Shown here piece after piece: positions 1-64,000 of a DNA stretch of 64,000 nucleotides. The translations under genes were made by a program, and so were the position numbers. Under the pieces are notes generated by a model. It had not been told where the DNA came from. It saw nothing but the letters and a program-made list of their open reading frames with translations, and searched no databases. The stretch's first letter is position 1. Each line of letters starts with the position of its first letter. This stretch comes from a virus: IMG/VR virus record IMGVR_UViG_3300028920_000022, positions 62,001 to 126,000 of that record; one strand, given 5' to 3'.

Positions 1-1
1 A

Positions 2-70
2 TTGCAACATACTGCGGCGGTAAAAGCGGGCAGGCTGGAATCTATTATTGTTGCATTAGAGCAGCTTTAA
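2..70 (+). CDS. C-terminal end of an upstream gene (partial)
   Basis: An open frame runs in from the left edge and stops at TAA 68-70. It encodes about 22 residues ending in ...SIIVALEQL, which looks like an amphipathic helix. The start lies outside the window, so no function can be given. Confidence 0.6.
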   Translation: MQHTAAVKAGRLESIIVALEQL

Positions 71-295
71 GGCGATAACATAGAGAGACGCCTGGGAGAG
101 ATTCCGTCGGGGAGATCATGTCTTCTCATTGAGGACACAAAAAGTGCGGCAGATTGCTTGACTTACCGTGGAGAGTTTGGTATTGCTAAGTTCAAGTTGT
201 ATCAGGATCTAGCGATGCTGGAGGGTTTCCAGCACGCCAGGCGAACACCGGGGCTTAAAAACCTCCCCTTTCTTCATAAGTTAGTTGATGAATGA
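71..295 (+). pseudogene. Open frame without a standard start, in phase after the preceding stop
   Basis: After TAA 68-70 the same frame stays open for 74 codons to TGA 293-295. It reads like real protein (for example ...EFGIAKFKLYQDLAMLEGF...) but has no ATG or GTG near its beginning. The first usable starts are TTG 158 or ATG 215. It overlaps the next gene start by 8 nt, as real neighbours here do. It could be a 3' gene fragment, a readthrough extension of the preceding gene, or a short gene starting internally. Confidence 0.35.
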
Positions 296-572
296 TCTAA
301 AGCAGAAATTATGGTTACGGCGCCAAGCCATTCTTGCCGAATGTCCCAGGGAGGTTGCTCGGGAACAGAATACGGAGGAAATGGTTGCGTTGGACCGTGA
401 AGCAATTTCACACTGCGTGGATGATCGTATTGCTCGCGGGTGGGCGCCGGAGGATGTTTTGGCTTATGCTATCAATCTGGAGCATGTAAACCCTGTACTT
501 GAGGAAGACGTGGCACTCAAGAGAATGGCAGAAGTTTCTAAAAAGTATCCTCCGATTAAGAAGAGGGGTTGA
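288..572 (+). CDS. Hypothetical protein, 94 aa
   Basis: Unrecognised, mostly helical and charged, with a basic C-terminus (PPIKKRG). ATG 288 is preferred over the in-frame TTG 285. Its TGA stop (570-572) is embedded in the -35 box of the next promoter, an arrangement repeated through this region. Confidence 0.75.
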   Translation: MNDLKQKLWLRRQAILAECPREVAREQNTEEMVALDREAISHCVDDRIARGWAPEDVLAYAINLEHVNPVLEEDVALKRMAEVSKKYPPIKKRG

Positions 573-597
573 CTTTCATATTAAGGCTTGATATAAG
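569..597 (+). promoter_or_regulatory. Promoter for the 608 gene
   Basis: TTGACT 569-574, 17-bp spacer, TATAAG 592-597. The -35 box contains the upstream TGA stop. The start codon is 10 nt downstream of the -10 box, leaving only a few nucleotides of leader. Confidence 0.8.
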
Positions 598-607
598 GAA
601 ATTAGAT

Positions 608-1075
608 ATGTACTACAAACCAATCAACCGTAAATCTAGCGCCATTAGTGCATTGCTGGACGAATCCCCGGTATATCAAAAGCAAGGGGAGGTCAATGCT
701 CGTCCTGCGAATACTGGAGAGGCAATCACTACTGAACTAAAGAGTGGTACTACGGAAACTACCAATACTGCAAAGCCCGGAGATTGGATCGTCACTAATC
801 CGAGTGGAGAGCAGTACATTATTTCCGGGGAAAAGTTTTTCAATCGTTACCAACCGACCAGTAAAACTGGAGTTTACGCTGCCAAGGGGTTCTGCCGAGC
901 AGTTCAGAATCCTTTTGGGGAACCGATTCAGATCATGGCATCTTGGGGTGAGGTGCAGGTAGGTGACGAACACTGTTTTATTGCGGACGTTTGCAACGCA
1001 GCCGGGGTAAGAGACGGAGAGCCGTACCTTATTGATGCTGATGCTTTTAGAGATACGTATCAAAAAGCGCATTGA
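608..1075 (+). CDS. PGDYG-like domain protein, 155 aa
   Basis: Residues ~57-155 contain KPGDWIVTNPSGEQY, then GEKFFNRYQP, then an IMASWGE segment and an EPYLIDADAFRDTY end. This resembles the small PGDYG family found in bacteria and phages, whose function is unknown. Residues 1-56 are Thr/Ser/Asn-rich and probably disordered. ATG 608 is chosen because it lies just after a strong promoter; there is no Shine-Dalgarno site. The family call is from memory of motif similarity. Confidence 0.75.
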   Translation: MYYKPINRKSSAISALLDESPVYQKQGEVNARPANTGEAITTELKSGTTETTNTAKPGDWIVTNPSGEQYIISGEKFFNRYQPTSKTGVYAAKGFCRAVQNPFGEPIQIMASWGEVQVGDEHCFIADVCNAAGVRDGEPYLIDADAFRDTYQKAH

Positions 1076-1100
1076 CAATTAGACTTTAATCGGCTATAAT
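1072..1100 (+). promoter_or_regulatory. Perfect-consensus promoter, predicted leaderless
   Basis: TTGACA 1072-1077, exactly 17 bp, TATAAT 1095-1100, then 6 nt to ATG 1107. The predicted transcription start falls on or next to the A of the ATG. The upstream stop TGA 1073-1075 is inside the -35 box. Confidence 0.9.
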
Positions 1101-1106
1101 TGCTTT

Positions 1107-1541
1107 ATGGAAATCGCAGAAAGTGATAAACCGCTATTCGATGCTTTACCTAAGCTAGTACAGCGAACACAGGAGCTATTGAAGGCAGCCGGGCTTACCT
1201 GTAAGATTAGTGTCAATGATGATGCCTGGTCGGATCCTTCGATTGAACTGGATACTACTGGTATTGGTGTTTGTATTTCGTGGGATTCCGATAAGGTTAC
1301 ATATGGCGCTTTTACTACGGTTTACAATCCGGGAGTGATGTACTACCCAGATGGTAGTGGGGAACCGCCGAGCGAGGATTACAGCGAACTGGGGAAAGCC
1401 AGCACGAATCCTAACGGTCCTCTCACTGAGGCAATCAAGGCATTGATTGAGTTTCGGCTTAATGATCTGTTTGAGCACGAAGCGGACGAAGAGGAAGCCA
1501 AGTATTGGGCGGAAATGGAAAGAGTGGATTTTAATCCTTGA
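1107..1541 (+). CDS. Hypothetical acidic protein, 144 aa (leaderless)
   Basis: Unrecognised. Helical N-terminus (LPKLVQRTQELLKAAG), a central beta-rich part with several Trp/Tyr and Gly, and an acidic C-terminal helix (FEHEADEEEAKYWAEME). The full-consensus promoter places the transcription start at the ATG. The stop is embedded in the next -35 box. Confidence 0.8.
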   Translation: MEIAESDKPLFDALPKLVQRTQELLKAAGLTCKISVNDDAWSDPSIELDTTGIGVCISWDSDKVTYGAFTTVYNPGVMYYPDGSGEPPSEDYSELGKASTNPNGPLTEAIKALIEFRLNDLFEHEADEEEAKYWAEMERVDFNP

Positions 1542-1567
1542 CAATAGTCCTTATTCCGATCTATAAG
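1538..1567 (+). promoter_or_regulatory. Promoter, predicted leaderless
   Basis: TTGACA 1538-1543, 18 bp, TATAAG 1562-1567, 7 nt to ATG 1575. The upstream stop TGA 1539-1541 is inside the -35 box. Confidence 0.85.
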
Positions 1568-1574
1568 GTTGGTC

Positions 1575-1814
1575 ATGACAATTATTCTAGCAAATGGTCC
1601 CAAGGTTCCGGCACACGGCACAACGGCAGCGTGGCGGAGTGTATTGGTTCAAGAGCCTACTGAGCTGGTGGTTTATGCCGAGTATTTCAATGATACTGGA
1701 TCATACTACAGTCACGGGGTGTACTTCGACAGTGCACAATGGAAGGAAGCAAAGCGGCACTTTACGCAAGCGGTATGTCGGGACCTGAGACGAATTGATG
1801 AGATTAGGGGTTGA
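1575..1814 (+). CDS. Hypothetical protein, 79 aa (leaderless)
   Basis: Unrecognised. Predicted beta-rich core (AAWRSVLVQEPTELVVYAEYF) followed by a basic helix. ATG 1575 is preferred over the in-frame TTG 1569 because of the -10 spacing. Confidence 0.75.
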   Translation: MTIILANGPKVPAHGTTAAWRSVLVQEPTELVVYAEYFNDTGSYYSHGVYFDSAQWKEAKRHFTQAVCRDLRRIDEIRG

Positions 1815-1839
1815 CAAAAGGTTTAGATAGGGGTAGTAT
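1811..1839 (+). promoter_or_regulatory. Promoter with a ~50-nt leader for the 1899 gene
   Basis: TTGACA 1811-1816, 17 bp, TAGTAT 1834-1839. Unlike its neighbours it is followed by a leader with a Shine-Dalgarno-like AGGAG before ATG 1899. The upstream TGA stop lies in the -35 box. Confidence 0.8.
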
Positions 1840-1898
1840 TCTCAACATCAAGTGACGGAAGTCACAGAAAGACACAACAAACAGGAGATTATCGAATT

Positions 1899-2318
1899 AT
1901 GGCACAGGTGAAGATTTTCAATCAGAGTTTCGTGAAGTTGGCTCGTTCGCGAGCTGAGCAGCTGATCGACGGTGGTGAGCGTGGCAGTGTGACTCGTCCG
2001 GCGTTGGCGGATGCGATTGCATCCGAGACGGATCAGGATGTGGCGACGGTTCGCGGGGCAATTGACGCTTGTTTGGCGGGCGGGTTGCTCAAGGGTCTGA
2101 CGACCCGACGTGGACGGAAGGGTGGCATTGTCCGCGAGGTTTCGGAGGCTGATGTTCCCGAGGCACCGGCTGCCAAGGCTGCTCCCGAGGCTGAGGAAAG
2201 CTGTGCGGATGCCATCGAGGCAGCGGCACAGGAGAACGAGGTTGACGAGCGTCCGGCGGAGGGTTGTCCTGCGGAGCAGGCTCCCGAGGCAGCTGCCGAG
2301 ACCGAAGCGACCGAGTAA
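1899..2318 (+). CDS. Winged-helix-like protein of the GR-x-GG-I family, 139 aa
   Basis: Residues ~1-85 look like a winged-helix fold ending in a basic wing with GRKGGI. The same layout recurs in the genes at 14702, 32665, 37075 and, less clearly, 53210. Residues ~86-139 form an Ala/Glu-rich acidic tail. Codon use is far richer in GC than in neighbouring genes, and the gene has its own leadered promoter and a strong hairpin behind it, which suggests high expression. A small abundant DNA-binding protein is likely; this is inference. Confidence 0.8.
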   Translation: MAQVKIFNQSFVKLARSRAEQLIDGGERGSVTRPALADAIASETDQDVATVRGAIDACLAGGLLKGLTTRRGRKGGIVREVSEADVPEAPAAKAAPEAEESCADAIEAAAQENEVDERPAEGCPAEQAPEAAAETEATE

Positions 2319-2324
2319 GGGCTG

Positions 2325-2357
2325 ATCCGCCCGGGTGGTTTTTCCACCCGGGCGGAT
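2325..2357 (+). terminator. Very stable hairpin after the 1899 gene
   Basis: A perfect 14-bp stem, 2325-2338 paired with 2344-2357, closes a five-T loop. No clear T-run follows, so it may be a terminator, a 3'-protecting hairpin, or a processing site ahead of the tRNA. Confidence 0.7.
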
Positions 2358-2360
2358 TCA

Positions 2361-2447
2361 GGGCAGGTATGCAAGGGGTTGAAGCAGCTAGACTGTAAAT
2401 CTAGTGCCTATGTGCTAACATCGTAGGTTCGAATCCTACCCTGCCCA
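2361..2447 (+). tRNA. tRNA-Tyr (anticodon GTA)
   Basis: Acceptor GGGCAGG (2361-2367) pairs with CCTGCCC (2440-2446), discriminator A2447. Anticodon stem CTAGA/TCTAG with loop CTGTAAA gives GTA at 2395-2397. A long variable arm and a TTCGAAT T-loop fit bacterial tRNA-Tyr. A full CCA is not encoded (CAG follows). Confidence 0.95.
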
Positions 2448-2493
2448 CAGGTTCCAAAAGAGGATTATTTTCAACTTTCTACGGTATAGTAAC

Positions 2494-2775
2494 ATGGCAA
2501 TGACAGAAGAGAATCGATATTACATCGATCCAAAGACATTGAGCCCATTGCAGGTTCATGCAATTCAGATTTTAGCGAAGTACGGCAAACCGGCACCTAT
2601 CACATCTGGAGTGGTGCATTGTGGCAAAGCATGTTTTCGGTTGCAAACAGCAATGGAGCTGACGGAACTCGGGATCATGTATAAGACCACCACCTATCTA
2701 GGGGAAAGCTACACACTCAGCAAGGTGGGGATTGCTATTGCGTACAAGGTGGAGAAGTGGAAGGTGGGATATTGA
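2494..2775 (+). CDS. Small winged-helix-like protein, 93 aa
   Basis: Helix-turn-helix-like layout (SPLQVHAIQILAKYG ... LQTAMELTELGIM ... wing). No family recognised. A TATAGT lies 3 nt before ATG 2494 (9 nt before ATG 2500), but no -35 box fits it. The 3' end overlaps the next gene. Confidence 0.7.
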   Translation: MAMTEENRYYIDPKTLSPLQVHAIQILAKYGKPAPITSGVVHCGKACFRLQTAMELTELGIMYKTTTYLGESYTLSKVGIAIAYKVEKWKVGY

Positions 2776-3017
2776 AAGTTTGGACTGACTATCCGTTGGA
2801 GGGGTTAGACGAACCGTATAGCGAAGCACCGATTCGTGAAGTCGAAGTACAGGGGTGGGACGGTAACAAGTACGCCAAAGTAAAGTTTAACAGACACACA
2901 TACACGTTCAAAGTTGGTTATTTATACACACGACCATTCAGGCTAACGTTTGACGCAGAAGAAATTCCCAACATTGATGTGAGGCAACTTCGGGTAATAG
3001 ATATTTACAAAGAATAA
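2757..3017 (+). CDS. Hypothetical protein, 86 aa
   Basis: Unrecognised, beta-rich with aromatic residues (YAKVKFNRHTYTFKVGYLY) and the C-terminus RVIDIYKE. Start GTG 2757 is possible; TTG 2772, which overlaps the preceding TGA and follows GGTGGGA, is an alternative. The end of its coding sequence is part of a 26-bp direct repeat with 3512-3537. Confidence 0.7.
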   Translation: MEGGILKVWTDYPLEGLDEPYSEAPIREVEVQGWDGNKYAKVKFNRHTYTFKVGYLYTRPFRLTFDAEEIPNIDVRQLRVIDIYKE

Positions 3018-3025
3018 ACAATGAG
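3000..3025 (+). repeat. 26-bp direct repeat, copy 1
   Basis: Covers the last codons of the 2757 gene (DIYKE-stop), the spacer and the next ATG. It matches 3512-3537 at 25 of 26 positions. Confidence 0.85.
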
Positions 3026-3455
3026 AAAAGCCTACTCATATATCTGCACGCACTGTGGATGTCCCGATACCAGAGACGAGCCCGACTACTGCGATCCTTG
3101 TCCCAGGTGCAACAGTCGCATGGAATGTGTCGGCGTTGACCATGCGGCTATGGATCGTGAGCTGGACGCGCAATTTATACGCCACCGAGACCGGGTTTAT
3201 CAGCTGTCCAAGATCGATGGGCTGAGCGACGAAGCCGCCAGGATGGTTTCACTGAGTGCCATTGGCGAGAACGGAATGTTCTGGGTCTCGGGCACAGATC
3301 GGGACATTCTGTGCAGAGGCATTACAGAATGCAAATATTGCAAAAAGCCGTTGCCCGAGAAAGTGTTTTACGACCGCGCACCCTTCTGTAGTGAGGAGTG
3401 TGCCACCGAAGACATAGACGCCTACGCCGATTTCCTGCTCGAACACCAGGGGTAA
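3021..3455 (+). CDS. Two-zinc-finger protein, 144 aa
   Basis: The N-terminal ribbon has CTHC (C9, C12) and a later CPRC. A second treble-clef-like site near the C-terminus has CKYC ... FCSEEC. The middle is helical. The gene is richer in GC than its neighbours. Likely a nucleic-acid- or protein-binding accessory factor; no family recognised. Confidence 0.75.
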   Translation: MRKAYSYICTHCGCPDTRDEPDYCDPCPRCNSRMECVGVDHAAMDRELDAQFIRHRDRVYQLSKIDGLSDEAARMVSLSAIGENGMFWVSGTDRDILCRGITECKYCKKPLPEKVFYDRAPFCSEECATEDIDAYADFLLEHQG

Positions 3456-3511
3456 GAAACCTGCTCCACACGTAGGAGAACCTGGAAGCTGGGGCAGATT
3501 TCGATTTTATG

Positions 3512-3537
3512 GATATTTACAAGGAATAAACAATGAG
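3512..3537 (+). repeat. 26-bp direct repeat, copy 2, next to a degenerate gene remnant
   Basis: Second copy of 3000-3025; it still reads DIYKE-stop then ATG although no gene ends here. The preceding stretch 3456-3478 resembles 3737-3760 inside the next gene (the ETCPTCG codons). The 3456-3532 gap therefore looks like debris from a local duplication. Confidence 0.75.
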
Positions 3538-3844
3538 TTTCGAGGGATACGTACAGCGGTTGTGTAAAAACGGACATTACTCCAGTGGCGATGTTTGGAC
3601 ACATCGAGCCGGAGCACGATGCCTGGAGCGGAGATGTCGGGCTAGTATTGTCTGGACGAATCTGGTTGACGAGACCAACGGTGCTCCGCAAGGCAAGATT
3701 GATATGGAGCAATTTTTAGTAACTCCGGTAAAGAGTGAAACCTGCCCCACGTGTGGGCACACGCAACAATCTGAGCCCGCTATCTATCGAATTCCCACAC
3801 CAGAAGAGACAGAAAAAGCCAGGCAATACTTTGATGAGGATTAA
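3533..3844 (+). CDS. Zinc-ribbon protein, 103 aa
   Basis: An N-terminal CKNGH and a RCLERRC segment plus a later CPTCG provide likely metal ligands. The tail YRIPTPEETEKARQYFDED is helical and acidic. The layout (GY..LCKNGH ... CPTCG ... YRIPTPEE) is typical of small phage zinc-ribbon proteins of unknown role. Confidence 0.75.
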   Translation: MSFEGYVQRLCKNGHYSSGDVWTHRAGARCLERRCRASIVWTNLVDETNGAPQGKIDMEQFLVTPVKSETCPTCGHTQQSEPAIYRIPTPEETEKARQYFDED

Positions 3845-3856
3845 TATACAAAAAGC

Positions 3857-3885
3857 TTGACCTTGATTCTAAAGAGTGATATAAG
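3857..3885 (+). promoter_or_regulatory. Promoter, predicted near-leaderless
   Basis: TTGACC 3857-3862, 17 bp, TATAAG 3880-3885, 8 nt to ATG 3894. Confidence 0.8.
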
Positions 3886-3893
3886 GGAACACA

Positions 3894-4415
3894 ATGAAAA
3901 ACGCACAAGAGCGAGCTTTTAGGTTACTGCTATATTATGCCTCAAAGGATAATAATACTGCCGAGGTGACGGTACACCAAGACGGGTCTATTGTTTTCGG
4001 TAACAATACCTGGATTGCTCCAGAGGGTGTGGAGGCAGAACTGAAAACACTACCAGAAGCGCCAATCTCGGATTCGCAGGTAGCAAAGCGGGTAGGGGAG
4101 CTAGTATTGCACGCCGGGTTGTACGACTCTACAGTATACGATTCTGCAGTAATAGCGAAGCGAATCTGTGGCAAAGGAAGTCCTCTTGTCGGGCTAGTGG
4201 ATATAATGCTGTGTAATGCGAAAAGCCGAAAGTGGGCGGAGGGGGTTATGGCGCCTTCGGTCAAGGAGCAACTGGACGAATGTGTTCGGGAGCTTCAGGA
4301 TTTCACGGAGAATGCTGAGTATCCGATACGGAATAATCTTAATCTTCGCAAACTTAACAAATTAGTATCACTAATTCAATCTGGCAAAGTTGGGGTGTTG
4401 CCGGAAAATGATTGA
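3894..4415 (+). CDS. Hypothetical protein, 173 aa (leaderless)
   Basis: Unrecognised. A beta-hairpin region (AEVTVHQDGSIVFGNNTWIA) is followed by a mainly helical body with scattered Cys. The stop TGA (4413-4415) sits in a TTGACA, but there is no -10 box at the right distance here, as if the spacer were deleted. Confidence 0.75.
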   Translation: MKNAQERAFRLLLYYASKDNNTAEVTVHQDGSIVFGNNTWIAPEGVEAELKTLPEAPISDSQVAKRVGELVLHAGLYDSTVYDSAVIAKRICGKGSPLVGLVDIMLCNAKSRKWAEGVMAPSVKEQLDECVRELQDFTENAEYPIRNNLNLRKLNKLVSLIQSGKVGVLPEND

Positions 4416-4431
4416 CAACCAGGGATAAAAG

Positions 4432-4713
4432 ATGACAAAAAATACTGCTCTAGCTCTTATTGTTCAAAAGGTAACTGACCTTCAGGGGTGCAAGGTATCT
4501 GAACTAATTGCCGCATTAGCGGACGATGAAACCAGCAGGGAAGTGGTTATCAATTTTGATATTCCCGAATTAATTGAGTTTCTTGTCCAAAACAAAATGG
4601 TAGTCGAAGTGGCTTATGTTCTGCCCAATATGGGCTATCGTATTAAATCATTTTTGCTACCCACACAATGTAAAGCACATATTTACGGGGATTATGGCGG
4701 ACTAGATGGTTGA
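4432..4713 (+). CDS. Small winged-helix-like protein, 93 aa
   Basis: Helices LALIVQKVTDLQG, VSELIAALAD and IPELIEFLVQNKMV followed by a beta wing suggest a winged-helix fold. It lacks the GGI signature. Upstream TTGACA is followed by ATAAAA only about 8 bp later, so the promoter looks degenerate; the gene may rely on readthrough. Confidence 0.7.
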   Translation: MTKNTALALIVQKVTDLQGCKVSELIAALADDETSREVVINFDIPELIEFLVQNKMVVEVAYVLPNMGYRIKSFLLPTQCKAHIYGDYGGLDG

Positions 4714-4738
4714 CAATCTAGTGTATTAGAGGTATAAA
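4710..4738 (+). promoter_or_regulatory. Promoter, predicted leaderless
   Basis: TTGACA 4710-4715, 17 bp, TATAAA 4733-4738, 6 nt to ATG 4745. Upstream stop TGA 4711-4713 is inside the -35 box. Confidence 0.9.
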
Positions 4739-4744
4739 CGGACT

Positions 4745-5521
4745 ATGAGACAAGGACATGACAACGGGCTAATTACCACCAAAGGCAAGAAGGGCAAGAA
4801 ATCTCCGAAGCTTTTGGGAATCAACCTCGGAGCCGACTTTTGTGCTGAGCACGAGTGGGGAATTAAGGACATTAAGAATGCCTTGGGGCTGGATTCTTCC
4901 AAGGTGGGAGTGGAAGCACGAAGGGTTAGGAATATTCCCACAGAAGGGCACGAACGGCTAGAGTGGGTTCAGACCAAGGAATTTTTCGGTTTTTGCCTGA
5001 TGACGAATTGTTATTCTGGTCACATCAACACGGACTATCTATTACGAAGCGTTCGTTTTTACAACAGTTCGTTGTGGACTGCGTGGGATCAAGGTTCATT
5101 CGGAGTTTTTTCCAACGATCCAGCTATCATTGAACAATTGCAGGAGATTTACGATAATCTTCGAAATAAGAATGCGGTAGTTTGGTTGGGTGGCGGCGGA
5201 GTATTTCAGAATGCTGGGTTGTGCATTGGCATTACTGACCGGCTACCTCCGGACGTAGCGAAGCAATGGAAGGAAGCCGATGAGGATCGGAATGCTGCAC
5301 AGAAGTACATGGAGAAGTCAGGAATTGAAAAGATTCTCCGGGATGCTGGGAAAGAATATTTTGCTTTGAGTCCTCGAAAGATGAGTGACGGTTCTTTCAA
5401 GTTCTGGTTGAACCCGGATAATCAAAGGGACTACGATAGCAATTGGTTTACTTTGGAGGAGCTGAAGTTGTGGGCTCAGGACAAGGGTCCGGTTATTCTC
5501 AAGAAAAAGAGGCGATATTAA
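4745..5521 (+). CDS. Hypothetical protein, 258 aa (leaderless)
   Basis: Unrecognised but well formed. Basic N-terminus (TTKGKKGKKSPK), a central part with aromatic residues and a GGGG turn (VVWLGGGGVFQNAGLCIGI), a charged helix, and a basic C-terminus (KKKRRY). Both basic ends could contact nucleic acid; this is inference. Confidence 0.8.
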   Translation: MRQGHDNGLITTKGKKGKKSPKLLGINLGADFCAEHEWGIKDIKNALGLDSSKVGVEARRVRNIPTEGHERLEWVQTKEFFGFCLMTNCYSGHINTDYLLRSVRFYNSSLWTAWDQGSFGVFSNDPAIIEQLQEIYDNLRNKNAVVWLGGGGVFQNAGLCIGITDRLPPDVAKQWKEADEDRNAAQKYMEKSGIEKILRDAGKEYFALSPRKMSDGSFKFWLNPDNQRDYDSNWFTLEELKLWAQDKGPVILKKKRRY

Positions 5522-5522
5522 A

Positions 5523-5762
5523 ATGCGAAATACAATTATTCTATTAATCAACGTATTGGCGGTGGTGGTATTGATTGCAATTAATGTTGCTCGGGCTCAG
5601 CCGCTCCCGCCGGTACCGGGGCAAGTATTATGTGGTACAGTGCCAGCCAAGGCAACCTCGTTCGTTGCCACCCAAGGTGGTGTATGGGCGTGTAGGAACG
5701 TCAGGGGGACGCCTATGTGTGTAGAGCTACAGCCCTGCAGTGATCTGAAGGGACCACAATAA
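5523..5762 (+). CDS. Small secreted or membrane-anchored Cys protein, 79 aa
   Basis: Residues 5-22 are hydrophobic (IILLINVLAVVVLIAI), followed by VARA-QP, a plausible signal-peptidase I site. The mature part is Pro-rich with four Cys that could form two disulphides. It likely acts in the periplasm or at the cell surface. Confidence 0.75.
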   Translation: MRNTIILLINVLAVVVLIAINVARAQPLPPVPGQVLCGTVPAKATSFVATQGGVWACRNVRGTPMCVELQPCSDLKGPQ

Positions 5763-5766
5763 ACCA

Positions 5767-6126
5767 ATGGCTGACTGGTACAAGTTTAATCTAGTTTTTA
5801 TCGAACCTCCAGTTGAGGGCAATCTTGCTGCGGCTAACAAAGCTTTGCAGGACGAAGATTATGATGCTCCTGTAATTTCCGCGGAAGGGTGTACGGAAGC
5901 GTTGTGGCGGAGCCCACAGCTAAGCGAAGGGAAGTTGATTAAACTATTTAACAGTTACGGATTGGAGTGTAAATTTCAACTGCACTGGAATTATGAGGAG
6001 GATCGTTTTCCTGGTTGTCATGACTGGGTGTATGTATCTGATTTTGTAGAGGTAAAGGAAAAGATTCTCAAATTGTCAGAAAAAGAGCGAGCGAGTTTGC
6101 GGTGGTGGATTGAAGGAAACTGTTGA
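5767..6126 (+). CDS. Hypothetical protein, 119 aa
   Basis: Unrecognised. Alternating strands and helices resembling a small alpha/beta domain (LVFIEPPVEGN ... VKEKILKLSEKERASLRWW). Its TGA stop is inside the -35 box of the next promoter. Confidence 0.75.
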   Translation: MADWYKFNLVFIEPPVEGNLAAANKALQDEDYDAPVISAEGCTEALWRSPQLSEGKLIKLFNSYGLECKFQLHWNYEEDRFPGCHDWVYVSDFVEVKEKILKLSEKERASLRWWIEGNC

Positions 6127-6151
6127 CAGCCGGAATAATTGGCGGTATAAA
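6123..6151 (+). promoter_or_regulatory. Promoter, predicted leaderless
   Basis: TTGACA 6123-6128, 17 bp, TATAAA 6146-6151, 6 nt to ATG 6158. Upstream stop TGA 6124-6126 is inside the -35 box. Confidence 0.9.
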
Positions 6152-6157
6152 GGAACC

Positions 6158-6391
6158 ATGAAAAACGAAATTGGTTTTGTAGTCAACGGCAGCGTGTATA
6201 TCACCGAAGTGCAAGTTTTGCAGAGGGATGCTACGGACCTTGTGTTCCTGCAAACTGATTTGCCAAACAACATTGTGGGTGGTGGTCCTAATGTCACGAT
6301 GAAGTTTGAGTTGAGGCAGAATACCGCCTGTGAATGGTTGAAAGAAAACCTGGGAATTGCGCCGGATCGGGTGATTGATAGTGGAAGCTAA
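6158..6391 (+). CDS. Hypothetical protein, 77 aa (leaderless)
   Basis: Unrecognised beta-rich protein (IGFVVNGSVYITEVQVLQR ... VTMKFELRQ). ATG 6158 is fixed by the promoter spacing; a longer in-frame reading would start upstream of the -10 box. Confidence 0.75.
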   Translation: MKNEIGFVVNGSVYITEVQVLQRDATDLVFLQTDLPNNIVGGGPNVTMKFELRQNTACEWLKENLGIAPDRVIDSGS

Positions 6392-6432
6392 TCGGGGGGG
6401 GCGACACCCCAGGTTATCTCATAAGGAGAGCT

Positions 6433-6771
6433 ATGACACAGAGAAAGAAGGCTGCGAAGAAGGCAGCGAAGAAGTCCAATGACCGAACCAAGGTCGTTCA
6501 GATCACTCTAGCCAGGTTGGTTCGGCAGTGCGCGTCGGTCAACGTCCGGGTGCCAACTGGTCTGGATGAAAACCAGTTGAACGAGATTGCTCGTGCCCTT
6601 TACGAGCAGGCTGAGGACGATTGCATCGTGGATTGGGAACCGGACCACTTGTGGGGTTGCGACGAGGGCACCCATGATGTAGGAACCGCTGCTCGCGGGT
6701 CCAAGCCTCACTACACGGTCTATGACGACGGTGAGGTAACGGTGGTAGCTGGCGATTTTCGTAAGCGGTAG
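6433..6771 (+). CDS. Basic-N-terminus protein, 112 aa, GC-rich
   Basis: Starts with a Lys/Ala-rich stretch (RKKAAKKAAKKS), a typical nucleic-acid-binding extension, then a compact acidic domain (LDENQLNEIARALYEQAEDD). It has a good Shine-Dalgarno site (AAGGAG) and GC-rich codon use, suggesting strong translation. Function unknown. Confidence 0.75.
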   Translation: MTQRKKAAKKAAKKSNDRTKVVQITLARLVRQCASVNVRVPTGLDENQLNEIARALYEQAEDDCIVDWEPDHLWGCDEGTHDVGTAARGSKPHYTVYDDGEVTVVAGDFRKR

Positions 6772-6801
6772 TCCTGCTTGTGTTTGGTTGGAAGTTTGAC
6801 A

Positions 6802-7206
6802 ATGGATATCATTAGCGAATCTGGTGTAAGGGTATTACAGCGCACGATATTTGTGGTTTGTTTTGCTGTACTCGTTACTGTTGGATGCTGGTATTTTCTC
6901 AGTTTTCTGGAGCTTCCTGAAGTCGTATTAGTACCCATTGTCGCTTTTGTAGCGGTAATTGCTAGTGCCGGGGTTATTATATCTATTATCGAACATAACG
7001 ACGAGGAGGACGAGGAGGACGAGGAGGACGAGGAGGACGAGGAGGACGAGGAGGAATATCAAACCATACTGCACTATTCGCCAAACCCACACGCCGTTTC
7101 TGCGTGCGGGATGTGTGGCAGTTATACACTCGAATTAGAACATTGTACTTGTAAAGAATGCAGAAAAGCTGTTAATAATAGGAATGAGGCGTGGGGAAGA
7201 AATTAA
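6802..7206 (+). CDS. Two-TM protein with acidic repeat and zinc ribbon, 134 aa
   Basis: Two membrane segments (~res 14-34 and 40-62), then a run of Asp/Glu encoded by a 9-bp repeat, then a C-terminal CGMCG ... CTCKEC zinc ribbon. ATG 6802 follows GGAAG. The order membrane, acidic linker, zinc site suggests a membrane-tethered adaptor; no family recognised. Confidence 0.75.
   Translation: MDIISESGVRVLQRTIFVVCFAVLVTVGCWYFLSFLELPEVVLVPIVAFVAVIASAGVIISIIEHNDEEDEEDEEDEEDEEDEEEYQTILHYSPNPHAVSACGMCGSYTLELEHCTCKECRKAVNNRNEAWGRN
7000..7053 (+). repeat. Six tandem copies of a 9-bp unit (GACGAGGAG)
   Basis: Six perfect GACGAGGAG units in frame encode (DEE)6 in the 6802 gene. Copy number is likely variable by slippage; changes by whole units keep the frame. 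Confidence 0.95.
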
Positions 7207-7429
7207 AGCCTGGATAGACGAATCCAATTTTTCTGGTAATTTTGTGATTGTCGATGATGAGGCGGACATGGGTGATCTAATTGATCATTTAGTACGCACA
7301 TCTTACAATGGAGCCATGGGAAGCACCGGGCTAACCGTTGCACATACTAAAAGAATTATTGCAAGGCTGAACCGGGCGGAAATTAATTGGAATTGTTATC
7401 CTGAGCATTTAAGACCATTGAAAGCTTGA
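7184..7429 (+). CDS. Hypothetical protein, 81 aa
   Basis: Overlaps the preceding gene by 23 nt. Unrecognised (FVIVDDEADMGDLIDHLVRTSY). Its TGA stop lies inside the next -35 box. Confidence 0.7.
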   Translation: MRRGEEIKAWIDESNFSGNFVIVDDEADMGDLIDHLVRTSYNGAMGSTGLTVAHTKRIIARLNRAEINWNCYPEHLRPLKA

Positions 7430-7455
7430 CAAGGTTTCGCAATTGATGGTATAAG
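7426..7455 (+). promoter_or_regulatory. Promoter, near-leaderless
   Basis: TTGACA 7426-7431, 18 bp, TATAAG 7450-7455, 9 nt to ATG 7465. Upstream stop TGA 7427-7429 is in the -35 box. Confidence 0.85.
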
Positions 7456-7464
7456 AGTTGAGTA

Positions 7465-7677
7465 ATGGTTAAGGAAAGAAAAGCTCAGTGGCGGCAGGAC
7501 ACGCCGCAACAACAGATGGTAGCTTTAACGCAAGCAATTGCTGGTTATGCTGTGTGGTTTGTTGAGGAGCCGGAAGCCTTAAAACCCGAGAACGTACAGA
7601 GAGTATTTCAAAACATAAACGAAAAGTGTGAGGATCTTTTCGAACTTTCCAATTGGATGGATTCACAATGGCAATGA
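7465..7677 (+). CDS. Hypothetical protein, 70 aa
   Basis: All-helical, unrecognised. Contains TPQQQ, a short motif also seen in the 17281 protein. Overlaps the start of the ArdC-like gene, so the two are probably co-expressed. Confidence 0.7.
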   Translation: MVKERKAQWRQDTPQQQMVALTQAIAGYAVWFVEEPEALKPENVQRVFQNINEKCEDLFELSNWMDSQWQ

Positions 7678-8537
7678 AGGCACAAAACCCCGAACTTTGG
7701 GCAGCACAACGGATTCTTGATCTTTTGGAGCAGGGCGGTCTTCCACCTTGGCGAAAGCCTTGGAAGGGCTGCGCAATGCCTCAGAACATGACGAGCCGGC
7801 GGGAATATAACGGATTGAACCGTTGGATGCTTCTCATGGCGCCTTATGGTTCTCCTTTTTATATCACCATTAAGCAGATCAACGCGCTTGGTGGCAAGAT
7901 TATCAAGGGAGAGAAGCCTTGGCCCGTTTTCTTCTGGCAGCGGATTGAGAAGGAACTAAAGGACGGCTCGACTCGTAATTATCTATTTTGCCGAGGTTAC
8001 AAGGTGTGGAATGTGGAGCAATGCGAAGGGCTACCGGAGGATAAGATTCCGGATCTTGAGGCTGAGCTTCATGAGCACGACACCATTGCGGAATGCGAGG
8101 CAATTGTTCAGGGATACGAAGGTGCTCCGGAGATTATTCCTGACATTGGTCGGTGTTACTATGCGCCACTGACTGACAAGGTTGGGATGGTTCCGATTGA
8201 GCATTTCGACACTGCTGAACATTATTACAGTGCTCTTTTTCATGAGTTTGCTCATTCCACGGGGCATGGGAGCCGATTGGACCGGGAGGGTTTGACGAAG
8301 CTGGTGGGGGAAGGCAGCCACGAATACAGTCAGGAGGAGCTGGTAGCGGAGTTTTGTTCGGCAATGTTGTGTGCGCAGGCAGGGATTGATCAAGAGGTGA
8401 TTGAGAATCAGGCGGCATACATTGCCGGGTGGCACAAGCGTCTACGTGGGGATCCGGAAGCATTGGTGTTTGCCAGTCGGGACGCAAACAAGGCATTCAA
8501 CCATATTGTTGGAAAAACCTATGAAACGGAAGAATAA
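7668..8537 (+). CDS. ArdC-like antirestriction protein / zinc peptidase, ~289 aa
   Basis: The N-terminal ~120 residues match the ArdC ssDNA-binding type (LLEQGGLPPWRKPW, then REYNGLNRWMLL). The C-terminal part has a metallopeptidase HEFAH at residues ~192-196 and a downstream YSQEELVAEF that supplies the third ligand region. ArdC proteins protect incoming DNA from host restriction. ATG 7668 or 7674 is the start; 7674 forms an ATGA overlap with the preceding stop. Confidence 0.9.
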   Translation: MAMKAQNPELWAAQRILDLLEQGGLPPWRKPWKGCAMPQNMTSRREYNGLNRWMLLMAPYGSPFYITIKQINALGGKIIKGEKPWPVFFWQRIEKELKDGSTRNYLFCRGYKVWNVEQCEGLPEDKIPDLEAELHEHDTIAECEAIVQGYEGAPEIIPDIGRCYYAPLTDKVGMVPIEHFDTAEHYYSALFHEFAHSTGHGSRLDREGLTKLVGEGSHEYSQEELVAEFCSAMLCAQAGIDQEVIENQAAYIAGWHKRLRGDPEALVFASRDANKAFNHIVGKTYETEE

Positions 8538-8540
8538 GCG

Positions 8541-8849
8541 ATGAAAACCGTTGAAGAGCTTATTGAAGAAGTTAGCGACCGTGGTGGGAAGCTTTTTGCC
8601 CGGCAGGATCTAGAATATATTGTTGTGGTAATTTTCCCGATTCCGAAGCTATGGAACCGATATGGTATCAACACCAGCACTTGGCAGGTCTGGGTTGAAT
8701 TATGGGACATTGATCGAAAGGTCAAGGACCATCAGGAGCTACTTGGGGAGGAGCCGATGGAAGAGGACTCACTGCAGCTGGTATTGCAGCATATTCTTGA
8801 CAAATTCTCTATTGAAGAGGAAAAGAGGCTAGTGGCAGCCTACGGTTAA
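8541..8849 (+). CDS. Hypothetical protein, 102 aa
   Basis: Unrecognised. Central hydrophobic strand IVVVIFPIPKLW and Trp-rich middle; acidic C-terminal helix. Follows the ArdC-like gene after 3 nt and is probably co-transcribed with it. Confidence 0.7.
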   Translation: MKTVEELIEEVSDRGGKLFARQDLEYIVVVIFPIPKLWNRYGINTSTWQVWVELWDIDRKVKDHQELLGEEPMEEDSLQLVLQHILDKFSIEEEKRLVAAYG

Positions 8850-8887
8850 GAAACGAATTCATTGAAAAAGAAAGAAGGAAAAAGAAG

Positions 8888-9181
8888 ATGAGTAGCACAC
8901 CGCCTCCACCCTGTGCCTGGTGTAAAAACTGGGGTAAAGGAAGTCCTAATTGTGATCACATCAACGAATGTCATGATGATAATGATTGGGAAAGGCTTAA
9001 TCCGGTAGCGAACTGGCAATGGGTTCGGTTGGTATGGTTCGTGAACGAGGTTGACAGTTCTGGCATGCATCCGAACGACAAATCGCACAATATTGCTGAC
9101 AAGCTCAGGACGATGATTGCTAATGGTTACAAACCTATTGTGGATAATTCACCAACGCTTGACAAGCTAGAAAGAGATTGA
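8888..9181 (+). CDS. Cys-motif protein, 97 aa
   Basis: N-terminal CAWCKNWGKGSPNC with later Cys and His suggests one zinc site. Preceded by a purine-rich Shine-Dalgarno region. The next promoter's -35 box lies within its last codons. Confidence 0.7.
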   Translation: MSSTPPPPCAWCKNWGKGSPNCDHINECHDDNDWERLNPVANWQWVRLVWFVNEVDSSGMHPNDKSHNIADKLRTMIANGYKPIVDNSPTLDKLERD

Positions 9182-9187
9182 TATAAC
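9159..9187 (+). promoter_or_regulatory. Promoter for a GTG-initiated leaderless gene
   Basis: TTGACA 9159-9164, 17 bp, TATAAC 9182-9187, 6 nt to GTG 9194. The promoter lies inside the end of the 8888 gene. Confidence 0.85.
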
Positions 9188-9193
9188 ATCCGG

Positions 9194-9436
9194 GTGAAGT
9201 ACACTTTAGAAGAAAAGCTAACGGGCAAGCGGAGCAAGCTGGTAGGGTCCACTTGTGAGGGATATGGACGAGAGCTATGTTCATGCGGGCGTGGGTATAT
9301 TGAATACCGGCGAGATCGCAATGGTGTAAAGATTTCTTTACACAGTGTGTATTTAGACAGCAAGAGTTTTGGTAGAATTGAAACGGCACCCTGTTGTGAG
9401 GAATGTGCGAGTGAGCAGTGGGAGTCGAAATGGTAA
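9194..9436 (+). CDS. Zinc-ribbon protein, 80 aa (leaderless GTG start)
   Basis: CSCG followed ~35 residues later by CCEEC gives a four-Cys ribbon. GTG 9194 is the only start compatible with the promoter spacing. Function unknown. Confidence 0.75.
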   Translation: MKYTLEEKLTGKRSKLVGSTCEGYGRELCSCGRGYIEYRRDRNGVKISLHSVYLDSKSFGRIETAPCCEECASEQWESKW

Positions 9437-9648
9437 GTTGGCACCAAGTGGATCTAATATTAAGAAAGGTGCTCAACCCTACGTATAAGTGTTTCTTTTT
9501 AGTAAGAATTCCTTTACAACAGTTGGCTGGTTTAGACACAGACGCAGTAAAAAACTTAATAGAACGTGAATGTAAAGGATATGAGGAGCTTTTACATTAT
9601 TCATGTGAAAACAACGAATTAGTTATGAGGTTTGCGAAATATGAATAA
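9430..9648 (+). CDS. Hypothetical protein, 72 aa
   Basis: ATG 9430 overlaps the upstream stop by 7 nt. Unrecognised alpha/beta protein (YKCFFLVRIPLQQLAGL ... VKNLIERECKGYEEL). Confidence 0.65.
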   Translation: MVSWHQVDLILRKVLNPTYKCFFLVRIPLQQLAGLDTDAVKNLIERECKGYEELLHYSCENNELVMRFAKYE

Positions 9649-9871
9649 ATTAAACCTCGAAGAATTTCTATACGTTATGCGCATTGGAATTCCACTATCA
9701 ATAATGATTGGAATAGTCACATGGGTTGTTCTCTCACTTGTTGTTTGGGATTCTGCTACGCCTGTTGTGTCAGTATTTACTGAAATAAAGGTAAAGTCGG
9801 CACTACTAGAAATTCAACTTGATGGGCGACAAAAAGAAATAATGTCTGAGCTTACGGGGAAACATGAGTAA
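9641..9871 (+). CDS. Single-TM protein, 76 aa
   Basis: One membrane segment (LSIMIGIVTWVVLSLVVW) followed by a helical, charged tail. ATG 9641 overlaps the preceding stop. Function unknown. Confidence 0.65.
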   Translation: MNKLNLEEFLYVMRIGIPLSIMIGIVTWVVLSLVVWDSATPVVSVFTEIKVKSALLEIQLDGRQKEIMSELTGKHE

Positions 9872-10286
9872 AATTATTTCTGTAGACGGCGGTGTAATCG
9901 AAACTTTTGGGTATAGTTTTAGTAAACAAAAGGAATCTATCAGCTCAGTAGGCAGGGTATACATAGGAAAAGGGGCGTATAAAGCGTCACCCAATTCTTG
10001 TAAATATAATAAAGCATACCTAATGAGTGTTGAAATATGTATCGAGGGAAAGCATTATAGCACCTGCTATAACATCATTGGCAAAAATATCAAGGATTTT
10101 CCTAACATTACTGGAAACGCTGGTGTTTTGCGGGCAATTCAGTTTGTTTTGGCTCGTCTCGATGGAGAAGAAATAACAAAGCTTATTGGATATATTTTCC
10201 AAGTTGGGTTTCGAGCAGGACAGCAGGATTTGCAAAAGAATCTTCGTACATTACTTGACATTGACCGAAGTATAGCCGAGTGGTAG
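9864..10286 (+). CDS. Hypothetical protein, 140 aa
   Basis: Overlaps the previous gene by 8 nt. Beta-rich N-terminal half with Cys (CKYNKAYLMSVEICIEG), helical C-terminal half. Its last codons contain the -35 box for the 10295 mini-gene. Confidence 0.7.
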   Translation: MSKIISVDGGVIETFGYSFSKQKESISSVGRVYIGKGAYKASPNSCKYNKAYLMSVEICIEGKHYSTCYNIIGKNIKDFPNITGNAGVLRAIQFVLARLDGEEITKLIGYIFQVGFRAGQQDLQKNLRTLLDIDRSIAEW

Positions 10287-10289
10287 TAT
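10261..10289 (+). promoter_or_regulatory. Promoter for a 17-codon gene
   Basis: TTGACC 10261-10266, 17 bp, TAGTAT 10284-10289, 5 nt to ATG 10295. Same architecture as the leaderless promoters of larger genes nearby. Transcription may instead serve the HNH gene at 10358. Confidence 0.6.
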
Positions 10290-10294
10290 GTTGC

Positions 10295-10348
10295 ATGTTA
10301 AGCGCACGAGAAATTGAACGAGCCTATTTAGAGCATCTTAAAGCTTAA
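10295..10348 (+). CDS. Putative leaderless micro-gene, 17 aa
   Basis: Encodes MLSAREIERAYLEHLKA, a likely amphipathic helix. Support comes from its exact placement after a promoter-like pair of boxes, with a TAA stop 9 nt before the next gene. Could instead be a leader peptide for the HNH gene. Confidence 0.45.
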   Translation: MLSAREIERAYLEHLKA

Positions 10349-10357
10349 AACGGGATA

Positions 10358-10807
10358 ATGATTCACACTTACGGAGAATTCGGCGTTGATCATGTACTGG
10401 ACATGGTTCGGGCAGCGTGGGGAAAAAGGAAATCAATTTACCTTGAGTGTGGAGGTTCATTATTCGTAGTTAGGGCATCTTCTCAGCGATACCGGTTATT
10501 CATGGAAAACCGAAAATGTGTTTGTTGCGGAGTAGAGGGAACAAAGTTTCTTTTACAATCGGACAAACGAAGGTGGATTTATTACGATGAGCAGAAGAGA
10601 ATAACTTATCCAATACCGGTATGGCGGGCTCATTTCAATCTTTTTGGTGAGCGCAATGGTGGCAAAGTGATGTTAACCAAAGATCATATTAAGCCGGTTT
10701 CTTTGGGTGGACGTTCAATAATGCCAAATTATCAAACCTTATGTGCCCTATGTAACCGAAGAAAAGGGGCAATGGAGATTAGATATGGTACGGGTGAAGG
10801 GAATTGA
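10358..10807 (+). CDS. HNH endonuclease, 149 aa
   Basis: The C-terminal half has LTKDHIKPVSLGGRS, then NYQTLCALCNRRKG, the classic DH-P-GG-N-LC-CN-KG pattern of HNH nucleases, with CVCCG upstream as the other zinc pair. Likely a free-standing homing-type or accessory nuclease. It overlaps the next gene by 23 nt, so it is embedded in the operon. Confidence 0.9.
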   Translation: MIHTYGEFGVDHVLDMVRAAWGKRKSIYLECGGSLFVVRASSQRYRLFMENRKCVCCGVEGTKFLLQSDKRRWIYYDEQKRITYPIPVWRAHFNLFGERNGGKVMLTKDHIKPVSLGGRSIMPNYQTLCALCNRRKGAMEIRYGTGEGN

Positions 10808-10961
10808 GAGCGGAGTAGCAGTTCAGATTGAGGAGCGCGGGAAGGTTGTTTGGGAGCATTATTTCCGAGACAATGGTACTGCGGCGGGGATAGCTCAGGC
10901 ATATCGTTTAGCTAACACGCTGGCTACACAACTTCGGCAGGATGAGAGAAAGATTAATTAA
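10785..10961 (+). CDS. Hypothetical protein, 58 aa
   Basis: ATG 10785 follows GGAG and lies within the HNH 3' end. Beta-hairpin start (VAVQIEERGKVVWEHYF) then a helix. Ends in a TAATG overlap with the next small gene. Confidence 0.65.
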   Translation: MVRVKGIESGVAVQIEERGKVVWEHYFRDNGTAAGIAQAYRLANTLATQLRQDERKIN

Positions 10962-11089
10962 TGCTTACTCCTGAACAAAAACAATTGGCAGCTCAGTGGT
11001 TGGTGGAAAAACTACGTGAAAGAAGCGATACGGCTGCGCAAAAGAAATTGTTGACGAACGACCGGAGCCAAAATAAGAACTTGACTTAG
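10961..11089 (+). CDS. Small helical protein, 42 aa
   Basis: Starts in a TAATG overlap and reads MLTPEQKQLAAQWLVEKLRE..., a charged helix, to TAG 11087-11089. The -35 box for the next gene lies in its final codons. Confidence 0.6.
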   Translation: MLTPEQKQLAAQWLVEKLRERSDTAAQKKLLTNDRSQNKNLT

Positions 11090-11109
11090 TTTCTTATTGA
11101 GTATATAGT
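11081..11109 (+). promoter_or_regulatory. Promoter, predicted leaderless
   Basis: TTGACT 11081-11086, 17 bp, TATAGT 11104-11109, 7 nt to ATG 11117. Confidence 0.8.
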
Positions 11110-11116
11110 TGCTGTC

Positions 11117-11492
11117 ATGGAAAACAAGGAACCAGCAGAATACAAGCGTTTGACCGACAAGCATCCCACCATGCAAAAGCTGCAAAAGTTGTGGGAACTG
11201 GCAGACGAACTGGGTATTCACATCGATTTTTACGGTCACAGAACCGTTGTGACTGACGATCAGTATCCTGATCGGATTTACGACATGATCGATCTTGATT
11301 CACCCGATGCTGCTATTTCAGAATTTCCTTATGCTTTTGAGGTTGCCCTGCGGTTTGAGAACAGGTTTAGCCCAACTGCATTTTGTCAAGGATTCAGATA
11401 TTGCTGCTGTAAGTACATATGTGGAGTCGTATCATATTGATACTGAAATTGGGTTGAGGTTGTTTGCGGATACAAATAAATTTTTGGTTTAA
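11117..11492 (+). CDS. Leaderless gene split by an apparent frameshift
   Basis: The first frame reads well to about ...EVALRFENRFSPTAF, then turns into an unlikely Cys-rich end and stops at 11440. From about 11380 the +1 frame reads sensibly (FVKDSDIAAVSTYVESYHIDT...) to TAA 11490-11492. The switch is at GCATTTTGTCAAG (11378-11390). A one-base indel (error or mutation) or a programmed +1 shift would restore about 125 aa. Function unknown. Confidence 0.6.
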
Positions 11493-11494
11493 CC

Positions 11495-11764
11495 ATGTTA
11501 TATACAATAGTTTTAATTTTGGTAGGAGCGCTCATATTCGTGGGAGTAAGCGCTGCGATTCTGGCTTATCTAAATAAATGCAGCCACGATTTTGAGTTGG
11601 TTGAACGAATCTACAGCGAGCCCAAACTGATCATATATGGCAGTCAAACAGGTGACGATCGGGACCGAGCGAGATACGGTTACACCACTTTGGTATTCAA
11701 ATGTTGTAAATGTCACAAGCTACGCAAAATTGGGGCGCTTGGTAAGTCATGCCACGCAAAGTAA
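11495..11764 (+). CDS. Single-TM zinc-ribbon protein, 89 aa
   Basis: Residues 3-26 form a membrane segment (YTIVLILVGALIFVGVSAAI). CSHDFE and a later FKCCKCHKLRK form a Cys/His zinc site on the cytoplasmic side. Resembles other one-TM zinc-ribbon proteins in this window. Confidence 0.75.
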   Translation: MLYTIVLILVGALIFVGVSAAILAYLNKCSHDFELVERIYSEPKLIIYGSQTGDDRDRARYGYTTLVFKCCKCHKLRKIGALGKSCHAK

Positions 11765-12213
11765 AGGGTTATTTTTATCACATTAGTCAGCATCTTCCTC
11801 CTGAAGATTGTGTATTATCTCCTCGTTCGTGGGGAGAGAACAGGGATGAAGGAGAGCCTAAAATCGCTCGGGTATGTGTATGTCCAACCATATCTGGGTG
11901 CATTACTGCTATTGCTCACAATTTATTTGCACGAGACGTGAGGGTTTTTCGTACCAAGAGACAAGTAACTGCGGTAATTCCTTTTGGTAAAAATACGTGG
12001 GAAGAAATAAATACAGCAGTAGCGGATTCATTTATTACAAAAGAAAGATGGCTATTGCGTCCAATACATTTCAAGTTCGTTGGGTATTTTGATGCTAATC
12101 AATTTAGACATTTGTTTAACTACGTTCCGGGTGATCCAAGCAGCTTTTACGACCAGGAAATATGCATGAAAGAAATGCTGAAACTTGAAAAGAGCAGCAA
12201 TTTGCTGGGGTAA
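11749..12213 (+). CDS. Hypothetical protein with an ADP-ribosyltransferase-like start, 154 aa
   Basis: YFYHIS near the N-terminus, a following PRSWGENRDEGEP, then IARVCVCPTISGCITAI and RVFRTK are laid out like small ADP-ribosyltransferase-fold families, but no catalytic Glu motif could be assigned. Overlaps the preceding gene by 16 nt. The family link is tentative. Confidence 0.7.
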   Translation: MPRKVKGYFYHISQHLPPEDCVLSPRSWGENRDEGEPKIARVCVCPTISGCITAIAHNLFARDVRVFRTKRQVTAVIPFGKNTWEEINTAVADSFITKERWLLRPIHFKFVGYFDANQFRHLFNYVPGDPSSFYDQEICMKEMLKLEKSSNLLG

Positions 12214-12217
12214 CAAG

Positions 12218-12454
12218 ATGAAAAATAAAACACGGGGCTCAGAAGTTAATATTCAGCTTAGGGCAAATCGGAAACCAGCTTCGATGTGCAACTGTTTAAT
12301 GTCCAGCCAGGATGCTAAGAGTTACGATCAATGTTGTGGTATTCATGGGGCTATGAGAGAACGTCGCGGCGCCAAGAAAGCTACCTCCGCAGCCCGCCGT
12401 AGAAACGATAAGATTGTAATTAGACAGTCTCTTGAGGAGTATGAAATTATCTGA
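12218..12454 (+). CDS. Basic Cys-containing protein, 78 aa
   Basis: CNCL ... CCGIHG followed by a strongly basic segment (RERRGAKKATSAARRRN). Could bind nucleic acid. ATG 12218 lies 5 nt after the preceding stop. Confidence 0.65.
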   Translation: MKNKTRGSEVNIQLRANRKPASMCNCLMSSQDAKSYDQCCGIHGAMRERRGAKKATSAARRRNDKIVIRQSLEEYEII

Positions 12455-12665
12455 GATTATAGGCTGGGTTGGAATGGTACTCGTGTTGACCATGTACGGG
12501 TTAGCAGCGAACGGGATCCTGTTAGCCACCAGTTTTGTGTTTAATATTTTTAATATGTTTGGAGCCGTTTTTCTTGGTATATCTGCTTTTGCCACTAAGA
12601 ACTGGTCTATAGTTGCTTTAAATATAGTTTGGTGTGTATTAGCAATTACATCATTTTTAAAGTAG
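12441..12665 (+). CDS. Small three-TM protein, CBU_0592-like, 74 aa
   Basis: Three hydrophobic segments with IGWVGMVLVLTMYG, FNIFNMFGAVFLGI and ALNIVWCVLAI match the layout of the CBU_0592-type bacterial inner-membrane proteins. ATG 12441 overlaps the previous gene. Role unknown. Confidence 0.75.
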   Translation: MKLSEIIGWVGMVLVLTMYGLAANGILLATSFVFNIFNMFGAVFLGISAFATKNWSIVALNIVWCVLAITSFLK

Positions 12666-12695
12666 TTGACGACACTTTAGTGTTTCTGTTATAAA
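12666..12695 (+). promoter_or_regulatory. Promoter, predicted leaderless
   Basis: TTGACG 12666-12671, 18 bp, TATAAA 12690-12695, 7 nt to ATG 12703. The upstream TAG stop immediately precedes the -35 box. Confidence 0.85.
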
Positions 12696-12702
12696 GGTTC
12701 CC

Positions 12703-13011
12703 ATGAAGAACAAGAAAGAAAAAGTGGTACGAGCGGACTATCACGACAATGGTGACAAAGACAATTCGCTTGCCGGTTGGGCGGAAGTCATTCGTCAGCA
12801 AAGCGAGGAAATGCGCAAACAAGAACAGCAGCGCAAAGCAAAGCTGAACGAAAAACTTGCTGTCATTGAGGGTAAGGGGTTGGAGTTCGGAGATCGTGTT
12901 TTGGCTATTTTTGATCTTTATCGCGAGCGCTACATGATGTCTGGAGAGTTTTGTGAAAAGGTATTTAAGTGGGCTGCAGAGCAGCGTGGTATTGGAGAAG
13001 AGGATTATTGA
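12703..13011 (+). CDS. Hypothetical coiled-coil protein, 102 aa (leaderless)
   Basis: Charged helix (VIRQQSEEMRKQEQQRKAKLNEKL) suggests a coiled coil; the second half is also helical (VLAIFDLYRERYMMS). Function unknown. Confidence 0.75.
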   Translation: MKNKKEKVVRADYHDNGDKDNSLAGWAEVIRQQSEEMRKQEQQRKAKLNEKLAVIEGKGLEFGDRVLAIFDLYRERYMMSGEFCEKVFKWAAEQRGIGEEDY

Positions 13012-13013
13012 TC

Positions 13014-13148
13014 ATGTTTAAACTGTTTTTTGCGCTGTTGGCTGGCATTGGCGCGGCAAGTATTGCTTGTATTTTTACCGGGAGCAGCCTGATTATTGGT
13101 TTGGTTGGCGGTTTGGTGATTATGGCGGTTCTTTTCAAAATGAAGTAG
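13014..13148 (+). CDS. Two-TM mini-protein, 44 aa
   Basis: Starts 2 nt after the preceding stop and reads MFKLFFALLAGIGAASIACI..., two hydrophobic Gly-rich segments, ending in a basic FKMK. Fills the gap between its neighbours exactly. Confidence 0.65.
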   Translation: MFKLFFALLAGIGAASIACIFTGSSLIIGLVGGLVIMAVLFKMK

Positions 13149-13150
13149 GA

Positions 13151-13372
13151 ATGACCAATTACGACTACAACCTGCAGGAATCTTTTCTTAACCATGTAGC
13201 TGGTGATAAGGTATCTGCCGAACAGCTCCAACGTTTGGTGAAGCTAGGTTATCTTAACGAATCCCTCAAGCTTACCGACGAAGGCGAGGCTGAGGTTGCA
13301 TTGTTGAGGAATGGGTATTGCACAGTAATGATGGGTGTTTTTGGTCCACATACAGTTTGTAGAAAGCTATGA
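13151..13372 (+). CDS. Winged-helix-like small protein, 73 aa
   Basis: ATG 13151 follows GTAGGA. Helices ESFLNHVAG and SAEQLQRLVKLGYLN, then LKLTDEGEAEVALL, resemble a compact HTH with a TDEG turn. No GGI signature. Confidence 0.65.
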   Translation: MTNYDYNLQESFLNHVAGDKVSAEQLQRLVKLGYLNESLKLTDEGEAEVALLRNGYCTVMMGVFGPHTVCRKL

Positions 13373-13563
13373 AACCACGAATTTGTAGAAAATGTTGTTA
13401 TAGCATTTGTTTACCAGACGAAGGCTGGTGCTGTGTTGTAAAAGGACTAGATATATCACCTGTGCCCGAAAAGGTGATACAAAACAATAAATGTTATGAT
13501 AAAATGAGCGAAATTGCTTGGAACAAAAAGTATGGCAAAATAGATCAGTTAGCCAAGGATTAA
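13369..13563 (+). CDS. Cys-rich small protein, 64 aa
   Basis: ATGA overlap with the preceding gene. CRKCCYSIC ... WCC ... C suggests a zinc knuckle; basic overall. Unrecognised. Confidence 0.65.
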   Translation: MKPRICRKCCYSICLPDEGWCCVVKGLDISPVPEKVIQNNKCYDKMSEIAWNKKYGKIDQLAKD

Positions 13564-13566
13564 CCA

Positions 13567-13740
13567 ATGTACGCCATCAAAGATCGTACCCCGGCTGGCA
13601 CTTTCGATTTTGCCATATTTGAGACCAAGCGGCTGGCTCTTAGGGTTTTTAGAGAGCTACGGTTGGTGATAGATTTTTTGGAACAGGAATATATCATTCC
13701 GCCATTAGGTTTCAAAATGAGGAATTGGGAAAGCGCGTAG
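13567..13740 (+). CDS. Hypothetical protein, 57 aa
   Basis: An open frame reading MYAIKDRTPAGTFDFAIFET... to TAG 13738-13740. It fills the gap between genes and has a helix-rich sequence. Function unknown. Confidence 0.6.
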   Translation: MYAIKDRTPAGTFDFAIFETKRLALRVFRELRLVIDFLEQEYIIPPLGFKMRNWESA

Positions 13741-13768
13741 CGGCGGCAACTTTGGAAGGTTTTGGGCT

Positions 13769-14050
13769 ATGATTCCCGAATTGCATAATTGGTTTACAAA
13801 ACGCAGCGTATGGAAAGCGCCGGAGGATAACCCAATCCGAGTGGCAGGAGAAGTTTGGAATCATCCTGGTTTTCCCAACGGGCATAAGATTCAAACTTCC
13901 TCGCCAACCAGTTTCGATCCGCAGTCAAGGCTTTTGACTACAATTAGCGGATCGGTATATAGGTTGGAAAAACCAGATCCCGAATGGATCAAGTGGATGA
14001 GAGAACAAGGAATAGAATTCGATCCTGAAAATCCGATCAGGTTTACTTGA
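13769..14050 (+). CDS. Hypothetical protein, 93 aa
   Basis: ATG 13769 follows GGAAGG. Polar protein with many Pro and Trp, unrecognised. Its TGA stop is inside the next -35 box. Confidence 0.7.
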   Translation: MIPELHNWFTKRSVWKAPEDNPIRVAGEVWNHPGFPNGHKIQTSSPTSFDPQSRLLTTISGSVYRLEKPDPEWIKWMREQGIEFDPENPIRFT

Positions 14051-14075
14051 CAGCCGCCTGCTTTTATGAGATAAA
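14047..14075 (+). promoter_or_regulatory. Promoter, predicted leaderless
   Basis: TTGACA 14047-14052, 17 bp, GATAAA 14070-14075, 6 nt to ATG 14082. Upstream TGA 14048-14050 is in the -35 box. Confidence 0.85.
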
Positions 14076-14081
14076 GGGTGT

Positions 14082-14669
14082 ATGAGTTGTTACATTAATG
14101 CACCAGCAACCAAACTACTAGCCACTCATTGCGCCTGTTGTGGGCGCCTATTGGTGGATTCTAAAAGTGTAGAGTGTGGAGTGGGACCGGAGTGTCGAAA
14201 AAAGCATGGTTATGGTGAAGCCCAGCATCTTCCCAATTGGGAAAAATTGCTAACGGTTCTGCTAATGCCATCGCCACCAGAGAGTCTAACCGAAGCTATT
14301 GCGATTCAAGACGCTCATCGCGCTGCTAATGTTTTGGTTTACCACATTGCTGCCCAACAATCGGGAGAATATGTTGAGCAATACGTGGAGGCGTTGGCGG
14401 CATTGGGTTATGTTAAACTAGCTCGACGAATGGTACAAAGACTAAATGGAATAATTGTTGATCAAGATGGGGCAACATTAGTGGTGCGTGGTCCCTATAA
14501 TCCTCAATTGGGAATTCGTTGGATTCCGGGGGCAGCATATAGCCGAAAAAGAGGTATTCGGTTTACTGCTCCAGCAGAATATAATAAATTGGTCTGGGAG
14601 GCGCTAAAGAATGCTTATAGAACAGGAACGTTGGTTGCTGGTTCTAAAGGGGTGAGAAAACTGGCTTGA
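14082..14669 (+). CDS. DUF6011-type zinc finger plus HARP-like segment, 195 aa
   Basis: Residues ~18-43 have CACCGRLL ... SVECGVGPECRKKHG, the pattern of DUF6011-type zinc fingers. The C-terminal ~75 residues (GATLVVRGPYNP ... GIRWIPGAAY ... RFTAPAEYNKLVWEAL) resemble the HARP-type domain that precedes SNF2 helicases, but no helicase follows. A DNA-structure-binding role is an inference. Confidence 0.75.
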   Translation: MSCYINAPATKLLATHCACCGRLLVDSKSVECGVGPECRKKHGYGEAQHLPNWEKLLTVLLMPSPPESLTEAIAIQDAHRAANVLVYHIAAQQSGEYVEQYVEALAALGYVKLARRMVQRLNGIIVDQDGATLVVRGPYNPQLGIRWIPGAAYSRKRGIRFTAPAEYNKLVWEALKNAYRTGTLVAGSKGVRKLA

Positions 14670-14695
14670 CATTACAACGCGCATTATGGTATAAA
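14666..14695 (+). promoter_or_regulatory. Promoter, predicted leaderless
   Basis: TTGACA 14666-14671, 18 bp, TATAAA 14690-14695, 6 nt to ATG 14702. Upstream TGA 14667-14669 is in the -35 box. Confidence 0.9.
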
Positions 14696-14701
14696 GGGTT
14701 T

Positions 14702-14959
14702 ATGATTAAGCTGGAAAAAGAAATTCTCAAGGAAGCTCAGCATTGGGTTCCGAGAGCCAAGGTGCAGCAGATCCGATCTGCGCTTTTGAAGCTGACTCAT
14801 GGAGGGAAGCGGGCGAGGATTTTGGCGGTAGCCGAGGCTGCCGATTGTTCGCAGGCAATGATTGAGTTTTGCTATCAGGCGAATCTTCTCAAAGGATATA
14901 CACACCAATACGGTCGGCATGGCGGATTCACTAGAAAGCTGCATTTGGTTCTGGTATAG
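14702..14959 (+). CDS. Winged-helix protein of the GR-x-GG-I/F family, 85 aa (leaderless)
   Basis: Helices VQQIRSALLKLTHG, AVAEAADCSQAMIEFCYQAN and the wing YTHQYGRHGGFTRK match the layout of the 1899, 32665 and 37075 proteins. It is the shortest member and lacks any tail. Probable DNA-binding protein. Confidence 0.8.
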   Translation: MIKLEKEILKEAQHWVPRAKVQQIRSALLKLTHGGKRARILAVAEAADCSQAMIEFCYQANLLKGYTHQYGRHGGFTRKLHLVLV

Positions 14960-14972
14960 CAAAGGTAGAAAT

Positions 14973-15158
14973 ATGGATAACTGTGAGTGGTGTAACAAGC
15001 AAATTAGTAGTAATCCTTTTATCGGAGCTGACGGTGGCAAATATTGTTCCGAATATTGTCTAGCTGAGGCGGATGATGATTTGCCCGTCCGTCGGACTAA
15101 GGTTCGTCGGGTTCGTAAATCTGAGTTTTTTCAGGAGAAAAATGATGCGTCGCGTTAA
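14973..15158 (+). CDS. Treble-clef zinc-finger protein, 61 aa
   Basis: CEWC ... KYCSEYC supplies four Cys, followed by a basic tail (VRRTKVRRVRKSEF). ATG 14973 follows AAAGGT. Likely nucleic-acid binding. Confidence 0.7.
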   Translation: MDNCEWCNKQISSNPFIGADGGKYCSEYCLAEADDDLPVRRTKVRRVRKSEFFQEKNDASR

Positions 15159-15303
15159 TTGTCCACATTGTGGCAGGTCTGATTGTGCGGTATATGCAGA
15201 AGACGGTTTGATTACTGCGATTTGCAGTGAGACTGGAAAGGTACGCAATGATGCCAGCAGGGTATCTGATCCGGAGAATCCGAAGCGGCTGGTACGAAAT
15301 TAG
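15142..15303 (+). CDS. Zinc-ribbon small protein, 53 aa
   Basis: Starts ATGATG after a CAGGAG Shine-Dalgarno site within the preceding gene. CPHCGRSDC plus a later Cys; polar tail. Unrecognised. Confidence 0.65.
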   Translation: MMRRVNCPHCGRSDCAVYAEDGLITAICSETGKVRNDASRVSDPENPKRLVRN

Positions 15304-15502
15304 CAAGTGGGGTGATTCCACGGAGCCTGAGGCTGTATATCTTTTACGAGAGACGCGAAAGGGTTGGAAGTGTTCCAGCCCGGGGTGTGGTCGAAAACTC
15401 AATTGTAAGCACTCCCAGATATTACAGAAATGGCTTTTGAAAAAGATCATGAATAATGTTATGCCGGAGAAGATGTTAAAAGAAAGCGGGGAAGAATTTT
15501 AA
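15248..15502 (+). CDS. SWIM-like zinc-finger protein, 84 aa
   Basis: WKCSSPGC ... NCKHSQILQKWL resembles the C-x-C ... C-x-H SWIM zinc finger, preceded by the usual beta hairpin (AVYLLRETRKG). SWIM domains bind DNA or proteins. Overlaps the previous gene by 56 nt in another frame. Confidence 0.7.
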   Translation: MMPAGYLIRRIRSGWYEISKWGDSTEPEAVYLLRETRKGWKCSSPGCGRKLNCKHSQILQKWLLKKIMNNVMPEKMLKESGEEF

Positions 15503-15651
15503 TGATTAAATGGTTCATTTTTTTCGTGCTGCGGTGCATTTGGTTTGCCTATTTGGTGCTGGAGTGTTATCGTGGCGACTGGGAATGGGCTCTATTCCTA
15601 TTCGTAGCAAGCATTGTGGTGTTGAAACTGTTCGGGTTTCCCAAGGATTAA
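15502..15651 (+). CDS. Two-TM mini-protein, 49 aa
   Basis: TAATG overlap. Two hydrophobic segments (WFIFFVLRCIWFAYLVL and LFLFVASIVVLKLF) separated by a charged turn. Unrecognised. Confidence 0.65.
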   Translation: MIKWFIFFVLRCIWFAYLVLECYRGDWEWALFLFVASIVVLKLFGFPKD

Positions 15652-15664
15652 AACGAGGATGACG

Positions 15665-15847
15665 ATGAATACTGAACAAAAGCTAGAGATTGCGGTAAAA
15701 GCCTTGAAAAGAATTTGTTATCCTATCGAGGCTGACCAATTTTGTGACGAAGAATGGAAGCTTTGGCACAAGCAATATGAGGATGGTAGCCTAGAAGGTG
15801 AGGACGTCATTGCCTACCGGGCGCTTAAGGAACTTGGAGAATTTTAA
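15665..15847 (+). CDS. Hypothetical protein, 60 aa
   Basis: ATG 15665 is spaced properly from GAGG; ATG 15659 is an in-frame alternative. Helical and acidic (QKLEIAVKALKRICYP). Unrecognised. Confidence 0.65.
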   Translation: MNTEQKLEIAVKALKRICYPIEADQFCDEEWKLWHKQYEDGSLEGEDVIAYRALKELGEF

Positions 15848-15848
15848 C

Positions 15849-16145
15849 ATGGACGATCAAATTGGAAAGAAACACGTTTTCTCTTTTAACCCCAATGATA
15901 ATAATGGGGAGCAACTTATTCTAGTTACGAAATTTACTGATAATGGGGATGGTTATCCTGATGGCATTTATGTGACGCAGGAGTTGCGCTTTTTCAGCCA
16001 TTGCAACGCAGCAACTTTCTATCTGACAGGAGTCACTTTGAATCCTGAAAACTTGCGAGAGTTGGCTAACCAGTTGGAATCAGAAGAGATCAAGGCGGCG
16101 CTCGCGTACTCAGGCGAAGAAAGCTTGACACCCCAGAACAAGTAA
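15849..16145 (+). CDS. Hypothetical protein, 98 aa
   Basis: Beta-rich first half (HVFSFNPNDNNGEQLILVTKF), helical second half (NLRELANQLESEEIKAALAY). The promoter of the first small RNA overlaps its last codons. Confidence 0.7.
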   Translation: MDDQIGKKHVFSFNPNDNNGEQLILVTKFTDNGDGYPDGIYVTQELRFFSHCNAATFYLTGVTLNPENLRELANQLESEEIKAALAYSGEESLTPQNK

Positions 16146-16153
16146 GGTATAAG
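16125..16153 (+). promoter_or_regulatory. Promoter of small RNA 1
   Basis: TTGACA 16125-16130, 17 bp, TATAAG 16148-16153. No open frame of note follows before the hairpin at 16323, so it probably drives a non-coding RNA starting near 16160. Confidence 0.8.
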
Positions 16154-16159
16154 GGACTT

Positions 16160-16352
16160 ACAATAACAGAGCAGAGCCCGCCGGACGGTGCCAACGACAC
16201 GCAGCGGGTTTCCAGAAAACAAACTGGTGGCACAGTTGTTTGAAGGAAGGTTCGCCATGCTGCTCTTTGATAAATATAACAGATAAGATAACAAGATAAA
16301 ACTTAAAATAACACTTAAATAAGAGCGCCATCTGCTGGGCAGGTGGCGCTCG
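16160..16352 (+). ncRNA. Putative small RNA 1 (~190 nt)
   Basis: Lies between a good promoter and a 13-bp GC-rich hairpin (16323-16335 with 16339-16351, loop TGG). It contains no convincing coding frame. The 5' part is GC-rich, the 3' part before the hairpin is A-rich. No known RNA family recognised. Confidence 0.6.
16323..16351 (+). terminator. Hairpin ending small RNA 1
   Basis: 13-bp stem (one G-U pair) with a 3-nt loop. Only a weak T-rich run follows. Confidence 0.6.
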
Positions 16353-16374
16353 TCTATTGTGGCGAAGAAAAAAC

Positions 16375-16404
16375 TTGACATACCGGAATGGTTTCGGTTA
16401 TACT
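16375..16404 (+). promoter_or_regulatory. Promoter of small RNA 2
   Basis: TTGACA 16375-16380, 18 bp, TATACT 16399-16404. Start expected near 16411. Confidence 0.85.
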
Positions 16405-16410
16405 GTAGGA

Positions 16411-16693
16411 AAGAAACTAAGATTGATTAAGAGTTGGTGATTCCTGTTAGTTGAGTGTCAAGATTCACGCCCCTTTTAGGAATCTGCCAATAGGACAGAT
16501 TGGATTGGAGTTAATTCTCGCGATTCCATGTGGTGCGACGGTAGCCACGGCAGAAATGTCAAGCTGTCCACTTTTCCTTGACGTAGGCACGGCGGAAGTG
16601 ATAGTGTAGACAGACCATGGGAAAAGCCTCTTTGAGGCGTGCGGACGTGAAGAACATGGGTTGAAACGCCGGGATTTTCCCGGCGTTTCTTTT
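16411..16693 (+). ncRNA. Putative structured small RNA 2 (~280 nt)
   Basis: Bounded by a strong promoter and a classic terminator. Internal pairings include GATTCCT 16439-16445 with AGGAATC 16478-16484, AATCTG 16481-16486 with CAGATT 16496-16501 (competing with the first), and a GCCTC-TTT-GAGGC hairpin at 16626-16638. No coding frame of note. The overlapping pairings could allow alternative folds. Family unknown. Confidence 0.7.
16664..16693 (+). terminator. Rho-independent terminator of small RNA 2
   Basis: Perfect 11-bp stem 16664-16674 with 16678-16688, loop TTT, followed by a T-rich run to 16693. Confidence 0.9.
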
Positions 16694-16696
16694 ATG

Positions 16697-16725
16697 TTGA
16701 CTATCCAGTTTATTCGGTGTATAAG
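16697..16725 (+). promoter_or_regulatory. Promoter, predicted leaderless
   Basis: TTGACT 16697-16702, 17 bp, TATAAG 16720-16725, 6 nt to ATG 16732. It follows the terminator directly. Confidence 0.85.
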
Positions 16726-16731
16726 AAGAAC

Positions 16732-17271
16732 ATGGAATTGAAATTATCGGTTACAGCACCATCACCAAAGGTGGCAAAATCTGGAACTAGGGTAAAAACG
16801 AAGAAATCCAACTTCGATTTGTTCAAGTTTATGACCACCAAACGCCCTTGGCTGTATGTCAAACGGTTGGATGTTTTGGGTACTGGCTCTAGTCGTATCG
16901 TTTATATCGTTAATAACAAGTTGGTTATTAAGATGGCGTATGCTGGTTACGAATGTAGGGGAAACATTCTACCTATTGGTGCTGGCAAAACGCAAAATAA
17001 AGTCGAAGCCATGGTTTCTGCGGACCCTATGAGCAATGGTTTGGTTGCCAAGGTGTACGCGGCGGCGCCCGACTACCGCTGGATAATTGTAGAAAATTGT
17101 GATGAAGGCAGTGATCAGGATGATGATGATTTCGATTGGAAAGCCTTTGAAAAACTGAGCCAAAAGTATGATTTAAGGGACGATGATGATGTTCTTGGTA
17201 TAAACTCTGATAAGAAGCTAGTAATGCTTGACTATGGGCTCGATGGTGATGTATATAATGACTACTACTAG
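16732..17271 (+). CDS. Protein-kinase-like fold protein, 179 aa (leaderless)
   Basis: LGTGSSRIVYIVNNKLVIKMA resembles a kinase Gly-rich loop and the ATP-binding Lys; KNKVEAM-like and WIIVEN segments follow, and LVMLDYG near the C-terminus sits where DFG would be. No HRD catalytic loop is evident, so it may be a pseudokinase or an atypical kinase. Similar short kinase-like proteins are known from other phages. An acidic Asp run lies near residue 130. Confidence 0.75.
   Translation: MELKLSVTAPSPKVAKSGTRVKTKKSNFDLFKFMTTKRPWLYVKRLDVLGTGSSRIVYIVNNKLVIKMAYAGYECRGNILPIGAGKTQNKVEAMVSADPMSNGLVAKVYAAAPDYRWIIVENCDEGSDQDDDDFDWKAFEKLSQKYDLRDDDDVLGINSDKKLVMLDYGLDGDVYNDYY
17228..17257 (+). promoter_or_regulatory. 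Internal promoter for the 17281 gene
   Basis: TTGACT 17228-17233, 18 bp, TATATA 17252-17257, inside the end of the kinase-like gene. A short leader with a perfect AGGAGGT follows. Confidence 0.65.
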
Positions 17272-17280
17272 GAGGTAGAC

Positions 17281-17457
17281 ATGCAAGGTAAGCTTAGGCA
17301 GTGGCGGGAAATGAAGCGAGAAGAAGCCAAGGAGCGTCAAAACGCCTGGGCAGTCCAGACTCCACAGCAACAGATCAAAGAGTTGGATCGGCGGCTTGGT
17401 AAGGGGTTGGGAGCCAAGAAGCAACGGGCAAAGATTGCTCGGCAAATGGAGGATTAG
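17281..17457 (+). CDS. Basic helical protein, 58 aa, strong Shine-Dalgarno
   Basis: Preceded by AGGAGGT, one of the best ribosome-binding sites in the window. Reads MQGKLRQWREMKREEAKERQ... and is almost entirely helical and basic, with a TPQQQ motif shared with the 7465 protein. GC-rich codon use. Likely abundant and nucleic-acid binding. Confidence 0.75.
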   Translation: MQGKLRQWREMKREEAKERQNAWAVQTPQQQIKELDRRLGKGLGAKKQRAKIARQMED

Positions 17458-17715
17458 ATGGTATTCCCGGACGAACCGACCTGCCGTGAGTGTGGCGAAC
17501 AACTGTACCCACAAAATGATTACTGTATGAGCTGCGGTACATCGTTCGAAGAGGCTGCTCGTTTTGCAGCATCAGAAGCGTACCACGACCACCCTAGCAA
17601 TCCGTCTAGTTGTGCAGCGTACGCAGAGCACACCGGACGCAATGAACGCGAGTGCCCGTGCGAGCACGCCTGGTCGAAGTACCTGCCCGGCTGGGACGAG
17701 GACGGGGAGAAGTAA
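17458..17715 (+). CDS. Zinc-ribbon protein, 85 aa
   Basis: CRECGEQL ... YCMSCGTSF is a canonical four-Cys ribbon; a second Cys/His group (CPCEHAW) follows. Abuts the previous stop directly. GC-rich. Function unknown. Confidence 0.75.
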   Translation: MVFPDEPTCRECGEQLYPQNDYCMSCGTSFEEAARFAASEAYHDHPSNPSSCAAYAEHTGRNERECPCEHAWSKYLPGWDEDGEK

Positions 17716-17873
17716 TGGGACTCATTCTTATATGTTTGGCAGTAATAATTGCATATACGTCCGGTGGGCTCATTGGCAAAGGGGATATGGATACCGGTGA
17801 TATTGGTTACTGGGCAACGTCTGGGTTGTGTGCTATACTCGTGGTTGTAGGTTATTTCTGGAATAGGAAGTAG
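17715..17873 (+). CDS. Two-TM mini-protein, 52 aa
   Basis: TAATG overlap. Hydrophobic segments GLILICLAVIIAYTSGG and GLCAILVVVGYFW. Function unknown. Confidence 0.65.
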   Translation: MGLILICLAVIIAYTSGGLIGKGDMDTGDIGYWATSGLCAILVVVGYFWNRK

Positions 17874-17879
17874 TTAATA

Positions 17880-17963
17880 CCGGGAGTGCTGGAACAGGAA
17901 TACAGAACTGGCTTAAAACCAGTCGGTGGAAACACCATAAGGGTTCGAATCCCTTCTCCCGGA
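17880..17963 (+). tRNA. tRNA-Leu (anticodon TAA)
   Basis: Acceptor CCGGGAG (17880-17886) pairs with CTCCCGG (17956-17962), discriminator A17963. Anticodon stem ACTGG/CCAGT with loop CTTAAAA gives TAA. A long variable arm (CGGTGGAAACACC) and T-loop TTCGAAT fit Leu. CCA is not encoded. Confidence 0.95.
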
Positions 17964-17981
17964 CCGAACGAGAAAATTATT

Positions 17982-18533
17982 ATGTCACTTCGCTATCTTA
18001 ACGAATTTTCACAAACCAAATGTGCTGCAGATCTTTTAGCGCTCAAACTCTTTCCCAATGTTAAAGAGATTAGCGAAAGTTTTGGAGCATATAACGCTGT
18101 GCGTCGGCATTTGTGGAAAACATTTCAACCCCACAATGCCGATTGTCATATGGTGGCGGTAGGGGACGGAGTATCTCCGAGAACCGCTGCTACGTTTGCT
18201 TTTAGGACTGCCTGGCAATGTCACAGTGTGGATCCGAAACTGCGTGGAGGAAAATGGTACAATCCAATTCGACGCAATAAACTACAGCGCGTGACCCTCT
18301 GGACCATGCCGGTCGAAAAGATGGTGAGCTGGAAACCTGTAGAACACTTGGTAATCGTAGCAGTACATTCGCATGCAGATTTACGGGAGGCTGTTCGAGC
18401 ATTGCCTGCCAAGCATGTTGGAGTGGTGGCGATTGAGTGTTGTGTTCCGCAAGAACTTGACCGGGCTCCGGACATTCAATATGAGGATTTTGGTATACTT
18501 AGCCCTAAACGCACAGTGAAGGTTTGGAAATGA
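17982..18533 (+). CDS. Rossmann-like phage protein, 183 aa
   Basis: MVAVGDGVSPRTAATFAF ... CHSVDPKLR looks like the nucleotide- or SAM-binding start of a Rossmann fold (Gly-rich turn, then an acidic residue at the end of strand 2), and VEHLVIVAVHSHADL a later strand. It could be a divergent methyltransferase-like protein; no catalytic motif was assigned. Starts just after tRNA-Leu. Confidence 0.75.
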   Translation: MSLRYLNEFSQTKCAADLLALKLFPNVKEISESFGAYNAVRRHLWKTFQPHNADCHMVAVGDGVSPRTAATFAFRTAWQCHSVDPKLRGGKWYNPIRRNKLQRVTLWTMPVEKMVSWKPVEHLVIVAVHSHADLREAVRALPAKHVGVVAIECCVPQELDRAPDIQYEDFGILSPKRTVKVWK

Positions 18534-18841
18534 TTGATTTGGGGCAAGGATTAAGAGATATTTGTGAAGCGGGAGGCGTTGCGCTTATTTGTGAGCTTAA
18601 TGACGCCGGTTCTGTGCTGGTTACTTGGGATCGTAAAAATACTATTACAATTTGGCAGCCAGCGATTCCTTTTGGTCCTTCAGATTGTTGGAAAGAGGAA
18701 AAAAGTGTAAGAATAGATGGACGTTATCCTGGCGGTATGACTTTTAAAGAGGCGGATCATCATGCGCGTGTGGAGTTGAATAGGTATGTCAAGAATATCT
18801 CATTCGTGCCAAATATGTCGAATAACAAAGAGGATATATAA
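18530..18841 (+). CDS. Hypothetical protein, 103 aa
   Basis: ATGA overlap with the preceding gene. Alpha/beta protein (GVALICELNDAGSVLVTWDRKNT) of unknown function. Confidence 0.7.
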   Translation: MIDLGQGLRDICEAGGVALICELNDAGSVLVTWDRKNTITIWQPAIPFGPSDCWKEEKSVRIDGRYPGGMTFKEADHHARVELNRYVKNISFVPNMSNNKEDI

Positions 18842-18845
18842 TAAT

Positions 18846-19217
18846 GTGTTTATTAGATTCCACGAAGATGTTTTAAACATTGTATATGAGTATGGGTTTG
18901 ATCCTGAAGCCATTGAGAGAATTAAGGCTCTAGGTTATCTTTTTTATAAAAACCAAGCAGGTAACTATAAATTTTTCGATAAACGTATGGCGCGAGTAGT
19001 AATGCAGCAACTTATACGAACAGTCAGCGGAACGTGTTCAACAGAAAGAAAAAACCCACAAAAAGACCTTGAGCACTTTTGTAATCTGGATAATCATCTG
19101 GAGATTAATCCGGAGAACTTGAAACAATGGTTGCTTAGTTATTACGGTGATGAGGGTTTTATTCTTATACCATTACAATATAGAAATAAAATGTTGAGAT
19201 TGTTGGATGTCGAATAA
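18846..19217 (+). CDS. Hypothetical protein, 123 aa
   Basis: Start GTG 18846 is the first in-frame start after the previous stop, with GAGG upstream. Mostly helical (HEDVLNIVYEYGFDPEAIERI ...). Unrecognised. Confidence 0.65.
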   Translation: MFIRFHEDVLNIVYEYGFDPEAIERIKALGYLFYKNQAGNYKFFDKRMARVVMQQLIRTVSGTCSTERKNPQKDLEHFCNLDNHLEINPENLKQWLLSYYGDEGFILIPLQYRNKMLRLLDVE

Positions 19218-19389
19218 CGAATTAGAAACAACCAGAGCCCAACTAGATCGTATGCGCGCACAGCTGCATTCGTACAGGGTGGCTTTGGTTTGGATGGCGA
19301 ATGAAAAACATTGCCGCCATAATAAAGATGGTGGTGTTTGCCTAGCTTGTTATGCTAGAATGCTGTTATTGCCAACTAAGGAAGAATAA
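19207..19389 (+). CDS. Short coiled-coil protein with CxxC, 60 aa
   Basis: N-terminal coiled coil (NELETTRAQLDRMRAQLHSY) then CRHNKDGGVCLAC, a possible zinc site. Overlaps the previous gene by 11 nt. Confidence 0.7.
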   Translation: MSNNELETTRAQLDRMRAQLHSYRVALVWMANEKHCRHNKDGGVCLACYARMLLLPTKEE

Positions 19390-19391
19390 TT

Positions 19392-19892
19392 ATGCGTATC
19401 AAATGTGACAAATGTGGAAAAGAACACGCATGTGGGCATGAACAAACTTGTAGGATTTGTGGGACGCATGTGTGCACTAGCTGTTCCTCCAGAATTAAAT
19501 TCGAGGATTACAAAAGTAAAAAGAGGGTTTGTAACGATTGTGCGCATACGTACCGTAATGGCGATGAATCCGCAGAATGTCGTCGCTGGCGTAAATTGGT
19601 AGAAATGATGTTACCATCGGTGTGTAATCCGATTGTGGAAAGCATTGCTCAGAAAGCGGTTTCTCGTCGACAAGCGCCTACCACATCTTCTTTGAAAACA
19701 GGTGGAGAACCAAAGTTTTCTATGCTAATTCCTGTGATGGATACAGAGAAATTGCGGCAGGATCTTGGTATGCTAGATGAGCCGACCATTGATGGTGTGC
19801 TTAATTTTTGTCATAACGATCCATATTATGCCCAATCGTTGGAACGAAGGTATGGAAAACCCCTTTCAGAATTGAGAGAAATTGCCAGATGA
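19392..19892 (+). CDS. FYVE/RING-like zinc-finger protein, 166 aa
   Basis: The N-terminal 55 residues contain eight or more ligands in pairs: CDKC, CGHEQTC, CRICGTHVCTSC, then RVCNDC. This order resembles FYVE-type cross-brace fingers, which are typical of eukaryotes. The rest is helical. AAGGAAG precedes ATG 19392. Role unknown. Confidence 0.75.
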   Translation: MRIKCDKCGKEHACGHEQTCRICGTHVCTSCSSRIKFEDYKSKKRVCNDCAHTYRNGDESAECRRWRKLVEMMLPSVCNPIVESIAQKAVSRRQAPTTSSLKTGGEPKFSMLIPVMDTEKLRQDLGMLDEPTIDGVLNFCHNDPYYAQSLERRYGKPLSELREIAR

Positions 19893-20131
19893 CTTGGAAT
19901 GAATTAATTACCACTCGTGACCCGCGCTGTCCTGGTTGCGGGCACGTCCACCCACGAAAGAAAACTTGGGGAACCTTTGTGGTAAAGACAGATTATTGTC
20001 GGCGGGATCATAAGTATCTCACTAATAAAAAAGGCGAACCAAGTCATTGCAAATGGGTTGGTTATTTGACGGAAGAAGATTATTTGAAAGGTTTGCCTAG
20101 AAACGGTCTTGATAATACTGCGGAGGACTAA
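19889..20131 (+). CDS. Zinc-finger protein, 80 aa
   Basis: ATGA overlap. CPGCGHVHP followed by YCRRDH and HCKW gives a likely zinc site. Unrecognised. Confidence 0.7.
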   Translation: MTWNELITTRDPRCPGCGHVHPRKKTWGTFVVKTDYCRRDHKYLTNKKGEPSHCKWVGYLTEEDYLKGLPRNGLDNTAED

Positions 20132-20163
20132 AATAGGTGTCGTTTTTGCGCAGGAGATACACA

Positions 20164-20526
20164 ATGAGGAATAAGATTGAAAAACTATTGGATGTTAGCA
20201 ATGCTTTGGCTGTTAACAAAAAGATCGTTCAAAAACAATTTGAACCCTTGTCTGAGTTTGTCGGTAAAGAAAAGCTAGAATCAATTCAAAAAAACTTGAT
20301 CGAGAAAAGTAAAAAAACTCTAATCGAAAATTATCAAAAATATATGCCAGAAGCTTCGTTAGATGCCTTACTGGCGTTCTACGATACTCCCGAGGGAAAA
20401 CAGGCAGCAGAAGCTTACGAGATAATTGCGTTAGAAAACTTTAATAGCAGTTTTCAACATGGAAAAGAAATGGCTGAAGAAATGTTGGCGGAAATCATGC
20501 CTCCGGATATTAGCCAGACCAATTGA
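20164..20526 (+). CDS. DUF2059-like helical protein, 120 aa
   Basis: ATG 20164 is well placed after CAGGAG. SLDALLAFYDTPEGKQAAEAY matches the core motif of DUF2059 (an F-Y-x-(S/T)-P-x-G pattern). Unlike many family members it has no signal peptide. Its TGA stop lies in the next -35 box. Confidence 0.75.
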   Translation: MRNKIEKLLDVSNALAVNKKIVQKQFEPLSEFVGKEKLESIQKNLIEKSKKTLIENYQKYMPEASLDALLAFYDTPEGKQAAEAYEIIALENFNSSFQHGKEMAEEMLAEIMPPDISQTN

Positions 20527-20552
20527 CAGATGGTTGCTGGCTGTGTTATATA
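20523..20552 (+). promoter_or_regulatory. Promoter, predicted leaderless, for a 39-aa gene
   Basis: TTGACA 20523-20528, 18 bp, TATATA 20547-20552, 7 nt to ATG 20560. Upstream stop TGA 20524-20526 is in the -35 box. Confidence 0.75.
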
Positions 20553-20559
20553 GCTGGCA

Positions 20560-20679
20560 ATGGTTGATTTCGACGAAGCCCAAGCTACTAAAATTATTAC
20601 AGATTTTTCGCGCCGGTATTGTTCTTCGGACCCGGCAACCCAGGAAACCCTACAAAAGAACTGTTCTAACAGGCTTTAA
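20560..20679 (+). CDS. Leaderless small protein, 39 aa
   Basis: Reads MVDFDEAQATKIITDFSRR... to TAA 20677-20679. Supported by the full promoter and stop-in-minus-35 arrangement. The 78 nt that follow hold a hydrophobic frame (ending LLFAWLLTVVI) without a standard start codon, possibly a tiny membrane peptide. Confidence 0.6.
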   Translation: MVDFDEAQATKIITDFSRRYCSSDPATQETLQKNCSNRL

Positions 20680-20757
20680 TTAAAACTATTGCATTTCCTT
20701 TCATTCAACCGCTAGGTGTGTTATTGTTTGCTTGGTTGTTAACGGTGGTTATTTAAA

Positions 20758-21021
20758 ATGGATATTGACAGCGGACTAATTGCTCTACATACTGGCGAGG
20801 AACAATACCTGAAGTCCAGAGGGTGGACGCCCGCCCTTTATCACACTAAAGGTGGGGATATTATTAGGGTATGGTCTCTGGATGGTCTTGCGTTTACTCA
20901 CCAAGCGGCTATGCGTAAGCAGAAGCGGCTTGACCTGGGAAAGTGGCAGGAAATGGATCGGGTGGCAGCTGAGCTGCTACCTACTAAATATGGGATTACT
21001 AAAGATCCTTTGGTGGAATAA
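20758..21021 (+). CDS. Hypothetical protein, 87 aa
   Basis: Alpha/beta protein (GWTPALYHTKGGDIIRVWSLDG then helices). Unrecognised. Confidence 0.7.
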   Translation: MDIDSGLIALHTGEEQYLKSRGWTPALYHTKGGDIIRVWSLDGLAFTHQAAMRKQKRLDLGKWQEMDRVAAELLPTKYGITKDPLVE

Positions 21022-21341
21022 TGTACGACTTTGAAGAAAAACTTAAATGGGGTGCCACGTTGTCTCCCGGCGACATTGTGAATGATTGTCGATACTTGAA
21101 TGTAAAAATCAAGAAAATTAGTCCCAGAATGTGCGATGGCGTGATTAGCGATTATTCTATAATTACAGAAGATGGTATGGGCTGTTCATTAATCAATTGC
21201 TGCAGAGAACCCATGACCGATGAGGAAATTAAACGTGAATTAAAAGAAACAGATTTAGAAGGTTTTGATTTGGATGAGGCAATAAAGTTTGTGATGGAAC
21301 ATCCGTTTCATAATCATCATGGAAAGGGGAATAAGAAATGA
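21021..21341 (+). CDS. Hypothetical protein, 106 aa
   Basis: TAATG overlap. Small beta domain (LSPGDIVNDCRYLNVKIKKI), acidic helix and a His-rich end (HPFHNHHGKGNKK). The clustered His could bind metal. Confidence 0.7.
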   Translation: MYDFEEKLKWGATLSPGDIVNDCRYLNVKIKKISPRMCDGVISDYSIITEDGMGCSLINCCREPMTDEEIKRELKETDLEGFDLDEAIKFVMEHPFHNHHGKGNKK

Positions 21342-21670
21342 TTGGTATTCCCGTTGCATTAGCGGTTTTATTCGGTATAATTTTTATAATACATATGTGG
21401 GACTACATTCCCGCCATCTATTACACTATCATAAAACCCGAACTCAAATTCGTTCTTATCGTTGAGCCATCGCCTTTTAGGCGAAATGAATCATATGTTA
21501 TTGGACAATATAATCAAGCGAAAGCAATCTGGATTGGTCGTTCTATTGTACGTAGGAATCCTTATACTGAGATTCGAATTGCTTCCGCAACCTGTGTTGT
21601 TGCACGAGGCACACGAATTCTTTACGACGGAAAAACAGGACACAACAGCACAACTCCGGTCTGGTCATAG
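21338..21670 (+). CDS. Single-TM protein, 110 aa
   Basis: N-terminal membrane segment (PVALAVLFGIIFIIHMW) then a soluble beta-rich domain. ATGA overlap. Unrecognised. Confidence 0.7.
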   Translation: MIGIPVALAVLFGIIFIIHMWDYIPAIYYTIIKPELKFVLIVEPSPFRRNESYVIGQYNQAKAIWIGRSIVRRNPYTEIRIASATCVVARGTRILYDGKTGHNSTTPVWS

Positions 21671-21671
21671 C

Positions 21672-21968
21672 ATGAAACGTTGGTTTAGATATTGGGCAGA
21701 ATATCCGTTTGCCCATAAGCTAGTAAAAGAAGAGAATTTCCTCTATCAGCAAGATGCTAGTGATCTTTTAATTAAAGATCATGTGCGAGAGTGGGCTGAA
21801 AGTACCGCAGATGGGCGAGCTATTTGTCGTTTAGAGGGGAGGTATATTAGGTGTGGTTTTGAACGAACAGATCCTCCACCACACATAAAACAACAGCAAA
21901 TTGATGAGTGTAGAAAAAAGATTGAATATCAGGTACAACGATTGCGGGAACTGATAAATGACTGTTAG
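21672..21968 (+). CDS. Hypothetical protein, 98 aa
   Basis: ATG 21672 starts just after the previous stop; longer readings overlap the previous gene. N-terminal aromatic/basic stretch, then a coiled-coil C-terminus (ECRKKIEYQVQRLRELI). Confidence 0.7.
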   Translation: MKRWFRYWAEYPFAHKLVKEENFLYQQDASDLLIKDHVREWAESTADGRAICRLEGRYIRCGFERTDPPPHIKQQQIDECRKKIEYQVQRLRELINDC

Positions 21969-22086
21969 ATATCCCGGACCTAAAAAGGCTTCATCAAATA
22001 ATCGTACATTCTTTTTATATTTTATTATTGCGCTGATTTTAACCGCAGGTTCTTTGGTTGAATATTATTTTTTTGATTCAAGGTAA
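21958..22086 (+). CDS. Single-TM mini-protein, 42 aa
   Basis: Overlaps the previous gene by 11 nt. Basic N-terminus (RYPGPKKASSNNR) then a membrane segment (FFLYFIIALILTAGSLV). Confidence 0.65.
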   Translation: MTVRYPGPKKASSNNRTFFLYFIIALILTAGSLVEYYFFDSR

Positions 22087-22091
22087 AATAA

Positions 22092-22355
22092 ATGTCAACT
22101 ACGATTAGAATTACAATAGGGTGCAAAGCTGGTAGTCAATATTGCGAAGGGTGTTCGTGTTACCAACAGTTGGATATAAATAGATATTGTCAGCTTTTTT
22201 CTACACCTTGGCAGACGCAAGGTATGGAAAAACCTATTGACTCCACCATGCTAGAATGGGATAATGTAGAGCGTAAATACTTGAGACATCAAAGCTGCTT
22301 GGAGGCAGAGGAAGATGTAATGGCAGCTTGGGAAGAGAGAAGAAAGAGGAAATAG
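22092..22355 (+). CDS. Cys-rich protein, 87 aa
   Basis: CKAGSQYCEGCSCYQ and further Cys suggest a zinc or Fe-S site; charged helical C-terminus (WEERRKRK). Unrecognised. Confidence 0.7.
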   Translation: MSTTIRITIGCKAGSQYCEGCSCYQQLDINRYCQLFSTPWQTQGMEKPIDSTMLEWDNVERKYLRHQSCLEAEEDVMAAWEERRKRK

Positions 22356-22371
22356 AAAAAGAGTAATATTT

Positions 22372-22452
22372 GGGGCAGTAGCATAGTCCGGTTTAATGCA
22401 GCTGACTTTTAATCAGAAGAATTCGTGGGTTCGAATCCCACCTGCCCCACCA
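22372..22452 (+). tRNA. tRNA-Lys-like (anticodon TTT), CCA encoded
   Basis: Acceptor GGGGCAG (22372-22378) pairs with CTGCCCC (22442-22448), A22449, then CCA 22450-22452. Anticodon loop CTTTTAA gives TTT. T-loop TTCGAAT. It is the only tRNA here that encodes CCA, and a minus-strand HNH gene ends 2 nt later. Confidence 0.9.
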
Positions 22453-22453
22453 A

Positions 22454-23251
22454 TCAACTTGAATGATTTTTAATTCTCTTTCGGATAGCGTTATCTGAAA
22501 CACCTAGTTGTCTTCCTACTTCTGAATAATTGGAAGATTTCAGTATTTTTTGTAGCTCTTCGGTTTTCGGCCAATTAATTTTGAATGTCCTTTTCCTGGT
22601 GCGAGCTTCACAGGAGTTACAACTTTTTGACTTTTTTCCTATCCTTTTACCACAGGAACATTTATTTATAGTATTAGGTTTGGGTGGTTTTGGTGGTTTT
22701 GGTGGAATTTTAGTTGGCGCTTCTGTGTTAATGTGCCTGATTCTATGGCAGTTTGAACATAGCAAATCGCATTTATCTAACTCTGGTTTAATTTTTTCGA
22801 TAGATGAAACGCTGGAACCGAAACCTGTTTCTTTTTGGTTTGGGTCTCTATGATGAAAGTCAAAAGCAGCAGGGTTTCCCGAGTATCCACAATCAAGACA
22901 TTTACCGCCAAGATATTTAACTGCTGCAATTTTTAATCGCCTTTGTCTATTGCGTGTCTGTTCTTTAAGACAACTTTTACACCACGATATGGGAACTCTT
23001 TGAGAGGAATCGGATCTTCTTTTTCTAGTAAAGAAGTCGTTTTTAATATCTTTTTCTTTCTTACAGTTAGAGCAGGTCTTTTTAGTTTTATTATTGCATG
23101 GTGGATATTTTTCTAATGTGACTGTGTTATGTTGTTTGTAAGGCGAGCAATCCAAACAATATTTCCTATTTTGTAGATTTACTATTTTATCGTTTATTGT
23201 TATATTTATTCTAAAGTTTTTTCCGCATAATGCGCATATTTTAGTTTTCAT
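22454..23251 (-). CDS. HNH homing-type endonuclease, 265 aa
   Basis: CLDCGYSGNPAAFDFHHRD ... DLLCSNCHRIRH is an HNH nuclease core, flanked by extra CxxC pairs (CALCGKNF, CSNCKKEK, CSCGKR ... CNSC). The C-terminus has a helix-turn-helix (NYSEVGRQLGVSDNAIRKRI), as in DNA-recognising homing enzymes. It is one of only two minus-strand genes and abuts the 3' end of tRNA-Lys, so it is probably a mobile insertion. Confidence 0.9.
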   Translation of the reverse strand: MKTKICALCGKNFRINITINDKIVNLQNRKYCLDCSPYKQHNTVTLEKYPPCNNKTKKTCSNCKKEKDIKNDFFTRKRRSDSSQRVPISWCKSCLKEQTRNRQRRLKIAAVKYLGGKCLDCGYSGNPAAFDFHHRDPNQKETGFGSSVSSIEKIKPELDKCDLLCSNCHRIRHINTEAPTKIPPKPPKPPKPNTINKCSCGKRIGKKSKSCNSCEARTRKRTFKINWPKTEELQKILKSSNYSEVGRQLGVSDNAIRKRIKNHSS

Positions 23252-23345
23252 TCGTCATCCTAATTGATTAAAATTGTAAATTTGTTCAATTAAGATGTTC
23301 AATTATTACTAGATCTGGAAAGAAAAATCTGCTAGAGTGCAACTC

Positions 23346-23645
23346 ATGTTAAAGTCCATATTCATTCTACGCCGAGTAAATTCCTCACAGATTTGTGGAG
23401 TAGTAACGAATTTTGAGTCGTTACCGCTAATGATCAAGGGAGCTATTACTCAGGACAGTGCCCAATCTTTATATTTCGAGGAATTCCAAGAAGGTGGCAC
23501 AATTCCAGTAAACAGCCGGTGGTGTTATATTTCTTCACAAGATCGTGGCGGTGGACACTTTTTTGTTGGAGTAGAAAAGCCAAACAAAAACGAATGGGAC
23601 AAGAATCTTATTGCTAAACAGTTATGGGGAATAGATAATTTCTAA
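23346..23645 (+). CDS. Hypothetical protein, 99 aa
   Basis: First + strand gene after the HNH insertion. A TAGAGT lies 7 nt before ATG 23346, but no -35 box is apparent. Beta-rich protein of unknown function. Confidence 0.65.
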   Translation: MLKSIFILRRVNSSQICGVVTNFESLPLMIKGAITQDSAQSLYFEEFQEGGTIPVNSRWCYISSQDRGGGHFFVGVEKPNKNEWDKNLIAKQLWGIDNF

Positions 23646-23770
23646 TGTACTTGTTAATCATTTTATTTTTCCTAGCATTCGTCCTACCATGTTTAATTGA
23701 CATGGTGGCGTTTTATGTGCTATTCTCTGGTTGTTGGGACATCAGAAAGAATAGAAAAAATGACAGATAA
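23645..23770 (+). CDS. Single-TM mini-protein, 41 aa
   Basis: TAATG overlap. MYLLIILFFLAFVLPCLIDM is strongly hydrophobic, with a basic end (RKNRKNDR). A promoter for the next gene lies inside it. Confidence 0.65.
   Translation: MYLLIILFFLAFVLPCLIDMVAFYVLFSGCWDIRKNRKNDR
23697..23726 (+). promoter_or_regulatory. Internal promoter for the 23760 gene
   Basis: TTGACA 23697-23702, 18 bp, TATTCT 23721-23726. Leader of about 27 nt with a purine-rich stretch before ATG 23760. Confidence 0.65.
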
Positions 23771-24461
23771 ATTCGACTGGGACGACTACGAAGATCCAAT
23801 AGATCCTTCAGAAATATGCGGAAGACGCATTGCGGAGGTTGTAGTTATTTGTGGCGGGTATCGGTTTGAATCCGAATGTATAGCTCCAGACGAAGAACAT
23901 TCGAATACTTTTGATTTATCTTGCGAGTTTGTGGAATCGCTAGGTGTTTCTGAGCCTAAACGTAAGTCTAAGACATTTTTGGTTTTAGATAACTATGGTA
24001 ATGACATGATTCCCAATCGTTTGGAAAATCGCATTATTAACGAAACTCCTTATACTATTGCTATTGATCGGGATAGCGGGGTTATTCACACGATTATTTT
24101 CCGACCAATCAAGATGCAAACCGATGATTTACGATCTGTTTCTAGCAATATGGTGGCTGCATTTATTTTTGGTTTTCCCGCTGACGAAGAGGAGTACGGG
24201 GTTCCAACCGAATATTTGGGCAAGTTGGATGAGCTAAAGCATCAAACGCGCCCATTTAGAATTGATGTGGACAGTTTTTGTTTGATGGAGTTTTGTGAGC
24301 GCGAGAAGTCTTACGATGATTTACAGCAGTCGGTTATTGTCGATTTGCGTTTTAATAAAAAGACTTTAAATATATGTCCAGAGTGGTGGCGTGAAACTTC
24401 CGTTTGGAAACCGCCGACAACCTGGACAAATGTGTATCTAAAGGATTATAGAAATGGCTGA
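23760..24461 (+). CDS. Hypothetical acidic protein, 233 aa
   Basis: Unrecognised, predominantly beta (VVVICGGYRFESECI, TFLVLDNYGNDMI). ATG 23760 fits the internal promoter. Its last codons are part of a 46-bp repeat shared with 26802-26847, where the same DNA is read in another frame. Confidence 0.75.
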   Translation: MTDKFDWDDYEDPIDPSEICGRRIAEVVVICGGYRFESECIAPDEEHSNTFDLSCEFVESLGVSEPKRKSKTFLVLDNYGNDMIPNRLENRIINETPYTIAIDRDSGVIHTIIFRPIKMQTDDLRSVSSNMVAAFIFGFPADEEEYGVPTEYLGKLDELKHQTRPFRIDVDSFCLMEFCEREKSYDDLQQSVIVDLRFNKKTLNICPEWWRETSVWKPPTTWTNVYLKDYRNG

Positions 24462-24462
24462 C
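24417..24462 (+). repeat. 46-bp direct repeat, copy 1
   Basis: Matches 26802-26847 at 45 of 46 positions. Spans the 3' end of one gene and the ATG of the next. Here the gene end reads ...TTWTNVYLKDYRNG. Confidence 0.9.
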
Positions 24463-24696
24463 AACGAACCGGATTGTTCAAATCCAAACAAAATAGTGTG
24501 GGTACCATTTTGGTATGGTGATCATTGGTGCGCGATTTATAATGGAACAATTGTTGGCTGGGTTAAACGCGGTGCGGGAACACCGGGTTATCCGTTATGG
24601 TTGTGGAAAACTGATGGTCATTGTGATGGCGTTGGTTCGTTAGACGAGGCTAAATCTGGAGTTATTGCTGCGTTGCAAAAGCAGGGCGTAATATGA
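24454..24696 (+). CDS. Hypothetical protein, 80 aa
   Basis: Trp/Gly-rich (VWVPFWYGDHWCAIYNG), suggestive of a small beta domain. Its first codons (ATGGCTGAC) come from the 46-bp repeat and are identical to those of the 26839 gene. Confidence 0.7.
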   Translation: MADNEPDCSNPNKIVWVPFWYGDHWCAIYNGTIVGWVKRGAGTPGYPLWLWKTDGHCDGVGSLDEAKSGVIAALQKQGVI

Positions 24697-24869
24697 GAAT
24701 TTGTTTATTGTTTGTATTTGCTATAGGTTGTGCGCCTGTAGTTATAGTAGTGCCTCCGTGTGCTCCTCCAGAGCCGGTTTGTCAATGTCCAGAAAAGGAA
24801 GAGCCTATTCCTGATGCACCGGACAACCCATACACGGACAAGAACTGGAAGATGGAAAGTGGATTCTGA
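24693..24869 (+). CDS. Proline-rich small lipoprotein, 58 aa
   Basis: ATGA overlap. LLFVFAIGC is a short signal with a lipobox-like end (A-I-G-C13), followed by a Pro-rich stretch (VPPCAPPEPVCQCPEKEE). Small Pro-rich lipoproteins include Rz1-type spanins, but no inner-membrane partner is next to it. Alternatively a surface exclusion lipoprotein. Confidence 0.65.
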   Translation: MRICLLFVFAIGCAPVVIVVPPCAPPEPVCQCPEKEEPIPDAPDNPYTDKNWKMESGF

Positions 24870-25053
24870 TAGAAAAATTGACTATTTTTTGGATTTTAAA
24901 CCAGCAGATTCCGTGGCAACATGCCAACCTTCAATAAAGAATTTGAAGAGAGTATTAATTGCTAACTACAAAGCAGATTGCGAAACTTCTGGCGAACCAG
25001 AGGATCCTGAACATATCGCATTCATAGAGAATTTTGGAAATGAAAAAAGTTAG
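24859..25053 (+). CDS. Hypothetical protein, 64 aa
   Basis: Best start is GTG 24859 after GGAAGATGGA, overlapping the lipoprotein gene. Two Cys; helical. Unrecognised. Confidence 0.6.
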   Translation: MDSDRKIDYFLDFKPADSVATCQPSIKNLKRVLIANYKADCETSGEPEDPEHIAFIENFGNEKS

Positions 25054-25222
25054 CATATCAAAGCTGGGAGGTTTGTTAGGCGATTTGATTGCGCAAACAT
25101 TCGCCCTGGTCACGGAAAACGAGGAAGGCTCCGCGCTTCAAACCAGATTACTTCAAATAAGATCCACAATCAAATCATTATTGTTTTGGTTGGATGCTTT
25201 AGAAAAAAATGAAAAAGATTAA
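25040..25222 (+). CDS. Hypothetical helical protein, 60 aa
   Basis: Overlaps both neighbours. Helices LGGLLGDLIAQTFALVTEN and LQTRLLQIRSTIKSLLFWLD. Unrecognised. Confidence 0.65.
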   Translation: MKKVSISKLGGLLGDLIAQTFALVTENEEGSALQTRLLQIRSTIKSLLFWLDALEKNEKD

Positions 25223-25376
25223 GATAGATATCCTTAATGGATACATACCGTTTAAACTTGAAATCAATGGACCACCAACTCCAGAACAAATTAAGCTCAT
25301 TGAGTGGCACGAGAAAAAGCATATCGAATTATACGCCAAGCATTTGGAACGAAAACTTCATCAGAAAAAGAATTGA
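25209..25376 (+). CDS. Hypothetical protein, 55 aa
   Basis: Overlaps the previous gene; reads MKKIKIDILNGYIPFKLEIN... with a His/Lys-rich helical C-terminus (WHEKKHIELYAKHLERKLH). Confidence 0.65.
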   Translation: MKKIKIDILNGYIPFKLEINGPPTPEQIKLIEWHEKKHIELYAKHLERKLHQKKN

Positions 25377-25379
25377 ATT

Positions 25380-25811
25380 ATGATTTATTCTAAATATCTG
25401 GATAGGCTTTTTAGCGAGCCAAAATATGTTGTAGATGCTATGTGTCGCATTATCAGGAAGGAATTTCCTGAATGCGGTGGAATTGTTACTGCCGATGGTA
25501 TCAGCGGCGTATCAATCATTATGCCTTTGGCGCTAAAGCTAAAGAAACCATATGCTATTGTTCGCCTCAAGAAAGGTTCTCACTCACACTTAAAAGTTGA
25601 GGGGCATCGAAACATAGATAATTATGTATTTGTGGATGATTTTATTGGTAGTGCCAAAACGTTAAGACGAACGTGTGCCACCATTTATAGCTGGAACAGA
25701 AGTCGCCCATGTGGCGCTGTACTTTATTGTGGTTTAGAAAAATTGGTTCCATATTATGTGAGAAAAGAAAAGTTTAAGGGAATTCCTATGGAGATCAAAG
25801 TAATTGAATAA
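25380..25811 (+). CDS. Phosphoribosyltransferase-like protein, 143 aa
   Basis: YVFVDDFIGSAKTLRRT (D86, D87) is the PRPP-binding loop of type I phosphoribosyltransferases, and ADGISGVSIIMPLAL is the usual early loop and helix. Enzymes of this fold transfer phosphoribose to bases or pyrophosphate. The substrate cannot be read from the sequence. Overlaps the next gene. Confidence 0.85.
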   Translation: MIYSKYLDRLFSEPKYVVDAMCRIIRKEFPECGGIVTADGISGVSIIMPLALKLKKPYAIVRLKKGSHSHLKVEGHRNIDNYVFVDDFIGSAKTLRRTCATIYSWNRSRPCGAVLYCGLEKLVPYYVRKEKFKGIPMEIKVIE

Positions 25812-26253
25812 CCTTGATCAAATAATCAAATTAGCAACCTCAATACGTAAAAAAGCCGAAGAGGTATGTGCATATCCTCGTTTGGACGGCTGGTGTGGAT
25901 TAACCGCAAAATATATTACCTTGTTAGCTGAGACCCAAGGGTTACACCCTACGTTGGTAGGCGGATTTTTCAAAGATTGGCCACATTGCTGGATAGAATA
26001 TTATGGGAAAATTATTGATATTACCGCTACTCAGTTCAGTCACGATGTACCTAATGTATTGATTACGCACAACAAAGACGAACGTTATATGCAGACCCGC
26101 GGTTGGGGAATGAAAAAACAAAAGGATTCTTATCCATATACAAAAGAATTTCATATTGATTGGCTGCCGATTGGAGAAGCCAAACGTTTGCATGTGGGTA
26201 GAAAAGGTAAGCTTATTGATAATGGTGGTGAGTTTGTTTTTAGGATTTCGTGA
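25804..26253 (+). CDS. Transglutaminase-like cysteine protein, 149 aa
   Basis: GWCGLTAKYITLL provides a candidate Cys nucleophile at a helix start, HCWIEYYGKIIDIT the His and Asp: the C-H-D order of transglutaminase-like folds. TTG 25804 (GGAG upstream) overlaps the preceding stop and is the likely start. Could be a peptidase or amidase; substrate unknown. Confidence 0.75.
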   Translation: MNNLDQIIKLATSIRKKAEEVCAYPRLDGWCGLTAKYITLLAETQGLHPTLVGGFFKDWPHCWIEYYGKIIDITATQFSHDVPNVLITHNKDERYMQTRGWGMKKQKDSYPYTKEFHIDWLPIGEAKRLHVGRKGKLIDNGGEFVFRIS

Positions 26254-26567
26254 ATCTTCGGCGCAAAAAGTTTCAGAAGCTTATTCCTGAATATATTGAG
26301 AGGGATTTTGCTGTTCGAGTAAGGGTGGAAAGGGGAGATTTTGAGTTTCCTGCGATTGTAATTTATATAAAACAAAACACTAATACATTCTATTTACATA
26401 TCAAAAGAAAAGGTGGAACATATAACACTCTATACAGCAGAGCTATAAAAAGAATATATTTAACTACCGGCTCAATAAAAGAAACCTATGCTAGAATAAA
26501 AGAGTTACTTATCGAAGATGGGCTGTTGACCCACGACGAAGTGATAATTCAGGACGTGATTAAGTGA
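26250..26567 (+). CDS. Tail-motif protein (ends VIIQDVIK), 105 aa
   Basis: GTG start overlapping the preceding TGA, with TAGGA upstream. Beta-rich core (FAVRVRVERGDFEFPAIVIYI) and a helix, then the C-terminal tail motif seen on about eleven proteins here. The core loosely resembles the trio at 44-45 kb. Confidence 0.7.
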   Translation: MNLRRKKFQKLIPEYIERDFAVRVRVERGDFEFPAIVIYIKQNTNTFYLHIKRKGGTYNTLYSRAIKRIYLTTGSIKETYARIKELLIEDGLLTHDEVIIQDVIK

Positions 26568-26836
26568 AACGTTTTGCAACAATATTTTTAATTTTATTGT
26601 TGGCGGGATGTTCTATAGTATTCGGAATACTGTTAGAACAACATTATTCTGTTCAGCGAGCTATGCGTATACTTCCCTCTTTACATACGGCAAGTAGGTG
26701 TGCTATATTGCGGGCGCATCTTGAGACATACCAAGAAGGAATGGCAGAGTGGGATATTAGATTAAACGAATGTATCGCATCGATGCCAAACAAATGTTTC
26801 AACAACCTGGATAAATGTGTATCTAAAGGATTATAG
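26564..26836 (+). CDS. Small lipoprotein, 90 aa
   Basis: GTGA overlap. ATIFLILLLAGC16 is a textbook lipoprotein signal and lipobox. The mature part is helical with several Cys. Its 3' end is the second copy of the 46-bp repeat, read in a different frame (NLDKCVSKGL). Confidence 0.75.
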   Translation: MKRFATIFLILLLAGCSIVFGILLEQHYSVQRAMRILPSLHTASRCAILRAHLETYQEGMAEWDIRLNECIASMPNKCFNNLDKCVSKGL

Positions 26837-26847
26837 AAATGGCTGAC
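26802..26847 (+). repeat. 46-bp direct repeat, copy 2
   Basis: 45 of 46 matches with 24417-24462. Here it encodes the end of a lipoprotein in another frame and supplies the start of the 26839 gene. Confidence 0.9.
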
Positions 26848-27033
26848 GGACAGATTGCAGTATTTTATATAGTGGGTGGGTCTCAGGTTGAATTAATCCA
26901 GAACGATGGGAAGTTTGTTGTTTCTACGCAAGTTGGCGAAGAAAAATCTACAGAATTTTTTGAGAGTATAAACGAAGCCACAAGGGTATACTCAAAAAAG
27001 TGTGACAATTTGTTGAGGGGTCGAAACGTATGA
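26839..27033 (+). CDS. Hypothetical protein, 64 aa
   Basis: Small beta-rich protein (IAVFYIVGGSQVELIQND). The start region is shared with the 24454 gene through the 46-bp repeat. Confidence 0.7.
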   Translation: MADGQIAVFYIVGGSQVELIQNDGKFVVSTQVGEEKSTEFFESINEATRVYSKKCDNLLRGRNV

Positions 27034-27416
27034 TTCCTCCAATAATTAAATATATGCGGTTTCTGTTGTCTAACCCGGAAGTTAGTCCCTCTGATGATGA
27101 TTATGTTATATTTGGTGGAACAAAAAACCAAGATCAAAATGAGTATGTCCATCAAGCTCTAAAAGGAATAGACACTTATGAGTTTGAGGAAGAAACCTGT
27201 CGGACTTTGCACAGCTCTTACCCACAATGGTTACAGGATTTTACTATATTGTTGCACGGTTATTCGCGAGACTATATACGAAATGTTGGTAATGATGGTT
27301 CATTATCTAAAGAAGAAAAGAGACACAAGTTGATTTCCAAATTACTCAGCTCATATGATAGTGGTATAATTCCCTCCGCGCCTATATGCACTTGTTCTGA
27401 GGAAAATACTGAATGA
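27030..27416 (+). CDS. Hypothetical protein, 128 aa
   Basis: ATGA overlap. Mostly helical; ends in APICTCSEENTE with a CxC. Unrecognised. Confidence 0.7.
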   Translation: MIPPIIKYMRFLLSNPEVSPSDDDYVIFGGTKNQDQNEYVHQALKGIDTYEFEEETCRTLHSSYPQWLQDFTILLHGYSRDYIRNVGNDGSLSKEEKRHKLISKLLSSYDSGIIPSAPICTCSEENTE

Positions 27417-27616
27417 AAAACATGGTCCAAAATTGTATTATGTGTGAGCACTTTAGGTTTGATCCTGGGTGTGGGGATTATTCTGAACTAACGCCAGGAG
27501 AAGATTGGTGTGCTAGTTGTGCTAAAAATCATTGGACTTTAGAGGGGTACAACGTATATACTGACCAATGGCGCAAAACTATATTGAAAGCCGGAGATTG
27601 TCCTGATTTTAGTTAG
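27413..27616 (+). CDS. Cys-rich zinc protein, 67 aa
   Basis: CIMCEHF ... GCGDY ... WCASCAK ... GDCPDF gives more than four Cys ligands. ATGA overlap. Similar in style to the many zinc miniproteins here. Confidence 0.7.
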   Translation: MKNMVQNCIMCEHFRFDPGCGDYSELTPGEDWCASCAKNHWTLEGYNVYTDQWRKTILKAGDCPDFS

Positions 27617-27635
27617 TATGAGGAAAGTAACAACA

Positions 27636-27998
27636 ATGTCTAAAGAGTGGCTCAAGAAATTAATAGGTAATAACCGCCTACTAGACGCGATTGTTTACAT
27701 CTTAGCTGTATGTTTAATAATGATCGCGATACAGCATTTTATAAACAACAATGTGTGGGAGGGAATAATTTATTTAATCTTTTGTGCGTTTTTGTGGATA
27801 AATGTTAAGCAAAGGCGTCTCATTGACAGCTATATAGACGAAATAATTCCAGAGTATCAAAAACTAAACGACAACACCTTAAAGGTGGCGGAAGAAGCTG
27901 CTGCCAAATACGAATATATTATCAACGAATATAGGAACAAAATCGAAGTTTTACAAGGAAACGCGCCACCAAAAGACAATACCAAATACTTAAATTAA
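27636..27998 (+). CDS. Two-TM coiled-coil protein, 120 aa
   Basis: Two membrane segments (AIVYILAVCLIMIAIQHF and GIIYLIFCAFLWI) then a coiled coil (ADEAAAKYEYIINEYRNKIEVL-like). ATG 27636 is spaced from GAGGAAAG; ATG 27618 is an in-frame alternative. Its TAA ends exactly where the tRNA-like RNA begins. Confidence 0.7.
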   Translation: MSKEWLKKLIGNNRLLDAIVYILAVCLIMIAIQHFINNNVWEGIIYLIFCAFLWINVKQRRLIDSYIDEIIPEYQKLNDNTLKVAEEAAAKYEYIINEYRNKIEVLQGNAPPKDNTKYLN

Positions 27999-28179
27999 CC
28001 ACGGGACTCAGTGTATCCAGCAAGCCCAACATCAACCATTTACCAACGCCTGGGTCTTTTTGACAGAAAAATAGCGCTATTTTCTACCAGGCAGAGGTTG
28101 GTTTGTGCGGCAGGTTTGTGGCTCTACTTGGGAGTATGCGGTCAGCTACTGTAGGCAGGTTCGAACCCTGTTCCGTGGA
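27999..28179 (+). ncRNA. 181-nt tRNA-like structured RNA
   Basis: Ends pair like a tRNA acceptor: CCACGGG 27999-28005 with TCCGTGG 28172-28178, then A28179. A T-arm follows the rules exactly: GCAGG-TTCGAAC-CCTGT, 28155-28171. The ~150 nt between carry no recognisable D or anticodon arm but fold strongly: ACCAAC+GCCTGG (28042-28053) with CCAGGC+GTTGGT (28087-28102), enclosing two hairpins, and GTGGCT 28118-28123 with AGCTAC 28144-28149. It fits exactly between a TAA and the next ATG (28182). Possibly an interrupted tRNA or a novel tRNA-like RNA. Confidence 0.6.
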
Positions 28180-28181
28180 CT

Positions 28182-28436
28182 ATGGATTTTGACAAAATAT
28201 ATCAGGAAGTAATAGAACTAGTCGCTATTTCTGGTAAACCAAGTTCTGTTGCGTTAGATAGGTTTCATAGTCATGATTGGGCGATTTCGATTCGAGAATC
28301 TTTTGAGTGTGATGTTAAATTCGAATGCCAAACTTGTGGGTTTTGGTTTTTTTATTGCACGGAAGATAAAAGAGTTAATGCATCTTGGTTTAAATACACT
28401 TGTCAAGAATTAACTATCAAAGATATAATCACTTGA
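28182..28436 (+). CDS. Zinc-ribbon protein with tail motif (ends TIKDIIT), 84 aa
   Basis: HSHDW ... FECQTCGFWFFYC provides a partial zinc site; the tail is TCQELTIKDIIT. Starts 3 nt after the tRNA-like RNA. Belongs with the 35952, 39351, 48101 and 55953 proteins. Confidence 0.75.
   Translation: MDFDKIYQEVIELVAISGKPSSVALDRFHSHDWAISIRESFECDVKFECQTCGFWFFYCTEDKRVNASWFKYTCQELTIKDIIT
28400..28429 (+). promoter_or_regulatory. Promoter overlapping the tail-coding sequence
   Basis: TTGTCA 28400-28405, 18 bp, TATAAT 28424-28429, inside the codons for the TIKDIIT tail. A leader of about 17 nt would lead to ATG 28454. Confidence 0.55.
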
Positions 28437-28453
28437 GTCTTTGGTATAGTCCT

Positions 28454-28594
28454 ATGGAAAACGAAGAACCACAAGAAGAACTTGAATTAATCATTGTGGA
28501 AAATATTCCAGAAAAAGAAGAAATTGTTTATATTGAGCCAGAAGTGTTGGATAAGATTTTAAAAGAAAAGAAGCCAGATTATGGAACCAATTAA
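28454..28594 (+). CDS. Very acidic small protein, 46 aa
   Basis: MENEEPQEELELIIVENIPE... is strongly negative, as in phage DNA-mimic or adaptor proteins. That role is only an inference. Confidence 0.65.
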   Translation: MENEEPQEELELIIVENIPEKEEIVYIEPEVLDKILKEKKPDYGTN

Positions 28595-28883
28595 TATGCC
28601 GCTAGATTTATGGGAAACCAAAGAGTGGCATCGCAGTCGAGATACCATCAGAAATCTAAAGCATAAAGAAGCGGTACAGCTAAGTGCTGCCGAAGAATTA
28701 CCGGTTAACATTGTTGGTAGTGACGGATATGTTTTAGAAACCGTTGTGGCAAAAACAGGTATTTGTCCTACTTGTTATGGAAACGGAACATCTGGCTGGT
28801 CTGATAAAACGGTTTGTAAAGAGTGTCACGGATCTGGAGAAGTAATTAAGGAAATTGCTGATGCTGATATTCAGAGCGATTAA
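28581..28883 (+). CDS. DnaJ-type zinc-finger protein, 100 aa
   Basis: CPTCYGNGTSGW ... CKECHGSGEV is a pair of CxxCxGxG motifs, the zinc-binding unit of DnaJ; only two of the usual four repeats are present and there is no J domain. Probably a protein- or RNA-binding zinc module. Confidence 0.8.
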   Translation: MEPINMPLDLWETKEWHRSRDTIRNLKHKEAVQLSAAEELPVNIVGSDGYVLETVVAKTGICPTCYGNGTSGWSDKTVCKECHGSGEVIKEIADADIQSD

Positions 28884-29088
28884 AAGAACTTTCCTGAAAT
28901 CCTATCAGGTATTACCGTGGATATATCTGGGGTGGTTGTTGGTTGTTATTATGTCCAACACTTGGCATTGGAATTTTATCATTAGTTTTACATCGTTTTA
29001 TTTCTTCCTAATGTTTATACTATATATAGTATTAGATAAACAAATTACCGAGATTGAAAAAGAACTTCAAAAACCTAAAAACAACTAA
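28861..29088 (+). CDS. Two-TM protein, 75 aa
   Basis: Membrane segments LPWIYLGWLLVVIM and IISFTSFYFFLMFILYIV, then a charged helix (DKQITEIEKELQK). ATG 28861 overlaps the DnaJ-like gene. Confidence 0.65.
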   Translation: MLIFRAIKRTFLKSYQVLPWIYLGWLLVVIMSNTWHWNFIISFTSFYFFLMFILYIVLDKQITEIEKELQKPKNN

Positions 29089-29106
29089 TTATAGGACATT
29101 TTGATT

Positions 29107-29292
29107 ATGAAGCGCAACAAAAAGCGGGAGGACAATCTTAAAACGCGCAATACGTTGTTGGGGTTTGTTGCGCGCAATGATCCTACTCGTTTTAAGGATC
29201 GGATGGTTTTGAGTGAAGATGAGAAGCTCGCTTCTACCCGGGCTAGGCGCAAGGCTGTGTGGCGTCGTGAGGAGAAGTGCGAAACTACATAA
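29107..29292 (+). CDS. Basic small protein, 61 aa
   Basis: Highly basic (KRNKKREDNLKTR, TRARRKAVWRREEK). Likely nucleic-acid binding. Overlaps the next membrane gene. Confidence 0.65.
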   Translation: MKRNKKREDNLKTRNTLLGFVARNDPTRFKDRMVLSEDEKLASTRARRKAVWRREEKCETT

Positions 29293-29408
29293 TTATTATT
29301 ACGGCAACATCATTGGGCGGATTATTCGGTGGAATCAAACCTGCCATGTTTTGTTTCTTTTTAGTGGGTGGATACTTGGCATGGAAAGAAACAACGCGAG
29401 TTAGTTGA
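29277..29408 (+). CDS. Two-TM mini-protein, 43 aa
   Basis: GTG 29277 follows GAGGAG. MRNYIIIITATSLGGLFGG... has two hydrophobic segments. The TGA stop 29406-29408 is inside the next -35 box, which supports this reading. Confidence 0.65.
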   Translation: MRNYIIIITATSLGGLFGGIKPAMFCFFLVGGYLAWKETTRVS

Positions 29409-29433
29409 CAACGCAAATTGGTTCGTGTATAAA
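29405..29433 (+). promoter_or_regulatory. Promoter, predicted leaderless
   Basis: TTGACA 29405-29410, 17 bp, TATAAA 29428-29433, 7 nt to ATG 29441. Upstream TGA 29406-29408 is in the -35 box. Confidence 0.9.
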
Positions 29434-29440
29434 GAAAGTC

Positions 29441-29626
29441 ATGCGAAACATTAGTCAACTGATCGAACAAGTGTTAGCGGATCAAAAGGTTCTCCGGGCA
29501 CATTCTTCTGATGGAACAGAAGTCTGGGTAGCTATTAGTGAGCGCCCTAAAGATGCGTTAGATTTAGTTTTGGACCAGCAACCAATTAGTGCGGAAACTT
29601 TTAGGTTTTATGGGAGCAAAGTATGA
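29441..29626 (+). CDS. Hypothetical protein, 61 aa (leaderless)
   Basis: Alpha/beta miniprotein (ISQLIEQVLADQKVLRAHSSD). ATG fixed by promoter spacing. ATGA overlap with the next gene. Confidence 0.75.
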   Translation: MRNISQLIEQVLADQKVLRAHSSDGTEVWVAISERPKDALDLVLDQQPISAETFRFYGSKV

Positions 29627-29922
29627 ATTGGGAACAAAAACTAGCCAAGCTTCAGGAATTAAAATCTGATCTTTTGCGAATGGTTGAACCAGGACATTGG
29701 GTTTGTAATATTCCTGGTGAAATTGGTGGTGACGGAGTATTGCGTAGTGATTTTGGTCAGGGTTCTAAACCATCTGATGCTGTAAATGCTGCATACAATA
29801 TTGTCCAAAACATTCCAAACAAGAAATATATTACCACAACCGGTTGGCAAAAACCGAGACAATATTTTCGTTTGTATGGTGATGAGTGGGTAAGAGTGGT
29901 AGGTTGGGATGAGGCTTGCTAA
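29623..29922 (+). CDS. Hypothetical protein, 99 aa
   Basis: Helix (KLAKLQELKSDLLRMV) followed by a Gly-rich beta region. Unrecognised. Confidence 0.7.
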   Translation: MNWEQKLAKLQELKSDLLRMVEPGHWVCNIPGEIGGDGVLRSDFGQGSKPSDAVNAAYNIVQNIPNKKYITTTGWQKPRQYFRLYGDEWVRVVGWDEAC

Positions 29923-29924
29923 GC

Positions 29925-30059
29925 ATGACTGTAAAAGAATTGATAGAGGAGCTACAAAAGTTTGATCCTGACCAGTTGGTTGTTGTCAAAGATTGTGGTT
30001 TTCAAGAATTAGAAGTTTACGGAGAATGTGAGCTTACTGAAATAGGTGAAGATCCGTAG
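29925..30059 (+). CDS. Small conserved phage protein (MTVKELIEEL type), 44 aa
   Basis: MTVKELIEELQKFDPDQLVVV matches the opening of a widespread family of short phage proteins of unknown function. Too short for routine gene calling but convincing. Confidence 0.75.
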   Translation: MTVKELIEELQKFDPDQLVVVKDCGFQELEVYGECELTEIGEDP

Positions 30060-30076
30060 TTTACTTGGGATAACCA

Positions 30077-30265
30077 ATGGTATATTTTCTTTTAATTTGG
30101 TTTTTGTGTGGTGTTGTTGGTATTCTCATACAGATCTTGAGAGCCAGAAGGCTTCACAGACCTTTAGTGGCGCCAGTCGTTTTAGTTATTGGTTTTTTCA
30201 TTATGCTTCTTTTGGGACCGGCTTCACTTATTTTTTCCATCTATGAATGGTATACAAAGAAATGA
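30077..30265 (+). CDS. Two-TM protein, 62 aa
   Basis: Segments YFLLIWFLCGVVGILIQIL and APVVLVIGFFIMLLLGPASLI with a basic loop between them. Unrecognised. Confidence 0.7.
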   Translation: MVYFLLIWFLCGVVGILIQILRARRLHRPLVAPVVLVIGFFIMLLLGPASLIFSIYEWYTKK

Positions 30266-31170
30266 AAATTCAAACCTTTTCCATAGTTACTGGCGGTACC
30301 GCATGTAATGCGCGCTGTCCTTTTTGCGTCAGTAGAATGACTGGCGATATGGATGTTGCTAACTTAAAAGACCCGGAAGTTAATTGGCGCAATTTCCGCA
30401 AAGCATGCAAGTTGGCAGCTAAAGCGGGAGCAACTACTGCAATGCTGACCGGAAAGGGAGAACCTCTGTTGTGGACGGAATTAATTACTCAATATATGGA
30501 ACAATTGTATGAGTCTGATTTGTTTCCAATTATTGAGCTACAAACCAACGGTTTGCTATTACCCACTAAACCAACTAGTTTTGAGACGTCCGGATACGAT
30601 ATGTTCTGTCGGCTACGCAATTGGTATAGTTTAGGGCTGACAACTGTAGCTATTTCTGTAGTTCATTGGAAACCTTCTAAAAATAAATCCATTTATACTC
30701 CAAACAAAGAATATTTTAACCTTCCCGCAGTCATTAAAACACTTCATGATGTTGGGTTTTCAGTACGTTTGTGCTGTGTGATGGCTAAGGATTATGTGGA
30801 CGATTTTTACGACGTCAAAGAAATGATAGAGTTTACAAAGGAACACGGAGTAGAACAGTTAACATTTACTCCGGTTTCGGTGCCATCTATGTCTGAAGAT
30901 CAAGATGCAACCCAGTGGATTTTGGATCATTATCTAGATCCAACCACTGATATTGAGGCAATTATTTCTGGGCTAATTCTGAATGGGGCGATGGAAATTA
31001 TGCAACTTCCTCATGGCGCTCGGGTGTTTGATTTTCATGGACAAAATGTTTGTTTTAATAACTGTCTAAACCCAGGACCGGACGAACTGAACCGTATAAG
31101 AAATCTTATCTTTTTTCCTAACGGAACAGTGCGTTATAAATGGGATTCAGAAGGATCAATTATATTCTAA
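30262..31170 (+). CDS. Radical SAM enzyme, 302 aa
   Basis: CNARCPFC (C15, C19, C22) binds the radical-SAM 4Fe-4S cluster; GKGEPLLW is the GGE-like SAM motif. Later Cys near the C-terminus (VCFNNCLNPG) could hold an auxiliary cluster. The family includes MoaA- and QueE-like enzymes; the substrate is not evident. A DNA- or RNA-base modification role is possible but unproven. Confidence 0.9.
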   Translation: MKIQTFSIVTGGTACNARCPFCVSRMTGDMDVANLKDPEVNWRNFRKACKLAAKAGATTAMLTGKGEPLLWTELITQYMEQLYESDLFPIIELQTNGLLLPTKPTSFETSGYDMFCRLRNWYSLGLTTVAISVVHWKPSKNKSIYTPNKEYFNLPAVIKTLHDVGFSVRLCCVMAKDYVDDFYDVKEMIEFTKEHGVEQLTFTPVSVPSMSEDQDATQWILDHYLDPTTDIEAIISGLILNGAMEIMQLPHGARVFDFHGQNVCFNNCLNPGPDELNRIRNLIFFPNGTVRYKWDSEGSIIF

Positions 31171-31568
31171 TGGTATGCAAAAGAACACGCAGCAGGGCGC
31201 ATCGTAGAGACCGAAGGCGCGCAAAAGCTAGCAAATGGGCTAGACAGGGTAAGTGTGGAATGAGCGGAAAGGTCGGGCACGGTCCCGGTCCTGCACCACA
31301 GGTGGAAATTAAAAGTCATACGCCAGCCGATTTGTCACCACACGCCAGGCTGAGACGGTTGTTACTTCCCAAACCGGAAGCACTCAGACCAGAAGGAAAA
31401 AGAAAAACTTCTCTAAAAATCAAATTAAACAAGGTCGTTGAACTTCCTGAACTGCCACCAACCGTGGAAAAAGATGGTTGGGAGCAATATCAAATTGACA
31501 TACATAACGAAATGTGTGATAACGAATTTGATCTGGAAAACCTGGGGAGCAAACCAAAACCGCGATGA
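31170..31568 (+). CDS. Basic-N-terminus protein, 132 aa
   Basis: The first ~25 residues are very basic (RTRSRAHRRDRRRAKASKW), the middle Pro-rich, the end acidic. Starts in a TAATG overlap with the radical SAM gene, so possibly its partner. Unrecognised. Confidence 0.7.
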   Translation: MVCKRTRSRAHRRDRRRAKASKWARQGKCGMSGKVGHGPGPAPQVEIKSHTPADLSPHARLRRLLLPKPEALRPEGKRKTSLKIKLNKVVELPELPPTVEKDGWEQYQIDIHNEMCDNEFDLENLGSKPKPR

Positions 31569-32164
31569 CTTCTATTATCAAAGAATTAAAAGCACACACA
31601 CCGTTCACCCTGTTTGGTACGTTTACTGGTGTGGTCTTAATGGCATTAATAGTAGTGTCGGGGATTAGTAGAAATGTTTCGGAAACAATTTTTGATATCC
31701 TTCATCCGGCTCACGTTCTTTTTAGTGCCTGGGTTACAGCAGGATTATATTTCATTCACAAAAGAAATGTTTTCTATGCTATCGTGGTGGGATATTTCGG
31801 ATCTATTGGTATTGGAACGTTAAGCGATTGTCTTATTCCATACGCCGGAGAGCTATTGCTTAAATTACCACACGCCCATCATCACATCGGATTTATAGAG
31901 CTGTGGTATGCAGTAAATCCATTAGCAATATTTGGATCTATACTTGGTATTTTTTTTGCTCGCACTAAGGAACCACACGCCTTGCACGTTCTATTAAGCA
32001 CTTGGGCTTCATTGTTCCATATTACAATGGCAATGGAAATTGGTTTTAATGCCGTAGAATTGGTATTGATTTCTGTATTCCTATTTTTGGCAGTGTTGTT
32101 GCCATGTTGTGTGAGTGACATAGTATTTCCATTATTATTTGTAAAACCTGCTAATAATTCTTAA
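31565..32164 (+). CDS. Multi-pass membrane protein, 199 aa
   Basis: Five or six hydrophobic segments with conserved-looking His residues (ILHPAHVLFSAW, LPHAHHHIGFIELW, EPHALHVLLSTWASLFH). The intramembrane His hint at metal or proton handling. I recall similar bacterial membrane proteins but cannot name the family. Confidence 0.75.
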   Translation: MTSIIKELKAHTPFTLFGTFTGVVLMALIVVSGISRNVSETIFDILHPAHVLFSAWVTAGLYFIHKRNVFYAIVVGYFGSIGIGTLSDCLIPYAGELLLKLPHAHHHIGFIELWYAVNPLAIFGSILGIFFARTKEPHALHVLLSTWASLFHITMAMEIGFNAVELVLISVFLFLAVLLPCCVSDIVFPLLFVKPANNS

Positions 32165-32172
32165 TATCTGAA

Positions 32173-32277
32173 ATGTTTTATTTTATCTGGTCTTTAATTA
32201 TGGGTACGGGTATGCTACCATTTCTTTTTGTAGCAAGTAGCAAAAAGACATGGACGACTCAAAACAAAAAGAATTAG
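32173..32277 (+). CDS. Single-TM mini-protein, 34 aa
   Basis: MFYFIWSLIMGTGMLPFLFV then a basic tail. Overlaps the start of the next gene by 28 nt. Low-confidence gene. Confidence 0.45.
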   Translation: MFYFIWSLIMGTGMLPFLFVASSKKTWTTQNKKN

Positions 32278-32585
32278 AAGCTCTGATTACAGAGATTTTC
32301 GGTAAGTTTAGCCTGCAAGAAATGAAGGCTATGCGCTCCAGTTTGGAGCGCATAATCGCAATGACTCTTATTATTGAAACTGGTTTTGGGATTGAATCTG
32401 TCATACGTGTCCAATCAAAAGTTACCGGATTGTTGCGCGAATTAAATAATAAAGACATCAGTTTAGAAAGATATAATAGGTTGACCGATCCTATGTTATT
32501 ACTTACAACTGAAGAGTTTCAGTATTTCAAACTTAGCTTGGGACTTTCTGTGTTTAATCTACCAGTAGCGATACTTGAGGCATGA
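32250..32585 (+). CDS. Hypothetical helical protein, 111 aa
   Basis: All-helical (QKELEALITEIFGKFSLQEM ... ). Unrecognised. Confidence 0.7.
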   Translation: MDDSKQKELEALITEIFGKFSLQEMKAMRSSLERIIAMTLIIETGFGIESVIRVQSKVTGLLRELNNKDISLERYNRLTDPMLLLTTEEFQYFKLSLGLSVFNLPVAILEA

Positions 32586-32595
32586 AAGTTTCTCA

Positions 32596-32624
32596 TTGAC
32601 AACGAACCATCTTTAAGGTATCAT
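32596..32624 (+). promoter_or_regulatory. Promoter with short leader for the 32665 gene
   Basis: TTGACA 32596-32601, 17 bp, TATCAT 32619-32624, then a leader of about 33 nt with GGAG before ATG 32665. Possibly drives the Ku operon. Confidence 0.8.
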
Positions 32625-32664
32625 CGTTTCAACATTAACGAAGTATTCGGAGACGCATAAAATT

Positions 32665-33312
32665 ATGTCAAAACAAACACAACTTACTATTAACGATCTG
32701 GTAGTTATTCAAAAGTTCCTTTGTAAGACTCTAGCTGAGCCTGGTAGTCGTGTCACTTCGTCTGATGTATATGAAAGCACCAAGAATGATGTGGAATCAA
32801 ACTTGGAGCTGCACCACTTTCGTGCGTCATTGTCAGAGCGTATCAAGGATGGTACGTTGGCTGGCGTGGCTACTAGAAAAGGTCGTTATGGTGGGATTGT
32901 GGTAGACGATATTGATCTGGCGAAAGAAACTATTGCTAGGTTGGAACAGTCTGTTGAAACTGGTAAGCCAGTACAAAAAATCAAGGCAGAAGTTCCTACC
33001 GGCAAGGAACACACTGGAGAATTTGCAATCACTGTTTCCAGTAATTATCGTATTGCCCCAATTGATAGACTTAATTGGTCCTTGCAAAAGCGCCACAACA
33101 ATGTTAATGGTGAAGCTGGTTGGACTAACATGTACTATTACGGAACACTTGAGCAGGCAGTTCACGGAACAGCAAAGGCAATTTTGGACAAGAGATTGCG
33201 CACTTCCGGGGAAATTGTGATAACATTAAAAGATCTGGAAACTATGCTTAATAATATTCATAAGACGATTGTAAATGAAATGAATATTGAGGTACAGAAG
33301 TTTACTGAGTAA
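32665..33312 (+). CDS. Winged-helix protein of the GR-x-GG-I family, 215 aa
   Basis: Residues ~10-90 match the family (SSDVY ... LHHFRASLSERIKDGTLAGV ... KGRYGGIVVDD). A C-terminal domain (~120-215) resembles that of the 53210 protein in layout. Located directly upstream of Ku, so it may regulate or assist end joining. Confidence 0.8.
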   Translation: MSKQTQLTINDLVVIQKFLCKTLAEPGSRVTSSDVYESTKNDVESNLELHHFRASLSERIKDGTLAGVATRKGRYGGIVVDDIDLAKETIARLEQSVETGKPVQKIKAEVPTGKEHTGEFAITVSSNYRIAPIDRLNWSLQKRHNNVNGEAGWTNMYYYGTLEQAVHGTAKAILDKRLRTSGEIVITLKDLETMLNNIHKTIVNEMNIEVQKFTE

Positions 33313-33324
33313 TTTGGAGGCAAC

Positions 33325-34137
33325 ATGGCAGCAAGAGCAGTTTGTAGTGGGTCTATTACTTTTGGTCTAGTTACAGTTCCGGTCAAGCTGTATACGGCAG
33401 CTTCCAGCGAATCAGTAAGTTTTAACTTTATCTCCCCTTCCAGTGTAGGAAAGGGTAAAACCTTGAAGAAGGCACGCATGCCATTGTTGGATGCTGTTAA
33501 TGGCAAGGAAATTGATCGTAGCACATGTCCACGCGGATACGAATATGCTAAGGGAGAGTTTGTGGTCTTTTCTGCGGAAGAGATTAAGAAGCTCGAAGCT
33601 ACCAAGAATAGCTGTATCGAAATTCAGGAATTTGCCGAAATCAGTGCCGTGGATCTGATTCAGGTGGAAAAGTCCTATTATGTCAAGCCTGACAAGGGTG
33701 GTGACAAGGGTTATAAGCTGCTTTCTCAGGTAATGAAAGAAAAAAGCGTAGCCGCCATTGCCTCATGGACCTACAAGGGCAAAGAGCGTCTCGTTATGGT
33801 GCGAGATTACAAGGGTGGTTTGCTGCTTCATCAGTTGTATTATGTCAACGAAGTTCGGGATTTCGATGACAATTGCGCAGCCGTTTCATTGTCCGAGCCT
33901 GAGCTGGATATTGCTTCACAGCTAATTGATCAGCACACTACTGGCGCGCTGGATTTGAGCAAATATCGCGATGTTCATGTTGATCGGGTCATGAAGGCGG
34001 TGGATCAAAAGAAGGCTGGTGGTGAGGTTAACATTGAAACCGCTGCGGCTGCTTCGTCTCTTGGTACTCTGGAGGCTATGCAAGCAATGTTGAAGGCTTC
34101 TAAGAAGTCACCCAAAAAGAAGGCGCCAAAGAAGTAA
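33325..34137 (+). CDS. ku: Ku DNA end-binding protein, 270 aa
   Basis: Starts ARAVCSGSITFGLVTVPVKLYTA, the signature N-terminus of bacterial Ku, and has the full-length core (LLSQVMKEKSVAAIASWTYKG ...). The C-terminal tail is Lys-rich (KKSPKKKAPKK), as in bacterial Ku proteins that thread onto DNA ends. Ku homodimers bind double-strand breaks and recruit ligase. Strong GGAGG site 12 nt after the preceding stop. Confidence 0.97.
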   Translation: MAARAVCSGSITFGLVTVPVKLYTAASSESVSFNFISPSSVGKGKTLKKARMPLLDAVNGKEIDRSTCPRGYEYAKGEFVVFSAEEIKKLEATKNSCIEIQEFAEISAVDLIQVEKSYYVKPDKGGDKGYKLLSQVMKEKSVAAIASWTYKGKERLVMVRDYKGGLLLHQLYYVNEVRDFDDNCAAVSLSEPELDIASQLIDQHTTGALDLSKYRDVHVDRVMKAVDQKKAGGEVNIETAAAASSLGTLEAMQAMLKASKKSPKKKAPKK

Positions 34138-34481
34138 TGGAAAAAAGGTTAAAACTTTATAAATGTTCGGTTAAGATTTCTCACGAATTTGTGGTTGCGT
34201 GTACGCACAAGCCCACATCTAAAGAAATCATTAGCTGGGGTAATGAGTCGGTATCGAACGACCCAATTGGTGGTACATTGTCGGGTGGCAAATCAGCACT
34301 TATAAAGTCTATGGATGATTTGCCCGAAGGTTGGTCCGGCACATGCCAACCATATGGATCGGTATGCGAAACTTGCGAGGATATTTTCTCTTCTGAATTA
34401 CGTAAACCAGATTTAATCCAGAAACTAAGGAACGGAAAGACTCTTACTGAATCAGAAATTGCATATTTGGAGAACAATTAA
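34137..34481 (+). CDS. Hypothetical Cys protein, 114 aa
   Basis: TAATG overlap with Ku. Contains CTH ... CQPYGSVCETC, possibly a zinc site, and a helical C-terminus. Co-expression with Ku is likely. Confidence 0.7.
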   Translation: MEKRLKLYKCSVKISHEFVVACTHKPTSKEIISWGNESVSNDPIGGTLSGGKSALIKSMDDLPEGWSGTCQPYGSVCETCEDIFSSELRKPDLIQKLRNGKTLTESEIAYLENN

Positions 34482-34495
34482 TTGGAGATTCAATA

Positions 34496-35023
34496 ATGAA
34501 CGAAGAAAAAGACGAACGCACTACTTTGGTTTTGGGAGATTTGACTGCGCTATTCGCAGCTCGCAGCCTTTATCACAAAAGCATTAACTATGCTAGGTTG
34601 GATGAGGTTCTCAAGCGAGTATTGGGAGTTGAAGAATACGACGCAAACCTGTGGTTTACTCTGTTCCGGCAGGATAATGAAAAGCAGGCATCGTTTATTC
34701 AGGGTTTACGTGAGCTTGGTTGGGATATCGAGACGGTATCTGCCCGAGACGTGAAGCATATGAATGATACTCGTTTCTATCGATTCGATGCCAGAATTGC
34801 TTACAATCTCGGTTTGGCAGTAGAGGCATATGATCGGGTGGTTGTGGTATCTGATAGTTATGAGCTGCACTCTCCGATTACCCGGCTACATGATGATGAC
34901 CCCAAGATCGAAACGCATTTGGCATTTTTCTCTGATGCTCTGGATGGCAGGTGGTGGAAGGAAATCCGCCGTGAGAATTCCCGATTGCACTTGATTGATC
35001 TGGAAGAAGAGCTGCAGAAATAA
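34496..35023 (+). CDS. NYN/PIN-like nuclease-fold protein, 175 aa
   Basis: Starts with a strand and Asp (LVLGDLTALFAA), has INYARLDEVLKRVL, GLRELGWDIETV and a late DRVVVVSDSYELHSPI, the order of NYN-type PIN-fold RNases (clustered Asp). GGAG precedes ATG 34496. Activity and target unknown. Confidence 0.75.
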   Translation: MNEEKDERTTLVLGDLTALFAARSLYHKSINYARLDEVLKRVLGVEEYDANLWFTLFRQDNEKQASFIQGLRELGWDIETVSARDVKHMNDTRFYRFDARIAYNLGLAVEAYDRVVVVSDSYELHSPITRLHDDDPKIETHLAFFSDALDGRWWKEIRRENSRLHLIDLEEELQK

Positions 35024-35028
35024 ATTCA

Positions 35029-35256
35029 ATGCAAATTGAAGAAGAAATTCTCACTTTGTATTGCGAAACATGTGGTGCAGTTTTAGACCCAGATTTGTGC
35101 CAAACAGATGGTGAGTTTATTAAGCAAGAAATGGCAGACTTTATTATTGAACATCAGGACCACCAAAAACATGGAGTTGTTTGGGTATATTCAGAAGATG
35201 ACGAATGGATAGTAGACGATACGTTGACACCTTTGCGTTTGTTGGCGTTGCACTGA
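35029..35256 (+). CDS. Acidic CxxC protein, 75 aa
   Basis: YCETCGAVLDPDLC near the N-terminus, then an acidic helix and strand. Unrecognised zinc miniprotein. Confidence 0.7.
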   Translation: MQIEEEILTLYCETCGAVLDPDLCQTDGEFIKQEMADFIIEHQDHQKHGVVWVYSEDDEWIVDDTLTPLRLLALH

Positions 35257-35271
35257 TTTGTAGAAACTACA

Positions 35272-35511
35272 ATGAAATCGATAAAAATTACACTACCCGT
35301 TATCATCGAGGCTAATGATTACCATGAGTTTCCTTATGCTCAAGATTACTTACGTAAGGTTATTCCCAGCCTTAAAGTAAAAGAAGTTGGTTTTGGATAC
35401 CGATATTATGCCGTTGCCTACATTGGCAGGCTGACAGATAGTCCTGTTGCCAAACTAATTAAGGAAACTAGAATTCGCTGTAGAAAAGAACAAGACTGGT
35501 CGAATGGATAA
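35272..35511 (+). CDS. Hypothetical protein, 79 aa
   Basis: Alpha/beta miniprotein (IKITLPVIIEANDYHEFPYAQ). Unrecognised. Confidence 0.7.
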   Translation: MKSIKITLPVIIEANDYHEFPYAQDYLRKVIPSLKVKEVGFGYRYYAVAYIGRLTDSPVAKLIKETRIRCRKEQDWSNG

Positions 35512-35513
35512 CT

Positions 35514-35720
35514 GTGTCTCAAGGATACAAACAATACGAAACTCCAGTTACAGTTACTATCATTGGCACTGCCTGTGTTACCTTGCGTAACGATTGTTCT
35601 CCGGAACAAATAAAAGCAGCCGTAAAACAGGCTGAATCAGGATATCACCAACAATACATCGTTATCCGTGGTGATGAAACGGTTGTTATCAAACCACACG
35701 ATACAAAAATAGACGTTTAA
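35514..35720 (+). CDS. Hypothetical protein, 68 aa
   Basis: GTG start just after the preceding stop. Strand-helix-strand layout (VTVTIIGTACVTL, PEQIKAAVKQAESGYHQ, YIVIRGDETVVI). Unrecognised. Confidence 0.65.
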   Translation: MSQGYKQYETPVTVTIIGTACVTLRNDCSPEQIKAAVKQAESGYHQQYIVIRGDETVVIKPHDTKIDV

Positions 35721-35932
35721 GGCACTGGTTTTTCCGTACGCAATTCTTCGGCAATTAGGTCCATCAAAGTTCCCACTAATTCCATCATTTCATTTGGTGT
35801 AGCGCCTTCTGCTTTGAGACTATTAAATAATGATTTAGCCAAAGTAGGTACGGTCCTCTCATCCTTGTGGGTCATTTGAGAGGATTTGATTATATTTTTA
35901 AGTTTGTTTATACGGTGCTCTGAATGTTTCAT
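35717..35932 (-). CDS. Minus-strand helical protein, 71 aa
   Basis: Fills the gap between two + strand genes and reads well (MKHSEHRINKLKNIIKSS ... EMMELVGTLMDLIAEELR). It begins 19 bp from the divergent 35952 start. No promoter or Shine-Dalgarno site is obvious. One of only two minus-strand genes; unrecognised. Confidence 0.6.
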   Translation of the reverse strand: MKHSEHRINKLKNIIKSSQMTHKDERTVPTLAKSLFNSLKAEGATPNEMMELVGTLMDLIAEELRTEKPVP

Positions 35933-35951
35933 CACAAAATAATGTGGAATT

Positions 35952-36143
35952 ATGCTGCAAATTGGAACACACAAATTAATACCTAAACCCAATGAGATTC
36001 GTTATTATATTTGCGAAGTTTGTGGCATTATTATATATAAGGGAGAAAATACATATATAATTTCTGTTGCGTCAGATGCTATTCTATGTGATCCAACTGA
36101 AGTCACTTGTGATGAATGGATAATCAAATCCGTGATAGAATAA
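35952..36143 (+). CDS. Zinc-ribbon protein with tail motif (ends WIIKSVIE), 63 aa
   Basis: YYICEVCGIIIY gives a CxxC; the tail VTCDEWIIKSVIE matches the shared C-terminal motif. Belongs with 28182, 39351, 48101 and 55953. Confidence 0.75.
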   Translation: MLQIGTHKLIPKPNEIRYYICEVCGIIIYKGENTYIISVASDAILCDPTEVTCDEWIIKSVIE

Positions 36144-36146
36144 TTG

Positions 36147-36297
36147 TTGACAGCATCATGGGTTTATGATAGTCTGCATTCAATTCCGGCTGAGCTTTTG
36201 CTAGCCGGAGGGTCCTACCTAGTGTTTCTAGGGTTATGTTATTTGCCCCGATTTCATAACTGCTAGGGAGGAAAGGGGGCTTCAATTTTAGGAAAAT
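36147..36297 (+). promoter_or_regulatory. Promoter and structured 5' leader of the 36298 gene
   Basis: TTGACA 36147-36152, 17 bp, TAGTCT 36170-36175, then a leader of about 115 nt. Hairpin CCGGCT 36186-36191 with AGCCGG 36203-36208 and a smaller CCTA/TAGG pair, then AGGA before ATG. The long structured leader is unusual here and could be regulatory. Confidence 0.6.
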
Positions 36298-36549
36298 ATG
36301 TACGAAGTCACTGACGCACAAAAGGTAAGCGGTGGAATTGTTGTAACGTTCAGTTACATCGTTACTCCTTCCTGGTTTTTGCGTCTCTTTGGAAAAAAGC
36401 CCAGGCGTGAAACGATTGTTGCGTTTACCCAAGGTCACACAGATTGGCGATATTTCCCTTCTCTATTAAGTACTACATTTGATGACTGGTTCGGATTTAA
36501 TGATGCATGGAATCGTTACGAAATTCTTAACAAATTGGGCGATGAATGA
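36298..36549 (+). CDS. Hypothetical protein, 83 aa
   Basis: Beta-rich with a hydrophobic patch (GIVVTFSYIVTPSWFLRLF) and basic KKPRRE. Unrecognised; expressed from a leadered promoter. Confidence 0.7.
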   Translation: MYEVTDAQKVSGGIVVTFSYIVTPSWFLRLFGKKPRRETIVAFTQGHTDWRYFPSLLSTTFDDWFGFNDAWNRYEILNKLGDE

Positions 36550-36818
36550 CACAAATTATAATCAAATCAGAACGATCTTTGGCTAGGCGCATTGCTGGAG
36601 CACACAACTCTATTCCAGTGGTTGTTGTGTCTGGCACCAAAGCTCCTAAACTCTGTGGAGAAAGTTACCATTATACCACCAAAACAGGGCTACCAATTTA
36701 TCACCCAAACGCTTACTCCAAAAAGGGATTTTCCTCAATGGTGTACCACTGTTCTACATTGCGCGTAGAAGTGGGTGTTCGGTGGCTTGATCGTCGTCAT
36801 CTGTGGAGCACAAAATGA
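36546..36818 (+). CDS. Hypothetical protein, 90 aa
   Basis: ATGA overlap. Basic, beta-rich, with His/Tyr-rich loops (SYHYTTKTGLPIYHPNAY). Unrecognised. Confidence 0.7.
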   Translation: MTQIIIKSERSLARRIAGAHNSIPVVVVSGTKAPKLCGESYHYTTKTGLPIYHPNAYSKKGFSSMVYHCSTLRVEVGVRWLDRRHLWSTK

Positions 36819-36970
36819 AGCTTACTCAATCACAAAAAGATCAAATTATTGATGCTATCTCTAAGCATTGCCAAGGCACGCCATTGCAGCCAAACGCCGA
36901 GTTTGCTTCACACTATCTTGGTAACTACGTGATTTCACTATTAGAAAACCGTGACGAACTTTTAAGCTAA
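36815..36970 (+). CDS. Small helical protein, 51 aa
   Basis: ATGA overlap; reads MKLTQSQKDQIIDAISKHCQ ... to TAA 36968-36970. Unrecognised. Confidence 0.65.
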   Translation: MKLTQSQKDQIIDAISKHCQGTPLQPNAEFASHYLGNYVISLLENRDELLS

Positions 36971-36986
36971 GCGATACAAAAACTCA

Positions 36987-37015
36987 TTGACAATCTTAGT
37001 TTGTTGAGGTAAAGT
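36987..37015 (+). promoter_or_regulatory. Promoter with leader for the 37075 gene
   Basis: TTGACA 36987-36992, 17 bp, TAAAGT 37010-37015. A leader of about 50 nt ends in GAGG before ATG 37075, as in the 1899 gene. Confidence 0.75.
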
Positions 37016-37074
37016 CACTCTTACAAGGTTGACAGAAACCTAAACAAACCAACAAACAACAAACGAGGTAGATT

Positions 37075-37449
37075 ATGGCACGAAATGTTCTTTCCTACAA
37101 GTTCCAGTCAGCAGCGCGCGACGTCCTGCGTAAGGGTTGTGCTGAGGGGCAGCGGATCACCCGCGAGCAGCTCAGCGAGGCTCTGGCAGAGCGCGGCTAC
37201 GCTGTTTCCCCTGTCCTTGCGGCTGCAATCATTGCCGAGTCGGATGAGCTGAATACTCCCACCCAGGAGTGGATGCTCTGTCGCGGTCGGTACGGTGGCA
37301 TCCGTGAGGCTGACCTGGAGGCTTACCAGGCTGAGTTGGCTGCAGAGGCAGCCCGAAAGGCTAAGGCGGCGGAGCGTGCGGCTAAGCGGGCAGCCAAGGC
37401 TGCTGCGGAAGCCGGGCAGACCGACGAGCCCGAAGCGGTTGCGGTCTAA
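37075..37449 (+). CDS. Winged-helix protein of the GR-x-GG-I family, 124 aa, GC-rich
   Basis: Residues ~1-80 match the family (ITREQLSEALAERGYAV ... MLCRGRYGGIRE). The C-terminus is Ala/Lys/Arg-rich (ERAAKRAAKAAAEAG), a basic tail in contrast to the acidic tail of the 1899 paralogue. High GC, own promoter and terminator: likely abundant. Confidence 0.8.
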   Translation: MARNVLSYKFQSAARDVLRKGCAEGQRITREQLSEALAERGYAVSPVLAAAIIAESDELNTPTQEWMLCRGRYGGIREADLEAYQAELAAEAARKAKAAERAAKRAAKAAAEAGQTDEPEAVAV

Positions 37450-37473
37450 TCCCAACCAAAACCAACATTAAGT

Positions 37474-37500
37474 ACCCTGGCTCTCAAAAAGAGCTGGGGT
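37474..37500 (+). terminator. Probable terminator after the 37075 gene
   Basis: An 11-bp stem with two G-U pairs around loop CAAAA, 37474-37500, followed by a T-rich run. Confidence 0.65.
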
Positions 37501-37546
37501 CTTAGTGTTTTCTATCGATATTTTCTCAATATGTGACGAGGCGAAT

Positions 37547-37828
37547 ATGGATAGGACAGAACAGATTAAGCAGGATATAATATTATTGGCTGGTAAAGTG
37601 TTTAATGAGGAAATTCCTATTAAGAACATTTGTGTGTCGAGAGCTGGGAAACTAAATCCCTACAATAGAACTAGTTGTGCTCTATACGAAAGCAGACTTT
37701 TTTCTAACAGCCTTCAAGAGCTAGCATGTGGTGGAATGAGCAAAAATACCGCAGGCGCCTTAAACGAATTGTTAAAAAAGATCAAAGACATAAGAAAACA
37801 ACAACTAAGAAATAGAATTGAACCATGA
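37547..37828 (+). CDS. Hypothetical protein, 93 aa
   Basis: ATG 37547 after GAGG. Helical (EQIKQDIILLAGKVFNEE), basic C-terminus. Overlaps the metallophosphoesterase gene (ATGA). Confidence 0.7.
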   Translation: MDRTEQIKQDIILLAGKVFNEEIPIKNICVSRAGKLNPYNRTSCALYESRLFSNSLQELACGGMSKNTAGALNELLKKIKDIRKQQLRNRIEP

Positions 37829-38409
37829 TATATGTGACCGCGGATTCACACTGGAATCATTCAAATATAATTAAATATTGTGATCGTCCATTTAATAATA
37901 TTACCGAAATGAATGAATATTTAATTAAAAAATGGAATGAAGTTGTTGGTCCCAAAGATACAGTTTATCATTTAGGCGATTTTGCTATGGGAAAGAATCC
38001 AGACAAGTTTTTCTACAGATTAAATGGGTCGCAAAAGTTTCTTATTGCAGGAAACCACGATAAAAAAGAAACTCTTAACCTTCCATGGACAAGGGTTTAT
38101 GGTAAGAAAAGAGAATACGTTACTTTAGTTTTAAATATAAATAACCAAGAAATAGCAGTAAGCCATTTTGCAGGCAAAGTATGGGACCAATCCCACCGAA
38201 ATGCTTGGTTGTTGTATGGTCACAGCCACGCGACTCTACCGGAAGACTCACGATTATCCTTTGATGCTGGGGTGGATGCGTGGGATTTCATGCCAATTAG
38301 TTTGGATATTATTACGCGAAAAATGCAATGGAAATTAAAGAATGGTGCGCCTCCAATTAAACAATACACCCCAGAAGCAGTGCGCGAATTTAATAGACAG
38401 TTCCTATGA
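37825..38409 (+). CDS. Metallophosphoesterase, 194 aa
   Basis: All calcineurin-like motifs are present: D7-x-H9, GDF, GNHD (76-79) and GHSH (132-135). Such phage enzymes hydrolyse phosphomono- or diesters, for example 2',3'-cyclic phosphate at RNA ends. With the kinase-like and RNA-ligase genes it may help repair cut tRNA; this is inference. Confidence 0.9.
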   Translation: MIYVTADSHWNHSNIIKYCDRPFNNITEMNEYLIKKWNEVVGPKDTVYHLGDFAMGKNPDKFFYRLNGSQKFLIAGNHDKKETLNLPWTRVYGKKREYVTLVLNINNQEIAVSHFAGKVWDQSHRNAWLLYGHSHATLPEDSRLSFDAGVDAWDFMPISLDIITRKMQWKLKNGAPPIKQYTPEAVREFNRQFL

Positions 38410-38430
38410 GGTTTTCGCCTTAGGAACCGC

Positions 38431-38460
38431 TTGACAAGTGCCCGTTCTGATTGGTATTAT
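38431..38460 (+). promoter_or_regulatory. Promoter, predicted leaderless, for the DNA ligase
   Basis: TTGACA 38431-38436, 18 bp, TATTAT 38455-38460, 6 nt to ATG 38467. Confidence 0.85.
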
Positions 38461-38466
38461 CAGGGC

Positions 38467-39354
38467 ATGGTAGACAGAATTCAGTGGTATTGCGGTCCGC
38501 GGCTCGATGGCGTGCTCGCTGATCTGCAGGACCTTGAAGACCAGGGAAACCGTGTTGCCGAGCGCAAAAAGGACGGTCGCTGGTGTGGTCTATATGTAGA
38601 TTACTTTAAATCTTGTAAACATAAATTCGAATCTCGTGCTGGAATTGATCATGAAGATTCGCTACTATTGGGTTTAAATAATCTAGATCTTGGTGATTTG
38701 GGTAAAGATACTATTCTAGTTGGGGAACTAGAAGCGGGAACCACAGCAGCTAATATACGGTTTTCTCGATTGGGATACCGACGTATATGGTTATTCGATG
38801 TGGTTTGTTTGAGGGGACATGATTTGCGCCACATGGTTCTACGGGACCGTCGTATTCTATTGAGGGAAACCATTTGGAACATGTTTCCCGCCAAGACGCA
38901 GCAACGATTGCCTTTGGTGGAAGACAGTGAGGATAATTTTGTAGATTTCTACAAGCGTACTTTGGAAGATGGTGACGAGGGTGTGGTCATAAAGAGGTTA
39001 GATATTTCTGGCTGGTCCTATCGTTCGTCTGGGAAAACTGATCATTGGGTCCGGGTTAAGCCCACACGAACGATTGACTATGCCGTTATTGGTCCAGACA
39101 AAACCGACGGAGGAGATTTGACAGCCAATCTTGGGTTGTGGGAAAACGGTAAGTTGCGCAAGGTTCTCAAGTACCAGCTACCTCAAATGACACTTTTGCC
39201 TAACGGACATTTGGCAGAAGAGGGAAGGGTGGTTGAGATGTACGGGCGTGAATTGTTTGAATCAGGATCTCTGCGTTCTGCGCAATTCCTGCGCTGGCGA
39301 GATGATAAAACGCCTGATATGTGTGATGGAACAATTAATATGGTGAGTTTATGA
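38467..39354 (+). CDS. ATP-dependent DNA ligase, 295 aa (leaderless)
   Basis: Motif I ERKKDGRW places the nucleophile at K34; motif III VGELEA, IIIa FDVV, IV DEGVVIKR and V WVRVKPT follow in order, with an OB-fold C-terminal part. Similar in size to LigD-type or phage ligases. With Ku 4 kb upstream it is the natural sealing partner for end joining. Confidence 0.92.
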   Translation: MVDRIQWYCGPRLDGVLADLQDLEDQGNRVAERKKDGRWCGLYVDYFKSCKHKFESRAGIDHEDSLLLGLNNLDLGDLGKDTILVGELEAGTTAANIRFSRLGYRRIWLFDVVCLRGHDLRHMVLRDRRILLRETIWNMFPAKTQQRLPLVEDSEDNFVDFYKRTLEDGDEGVVIKRLDISGWSYRSSGKTDHWVRVKPTRTIDYAVIGPDKTDGGDLTANLGLWENGKLRKVLKYQLPQMTLLPNGHLAEEGRVVEMYGRELFESGSLRSAQFLRWRDDKTPDMCDGTINMVSL

Positions 39355-39653
39355 GCTACCTCAGCGGTACGTTTTTACATTTTAATGACAGCGAGACTGG
39401 TTCACACAATATTCCTGCTAACGATCCTCATATTACTGCCTTGTTGGACAGTCATAACTGGTCAGTCGGTCCAGGATATACTCATTTATTGTGCAAAGAT
39501 TGTGGGGCGGCAATTATTGTGAGCGGTAACGAAATATATTTCCATAGCAATGGTAATCCACCAGAAACACGTCCGGCGATGGCTAACCATTGGGTTTCTG
39601 CAGAATATCCAATAGATTGTAAGTCCAATTCAATAAAGCAGGTAATAACATGA
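39351..39653 (+). CDS. Zinc-ribbon protein with tail motif (ends SIKQVIT), 100 aa
   Basis: HNWSVGPGYTHLLCKDCGAAI gives the His and CxxC ligands; tail DCKSNSIKQVIT. ATGA overlap with the ligase. Same family as 28182, 35952, 48101 and 55953. Confidence 0.75.
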   Translation: MSYLSGTFLHFNDSETGSHNIPANDPHITALLDSHNWSVGPGYTHLLCKDCGAAIIVSGNEIYFHSNGNPPETRPAMANHWVSAEYPIDCKSNSIKQVIT

Positions 39654-39928
39654 AAGAATATAGTTGTAGTGATATTGAAAGTCTTTTAGGAATAAAAAAC
39701 GCCAGAGATGTTTTTCAAAGGGTTTCACGTTTAATTAGAAACCCTGCCTGCGTTGATAGTGAAAATGTATTAGTTGATGCGTATATCAATACATATATTT
39801 TATCCGGAAAAGCGGCGGCAAGAAAAGAAATTGCTAGGAGAATTCAATTAGCAAAAGAAATAAGAAGGTTAAGAGAATTGTATCTTGACAGGATTCGTCG
39901 TTCCAGCTATCCTCCTTCCTATGACTAA
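39650..39928 (+). CDS. Hypothetical helical protein, 92 aa
   Basis: Helical, basic C-terminus (KEIRRLRELYLDRIRRS). The promoter for the next gene lies within its last codons. Unrecognised. Confidence 0.7.
   Translation: MKEYSCSDIESLLGIKNARDVFQRVSRLIRNPACVDSENVLVDAYINTYILSGKAAARKEIARRIQLAKEIRRLRELYLDRIRRSSYPPSYD
39885..39913 (+). promoter_or_regulatory. Promoter, predicted leaderless, inside the 39650 gene
   Basis: TTGACA 39885-39890, 17 bp, TATCCT 39908-39913, 7 nt to ATG 39921. Confidence 0.75.
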
Positions 39929-40361
39929 CAAGGTAAAGATTCTTCGAGGTATCGCTGGCTCAGGTAAGTCCACGTACACACACGCGCATTACTACAATGC
40001 TGTAGTCGTGAGTGCCGATCATTTTTTTGAAGATGCACAGGGTAATTATAAATTCGATGTTTCGAAACTTGGGGATGCACATAGCTCTTGTTTCCGTAAA
40101 TATATTGAAGCATTACAGGCTGGTGAGCCTTTGATAGTAGTGGACAACACGAACACTACGGCTTGGGAATGTAGTCCGTATGTTCAAGGAGGAGCGGCTT
40201 TTGGTTATGATGTAGAAATCATTACTTTGGACTGTGATCCGGAGGTTGCCGCTAATCGTAATGTACATGGGGTTCCTAGAAAGAGTGTTTTAGAAATGTA
40301 TCGGAGATTAACGAAGAACCGTTTGCCTCCGTTTTGGAACCAAAAAACAGTGAAACCATGA
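39921..40361 (+). CDS. P-loop polynucleotide-kinase-like protein, 146 aa (leaderless)
   Basis: Walker A GIAGSGKST (residues 10-18), SADHFF and VVDNTN motifs place it in the zeta-toxin/PNK-like ATPase group (N4BP2-like). T4 Pnkp-type kinases phosphorylate 5' ends of nucleic acids. The lid region NRNVHGVPRKSV is present. Possible partner of the RNA ligases. Confidence 0.85.
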   Translation: MTNKVKILRGIAGSGKSTYTHAHYYNAVVVSADHFFEDAQGNYKFDVSKLGDAHSSCFRKYIEALQAGEPLIVVDNTNTTAWECSPYVQGGAAFGYDVEIITLDCDPEVAANRNVHGVPRKSVLEMYRRLTKNRLPPFWNQKTVKP

Positions 40362-40424
40362 TTCCACTATGGATAAATTTCTCAAAAAAGTAATTAATGT
40401 TCGTAGATGCATGTGGACGTAAAT

Positions 40425-40799
40425 ATGAAAATTAGAACAGGATTCGTATCAAACTCTTCTAGCTCGTCTTTTGTTATTCTTAGCAAAACGTTGTTAACAG
40501 AGGCGGAACTGATAGAGAAATTAGATAAAAATGTTCTTGTGCCAGAAAATCATCCGTTGCATGAGATGGCTAAAGATATGGTTAGCACCTTAATAAATAG
40601 GGTTGGAGAAGCTCAAAATATCGAATCAATAGACGATCCTGAAGTTAAAAAAATGTATAATAATATGCTAGATGGTGCAGCCTACGTGTACAAAGGATAT
40701 CTTTCTGATGAGTGCGGTGGCACCGAAGAAACCTTATGCAATATGAGTCTTAACATAGAAGATGAGGATTTTGTTTTAGATCACGATGGCGGATATTGA
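40425..40799 (+). CDS. Protein with the GFVSNSSSSSF N-terminal motif, 124 aa
   Basis: MKIRTGFVSNSSSSSFVI is an N-terminus I recall from many otherwise unrelated phage and bacterial proteins. The rest is acidic and helical. The role of the motif is unknown. Confidence 0.8.
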   Translation: MKIRTGFVSNSSSSSFVILSKTLLTEAELIEKLDKNVLVPENHPLHEMAKDMVSTLINRVGEAQNIESIDDPEVKKMYNNMLDGAAYVYKGYLSDECGGTEETLCNMSLNIEDEDFVLDHDGGY

Positions 40800-40800
40800 T

Positions 40801-41562
40801 ATGGCTAAAAAGAAAACAAAGAAAAAAGTTTCTAAAGCATATGTTGTTCCTGATCCGCGAGAACTAAGATATTGTGCAGATTATGAGGCATATATTGGAC
40901 AACCAAATAATTGCGATTGTGGTGACGATTACCATCGATGTGCCGTTTTCAGTGGTGGTGAAATAAAAAGCGTATATTACGATTCTATTTTTCACAAAGT
41001 TTCTGGGAGATATAATATTGTTAGCGTGAAAGATTATTGTCTGGACAGGTGGATTAGAAAAGAAATTACCACAGGATCTTTTGAAGTTTATGGGGTAAGA
41101 GGTTACTACGGGGATGAAGCAGAAGTATCTATGGATACCGTCGCCTGGTCTAATCTAAAAGATTTTGTACACATGCTCAACACTGATACTAATCAAAAAT
41201 GTATCGAAGAAGTATTATATAAAGAATATGGATATATTCTTCCGCCGTTAGAAGGAAAAGACTGGAAAGTAGTTGATAAGGTTAATATTGATCTGATTAG
41301 TTCAGCAAAGCTTGACGATGCTTCACCAGAGCATATTGTTGCCCTAAATCGTGAAGTGGTGGGTGGTTATTTATCGGATCTAAAATGTGATTATAAAAGC
41401 AAATATCTATCATGTATGTGTATTAAACATGGCAACAGTTACCGTTTAATTGATGGCAATCATCGTTTGGCAGCTTCCCGGGCGTTATGGCGAGAAAAAA
41501 TGGACAATTATAAACGCGGTTGTAAACCCTCAGTTTACATGACGGTGGTGTACTGTGTCTAG
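40801..41562 (+). CDS. ParB-like domain protein, 253 aa
   Basis: The C-terminal NSYRLIDGNHRLAASRAL matches the D-G-x-H-R-x-x-A motif of ParB/sulfiredoxin-like domains. N-terminus is Lys-rich (MAKKKTKKKVSKA) and a CDCGDDYHRC cluster follows. The ParB-like fold here could be a CTPase, nuclease or kinase module. ATG 40786 is an alternative start overlapping the previous gene. Confidence 0.75.
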   Translation: MAKKKTKKKVSKAYVVPDPRELRYCADYEAYIGQPNNCDCGDDYHRCAVFSGGEIKSVYYDSIFHKVSGRYNIVSVKDYCLDRWIRKEITTGSFEVYGVRGYYGDEAEVSMDTVAWSNLKDFVHMLNTDTNQKCIEEVLYKEYGYILPPLEGKDWKVVDKVNIDLISSAKLDDASPEHIVALNREVVGGYLSDLKCDYKSKYLSCMCIKHGNSYRLIDGNHRLAASRALWREKMDNYKRGCKPSVYMTVVYCV

Positions 41563-41860
41563 AAAACCAACATCAATCAAAAACCTATACCGGTGTGAGT
41601 ACTGTGGTGTTTGTACCACAATCGATATGCACTGCGAATGCGGTGGGCAGAATTTTGACCCTAATGATGTTGAGTCTTATGTGCAGTATTTGGAAGGGCG
41701 TGTTCAGGAACTGGAGACAAAACTAAATGCTTATGAGACCTGTATAGTGTGCGGGGCGGAGTTGCTTCCTCCAAATTATCCACCACATTGCGAGGGCACT
41801 TGTCACCCAAACGAAGATCATGAAGCGGCTTGGGAAGAAATGATGAATATTGACGGGTAA
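41555..41860 (+). CDS. Zinc ribbon, coiled coil, zinc ribbon protein, 101 aa
   Basis: GTG start. YRCEYCGVC ... CEC at the N-terminus, a coiled coil (YLEGRVQELETKLNAY), then CIVCGAELL ... C ... C. Unrecognised. Confidence 0.7.
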   Translation: MSRKPTSIKNLYRCEYCGVCTTIDMHCECGGQNFDPNDVESYVQYLEGRVQELETKLNAYETCIVCGAELLPPNYPPHCEGTCHPNEDHEAAWEEMMNIDG

Positions 41861-42058
41861 ATGATGTTAAAAGATAAAATTACCAAAGAACAATACGAAA
41901 CCTTTATGGAAAAATTAGACTGGGAGGGAACTGATTATGCTTTAGCAGAGTATTCTACCTGGAAAGATATCAAAGACAAAAAGTTTCACGTTCTTAGGGA
42001 TGCGTATGTAAAGGCGCGCAGAGAATTGTTCACTTATATTCAGGTGGATGAGTGGTAA
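41861..42058 (+). CDS. Hypothetical protein, 65 aa
   Basis: Helical, charged (ITKEQYETFMEKLDWEG). Immediately follows the previous stop. Unrecognised. Confidence 0.65.
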   Translation: MMLKDKITKEQYETFMEKLDWEGTDYALAEYSTWKDIKDKKFHVLRDAYVKARRELFTYIQVDEW

Positions 42059-42160
42059 ATGATTAAACTACCTACTTCTGTTATAATCGGCGCTTTTGTT
42101 GGAGCGACTTTGGCTGCAATTGTTTCAATTATTAATATCATATTTGCAGGAACGCCATGA
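42059..42160 (+). CDS. Single-TM mini-protein, 33 aa
   Basis: Reads MIKLPTSVIIGAFVGATLAA..., one hydrophobic segment; starts at the previous stop and ends with ATGA overlap into NAD kinase. Confidence 0.6.
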   Translation: MIKLPTSVIIGAFVGATLAAIVSIINIIFAGTP

Positions 42161-42963
42161 AAATCATTATTGTAACAAAACGCACCGCTTACAGCAGACT
42201 GACAGAAGACCCTACAACCCAAAGCCTGTTGGGCAAAAAAGACATTGATCAATTAAAAAAAGCACACGAAAGACACCAAGTCTGCCTAAACGAAGTAATT
42301 AAACACCTTAAAAATATTGGTGTCCGTCCTCACATAATCTCTTCTGGTCAAGCGTTTGATGACAAAATTTCTGATTTTGTTATAACAGTTGGTGGCGATG
42401 GTACCTTGTTATCAGCTTCGCATAACGTAGGTAGCACTCCATTAATGGGAATCAATAGTGACCCAGAAACTAGCGTAGGTTATTTGTGTCACGCAACTCC
42501 CAAAACCCTAGAGATAAGTATAAAACGTCACATTAATGATAACCCCAAAACCTTTTCAGTAACCCGAATGGAAGTGTTGGTGGGAGGAAAGAGTATTGCT
42601 AAACGGGTTTTAAATGAAGCTTTGTTTACTCATTCGTGCCCAGCAGCAATGACCAAAGTTCTATTGGATAACGAATTATATTCTTGTTCAGGAATTTGGG
42701 TTGGTACCGGAGCAGGATCAACTGGAGCAATAAAATCTGCTGGTGGTAAACGATTACCAATGTGTGCGGACATGTTGCAGGCTATTGTTAGAGAATCGTA
42801 CAACAAAGGCAAAACTAAACATGTTCAAACTCAGTTTAAATTGGTGAGCAAAATCTCTGATGCCGTCCTGTATTTAGATGGACCTTTCCTCCAGATTCCT
42901 GTAGGATACGGTGACACGGTCACATGTAGAGCCTCAAAAGAGCCGCTAAACCTGATCCAATGA
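42157..42963 (+). CDS. nadK: NAD kinase, 268 aa
   Basis: TVGGDGTLL (GGDGT at 79-83), NEALF and GTGAGSTGAIKSAGG are the diagnostic NAD-kinase motifs. It phosphorylates NAD to NADP. Rare in phages; with the nicotinamidase and Nudix genes it suggests control of nicotinamide nucleotides during infection. Confidence 0.92.
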   Translation: MKIIIVTKRTAYSRLTEDPTTQSLLGKKDIDQLKKAHERHQVCLNEVIKHLKNIGVRPHIISSGQAFDDKISDFVITVGGDGTLLSASHNVGSTPLMGINSDPETSVGYLCHATPKTLEISIKRHINDNPKTFSVTRMEVLVGGKSIAKRVLNEALFTHSCPAAMTKVLLDNELYSCSGIWVGTGAGSTGAIKSAGGKRLPMCADMLQAIVRESYNKGKTKHVQTQFKLVSKISDAVLYLDGPFLQIPVGYGDTVTCRASKEPLNLIQ

Positions 42964-43358
42964 ATACTTTTCTTCCATTTCCAGACTTCGAAAAATCTGC
43001 TAAAGTTTTGGATCGTTTACGTTTGGGTAAACAAAGATCAGAAGCTTTAATTATGTTGCGGGGCGGTTGGGTTAATCATCCGGCGGCTAAGATGTGGTCT
43101 AAACACTTGTATCAACTAGCGAATTATGGTATAGCTATATGTAACGAATGGATATCAAGAGGATACCGAGATAACTGTTTGAAACAATTTTTAGAGGAGC
43201 AATCTAAATTAGAAGATGCTGGCGTGCCGTGGTGGTTGGGTAATCAGGGGTTCCACATTTCTCATCAAAGCAATTTGATTAGAAAATTACCTGAACATTA
43301 CGGTCCCATTTTCCCTGGAGTTCCGGACAATTTACCATATATTTGGCCAGTTCCATAA
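42960..43358 (+). CDS. MSMEG_6728 / pyrimidine-dimer-glycosylase-related protein, 132 aa
   Basis: MNTFLPFPDFEKSAKVLDRLRLGKQRSEA ... NHPAAKMWSKH is the signature of a family annotated as related to pyrimidine-dimer DNA glycosylases. Whether it has DNA-repair activity is uncertain. ATGA overlap with NAD kinase. Confidence 0.8.
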   Translation: MNTFLPFPDFEKSAKVLDRLRLGKQRSEALIMLRGGWVNHPAAKMWSKHLYQLANYGIAICNEWISRGYRDNCLKQFLEEQSKLEDAGVPWWLGNQGFHISHQSNLIRKLPEHYGPIFPGVPDNLPYIWPVP

Positions 43359-43546
43359 CTCACTTCTACTGTTTGGTGGTTGGCACTAGAAGTTAGCAAA
43401 GATAAACCATCTTCCGGCTAAAAACGTGAAGTGGCGGGTTTTTAGTTGGAAATTTTTAAAATTTTCTGTCCTCCCCGAGTACAGTGGTGGGTTCCGGCTG
43501 TTCAGGGTAGTATTGAGCGGGACCCACTTACATTTTAGGGGTAATT
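43359..43546 (+). promoter_or_regulatory. 188-nt structured leader before the 43547 gene
   Basis: Two hairpins: CTAAAAAC 43418-43425 with GTTTTTAG 43438-43445 (terminator-like, A/T-rich), and a 10-bp stem 43487-43496 with 43518-43527 around a 21-nt loop. AGGGG precedes ATG 43547. No clear promoter found. Could be a terminator plus a regulatory leader. Confidence 0.5.
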
Positions 43547-44056
43547 ATGGAAGGCACCAAATTAGATCTAAAGCGCGCTCAAATTGATGGGGACAATTAC
43601 GGTCCTTCTGATGTCTATACAGACAAAGTAGAATGTGTGCCTTTTGCACTAGCCGCTTTGATTATCATGTATGTGGAAGACGAAAAAGGTGGACCAAACA
43701 AACTCAAAGAATCAATTGAATGGCGAATGAGAAGTGCCTTGGAAGACAAGGATGAATTTTCCAGGGATAGTAGCAAACTGTGGGCAACAGCTGAGGAACG
43801 AATACTGCAGTTGTATAAGTGGTGGACCGTAGAGCGTCCTAAGTTGATGAATCGTGAAAGTGAATTGTTGGAAAAATGGTCTAAGTCTAGAGGTTTGGAA
43901 GACACATCAGATCTGGAAAATAGACTCAATGCTCCAGACACACCTAGAAGCAGAGAGTTGTTCGAAGCACACACGGATCTGGGAGAACGTATTCGTGCTG
44001 AAATGCAAGAGTTTTGTCATGGAGTAATTGATATTAGGGAGTTTCTTTGGACATAA
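43547..44056 (+). CDS. Hypothetical protein, 169 aa
   Basis: Helical. YTDKVECVPFALAALIIMYV starts a hydrophobic helix; Trp/Arg-rich later part. Looks like a phage-conserved protein but I cannot name it. Confidence 0.75.
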   Translation: MEGTKLDLKRAQIDGDNYGPSDVYTDKVECVPFALAALIIMYVEDEKGGPNKLKESIEWRMRSALEDKDEFSRDSSKLWATAEERILQLYKWWTVERPKLMNRESELLEKWSKSRGLEDTSDLENRLNAPDTPRSRELFEAHTDLGERIRAEMQEFCHGVIDIREFLWT

Positions 44057-44370
44057 TGGCTAAAAAGAAAAGAACAACTTGGTTACGAATTAATCAATGT
44101 AAAAGGTTTGATTGCGGGGGTTTTGATGTAATTATATACGAATACGGCAATCAAATAAGCCGTGATAGAATTGGTAGAAAGCGAAAATATTTAGCACAGT
44201 ATGATTATTACAATTGCAGAGACGAAGATAGGTTAATTATTTATAGTCGGAAATGTGACACAAAAGAACAGGCGCTAACCATGGTTCAAAACAAAATTAA
44301 ACGCTTGGAAAGACTGTTTAGTGTTAAAAAAATAATGAACGAAATGATAATCAAAGATGTCCTCACCTAG
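44056..44370 (+). CDS. Tandem paralogue 1 with tail motif (ends MIIKDVLT), 104 aa
   Basis: TAATG overlap. Beta hairpin (FDVIIYEYGNQI), DTKEQALTMVQNKIKRL helix, then NEMIIKDVLT. Clearly related to the next two genes. Unrecognised. Confidence 0.75.
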   Translation: MAKKKRTTWLRINQCKRFDCGGFDVIIYEYGNQISRDRIGRKRKYLAQYDYYNCRDEDRLIIYSRKCDTKEQALTMVQNKIKRLERLFSVKKIMNEMIIKDVLT

Positions 44371-44653
44371 ATATCATTTAGCAAGTTATAAGAGAGTTTG
44401 GAGTACGAGCACGTATAGTTTACATGTACTGGAATATAAAAACGTTTTACCCAACCAGAAACTTGGCAAAGAAGTTATATATGCTGCAGAGCTAACTTAC
44501 GATTACCAAAAAGATTATATCAATATAATGAGTAGAAGGTTTAACACACCAGAGGCGGCAATAAAATATGTGTTCAAACGCTTGGTTAAAATATCTTCGC
44601 TAAAGCATGACACCGTCATCAAAGAAATGATGATTAAGGACATCATTACGTAA
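44357..44653 (+). CDS. Tandem paralogue 2 with tail motif (ends MMIKDIIT), 98 aa
   Basis: YSLHVLEYKNVLP, NTPEAAIKYVFKRL and KEMMIKDIIT align with the flanking paralogues. Overlaps both. Confidence 0.75.
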   Translation: MSSPRYHLASYKRVWSTSTYSLHVLEYKNVLPNQKLGKEVIYAAELTYDYQKDYINIMSRRFNTPEAAIKYVFKRLVKISSLKHDTVIKEMMIKDIIT

Positions 44654-44961
44654 TGAGAAAAAAACCTACGAGGTGGGCATTTTACAATTCTGAGTATCAT
44701 TCTGGAAAAGGTTTTTCTCTAATTATAGTTACTTTTGCTAACGTTATTTCTCGAAATAGATTTGGAAAAAAGAGATGTTATTCTGTAAATTATTATGCTG
44801 ATAACAAATCGAAATCGTATATAATAAGAATCCACACTAAAAAATATGACACCAAACACCAAGCTATTACTGCAGTACGTCGCACATTAAACAGATGCGC
44901 TGGTTATTGTGATGCCGACCGTATTCTAAACGAAATGACTATCAGGGATATAATCACATGA
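44653..44961 (+). CDS. Tandem paralogue 3 with tail motif (ends MTIRDIIT), 102 aa
   Basis: FSLIIVTFANVISRNRFGKKR, DTKHQAITAVRRTLNR and NEMTIRDIIT align with paralogues 1 and 2. The three arose by tandem duplication and have diverged strongly except at structural positions and the tail. Confidence 0.75.
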   Translation: MRKKPTRWAFYNSEYHSGKGFSLIIVTFANVISRNRFGKKRCYSVNYYADNKSKSYIIRIHTKKYDTKHQAITAVRRTLNRCAGYCDADRILNEMTIRDIIT

Positions 44962-45440
44962 GTTTAATTGAAGAGTTTTATACACTGAAAACCACCGATC
45001 ATCGTAATAGAAAACTTTTCGATTATTGGGGCGCAAACGATGAATGGTTAGAAGACACCCATGATTATATTCAATGGATGTTTCCATTACAAGAAGCAAG
45101 TGCATTTAACGTACATGCGCCACTTCTTTCTGAAGAGGATCGTTATAACTGCTTATGGAACGAAAGTGTTTATGATAACTTTTGTAGATCGTTTAATGTT
45201 ATGTGCGGATTTTATGGGTTCTATATAACATATAATAACACCGTAAAGCTGAAACGTTGGGTAACTCCACAAAACCATAACTTTTTGAGGCTGACCCGTA
45301 TACTTAAAAGTAGCATGTTGATGGGCGCGGAGCCACAAGCGCGCTTTTTATTCCGAAAATTAAATGATTTGTATAAAACTCATCACGAAATCATTACCAG
45401 TAAAACGGTGGATTTTTGGAAAGATGCGGTGGGATATTGA
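44958..45440 (+). CDS. Opioid-growth-factor-receptor-like (OGFr) domain protein, 160 aa
   Basis: WLEDTHDYIQWMFPLQEASAFNVHAPLLSEEDR and the following FCRSFNVMCGFYGF match the conserved OGFr N-terminal domain, known from vertebrates and from scattered bacteria and phages. The prokaryotic function is unknown. ATGA overlap. Confidence 0.85.
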   Translation: MSLIEEFYTLKTTDHRNRKLFDYWGANDEWLEDTHDYIQWMFPLQEASAFNVHAPLLSEEDRYNCLWNESVYDNFCRSFNVMCGFYGFYITYNNTVKLKRWVTPQNHNFLRLTRILKSSMLMGAEPQARFLFRKLNDLYKTHHEIITSKTVDFWKDAVGY

Positions 45441-46003
45441 TGGAACGTGAAAATTACTACCTGTTTGTCATAGATACCGAGCAATATGCTGGCAATTTTG
45501 AAAGACAAATGGCTGCTTATTGCACTGGTGTGGTTGGTGAATGTGAGGTGGGTGATACTGAGGCATATGTTTTCTCACAAGAATGTCCAGAGTTTGTGGA
45601 ACAAATGGAAAACATTATAGCGCATGTTCCAGATGAACACGAATGTCACCGTCCAGTAAGTATTTATGCTACCCCTGGGTGGTGGAATGATGGGTTGGGC
45701 AGTCATTATCTTGACTCTGAGTGGGGAAAACGCTATACTGCCTACAAATATAAAGAGGAAGCCAAGAAACGTAAAATCAAAAGAGGTATCAAAAAACACC
45801 CAGCATATATGAGTGTGGCAATATATTTTTACGATGAAAAACCTCCGAAGTCAATAATTAATCTTATCAAACAAAGAGCTATAATGTTTCCGGAATATTG
45901 GAGGAAAGATAATAAACCTTGGCATGAGGAAATAAAAATAACCGGATTTAGATTGCTCCATGAAGTTGTAACAACTAAACAGGTGTGGGGAGAGAAAATA
46001 TGA
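45440..46003 (+). CDS. Hypothetical phage protein, 187 aa
   Basis: YYLFVIDTEQYAGNFERQMAAYCTG and ATPGWWNDGLGSHY look like conserved patches. A basic coiled segment (EEAKKRKIKRGIKKH) follows. Unrecognised. Confidence 0.75.
   Translation: MERENYYLFVIDTEQYAGNFERQMAAYCTGVVGECEVGDTEAYVFSQECPEFVEQMENIIAHVPDEHECHRPVSIYATPGWWNDGLGSHYLDSEWGKRYTAYKYKEEAKKRKIKRGIKKHPAYMSVAIYFYDEKPPKSIINLIKQRAIMFPEYWRKDNKPWHEEIKITGFRLLHEVVTTKQVWGEKI
45711..45739 (+). promoter_or_regulatory. Possible internal promoter upstream of tRNA-Ile
   Basis: TTGACT 45711-45716, 17 bp, TATACT 45734-45739 inside the 45440 gene. It could drive the tRNA and the genes after it, or be fortuitous. Confidence 0.45.
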
Positions 46004-46015
46004 TAGTTTGATTTT

Positions 46016-46086
46016 CCGCCTGTGGGTCGGGTTGACTCAGGAACTCTTATAAGGTTCCCAGCTTGGTTCGAGTCCAAGCAGGCGGA
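46016..46086 (+). tRNA. tRNA-Ile (anticodon TAT), atypical
   Basis: Acceptor CCGCCTG (46016-46022) pairs with CAGGCGG (46079-46085), A46086; T-arm CTTGG-TTCGAGT-CCAAG is canonical. The anticodon stem GAACT/GGTTC (one U-G pair) with loop CTTATAA gives TAT at 46048-46050, which reads AUA. The stem can extend by one pair and the D-loop is short. CCA not encoded. Confidence 0.75.
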
Positions 46087-46131
46087 CAAGGTAATATTTA
46101 GCTTGGTTAATTCACATAAGGAAAAGAAAAT

Positions 46132-46575
46132 ATGAATCGTTTCACGGCTTACGTTGTTGGTGTCTTAGCGTGTATTGCTGGCGGATGTGCGATTGTTGGT
46201 GGAGTTATAGTGCTTTCCTCCCTGCCACCGCCGAAACTGGAAGAAAAACCAAACTGCCTCATATCGCCTATTGCGGTAAAAGACTCCTACCATTCCAACC
46301 TAGTGGTACGCGATAATGAGGTTTATTCGTGCAGCAGGACCGACGATGATAAACAGGTGTTTTGTCAAAAATTGGTTGTTTCTGACACTTGTAAACAACA
46401 TGCTGATGACATAGCGGTAGCTTACGAAAAATCACGCAAAGAAGAGCGTGAATATTATGCGTCTAACAAAAAGAAGGAAACGTTAGAAAAGCAACAACGA
46501 TGGGAAACCATGTTGGATATTTTCGACACACTAGAGGAGTTTAAAAAGCAAAAGCATGAAAAAGTCTCTAAATAA
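46132..46575 (+). CDS. Membrane-anchored or lipoprotein-like protein, 147 aa
   Basis: N-terminal segment VVGVLACIAGGCAIVGGVIVL is either a lipobox (I-A-G-G-C) signal or a TM anchor. Several Cys in the mature part and a long charged helix at the C-terminus. AAGGA precedes the ATG. Confidence 0.7.
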   Translation: MNRFTAYVVGVLACIAGGCAIVGGVIVLSSLPPPKLEEKPNCLISPIAVKDSYHSNLVVRDNEVYSCSRTDDDKQVFCQKLVVSDTCKQHADDIAVAYEKSRKEEREYYASNKKKETLEKQQRWETMLDIFDTLEEFKKQKHEKVSK

Positions 46576-47278
46576 ACTACACTTTCCTGCAGGAACATCA
46601 CGAAAGGATCGTGTCCTATGCTGGGACATGACCAAAATGTATGTTCCTGAAAGTAACGCAGAGGTTGTGGTTGCTTGTTCGGGCGGTATTGATAGTACAG
46701 CTCTGGCGAACGCCGTGGCTCAATGTATCTATCTTGACCACGGAGATTCTATCATAACATTAGCGTATGTTAATCATGGTTTGCGTTCTGAGGTGGATAG
46801 TGAAATTGAACATATTAAGGATTTGTCTGGTAAGCTGTGTGCTGATTATATTATTCTAGATGGGCGAATCGATCCCAACAAACCTGGAATTCAGGAGCGT
46901 GCTCGCAAGAAACGTTATCAATTATTGAACGATTTTTGTCAAGGGCTACCAAAAGTAAGACGACAATACGTGTATCTTCTCACCGCTCACAACGCAAATG
47001 ACCAGGCGGAGACTGTGTTATTTAGAACCATGATGGGGAGAAAACAAACAAAAATTCCCAAGCGAGTACATAAAAGTTGGGGACAGATTTATAGACCTTT
47101 TCTGCGATTTACTCGTCAAGATATTGAAAAATACGCAAAGGTATTCAATTTATCTTGGTGCGAAGACTCTTCCAATGCTACTGATAAATATACAAGAAAT
47201 AAAATTCGTCACCATCTAATTCCTTGGATTGAGTCTAATATCAACCCAAACGTAATTAAATCCATTTCAGGATCATGA
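46556..47278 (+). CDS. tilS: TilS-like tRNA(Ile) lysidine synthase, 240 aa
   Basis: PP-loop CSGGIDSTAL (S42-S47), VNHGLRSE, ERARKKRYQLL, LTAHNANDQAETVLFR, RPFL and EDSSNATDKYTRNKIRHHLIPW are the TilS catalytic-domain motifs in order. TilS converts CAU anticodons of tRNA-Ile2 to lysidine so they read AUA. The C-terminal tRNA-binding domains of long TilS are absent. It lies 470 nt downstream of a phage tRNA that also reads AUA. Confidence 0.9.
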   Translation: MKKSLNKLHFPAGTSRKDRVLCWDMTKMYVPESNAEVVVACSGGIDSTALANAVAQCIYLDHGDSIITLAYVNHGLRSEVDSEIEHIKDLSGKLCADYIILDGRIDPNKPGIQERARKKRYQLLNDFCQGLPKVRRQYVYLLTAHNANDQAETVLFRTMMGRKQTKIPKRVHKSWGQIYRPFLRFTRQDIEKYAKVFNLSWCEDSSNATDKYTRNKIRHHLIPWIESNINPNVIKSISGS

Positions 47279-47499
47279 CAGAAGTACAGTCAAACACTCT
47301 CGAAGCCACCCTTATGGTTGGTGGTTTTGTGCTTTTGTTGATATTGTTGTTTGGACTCACTTCTGATAATAAAAACCTGTGTAAACAAAAATGTGGCGTG
47401 CATGCAGTAATTGCATGCGATATTGAATACAAAGACAAAGATGTTGTCATTTGCGAATCTGTTTCAGGACAACCAATAATGAAAAACCTTTTCCCATGA
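47275..47499 (+). CDS. Single-TM Cys protein, 74 aa
   Basis: ATGA overlap. TM LMVGGFVLLLILLFGL, then CKQKCGVHAVIAC ... C, possibly disulphide-bonded outside the membrane. Unrecognised. Confidence 0.7.
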   Translation: MTEVQSNTLEATLMVGGFVLLLILLFGLTSDNKNLCKQKCGVHAVIACDIEYKDKDVVICESVSGQPIMKNLFP

Positions 47500-48104
47500 A
47501 AAAACCTCCAAACATACAGCTGATTAATCACGGAGAAGAAACTGATTCTCCACCATTTTTAACAGTTAAGCGGGTACGTTTACATGCCGAGTATCCTGAC
47601 GGATCGGTTAGTCCAGAATTTCATCATGATATAGTATTGAGAAAGAAAATAGATGCGGTTGTAATTATAGCTTACTATAGAATAAACCATACACCAATGG
47701 TATATTTGCGTAGCGCAATTCGTCCAGCTATTGCGGATAGGTTTGTAGACGGAGGCAATTTGTGGGAACTGCCCGCTGGTTTAATTGAGGAGGGAGAGTC
47801 TCCGGTTGAGTGTGCAGTACGAGAGTTGAAAGAGGAGCTGGGGTTTGATGCAGAAGAAAAGGATTTCAAACCTGTTGGTCCAATCTCTTATACTTCAGTT
47901 GGAATATGTGCTGAACAATTATACTTTTTAAGCGTAGAGGTAGATCCGTCAAGCCAAAATGTTCCCACAGAGGACGGTTCTGCTTTAGAAAAGGGGGCGG
48001 ATATTATCTCAATGTGTGTGTTCGACATTCTTTGTGCATGCCAGCGTGGTGAAATTAAAGATGCGAAAACCGAAATTGGGATACGGAGAATGAGCTTTCT
48101 GTGA
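47496..48104 (+). CDS. Nudix hydrolase, ADP-ribose-pyrophosphatase-like, 202 aa
   Basis: Nudix box GLIEEGESPVECAVRELKEE (from ~residue 95) is intact. The upstream layout with WELPAG and the length fit ADP-ribose pyrophosphatases. Such enzymes split ADP-ribose and related nucleotides. ATGA overlap. Confidence 0.88.
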   Translation: MKKPPNIQLINHGEETDSPPFLTVKRVRLHAEYPDGSVSPEFHHDIVLRKKIDAVVIIAYYRINHTPMVYLRSAIRPAIADRFVDGGNLWELPAGLIEEGESPVECAVRELKEELGFDAEEKDFKPVGPISYTSVGICAEQLYFLSVEVDPSSQNVPTEDGSALEKGADIISMCVFDILCACQRGEIKDAKTEIGIRRMSFL

Positions 48105-48352
48105 AAAAGTTTTTGATCAATTTTTTAAACGCCAAGGGTCATAATTGTGAATGTCCAAATCAATACAGTTCGATCGTTTATTCCAAGTGTAAAAATTGTG
48201 GGTGTTTGTTTGAATATGATGGAACGACAGTTCGCTGTTGGGGCGGTTTAATATGTGGCACCTATAATCGTCCTATTTACTCTGAAGTGAAAGAATATTC
48301 AGCTGTTTCGCTTTCTTGCCAAGATATAGTAATTAAGGATATTATTTCTTAA
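48101..48352 (+). CDS. Zinc-ribbon protein with tail motif (ends VIKDIIS), 83 aa
   Basis: CECP ... CKNCGCLFEY plus later Cys give a zinc ribbon; tail LSCQDIVIKDIIS. GTGA overlap with the Nudix gene. Family of 28182. Confidence 0.75.
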   Translation: MKKFLINFLNAKGHNCECPNQYSSIVYSKCKNCGCLFEYDGTTVRCWGGLICGTYNRPIYSEVKEYSAVSLSCQDIVIKDIIS

Positions 48353-48636
48353 TGGAATCCGGAATCAAAAATCCAACTCAGTGGAAATGGCGAGAAGGAC
48401 CATTGCCAAATGTTAATGATGCTCCCGACTTGGTACGGGTAGTGGCGTGGATTCCGTATGACGATCAGACTGCAGGATATTTGGTTGTATTTTGTGCTTT
48501 CACTGGCGAAAGTTTTAAAAAAACCTGGGTGTCCTCAAGCGATTGTTCTTCCTTATTTCCGGAACGTGTAAAGTGCTGGGCGGTTGTTTCCGGTTTAGAA
48601 TTTGAAGAGTGGGCAATTAAGGAAATTATTGAGTAG
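48352..48636 (+). CDS. Beta-rich protein with tail motif (ends AIKEIIE), 94 aa
   Basis: TAATG overlap. Strands LVRVVAWIPYDD and GYLVVFCAFTG, then LEFEEWAIKEIIE. The core is unlike the zinc ribbons, so the tail is shared across folds. Confidence 0.75.
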   Translation: MESGIKNPTQWKWREGPLPNVNDAPDLVRVVAWIPYDDQTAGYLVVFCAFTGESFKKTWVSSSDCSSLFPERVKCWAVVSGLEFEEWAIKEIIE

Positions 48637-48675
48637 TGGACAAAACGGTTGCTTTATGCTACTCTGGTTACAATT

Positions 48676-49644
48676 ATGACAGACGCATACAGAGGAGATA
48701 GTCCCGCAAAGAAGTTGGCACGGCTTAACTTTTGGGGTCACTATTACGGCAGAATAGACTATTGGCATCCGGCTATAGTACTTGCGGGAACCGGTGGAGA
48801 TATTGCTACTCTTATTGCACTCGGGGTTCCGCAAAGCCATATTGTGGCTATAGATATTAATGCACAACGTATTCGTGTTTGTAAAGAAAAATTTCCAGAT
48901 GTTTCTTATTTTGTGGGTGATGTTGCTGATGTAATGAAAGAAAACAATATCGAGTCTGGAGTGGTGTTGTTAGATTATTGTGGTATTATGTCTGCCAAAT
49001 GTCTTCAAACAACCATTGAAGTATCGCAACTAATTCCTAACGATTCAGTATTAGGTATTGCTACTCTCAAATGCCGGGACCGTAGCAGTATAATGTGGTT
49101 GCCCGGCAGACGTAGTCAACTAGCTACCAACATGGTGCTTCAGATTATAGGTGGCACTTCCGGAACTTCACGACAATTAAGAAGAGTTTTACGCAAGAAA
49201 GCATTGCATTGTCAACAATGTTTGGAAAAAGTAGATTCTGTGGTAATTGATTACAAACATGACCGCATAGGCGTAGATGTTGGCAATGCTGTGAAAACAG
49301 ATACAATACGTCGTGGTCGTACCTTATGTGATATTATTTCGGTTTTATATACCATGTTTGATAATCCGAAAGGATTTCTGTATCATTCGATATTTGAATA
49401 CCAAAGCAGTACACTTGATTCTTGCGGAAGTCCTATGGTAATCTATGGTTACATTGTAGGTCCATTAGGAGAAGTACAAGATTATGAAGACAGTTCGGAA
49501 TACAAACTTTCTTACACCAAAATTCCCAACGATCCTGCGATGTTATCTGGTATAATTAGAAATTTAGTATTAGAAGACAAAAATATGGTTGGCGCATTGA
49601 ACGTAGACCCGGATTTGGCGGAGTCATGGCACGCATTGGTTTAA
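48676..49644 (+). CDS. SAM-dependent methyltransferase-like protein, 322 aa
   Basis: AIVLAGTGGDIATLIALGVPQSHIVAIDIN contains motif I (G38-D42) and the acidic residue of strand 2, then YFVGDVADVM and VVLLDYCG: a class I methyltransferase start. The C-terminal half is unassigned. Weak promoter-like boxes (TGGACA 48637, TACTCT 48660) precede ATG 48676. Substrate unknown. Confidence 0.8.
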   Translation: MTDAYRGDSPAKKLARLNFWGHYYGRIDYWHPAIVLAGTGGDIATLIALGVPQSHIVAIDINAQRIRVCKEKFPDVSYFVGDVADVMKENNIESGVVLLDYCGIMSAKCLQTTIEVSQLIPNDSVLGIATLKCRDRSSIMWLPGRRSQLATNMVLQIIGGTSGTSRQLRRVLRKKALHCQQCLEKVDSVVIDYKHDRIGVDVGNAVKTDTIRRGRTLCDIISVLYTMFDNPKGFLYHSIFEYQSSTLDSCGSPMVIYGYIVGPLGEVQDYEDSSEYKLSYTKIPNDPAMLSGIIRNLVLEDKNMVGALNVDPDLAESWHALV

Positions 49645-50153
49645 AGGAACCAGACGAACGTTTGTTAGATTGTGCATTAATTATGCTGACATGTAGAAGC
49701 CCACATCCGCCATCTGTAAAATGGGCATCAGAATTTGTTATTGATTTGTTGACCCGCGAATGTAATGAAGAAGTTCAAAAAAAGATTAATGAAAAGTCAT
49801 GGCGGTTGGATGAGTGGAAAAACAACAGTAAAGATTTTAGATATGTTGCGGAAAAAATTAGTAACAAAATAAGCAGGGGTTTGCAAAAAACGGTTATACT
49901 TCAGCATACAAGTATGGCAAACGAATGTTCATACTTAGAATGGTTTTTCTACAACGTAGACAAGAAAACCAGAATGGAACTGCAAGCCAAATATCAGGAA
50001 ATTACTGGTGAAAATGTACCTCCGTGTTTTGATGTTTTGGACGACGAACTGGACACGATTCCTCAAAAAGATCCACCATCTACAGAAGATTATTTGAATG
50101 ATGATGGCTACAAATCAATAGTAGAAAACGATCAGAGTTCAATTAAAGAGTAA
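49626..50153 (+). CDS. Hypothetical protein, 175 aa
   Basis: Helical N-terminal two thirds (WASEFVIDLLTRECNEEVQKK), acidic Pro-rich C-terminus. Overlaps the methyltransferase gene by 19 nt. Unrecognised. Confidence 0.7.
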   Translation: MARIGLKEPDERLLDCALIMLTCRSPHPPSVKWASEFVIDLLTRECNEEVQKKINEKSWRLDEWKNNSKDFRYVAEKISNKISRGLQKTVILQHTSMANECSYLEWFFYNVDKKTRMELQAKYQEITGENVPPCFDVLDDELDTIPQKDPPSTEDYLNDDGYKSIVENDQSSIKE

Positions 50154-50159
50154 AAATAG

Positions 50160-50188
50160 TTGACATCATGGCTGCATGACGGTAGACT
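50160..50188 (+). promoter_or_regulatory. Promoter with short leader for the 50214 gene
   Basis: TTGACA 50160-50165, 17 bp, TAGACT 50183-50188; leader of about 20 nt to ATG 50214. Confidence 0.75.
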
Positions 50189-50213
50189 GCGTCCGCTAAG
50201 AAAGTGGTGAACA

Positions 50214-50687
50214 ATGGCAAGTCCTAGTGGTTTTTCTGATATGTTACGGCAGCTTGGCGATTGGTTGGGTATTACGCTGGTTGTGGCTAGTGTTGCTGTC
50301 GGAATTGTAACAATTGCCTACTTTATTTATGCCTACAATGCTGGTGTAGAAGATGCCAGAGCGCGAATTTTGGAGCAAAAAAATGCTTCCGATGCTCAAC
50401 TAGAAATAGAAAAACTCAAGAAGCCGCCATTAACTATTGCGTGTTATGATGGGAACAACCGTTTGGTTTTTGGACTACAGGGTCTTGGCAATGTAGATTT
50501 TCACCCCATGAATGCGACTGGTAATATGTGTATTGGAAATGAATGTTCCCATTGTTCGGTAATAAATGGAAGTAAAAAATGGGATGAAATTCAAAAACCG
50601 GTGGCTGTTAACAAACCGGACAAAAAAGAGCAAGAAAAAACGAAGGACACTACGGTTAGTGTCTTTTTGCCTAAAACATCCAAGTGA
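50214..50687 (+). CDS. Single-TM protein with exported domain, 157 aa
   Basis: TM GITLVVASVAVGIVTIAYFIY, a helical linker, then a domain with CIGNECSHC. Lys-rich C-terminus. Unrecognised. Confidence 0.7.
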   Translation: MASPSGFSDMLRQLGDWLGITLVVASVAVGIVTIAYFIYAYNAGVEDARARILEQKNASDAQLEIEKLKKPPLTIACYDGNNRLVFGLQGLGNVDFHPMNATGNMCIGNECSHCSVINGSKKWDEIQKPVAVNKPDKKEQEKTKDTTVSVFLPKTSK

Positions 50688-51145
50688 GATACATATTCCA
50701 ACAAATATTTCTTGGTAGTGGATCATATTCCCTACAACAAATACGTACAGTCTTTTTCCGACTAGACGATGCATTTTCTCATTTGTCCGGCATGCAACAA
50801 AACGGTGGAATGGGTACAGAGTTTAGTGAGGAATACCAACAAAAAAACGAAGAAGAGATAAAAGACATTCTTCGTGATGTTATTTGTGCTTTTGGGTTCG
50901 ATCCTGGCTGCGTCGAATTTAAAAAACAAAAGTTGCCACCCAACTCAGGACCCATAGCCAACAAGTTATTGGAAGATGCGCCAGACGAAAACCAATATGC
51001 ACACATTAGTTTTAGACCTTATTCTGCAAACGAAAAGCCGCCAGATCCAAAAGTAAAAGATAATGGTCTTGTAGGTATAATCAAGTTTGACATGGATTGT
51101 GATAGATTATATCAACTAGCTAGGCTTCTTTGCGAGAAATTCTGA
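50684..51145 (+). CDS. Hypothetical protein, 153 aa
   Basis: GTGA overlap. Central acidic helical part (YQQKNEEEIKDILRDVICAFG), Pro-rich later. Unrecognised. Confidence 0.65.
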   Translation: MRYIFQQIFLGSGSYSLQQIRTVFFRLDDAFSHLSGMQQNGGMGTEFSEEYQQKNEEEIKDILRDVICAFGFDPGCVEFKKQKLPPNSGPIANKLLEDAPDENQYAHISFRPYSANEKPPDPKVKDNGLVGIIKFDMDCDRLYQLARLLCEKF

Positions 51146-51417
51146 TGCGGTATTGGTGTTTGTTGTTGCTGTGTGTTTCGTGTCGTAGCGTTGTTGACGA
51201 CCCAAACAAACCACAAGAAGATTGTCGTGAAAAATGGGAAGAACGTGGCAGCAGCGTTGTTTGCATGCACCCTTATCATCAAATATTTTTGATATACAGA
51301 AATGGGCAGCCGGATGGAGCTATATGCAAATGTATTCCTCCAACCGACGCTGGTGACGCTGGTATAGAGTCAAAACTCTATGTAAATATTACTGACAAAG
51401 ATTTGGAAAACAAATAG
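51145..51417 (+). CDS. Small lipoprotein, 90 aa
   Basis: MRYWCLLLLCVSC ends in a lipobox-like C-V-S-C13; the mature part has several Cys and a DAGDAG stretch typical of lipoprotein linkers. TGATG overlap. Confidence 0.7.
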   Translation: MRYWCLLLLCVSCRSVVDDPNKPQEDCREKWEERGSSVVCMHPYHQIFLIYRNGQPDGAICKCIPPTDAGDAGIESKLYVNITDKDLENK

Positions 51418-51887
51418 TGTATCTTATACTTGCTGGCTGTTTAATTTTAGTTGGGTTAATTATTTCCTCATTTTTTGGAAAAGCAAGGGATATACAAAAA
51501 ATAGACGCGCAAAATAATAGAGAAGATCCCAAACTAGAAGTGAAAGATATTCCTCCTGGTTGTACGGGTTTAACCTATTCGTTGCACAAAAATCATTCTA
51601 ATCTTCCTTTTGTATATGATTTTTCAAACGCGGAATGTGTCGGTGGCGAGCCTGTTATAATAAATGTTACAGAGGACAAGAAAATTAACCTTATTATTTC
51701 CAAGGCTACATATAAAACATTACTTAGTTCAGCGCCTGAAAACAGTTCGTCCGTTTTGTACGTTAATAACATAACTGTTTTGCCGAGGTTGAAACACTTG
51801 GTGGCAACAATCTCAGCAATCAAAAGACTAAAACATACAAAAGAGATAGTCAGACGAGAACGAATCATCAAGGATGTGGTGGTATAA
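51417..51887 (+). CDS. Membrane-anchored protein with tail motif (ends IIKDVVV), 156 aa
   Basis: GTG start in the upstream TAG. N-terminal TM (LILAGCLILVGLIISSFF; also a possible lipobox), an extended domain, and the C-terminal RRERIIKDVVV. The only membrane protein with the shared tail, which, with a basic stretch before it, may lie in the cytoplasm or not. Confidence 0.65.
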   Translation: MYLILAGCLILVGLIISSFFGKARDIQKIDAQNNREDPKLEVKDIPPGCTGLTYSLHKNHSNLPFVYDFSNAECVGGEPVIINVTEDKKINLIISKATYKTLLSSAPENSSSVLYVNNITVLPRLKHLVATISAIKRLKHTKEIVRRERIIKDVVV

Positions 51888-52172
51888 GTGCTACGAGAAA
51901 TTGAGATTGTTTTAAGCGGACCTATTTGTAATTGTAAATCGCAGGACTTGGGGTGGGGTTTTGCAGGAGATTCACTGCGAGTATTTTGTAAACGATGTAA
52001 CACCAATCTATATGTAGAGAAATCTAAAATCCAGGGTTGTGTCGTATGTGATAGCGAATATCCTGACGGTTTAGCGGAGTATACTGAAATAATAGATAAA
52101 TCAGAACCGGCTAATGTATCTGTTTTGTATAGTACAGGCGAAGATGGAAAGCCCGTTAGGCACATTAAATAG
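51888..52172 (+). CDS. Zinc-ribbon protein, 94 aa
   Basis: CNCKS ... FCKRCNTNLY ... CVVC supplies the ligands. Looks like the tail-bearing zinc ribbons but has no tail motif. GTG start directly after the previous stop. Confidence 0.7.
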   Translation: MLREIEIVLSGPICNCKSQDLGWGFAGDSLRVFCKRCNTNLYVEKSKIQGCVVCDSEYPDGLAEYTEIIDKSEPANVSVLYSTGEDGKPVRHIK

Positions 52173-52201
52173 TTGACATGCTAGCGCGGTTTTGATATCA
52201 T
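52173..52201 (+). promoter_or_regulatory. Promoter, predicted leaderless, for the RNA ligase
   Basis: TTGACA 52173-52178, 17 bp, TATCAT 52196-52201, 6 nt to ATG 52208. Confidence 0.85.
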
Positions 52202-52207
52202 GCGGGA

Positions 52208-52852
52208 ATGAAATATCCTCGAACATATCATCTGCCGTTCTCTCCCGGGGCAACAAACGATGATAAAACTATGCGGGATATTAGTTCTTTATTGAATGTG
52301 CCCGTAGTTATAACAGAAAAAATGGACGGATCAAACACCTGCTTGATGCGTCAAGAATGTTTTGCCAGAAGCCATGCCGCTTCGCCGGCACACATTTCTT
52401 TTAGCATGTTTAAAGCCTTACATGCTAACATAAAACGTTGTATCCCTACCGGCGTTCAGTTTTTTGGTGAATGGCTGTACGCCAAGCATTCAATAATATA
52501 TGAGAACTTACCGAGCTATTTTATGCTATTTGGGGTTAGAGATCTAGATCATAGTAAATGGTTATCGTGGGAAGCGGTAGAACAATTGTCTGATGTTATT
52601 GGGGTTAATCTAGTTCCTACAATAGCTAGAAACAAAACTTTCAAGACGGAAAAAGAATTAAAGAAATTCATCAACAAGTATCAAAAATTGCCTGGCGAAT
52701 TTGGACAAAGAGAAGGTTTTGTCATTCGGCATATGACTGAGTTCGATAATAGTACATTTCAACAATGTGTTGCAAAGTGGGTACGCGCCGGGCATAATCA
52801 GATTGATGAGCACTGGATGCGCAAAGAAGTGGAGAAAAACGGTTTAAGATGA
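52208..52852 (+). CDS. RNA ligase, Rnl2-like, 214 aa (leaderless)
   Basis: Motif I EKMDGSNT (nucleophile K38), GEWLYAKHSI (III), REGFVIR (IV) and VAKWVRA (V) define a compact ATP-dependent RNA ligase of the Rnl2/kinetoplastid-ligase type. It joins 3'-OH to 5'-phosphate RNA ends, for example in repair of cut tRNA. Confidence 0.92.
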   Translation: MKYPRTYHLPFSPGATNDDKTMRDISSLLNVPVVITEKMDGSNTCLMRQECFARSHAASPAHISFSMFKALHANIKRCIPTGVQFFGEWLYAKHSIIYENLPSYFMLFGVRDLDHSKWLSWEAVEQLSDVIGVNLVPTIARNKTFKTEKELKKFINKYQKLPGEFGQREGFVIRHMTEFDNSTFQQCVAKWVRAGHNQIDEHWMRKEVEKNGLR

Positions 52853-53226
52853 GCACCATTCCCGTAATCGTTGACTCAGTTAAGGATACACATTCTAGAT
52901 GTATATATTTTTATATTGAAAGCGGGGCAATTGAAAAAAAGTTTAGTTCGGTTGATGTTATTGAATCAATTTTTGATCAGCATACAGAAGAGATAGACGT
53001 TGCCCAAGTATGGGTTTCCAATTCGGAATTCGATCGTAAACCAAAACGAGGTGATGTTTATCGAGTGTCCAAGAGCTTGCTTACTGCTTTAGTTAATACA
53101 ACCGTTCCTGCTAAATATTCAGCACTAGAAACCAAAGCATACGCTGAATGGTCTGCTTTGCAGGCTAAAAAAGCAGAGGAGAATTCCAGCAAATTACCAA
53201 GGAAATCTGATGCCAAGCGAATATAA
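52849..53226 (+). CDS. Hypothetical protein, 125 aa
   Basis: ATGA overlap with the RNA ligase. Beta-rich first half, charged helical second half. Unrecognised. Confidence 0.7.
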   Translation: MSTIPVIVDSVKDTHSRCIYFYIESGAIEKKFSSVDVIESIFDQHTEEIDVAQVWVSNSEFDRKPKRGDVYRVSKSLLTALVNTTVPAKYSALETKAYAEWSALQAKKAEENSSKLPRKSDAKRI

Positions 53227-53800
53227 AATTGCTTCTAAATTATCCTACGAAGACCTATATCAGGTGCAGGATTATCTTATCGATATGTCAGACAGCACCA
53301 TTACTGCCACAGATGTGTGGAAAGATATTGGAAAAATATTACCTACAGGATTAACGAAGCAGCAATTTCTTAAATCATTTACTGCCAACGTAAAAATGAA
53401 ACGCTTGGCTGGGTTTGTGATTCGGGAAGACAAGGTTCTATTAGATAATATTGAAGTAGCCAAGAAAAACTTGACTCATCTAAAGAATCCGCCTAAAATA
53501 ATAGATGACGTTCAAGAGACGTTTAGGAAACCACTTACTACCATGAATAGAACAAAAAAAGTGTGGATAAAAGACAGCTGTTATCGTGTTCCGATGGCAG
53601 CACAAGACATTCACACCTTAATTGAAAGAGTTTTTCTTGGTAAAAAGGATGCTTCTGGAGATGTAATCCTCAATAAAGAACATTATCAATGTGATACCAA
53701 GCTTTTACACAGATATTTTACAGAATTTTTGGGAATTGGTCCCACACCAGAAGATCCACATGAAGATCAAGAATTACCAGACTGGTTGTTAGAGGGTTGA
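53210..53800 (+). CDS. Divergent winged-helix family member, 196 aa
   Basis: YEDLYQVQDYLIDMSDSTITATDVW and LTKQQFLKSFTANVKMKRLAGFVIRED align in layout with the 32665 protein (same N-terminal HTH, same extra C-terminal domain), but the GRYGGI wing has been lost. Overlaps the previous gene by 17 nt. Confidence 0.75.
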   Translation: MPSEYKIASKLSYEDLYQVQDYLIDMSDSTITATDVWKDIGKILPTGLTKQQFLKSFTANVKMKRLAGFVIREDKVLLDNIEVAKKNLTHLKNPPKIIDDVQETFRKPLTTMNRTKKVWIKDSCYRVPMAAQDIHTLIERVFLGKKDASGDVILNKEHYQCDTKLLHRYFTEFLGIGPTPEDPHEDQELPDWLLEG

Positions 53801-53802
53801 AA

Positions 53803-54396
53803 ATGAAAGCTTTGTTACTAGTTGATATTCAAAACGATTTTCTGCCAGGCGGTTCGCTGGCGGTAAATGAGGGGGATTTAATTATCCCCGTTGCAAACGA
53901 ATTGATGGCGCCCAGAGTTACAGATCTGGTGGTTGCAACACAAGATTGGCACCCTCATGGACACGGAAGTTTTGCCTCTGCTAATGGTAAAAACCCTTTC
54001 GAAATGGGTGAGTTATCCGGTTTGCCACAAGTAATGTGGCCAGACCACTGTGTTCAGCATACTTTTGGTGCTCAGCTGGCAGATGAATTAAAAGAAGAAA
54101 AAATTCACAAAACATTTGTTAAAGGAACTGATCCTACTGTTGATAGCTATAGTGCGTTTTATGACAATGCGAAGCGCAATTCCACCGGATTAGGCGAGTG
54201 GCTGAAAAAACAGGGGGTTACTGAGCTTATTGTTTTAGGTTTGGCTACCGATTACTGTGTCAAGTTTTCAGTATTGGATGCATTAGAGCTTGGTTTTAAA
54301 GTCAAACTTGTTGTTGATGGCTGCCGGGCGGTTGATCCGGTTGCTGGAGAACGGGCTATAAAAGATATGGAAGAGGCTGGGGCAGAATTAATATGA
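53803..54396 (+). CDS. pncA: Nicotinamidase (PncA-like), 197 aa
   Basis: Catalytic triad D8 (VDIQNDF), K107 (FVKGTD) and C152 (TDYCVKF), with DWHPHGH as the metal site. Converts nicotinamide to nicotinate, the first step of bacterial NAD salvage. ATG 53803 is preferred to TTG 53797. Confidence 0.93.
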   Translation: MKALLLVDIQNDFLPGGSLAVNEGDLIIPVANELMAPRVTDLVVATQDWHPHGHGSFASANGKNPFEMGELSGLPQVMWPDHCVQHTFGAQLADELKEEKIHKTFVKGTDPTVDSYSAFYDNAKRNSTGLGEWLKKQGVTELIVLGLATDYCVKFSVLDALELGFKVKLVVDGCRAVDPVAGERAIKDMEEAGAELI

Positions 54397-55721
54397 CCAC
54401 GTTAGCAATGACCGTAGCAAAAGCAGAAAGCCATCCCAACGCGGATGCGTTGCGTGTGTATCAATTTGCTCTTCCAAACAGGGAAGATACGCTACAGGTT
54501 GTGGCTAATTTAGAAAATGTCTACGAAGTTGGTGACGTTGTGGTAGTGGTTTTGGCAGACGCCACTCTTAAAGACAATACCAATATAAAAGCCTGCAAAC
54601 TGCGCGGAGTGCCTTCGTATGGAATGGCGCTTGGTAAAACCGAAGTTGAAGTAGGTACCGACTTAACTGAGCAATATGAGTTGCCTGTTGTTCAACGCCG
54701 TGGTGTAAACGTAATCAAATGGACCGAAATTGAATCGTTGTATAATGTGCGACGTGGTCTAAAAGAAATGGGTAAAGAAGATACCCATGTGACGTACTTA
54801 GGGAAAGTAAAGTTGCATGGCAGCTGCGCCGGAATTCAATTATTTACTGACGGACGTATTGTTCCACAAAGCCGTACAAGAGTTTTAGATCCGGAAGATG
54901 ATAATATGGGATTTGCCCGCTGGACAGTTTCCATGTACGATTATTTTTCGCAAGTGCGAGCCAGAGCAAACGAGCTAGGTTATGATCATGTCGTTATTTT
55001 TGGAGAGTGGTCGGGGTCTGGGATCAATAAAGGTGTAGCTATATCTAAAATTGATAGAAAGATTCTGGCTGTTTTTGCGGTACAAATTGGCGGATTGGAT
55101 ACGCCAGCGAAACTAGATATTAACGGTACATCTATCCGCAAACTGTTTCCAGAACATGATGACGTATTCGTTTTGCCCTGGTTGGGTGATGCTTTAATGC
55201 TTGATTTTTCTAACAAAGAACAGTTAGAACGGCAGGCTGAGAAGATAAACCAGTTGGTAGAATCGGTAGAAACACGAGATCCTTGGGTTTACGACACTTT
55301 TGGTGTAGACGGTCTTGGCGAAGGTGTGGTAATGTATCCACTCATCGATAAAAAATACCTCGGAAAAGATGGTCCTATCTTTGTGGATAAAATGGAATTT
55401 TCTGACCTAGTATTTAAAGCCAAAGGTGAGAAACACAAAGTGGTCAAAAGCAAAAAAGCAGCCCAGATTGATCCTGAAGTAGCTGCTGGGGTGGAAGATT
55501 TTGTATCTTTGTTTGTGACTGAGCCACGACTAGAACAGTTCGCACAGCAGGTGGGAATTAGTCAGAAAAATACTGGAGAGTTTCTGAAAAGGTTTTGTTC
55601 TGATGTACAAAAAGAAAGTGTTGCTGAGCTGGAAGCTTCTGGTTTAGAATGGAAACAAGTATCAAAACCTGTCGGCACAGCAGCTAGAACATGGTATTTA
55701 AACGAATGTAAAAAACTATGA
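54393..55721 (+). CDS. RNA ligase with N-terminal OB (tRNA-binding-like) domain, 442 aa
   Basis: Residues 1-90 (KAESHPNADALRVYQF ... VVANLENVYEVGDVVVVVL ... KLRGVPSYGMALG) resemble EMAP-II/Trbp111 OB domains. The ligase core has KLHGSCAG (K140), GEWSGSGINKGVAI and GEGVVMYP, as in the Rnl5 type of RNA ligase known from Deinococcus. ATGA overlap with nicotinamidase. Likely acts on nicked or broken RNA, perhaps tRNA. Confidence 0.9.
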   Translation: MTTLAMTVAKAESHPNADALRVYQFALPNREDTLQVVANLENVYEVGDVVVVVLADATLKDNTNIKACKLRGVPSYGMALGKTEVEVGTDLTEQYELPVVQRRGVNVIKWTEIESLYNVRRGLKEMGKEDTHVTYLGKVKLHGSCAGIQLFTDGRIVPQSRTRVLDPEDDNMGFARWTVSMYDYFSQVRARANELGYDHVVIFGEWSGSGINKGVAISKIDRKILAVFAVQIGGLDTPAKLDINGTSIRKLFPEHDDVFVLPWLGDALMLDFSNKEQLERQAEKINQLVESVETRDPWVYDTFGVDGLGEGVVMYPLIDKKYLGKDGPIFVDKMEFSDLVFKAKGEKHKVVKSKKAAQIDPEVAAGVEDFVSLFVTEPRLEQFAQQVGISQKNTGEFLKRFCSDVQKESVAELEASGLEWKQVSKPVGTAARTWYLNECKKL

Positions 55722-55963
55722 AACTAGGCTTGTTTTTAATCGCAATAGCTTTGATTCTTTGCGGTTTGATTCGTTTGGGAAACCAACACGACCGGCAGCA
55801 AGAAAACAAACTAAAAGCTGAAGTAGACAAAATAACACAGCAGCAAAAAGAATATAAAAAGAATTGTGAAAAACATGGTGGAGTTTACGTTCCAATAACT
55901 GAAGGGCTTCAACTACACATGTATTGTATGAGAAAAGATCTTTTTGTTTCCGATGAGAAATAA
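55718..55963 (+). CDS. Membrane-anchored small protein, 81 aa
   Basis: TM GLFLIAIALILCGLIRLG, coiled coil (ENKLKAEVDKITQQQKEY), then two Cys. ATGA overlap. Similar in design to the 62149 protein. Confidence 0.7.
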   Translation: MKLGLFLIAIALILCGLIRLGNQHDRQQENKLKAEVDKITQQQKEYKKNCEKHGGVYVPITEGLQLHMYCMRKDLFVSDEK

Positions 55964-56357
55964 AGCTAAATGGTACCATTATTTGCTGTCACATTTATAT
56001 AATGTGTGGTCAGTTTTTGTACGCCGGAAATGTTTGCGGGTATTATTTGCTACATCCAGATTATCTATGTTGTATACGCATTTCTGGGTTTGTACTTGTA
56101 CACCATTAGAAATAAAAAACGGAAAATATATAAAACATACTACTTGGTTGTTTAAATGCGAAGAGTGTGGTATTGTTTTAGGTAGAGGTTATTTTGAACT
56201 TGAAAATATTGGTATTGAGCATGGCTACTTGATAAGGGACGATTGTGATAATTTGTGTTCATTTGTGGGAAAATATCATAGCGCTGTAGTGGGAAACCCG
56301 CTGGTTTTGACCGAGCGAACCTGCAGAGATCATCAAGTACAATCAGTATTATTCTGA
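55953..56357 (+). CDS. Zinc-ribbon protein with degenerate tail motif (ends QVQSVLF), 134 aa
   Basis: FWVCTC ... WLFKCEECGIVLG forms the ribbon; the end ERTCRDHQVQSVLF matches the TC-x-(4-5)-tail pattern of the 28182 family. Basic, aromatic N-terminus. ATG 55953 overlaps the preceding gene. Confidence 0.7.
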   Translation: MRNKAKWYHYLLSHLYNVWSVFVRRKCLRVLFATSRLSMLYTHFWVCTCTPLEIKNGKYIKHTTWLFKCEECGIVLGRGYFELENIGIEHGYLIRDDCDNLCSFVGKYHSAVVGNPLVLTERTCRDHQVQSVLF

Positions 56358-56363
56358 GGAAAA

Positions 56364-58643
56364 ATGGAAAGACCTAAATCAAACATTATTGTAGAAACGG
56401 GCGGAGAAGGTACCGAAGAAACTTTTGGTATCGGAAACCTGGGCTTCATTCTTAAAGTTCTTCGGGGGAAGATGTATGCTAATCCTATTAAAGCTATTTG
56501 CAGAGAAATTTCCTCCAATTCTCGCGACGCCCACCGCGAGGTGGGTAAGGATGATCTCCCTATAGAAATTAGTTTACCCAACAGTTTAGATCCACATATT
56601 CGGTTTAAAGATTATGGTCCTGGCATTAGTCCTGACCGTATGAGTAATGTTTTTATTTTGTATGGAAATACCACCAAAGATTCTGATAATGTACAGACTG
56701 GTGGGTTTGGTTTAGGAGCCAAAACTCCGTTCGCATATGCGGATCAGTTTAGTATTATTACCACCACCGAAGAGTTGGTTAATGAAAAAATAGTTCATAT
56801 TAAACGAAACTATATTGCTTACATAGATCCGTCAGAAGCCGGAAAGATGCGTTGTGTCAGCACCACAGAAACGAACGAACCCTGTGGTACCGAAATATCA
56901 ATTTTTGTCAGCGAAGATGATCGTAAAGCATTTACTGATGCTGCAATTGAAGTTACAGAGTTTTGGGATGTTAAACCAAAGCTGTCAGGAAAAAACCCAC
57001 TACCTAAATACAGAGAAAAGTCCAAAGCTCTTTTGGAGGGAAATGGCTGGAATGTTCCCGCGCAAGAAGAAAGTCGCAGGGAAGGGGGTTTAGCGATTGT
57101 AGATGGCATATCGTACCCCATTGATTCGTATTCTCTAAATATTCCATACGAAGAGCAGCGTATGTTGAATTACGGAATACGATTTTATTTTGGGGTTGGG
57201 GAACTAACTCTGTCTTCCAACCGTGAACAGCTACAATACGACAACAATACCACTAATAAAATTAAAGAAAAACTTCAGGACGTGCGTATACATGCGGAAA
57301 AATTTGTGGAAAAACGTTTAGCAAACTGTAAAACGTTACGCGAAGCATATCAATTTTATAGCGACATTAATTGGGCAATTTCAGGCTTAATTCCTAAAAG
57401 TTTTGTTCCAATATGGAATGGTATTGATGTTAGCGGGCGTGTAATATTCCTAAACATAGCTGCCCGCAGAAATAAATACGTAAAAAATGGTGTGGTTAAA
57501 GGTGTTTTTCTAGACAGTTATTCTATCGAAAGCAACGATAGATTATATAAAAATTCATCGTACGATGTGTTCGTACTCAATAATAGTGTACTTTATATTA
57601 ATGATTTGAGTACGGAAAGAATTTCACGCACTAGGGTGCGTAAAATATTAGAAAACACTAAAGAGAATGGTATCAGATATGTACAGGTATTGACATTTGA
57701 TGATGGAGACGTAGATGCTGGATTAAAACGTTGCCAAGAAGCAAACGAACAAAAAATTGATTTGCGACAATTAAATATCCATTATTTGTCTGATGTTCCA
57801 CTTCCCGAGAAAGAAAAGAAGACCAGAAAACCACGCAATGGCAGAGGTAGGAATAAGGAAGCTTTTTCAGCATTCAAGTTTGATTCTAGTTACGTAGCGA
57901 GACGGTCTTGTGATTGCGAGTGGCGCCCAGAAGAAATAGACAAAAACACCCAGGAACCGGCATGGTATGTAATACTTGAAGGTCACAAAAAGAATATTAT
58001 TAGTGGTAATTTGAACATGTCCGTGTCTTGGGTAAGAAGGATTAGAACATTTATTGATGAAATATATACCAGAGAACATAAAAGCGTTATAAATATTTAT
58101 GGCATACACAGTCAAGATATTAATAAAATAGGAAAAAATTGGGTACCTTTAGGTAAGGTGTTTAAAGAAGTGTTCGATGCACAACTTGGGATCCAACCGG
58201 TTGTGACATTAAAAAAGATTCGTGTTGCTATTCAGTCCCACAAATATACCATGGATAAAAACTTTAATAATCATTATATGCCCTTCATTCGTAACGGAAT
58301 TTCGTTTATTGAAAATAATGACAGTATTTTCAAGCAATATTGGGATGCATCTTGCGCTATAGAAAAAGAAATTAGCGAACACAAACAACTGTGGGGTTTT
58401 GCAGAGTTATTATATCCTAAAATTTTTGGCAAACAATTAAAGAACGAACAGTTAGAAATATGTGCCATTCAAGATAGGTTCTTGAAGAGATATCCATTAA
58501 TAAAAAACTTAGACACGTGGGATCCACCACCCAAAGAAGCGTTTTTTGAATATATTAATTTGATAGACGAAAAGTATTCTTTGTTAGAAAACAAAACAGT
58601 TGACAACGAAACTGGTTCTGTTAGGATGGTCGCCAACGGCTAG
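56364..58643 (+). CDS. rIIA: rIIA-like GHKL ATPase, 759 aa
   Basis: The N-terminal ATP-binding domain has REISSNSRDAHRE (N box, E48/N52), DYGPGIS (G1, ~res 83-89) and GGFGLGAKTPFAYADQF (G2, ~res 112-128), followed by a long variable region with a basic linker (KEKKTRKPRNGRGRN). T4 rIIA is a membrane-associated protein involved in lysis control and exclusion of superinfecting or prophage elements. Paired with rIIB, as in T4. Confidence 0.92.
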   Translation: MERPKSNIIVETGGEGTEETFGIGNLGFILKVLRGKMYANPIKAICREISSNSRDAHREVGKDDLPIEISLPNSLDPHIRFKDYGPGISPDRMSNVFILYGNTTKDSDNVQTGGFGLGAKTPFAYADQFSIITTTEELVNEKIVHIKRNYIAYIDPSEAGKMRCVSTTETNEPCGTEISIFVSEDDRKAFTDAAIEVTEFWDVKPKLSGKNPLPKYREKSKALLEGNGWNVPAQEESRREGGLAIVDGISYPIDSYSLNIPYEEQRMLNYGIRFYFGVGELTLSSNREQLQYDNNTTNKIKEKLQDVRIHAEKFVEKRLANCKTLREAYQFYSDINWAISGLIPKSFVPIWNGIDVSGRVIFLNIAARRNKYVKNGVVKGVFLDSYSIESNDRLYKNSSYDVFVLNNSVLYINDLSTERISRTRVRKILENTKENGIRYVQVLTFDDGDVDAGLKRCQEANEQKIDLRQLNIHYLSDVPLPEKEKKTRKPRNGRGRNKEAFSAFKFDSSYVARRSCDCEWRPEEIDKNTQEPAWYVILEGHKKNIISGNLNMSVSWVRRIRTFIDEIYTREHKSVINIYGIHSQDINKIGKNWVPLGKVFKEVFDAQLGIQPVVTLKKIRVAIQSHKYTMDKNFNNHYMPFIRNGISFIENNDSIFKQYWDASCAIEKEISEHKQLWGFAELLYPKIFGKQLKNEQLEICAIQDRFLKRYPLIKNLDTWDPPPKEAFFEYINLIDEKYSLLENKTVDNETGSVRMVANG
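58600..58627 (+). promoter_or_regulatory. Promoter for rIIB inside the rIIA 3' end
   Basis: TTGACA 58600-58605, 16 bp, TAGGAT 58622-58627, leader of about 20 nt with AGGAG before ATG 58654. Confidence 0.6.
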
Positions 58644-58653
58644 GAGAAACACA

Positions 58654-59556
58654 ATGAGTACATCAACCGGATATCCTTATGTTATGACGCGGGATGGAAT
58701 TACTGTATCTATGCCTGACGGCAGCAACAAATCCATCACATCAAATGACCCAAGGTTTACCCAGGTTGTTGAAATCATTCGTGAAAAACGATGGGAAGAC
58801 CTTGAGTCATTGTTGGACATGAAGAAATCTGTAGAAGATTATGGTCGCGAGGGTGGTGATAAGTCTTTTGAGGTTCGTGATGGTGTAGTTTTTGTGGACG
58901 GTGAGGCTCTGCCAGATGCTTTATCTAGTCGTATTGTTGATTTTATGAACCACAAATTGCCCTACGAACCGCTGTTGAAGTTTTGGGCTAATCTCCAATT
59001 GAACCCAAGCTTTCGGGCGGTAAACGATTTGTATGCCTATCTTGAAGCTAATAAGCACCCCATTACGGAAGATGGTTGTTTTATTGGGTATCGTGGTGTA
59101 ACAGCTGATTGGAAGGATCATTACACCCGAAAAATGGATAATAGTATCGGCGCGGTAGTAAAAATGCCTCGCAATAAGGTGGATGAGGATCCTAATGTGA
59201 CTTGTTCGCGAGGGTTGCATGTTGCTAGTTTTGAATATGCTAACAGCAGCTATGGAACCGAAACTGGCGGACATACTGTGGCTGTTATCGTAAATCCCAA
59301 AGATGTTGTGGCAATTCCTGTAGATTACAACAACGCCAAGATACGTGTTTGTGAATTCAAAATTGACAAAGAGATCGAAAAAAGCTTGAACGATCATCCT
59401 TTGTATCGGTCAGACGAATGTGATGAGGACGATTGTGGATGTCACACGTTTGAATCCGAAAACTCCGGCGATACTGATTATAATGAGGAAGAGGATTACG
59501 AGTATTATGATGACGAATCAGACTACGAGGATGACGATGAAAACGACGGCTTCTAA
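58654..59556 (+). CDS. rIIB: rIIB-like protein, 300 aa
   Basis: CFIGYRGVTADWKDHYT ... CSRGLHVASFEYAN is the hallmark of rIIB proteins. The C-terminus is an acidic tail (EEEDYEYYDDESDYEDDDEN). ATG 58654 follows AGGAG. Works with rIIA. Confidence 0.93.
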   Translation: MSTSTGYPYVMTRDGITVSMPDGSNKSITSNDPRFTQVVEIIREKRWEDLESLLDMKKSVEDYGREGGDKSFEVRDGVVFVDGEALPDALSSRIVDFMNHKLPYEPLLKFWANLQLNPSFRAVNDLYAYLEANKHPITEDGCFIGYRGVTADWKDHYTRKMDNSIGAVVKMPRNKVDEDPNVTCSRGLHVASFEYANSSYGTETGGHTVAVIVNPKDVVAIPVDYNNAKIRVCEFKIDKEIEKSLNDHPLYRSDECDEDDCGCHTFESENSGDTDYNEEEDYEYYDDESDYEDDDENDGF

Positions 59557-59800
59557 AGTAGTATTGGTAATTTCCTTCGCTATTATTATATGTTGGGTGG
59601 TGTTTGTTATTATTGCGGTCATCCGCTATCACCCCACTGTGAAAGAAAAATTGATACAAAACATTCAATACTACCAAGATACACGAACTGGACTTTGTTT
59701 TGCGGTAAGTGAGGCTTCTGGAGCCGGTTCTTCTGCTTTGGCTACTGTACCTTGTGACAAAGTCAAGGACCACCTATCACAAGTAGGAGATGTGCAATAA
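59537..59800 (+). CDS. Single-TM phage protein with TGLCFAV motif, 87 aa
   Basis: ATG 59537 follows GAGG within the rIIB tail. TM VVLVISFAIIICWVVFVIIAV, then YYQDTRTGLCFAVSE ... TVPCDKV, a pattern I recall from many phage membrane proteins of unknown function. Confidence 0.75.
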   Translation: MKTTASKVVLVISFAIIICWVVFVIIAVIRYHPTVKEKLIQNIQYYQDTRTGLCFAVSEASGAGSSALATVPCDKVKDHLSQVGDVQ

Positions 59801-61131
59801 TGTGGAGAGAGTTCCGTAGACTTACCAAACAAGCGGAGCTTTACTGGAAAATAAAGCAAGATGGTGACAGCTATACCACCGAACATGGGCAGGTTGGTAC
59901 AGAAAACCCACAAACATTCTCAGACACACCCGGATCAAAAGGAAAAGAGGGAACTAAAGCATTCGTTAATGCTGTAGACAATTGCACCTTTAATGTGGAA
60001 CGTGAAATTCGCAAAAAGGAAGAACACGGTTATATAGAATACATAGATGGTAAACTGGTTAATACAGCAATTACAGATATAGATTTTAACAAATTTTTAC
60101 CTAAACCTTTTTGCAGTTATAAGCCGCAAACTTCTATCACAGAAAGTGCACATAAAAAGATTTTTAAACGTGGTGCTGCTAGGTATACCCGTAAAAGGGA
60201 TGGCATGCAGCATATTGCTGTCAGACACACTTGGGGTTGGGAAATATATACCCGAAGAATGGATTTGGCTAGTGATAGATTTCCCCTGCATATCAAACAG
60301 CTAGAGAGAACGAATTTTGGTGTAGGTACTATTTTAGCCGGTGAAATGATATGTGAGTTTGAAGGGCTAGATGATTTTACTGCACATGCCCGGGGCATTA
60401 GTCGTATTTGTAGGAGCGATCCGCCTGAGGCACGTAAACTGATTGAGGATGGGGAAGTAACCGAACCTATCTTTTACATGTTTGATATTATTTATAACAA
60501 CAAAATTCCGTTAAGAGATGTAAAATATGATGACCGTCGCCAGCTGTTCGTTGAAGGGGTGGGTGACGATTTAGAGCATATTAAATATGTTCAACTGATG
60601 GAGGGTTTAACTCCTGATAATTGGGAAAAAATAGCAAAAGAAAACAAATGGGAAGGGTTTGTCATTGTTGATGGCGATTCAGTTCCTGGGGAAAAATTCT
60701 TTTCTTTTGATGGAGACGCTAAGCGACCCAAGGGGCATCACAAACTGAAGCCGAATTGGGAAAGTGATGTTGTTATATATGCTGGGGTTTTTGGTACCGG
60801 CAAACGGCTGGGTAGAATTGGGTCAGTGTTGGTTGCACAAATCCACCCTCACACAAAGAAATGGATACGTTGTGGTAAGGTTGGTTCTGGGTTTACCGAT
60901 GAAGATCTGTTAGAGTTGGAACTGATTTTTACAGAAAAGAACTTACCAATATTCAAAAAAGAAAAAGAAGACACGGTTGATTTAGAAACGTGTGATGGAA
61001 TTGTGGCGATGATTGAGTATGGTGAGCGGCAACCAAAGACTCAGAAGTTTAGGTTTCCGGTGTTTATGCGTATCAGAACTGATAAAACAATGGGCGAGTG
61101 TATTGTGGAAAGATTAGCGGCAGAGGAATGA
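59800..61131 (+). CDS. ATP-dependent DNA ligase with N-terminal WGR-like domain, 443 aa
   Basis: Residues ~10-80 (YWKIKQDGDSYTTEHGQVGTE ... REIRKKEEHGY) look like a WGR domain, a DNA-end-binding module of PARPs. Ligase motifs follow: I TRKRDGMQ (K132), III AGEMICEFEG, IIIa MFDIIY, IV WEGFVIV, V HHKLKPNW. It is the second ATP-dependent DNA ligase in this window. Confidence 0.9.
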   Translation: MWREFRRLTKQAELYWKIKQDGDSYTTEHGQVGTENPQTFSDTPGSKGKEGTKAFVNAVDNCTFNVEREIRKKEEHGYIEYIDGKLVNTAITDIDFNKFLPKPFCSYKPQTSITESAHKKIFKRGAARYTRKRDGMQHIAVRHTWGWEIYTRRMDLASDRFPLHIKQLERTNFGVGTILAGEMICEFEGLDDFTAHARGISRICRSDPPEARKLIEDGEVTEPIFYMFDIIYNNKIPLRDVKYDDRRQLFVEGVGDDLEHIKYVQLMEGLTPDNWEKIAKENKWEGFVIVDGDSVPGEKFFSFDGDAKRPKGHHKLKPNWESDVVIYAGVFGTGKRLGRIGSVLVAQIHPHTKKWIRCGKVGSGFTDEDLLELELIFTEKNLPIFKKEKEDTVDLETCDGIVAMIEYGERQPKTQKFRFPVFMRIRTDKTMGECIVERLAAEE

Positions 61132-61172
61132 CCAAAGAATTAATACAACAACAGGATATGTTCAATATGTAA
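61128..61172 (+). CDS. Possible micro-gene, 14 aa
   Basis: ATGA overlap after GAGGA; reads MTKELIQQQDMFNM then TAA. It fills the gap before the next gene; too short to judge. Confidence 0.3.
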   Translation: MTKELIQQQDMFNM

Positions 61173-61178
61173 AGTGTA

Positions 61179-61829
61179 ATGTTGTTCCGGAGAGTTAATG
61201 TGGAAAAACCAACACCGCCTACAAAACCAAAACTTCCCGAAATCCTAGAAGGTTCCTCATCATTGCCGGGAATTTCTCCTCCAGAAGAATATTTCGATCA
61301 CATTATTTTCCAGACTAAAACTAACTTCGATATTGCGTTAGAGAAGTTTAAAAAAGATACTCCAAACCCGTCGCGAGAAGAAATTGTGAAGCATTTTCAG
61401 CAACAATATTATTGGGATGTGGAGTATAATAATGAAGGAGGTATTAATAGAATATATAGTGATCGTTTCGGTAACGACCCGAAAGATTTTGAAACAAATG
61501 CTCACAGCAGTTCTGGATCTAAACCTTTTTCCCTATCACAAATTATGGCACAAGTTGATCCATCAGATTACGACAATGTAATGGTAAAAGGTGTAGCTAA
61601 CTACAAAGGTGATTATATATGGGGAGACCCTGGGGTTTGTGTTTTTATTCGTAAAAGAAACCCACGATACGAAGAACAAACGAAAGCTTTTCAGGAATAT
61701 AGAGAAAAAGAAATGGAATATTTTAAACAGGAGGGAGTTTACAATAAAAAATTACAAAAATACGAAGCAGAACGAGAACAAAAAATTGCAATTAAAATTA
61801 AAGAAATGGAAGAAAACGGGGAGCTGTGA
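61179..61829 (+). CDS. Hypothetical protein, 216 aa
   Basis: Pro-rich N-terminus, a central domain (IVKHFQQQYYWDVEYNNEGG), then a long charged coiled coil to the C-terminus. Unrecognised. Confidence 0.7.
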   Translation: MLFRRVNVEKPTPPTKPKLPEILEGSSSLPGISPPEEYFDHIIFQTKTNFDIALEKFKKDTPNPSREEIVKHFQQQYYWDVEYNNEGGINRIYSDRFGNDPKDFETNAHSSSGSKPFSLSQIMAQVDPSDYDNVMVKGVANYKGDYIWGDPGVCVFIRKRNPRYEEQTKAFQEYREKEMEYFKQEGVYNKKLQKYEAEREQKIAIKIKEMEENGEL

Positions 61830-62146
61830 GTAAGAAAAATAAACAGGCTAAAACGGCAGCTAAAGAAAGAAACAAGGAAGCCGCAAATGTGCCTTTAACG
61901 GATGCTTATTTTATTTGTAAACGATTGTATCCAGGATATGCTGAATGGTTGGATAAACAGTTTTATATGCTTCAACAAAAACACAAAACATATTATGAAG
62001 ACAATTATCGTGTCTCGATAGTTGGAGACGCCGCTGCTGAACGGGAATATTTGCAGGTGCTTGGTCAGGGTTGTTGCGGTTTTATTGATGAAGTGGTAAC
62101 ATACAAAAACATTCAGTTTAAAGTTGGTTTTAATTATGGGCACTGA
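61826..62146 (+). CDS. Hypothetical protein, 106 aa
   Basis: GTGA overlap. Lys-rich N-terminus (SKKNKQAKTAAKERNK), then an alpha/beta domain. Unrecognised. Confidence 0.7.
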   Translation: MSKKNKQAKTAAKERNKEAANVPLTDAYFICKRLYPGYAEWLDKQFYMLQQKHKTYYEDNYRVSIVGDAAAEREYLQVLGQGCCGFIDEVVTYKNIQFKVGFNYGH

Positions 62147-62148
62147 GA

Positions 62149-62388
62149 ATGGATCGTACTGACAAAATAATGATTTCTTCTATCAGTGTTGTTGTATTAG
62201 CTTCAGTTGTTTTTTTGACACGCTCATGCACTAGACATATTAATGCACAGGAAAAATGTAATCGTGACGGTGGGACGCTTTTCTCTAACCTGCAGAATGA
62301 TTACATTTGCGTGAAGAATCAAGAAGTGTTATGGAAAGGTGTGGGGTCCGAATATTGGATGCAAGAATATGAATTAGGTGGGAAATAA
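62149..62388 (+). CDS. Single-TM Cys protein, 79 aa
   Basis: TM IMISSISVVVLASVVFLT followed by three Cys in a short exported part (CTRHINAQEKC ... YIC). Resembles the 55718 protein in layout. Confidence 0.7.
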   Translation: MDRTDKIMISSISVVVLASVVFLTRSCTRHINAQEKCNRDGGTLFSNLQNDYICVKNQEVLWKGVGSEYWMQEYELGGK

Positions 62389-62390
62389 GA

Positions 62391-63032
62391 ATGAAATCTC
62401 TTTCAACATATACCACTATTTGTGAAGCTACTGATCGGTTTGAAGCAGCGCATGCCATTAGGGCAAAAGAAACAGCCAACGCTGCGTTTGACTATGCCCG
62501 TGGTGAGAAACCAAAACATATTATCAAAAACATAAAAAACGCTGACGACATTGCCAGTCAACTAGAAATGTGGAATGAAGACAACGGATCTTGGCGCGAA
62601 TGGTTGGCACATCAGGGTTATGGTTTGCCAACAAAAGAGGAATCGGAAAAGAAAACAGATTCAAAAACAGATTCAAAAACAGATTCAAATGTTATGAGTA
62701 AACCGTGGGCGTTTACCGACGAAGAATGTGAACGTGATGACTTCGACGATTATGAGGAACTAGCGTGGGCTGCAGTCAAAACGAATGAATTATATTTTGG
62801 TTTTGATAATGAATTTGGTTATCCGTGTGTTGTGGTATGTCCAAAAGAATATTGGGATAGAGAACATCATTGGTATGATCAAACCCCATTTATGGAACTG
62901 ATAACCGATAAATGGCCAAAATATTTGAGCGAGTCTATGGAGGCGATTTTTGAAATTGAGAGAACAGTTAGCCAAGAACAATGTAAAAAAGATTTGGAAG
63001 ATTTGGGTTTAATATATAATCCAGAGTTATGA
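62391..63032 (+). CDS. Hypothetical protein with KTDS repeats, 213 aa
   Basis: Helical N-terminal part (RFEAAHAIRAKETANAAFDYA), a (KTDS)3 linker encoded by a 12-bp tandem repeat at 62652-62687, then an acidic, Trp/Tyr-rich domain. The linker probably joins two domains. Unrecognised. Confidence 0.75.
   Translation: MKSLSTYTTICEATDRFEAAHAIRAKETANAAFDYARGEKPKHIIKNIKNADDIASQLEMWNEDNGSWREWLAHQGYGLPTKEESEKKTDSKTDSKTDSNVMSKPWAFTDEECERDDFDDYEELAWAAVKTNELYFGFDNEFGYPCVVVCPKEYWDREHHWYDQTPFMELITDKWPKYLSESMEAIFEIERTVSQEQCKKDLEDLGLIYNPEL
62652..62687 (+). repeat. Three 12-bp tandem repeats encoding KTDS
   Basis: Three in-frame copies of AAAACAGATTCA encode the KTDSKTDSKTDS linker of the 62391 gene. Confidence 0.85.
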
Positions 63033-63496
63033 TATGCGCATATAAAAAACGTAGCGTTCTATTTGAATATATCAGGGCAATCAAACATATTAGCTTTGCC
63101 CCTCATAAAGCGGCTGGAATATTAATTATATGCTCAGAAGACAAATCAATTTATCTTATGAAACGTTCGTCCATTGTTCTTATGTCAGGAACCTGGGCAA
63201 TTCCCGGAGGATCGGTTAAAGAGGGTGAAAAACCATTTATTGGTGCATTAAGAGAATGTTTTGAAGAAATGGGATCAGTTCCTATTCCTGTAGACAAAAT
63301 AGGTGAGGTTTCTCTTTTTTATTATACAACCTATGCTTACGACATAACTTTGAATGCAAAAATATATTGGAGACCAATTATTAATTGTGAACATTCTGAT
63401 GCTAGGTGGTTTTCTCTTGACAATTTGCCAAGAAACCTGCATCCTGGAGTGAAGTACGCCATCAATAAGCTAGATCTAAGGAGGCGCCATGTCTGA
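63029..63496 (+). CDS. Nudix hydrolase, MutT-like, 155 aa
   Basis: Nudix box GGSVKEGEKPFIGALRECFEE (from ~residue 60) is intact. Size fits MutT-like pyrophosphohydrolases. ATGA overlap with the previous gene. Substrate unknown; the second Nudix enzyme in this window. Confidence 0.88.
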   Translation: MICAYKKRSVLFEYIRAIKHISFAPHKAAGILIICSEDKSIYLMKRSSIVLMSGTWAIPGGSVKEGEKPFIGALRECFEEMGSVPIPVDKIGEVSLFYYTTYAYDITLNAKIYWRPIINCEHSDARWFSLDNLPRNLHPGVKYAINKLDLRRRHV

Positions 63497-64000
63497 GTCA
63501 AAAGTTCGTTTGGAAGCAAAGAAACTGTCCTCCAAATTGGCTGGGCGTCCAGATTTGATCGAAGAATTCAAGGCTGGCTTTACCGAAGGAATGGAAGAGG
63601 GAATCAACAAACAAATCGATTCTCTTGTGGCTCAACAGGCGCAACTTACTAAATTCATGGATAGTGTTAAGGGGCTGTCCGATTCTAAAAAAGAAAAGCG
63701 CAAGGAAGCCGCCCGCAAAGCTGCTGCTACCCGCAAAGCCAACAAAAATAAAGCCGACACAAAATCAGAAAAGACTATCAAACGACATCCTGCCAGTGAG
63801 CAGGCGGTAAAGTTGCGGTCTATATTAAAGGAACCAGATACTTTGGTAAAGGTCGTGAAGCGGATTTATGGTGTTGCGCCATCAGAAAAAGAAGCCTCAG
63901 AGAGTATGTGGTTCAAAACTACTGATTTAGTAGTCAAGGTTTGGTCGGAATGTTTTGATTCTAAACTCAGTTCTAAAACTACTGCTCAAAATATTGTTCG
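63489..64000 (+). CDS. Basic helical protein (partial, runs off the window)
   Basis: Strong AGGAGG before ATG 63489, inside the Nudix gene end. Helical N-terminus (KVRLEAKKLSSKLAGRPDLI), a very basic linker (KKEKRKEAARKAAATRKANK), then a folded domain that continues past 64000. At least 170 aa. Unrecognised; possibly DNA-binding. Confidence 0.75.
   Translation, partial: MSESKVRLEAKKLSSKLAGRPDLIEEFKAGFTEGMEEGINKQIDSLVAQQAQLTKFMDSVKGLSDSKKEKRKEAARKAAATRKANKNKADTKSEKTIKRHPASEQAVKLRSILKEPDTLVKVVKRIYGVAPSEKEASESMWFKTTDLVVKVWSECFDSKLSSKTTAQNIV

Follow-up and report, generated by a model that had tools for sequence, protein, structure and literature searches.

What kind of RNA begins and ends like a tRNA, is 181 nt long and has no visible anticodon arm? 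This question is raised by the locus at positions 27999-28179 (+) of the window, i.e. the whole 64-kb stretch of DNA analysed here, which corresponds to bases 62001-126000 within a 458.7-kb virus record and belongs to a jumbo phage. The source phage is tailed, as seen from its genes for terminase, rIIA/rIIB, a Ku-like protein, RNA ligase and DNA ligase. No near relative was found among 50,697 phage records in a nucleotide search, and the terminase is 81% identical in two viral contigs, both of them short fragments. About 16 tRNA genes were recognised in the 459-kb phage genome, and the RNA in question (hereafter window RNA) sits outside any tRNA cluster.

Ends of the window RNA and neighbouring genes

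The original prediction had given the window RNA a 7-bp acceptor-type helix, a perfect T-arm and an unpaired terminal A as in a tRNA. The helix lies exactly where it had been placed: the 5' strand CCACGGG (27999-28005) forms seven pairs, the last of them G-U, with the 3' strand TCCGTGG (28172-28178), and the pairing probabilities in unconstrained folding are 0.59-1.0. The T-arm GCAGG-TTCGAAC-CCTGT (28155-28171; unconstrained pairing probability 0.66-0.78) is present with 5 bp, although 'perfect' was slightly generous for an arm whose outermost pair is G-U. The unpaired A28179 takes the discriminator position, and the CCA is not encoded in the DNA. A 7-bp acceptor stem and a T-arm with a TTCRANY loop are thus the features of the tRNA family (RF00005) found in the window RNA, and 149 nt are enclosed between the 5' strand of the acceptor and the T-arm.

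The window RNA fills a gap amid tightly packed genes, and its G+C content is 0.51 compared to 0.41 for the window. The fit is exact from stop to start, as had been claimed: the TAA stop (27996-27998) of the upstream ORF (27618-27998 (+), 126 aa) abuts the RNA, and the ATG of the downstream ORF (28182-28436 (+), 84 aa) begins two bases past A28179. Neither ORF has a PHROG match. Such an arrangement might also be expected of a cis-acting processing signal, a fold that only marks the sites at which RNase P and 3' processing enzymes cut an operon mRNA, so that the downstream mRNA (CUAUGG...) is left almost without a leader and the excised piece has no function. The operon location and the position of the ATG are in line with this explanation, and so is the absence of the Shine-Dalgarno-like motifs GGAG, GAGG, AGGA and AAGG from the 18 nt upstream of the downstream ORF. 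However, only 36% of the longer genes of this phage have a Shine-Dalgarno-like motif anyway, and a folded interior of 149 nt is unnecessary for processing. We therefore regard a mere processing signal as decidedly unlikely.

Predicted fold of the interior

The three-way-junction-like interior that had been proposed is recovered in the predicted fold as a long rod with a Y-shaped tip. At the base of the rod, the strand CTCAGT (28007-28012) is predicted to pair weakly with 28126-28132 (mean pairing probability 0.5-0.7). Above it, an irregular rod replaces the D and anticodon arms, its 5' side (28017-28044) pairing with 28096-28121 (helix mean probability 0.84-0.98); the 3' side of the whole rod spans 28096-28132. 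The tip (28048-28092) consists of the stem GCCTGG/CCAGGC (28048-28053/28087-28092) and two hairpins (28054-28064 and 28065-28085), of which the second holds the palindrome AAAATAGCGCTATTTT, unique in the window. Directly before the T-arm region, where a tRNA has its variable arm, a small hairpin AGTAtGC-ggtca-GCTACT (28133-28150) is predicted with a pairing probability of about 0.6. Compared to shuffled sequences, the tip (28046-28093) is more stable (z = -3.1), the RNA as a whole has an ordinary folding stability (z = -1.6) and the stretch leading up to the T-arm shows no gain (z = +0.7). Since the stability of the whole RNA is unremarkable and only the tip stands out, the model of the interior is to be taken as a prediction. 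The minihelix of the window RNA has a folding energy of -15.2 kcal/mol, compared to -15.1 kcal/mol for the phage's own tRNA-Ile.

Pairing of acceptor and T-arm compared to chance

The frequency of acceptor/T-arm pairs was determined in order-2 shuffles of the window, at a separation of 60-300 between acceptor and T-arm. The shuffled 64-kb windows contained 0.033 such pairs each (both strands), compared to two in the real window, namely the window RNA and a tRNA-Tyr. When every GTTCRANYC in the 459-kb record was checked, a motif that leaves out tRNAs with other T-loops, all other acceptor-paired T-arms belonged to tRNAs of 71-87 nt. The acceptor/T-arm pairing of the window RNA is beyond chance.

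Homologues of the window RNA were not found by phage nucleotide searches, via the neighbouring proteins or with DNA patterns, and the 22-nt 3' end had no homologue among 84,980 prokaryote species. These negative searches and the weak overall folding z-score are what one would expect of pairing that arose by chance within a non-coding gap. With 0.03 cases expected per 64 kb, an exact fit to the gap between the genes and a high G+C content, however, such an origin is very improbable. The stretch 27999-28179 is thereby confirmed as a real feature, and the original prediction had described it well.

Search for a tRNA or another known RNA within the window RNA

ARAGORN at default thresholds made no call on the window RNA, even when introns of up to 3000 nt were allowed or the tmRNA mode was chosen, and at lowered thresholds the tRNA folds that it proposed were poor and confined to the 3' part. 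Covariance searches with the Rfam models of tRNA, tmRNA (RF00023), YrlA (RF02553) and group I introns yielded no match at E<=10. A tRNA carrying one insert would reappear upon removal of that insert. Among all single internal deletions, 3 of 1890 variants gave weak ARAGORN hits, and shuffled interiors often yielded as many hits or more, so the removal of any one internal segment brings no hidden tRNA to light. Neither a D-arm nor an anticodon arm was found by ARAGORN with introns, by Rfam at E<=10 or in any of the internal deletions. The window RNA is not a decoding tRNA; rejoinable tRNA exons and a group I match in Rfam were both absent, which argues against a group I intron as well. The earlier exclusion of a tRNA, a tmRNA and a group I intron thus agrees with Rfam, ARAGORN and the deletions.

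The same results bear on the explanation that the locus is a tRNA gene with an intron or insertion, or one that decayed after such an event, the acceptor and T-arm being remnants around a foreign middle. Interrupted tRNA genes do occur in other phage contigs: L067:1836-1962 (-) and L067:11876-12030 (-) have intact acceptor, D-arm and T-arm, and 62 and 97 nt, respectively, replace their anticodon loop or arm. The genome of our phage itself holds a tRNA-Ile(GAT)-like gene (L016:1501-1577 (-), genome 441163-441239) that has a normal anticodon arm, no D-arm and a variable region larger by 18 nt. In the window RNA, however, the deletions gave no excess of tRNA calls over shuffled interiors, no D-arm is visible, a group I intron is not matched, and the helices at both ends are preserved, which would not be necessary in a decayed gene. 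An interrupted or decayed tRNA gene thus appears rather unlikely.

In tmRNA, acceptor, long helix and T-arm follow each other in this order, and Y RNAs mimic tRNA. The window RNA shows the tmRNA order and likewise no anticodon arm, and might accordingly be conceived as a degenerate tmRNA-like or Y-RNA-like RNA. It has, however, half the length of tmRNA, no tag frame and no match to the tmRNA or YrlA model, and genes for tmRNA, SmpB and Ro60 (TROVE) were not found in the phage genome. In addition, its third acceptor pair is A-U and not the G3-U70 alanylation pair, the G-U at this position being what AlaRS reads. We consider such a descent extremely unlikely.

Common architecture of the window RNA and T4 RNAC

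The closest known RNA is RNAC of phage T4, a precedent that the original prediction had missed, while its tRNA-like ends, missing anticodon arm and junction-like interior stood. RNAC and RNAD are two stable RNAs of unknown function from the tRNA region of T4 (PMC3014915), and both have been seen in infected cells by Northern blot (PMC9697503). RNAC (rnaC, species 1 RNA) is 139 nt long (NC_000866 70908-71046; L299:1409-1547; homologues in L300-L313) and is not in Rfam. Its elements are arranged in the order acceptor, long rod, hairpin and T-arm, and neither a D-arm nor an anticodon arm is present. Its 3' part consists of the T-arm CCGGG-TTCGAAT-CCCGG followed by a 7-nt strand that pairs with the 5' end.

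An alignment of 13 homologues from T4-like phages revealed compensatory changes in the acceptor, the hairpin and the T-arm of RNAC; two U-U mismatches in the T4 acceptor, for example, become pairs in Yersinia phage TG1. The loop of the hairpin, CGUCAA, is complementary to UUGACG at the tip of the rod in 13 out of 13 homologues, with two double changes (CAUCAA/UUGAUG and CGCCAA/UUGGCG). For this contact, 33 cells were changed on both sides compared to 8.6 in shuffles, and the covariation score was 0.308, compared to 0.141 when shuffled and to at most 0.10 when slid. By this covariation, RNAC is an acceptor/T-arm RNA that lacks decoding arms and has a loop-loop contact.

When the same folding procedure was applied to both RNAs, the window RNA displayed the element order of RNAC: an acceptor stem, a long rod with an apical hairpin, then a hairpin, the T-arm and a short 3' end. 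Both are phage-encoded, have neither D-arm nor anticodon arm and are missed by Rfam. They differ in length (about 140 nt for RNAC compared to 181 nt), in the tip, which is a three-way junction in the window RNA, and in location, RNAC lying in a tRNA cluster and the window RNA not. Furthermore, the CGUCAA loop and its partner UUGACG are not clearly present in the window RNA; the counterpart picked by eye, UUGAC/GUCAG, comprises 5 nt with one G-U, a length expected by chance. The strings GAGTA-GCG-TCA-CTACT and TTTTTGAC, shared by the two RNAs, made the window RNA a candidate sequence homologue of RNAC, which was rejected by the covariance model: this model (R1) scored 121-157 bits on RNAC genes (L313 outside the model, the other three in it) and recognised in the window RNA only the T-arm, with 7.6 bits. 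Since the order of the elements is the same but only the T-arm is matched by R1, the window RNA seems to share the architecture of RNAC as the same kind of RNA without being a demonstrable member of the RNAC family. It is thus not categorically new, as T4 RNAC has the same plan.

Proposed maturation and role

Taken together, we hold it somewhat probable that the jumbo phage produces the window RNA as a stable tRNA-like molecule which does not decode, follows the plan of RNAC and is released from the transcript of an operon. Enzymes of 3' processing and CCA addition recognise the acceptor/T-arm stack, which here comprises 12 bp and the T-loop. This stack is also what RNase P binds and measures (PMC4919913). 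Since this stack is a substrate of tRNA enzymes, we infer that the window RNA is transcribed, excised, CCA-tailed and protected: tRNA-processing enzymes would release the RNA from a polycistronic transcript of the phage by cleaving at 27999 and behind A28179, CCA would be added to the excised RNA, and the RNA would be stable and protected in the manner of a tRNA. A comparable principle is known from engineered tRNA scaffolds: when mounted on a tRNA chassis, RNAs are matured in E. coli and remain stable there (PMC3753655). In these scaffolds, too, foreign RNA is carried on an acceptor/T-arm chassis, but the D-arm is kept and only the anticodon stem-loop is replaced, whereas the window RNA is natural.

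The working part is presumably the rod with its Y-shaped tip, which stands in for the D-arm and the anticodon arm and may bind a protein or an RNA in the infected cell; any assignment of its target is speculative. One guess would be that it serves as a decoy and draws off host or defence factors that act on tRNA, among them tRNA-targeting defences. Jumbo phages carry RNA-repair genes against tRNA-targeting attacks (PMC7824862), and an RNA ligase gene is located at 54393-55721 of the window.

Elongated tRNA-like RNAs in other phages

Phages commonly carry elongated tRNA-like RNAs: examples of 108-155 nt were met in viral contigs, and in the cases tried they were missed by ARAGORN. A search pattern of a Leu-type D-arm and a distant T-arm gave at least 120 matches. 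The matches listed include tRNA-Leu-like phage RNAs of 107-137 nt with inserts (L180-L259, e.g. L190, L201, L222 and L240), and an unannotated tRNA-Leu-like copy is present in Bacteroides phage BS-TP2 (19550-19657). Among the matches listed, the 7-bp acceptor is perfect in 62 of the 72 distinct readable members, with 52 different sequences; when acceptor strands were swapped between members, 1.6% paired perfectly. The interior of the listed RNAs measures 55-85 nt, most of them have no ordinary anticodon arm, and some have a possible pseudoknot. Some members hinted at a regular pseudoknot throughout the class, but the signal across all of them was weak (helix scores of 12.8 and 10.9 compared to 11.0 and 9.7 when shuffled) and the idea was not retained. 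With permissive settings, the Rfam tRNA model recognised several of the Leu-type RNAs as long tRNAs, so some of them may simply be tRNAs in which the variable arm is enlarged or an insert is present.

The Leu-type RNAs resemble the window RNA in that a paired acceptor and T-arm surround a long interior, mostly without an ordinary anticodon arm. They differ from it in keeping a Leu-type D-arm (UGGCGGAAU...), which is lacking in the window RNA: the D-arm sequence GGCGGAAU is absent from the window RNA, and the pattern with GGCGGAAU is absent from the phage genome.

As a tentative idea, phages may repeatedly have evolved natural tRNA scaffolds, in which the acceptor/T-arm stack is kept for maturation and protection by the host tRNA machinery and combined with a non-decoding arm. 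RNAC, the window RNA and many of the Leu-type RNAs could then be branches of one overlooked class, possibly decoys against host tRNA-targeting defence. The abundantly sequenced RNAC can now be recognised as an acceptor/T-arm RNA without decoding arms, and an independent RNA apparently of the same plan is now at hand from a very distant jumbo phage. Together with the elongated tRNA-like RNAs, the two would turn a curiosity into a class that is testable with regard to maturation by tRNA enzymes, charging and binding partners.

Further features of the phage genome

The gene of the Ku-like protein and two ATP-dependent DNA ligase-like genes are located at 33325-34137, 38431-39354 and 59800-61131 of the window, and together these genes of a jumbo phage could make up an end-joining set. 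A profile search with the Ku-like neighbour gave a best match of 33% identity and no close relative. An ochre (TAA) suppressor tRNA with the anticodon TTA, which raises the possibility of a reassigned stop codon, is the top-scoring tRNA of the genome (L002:1499-1573 (-), genome about 451590-451662).
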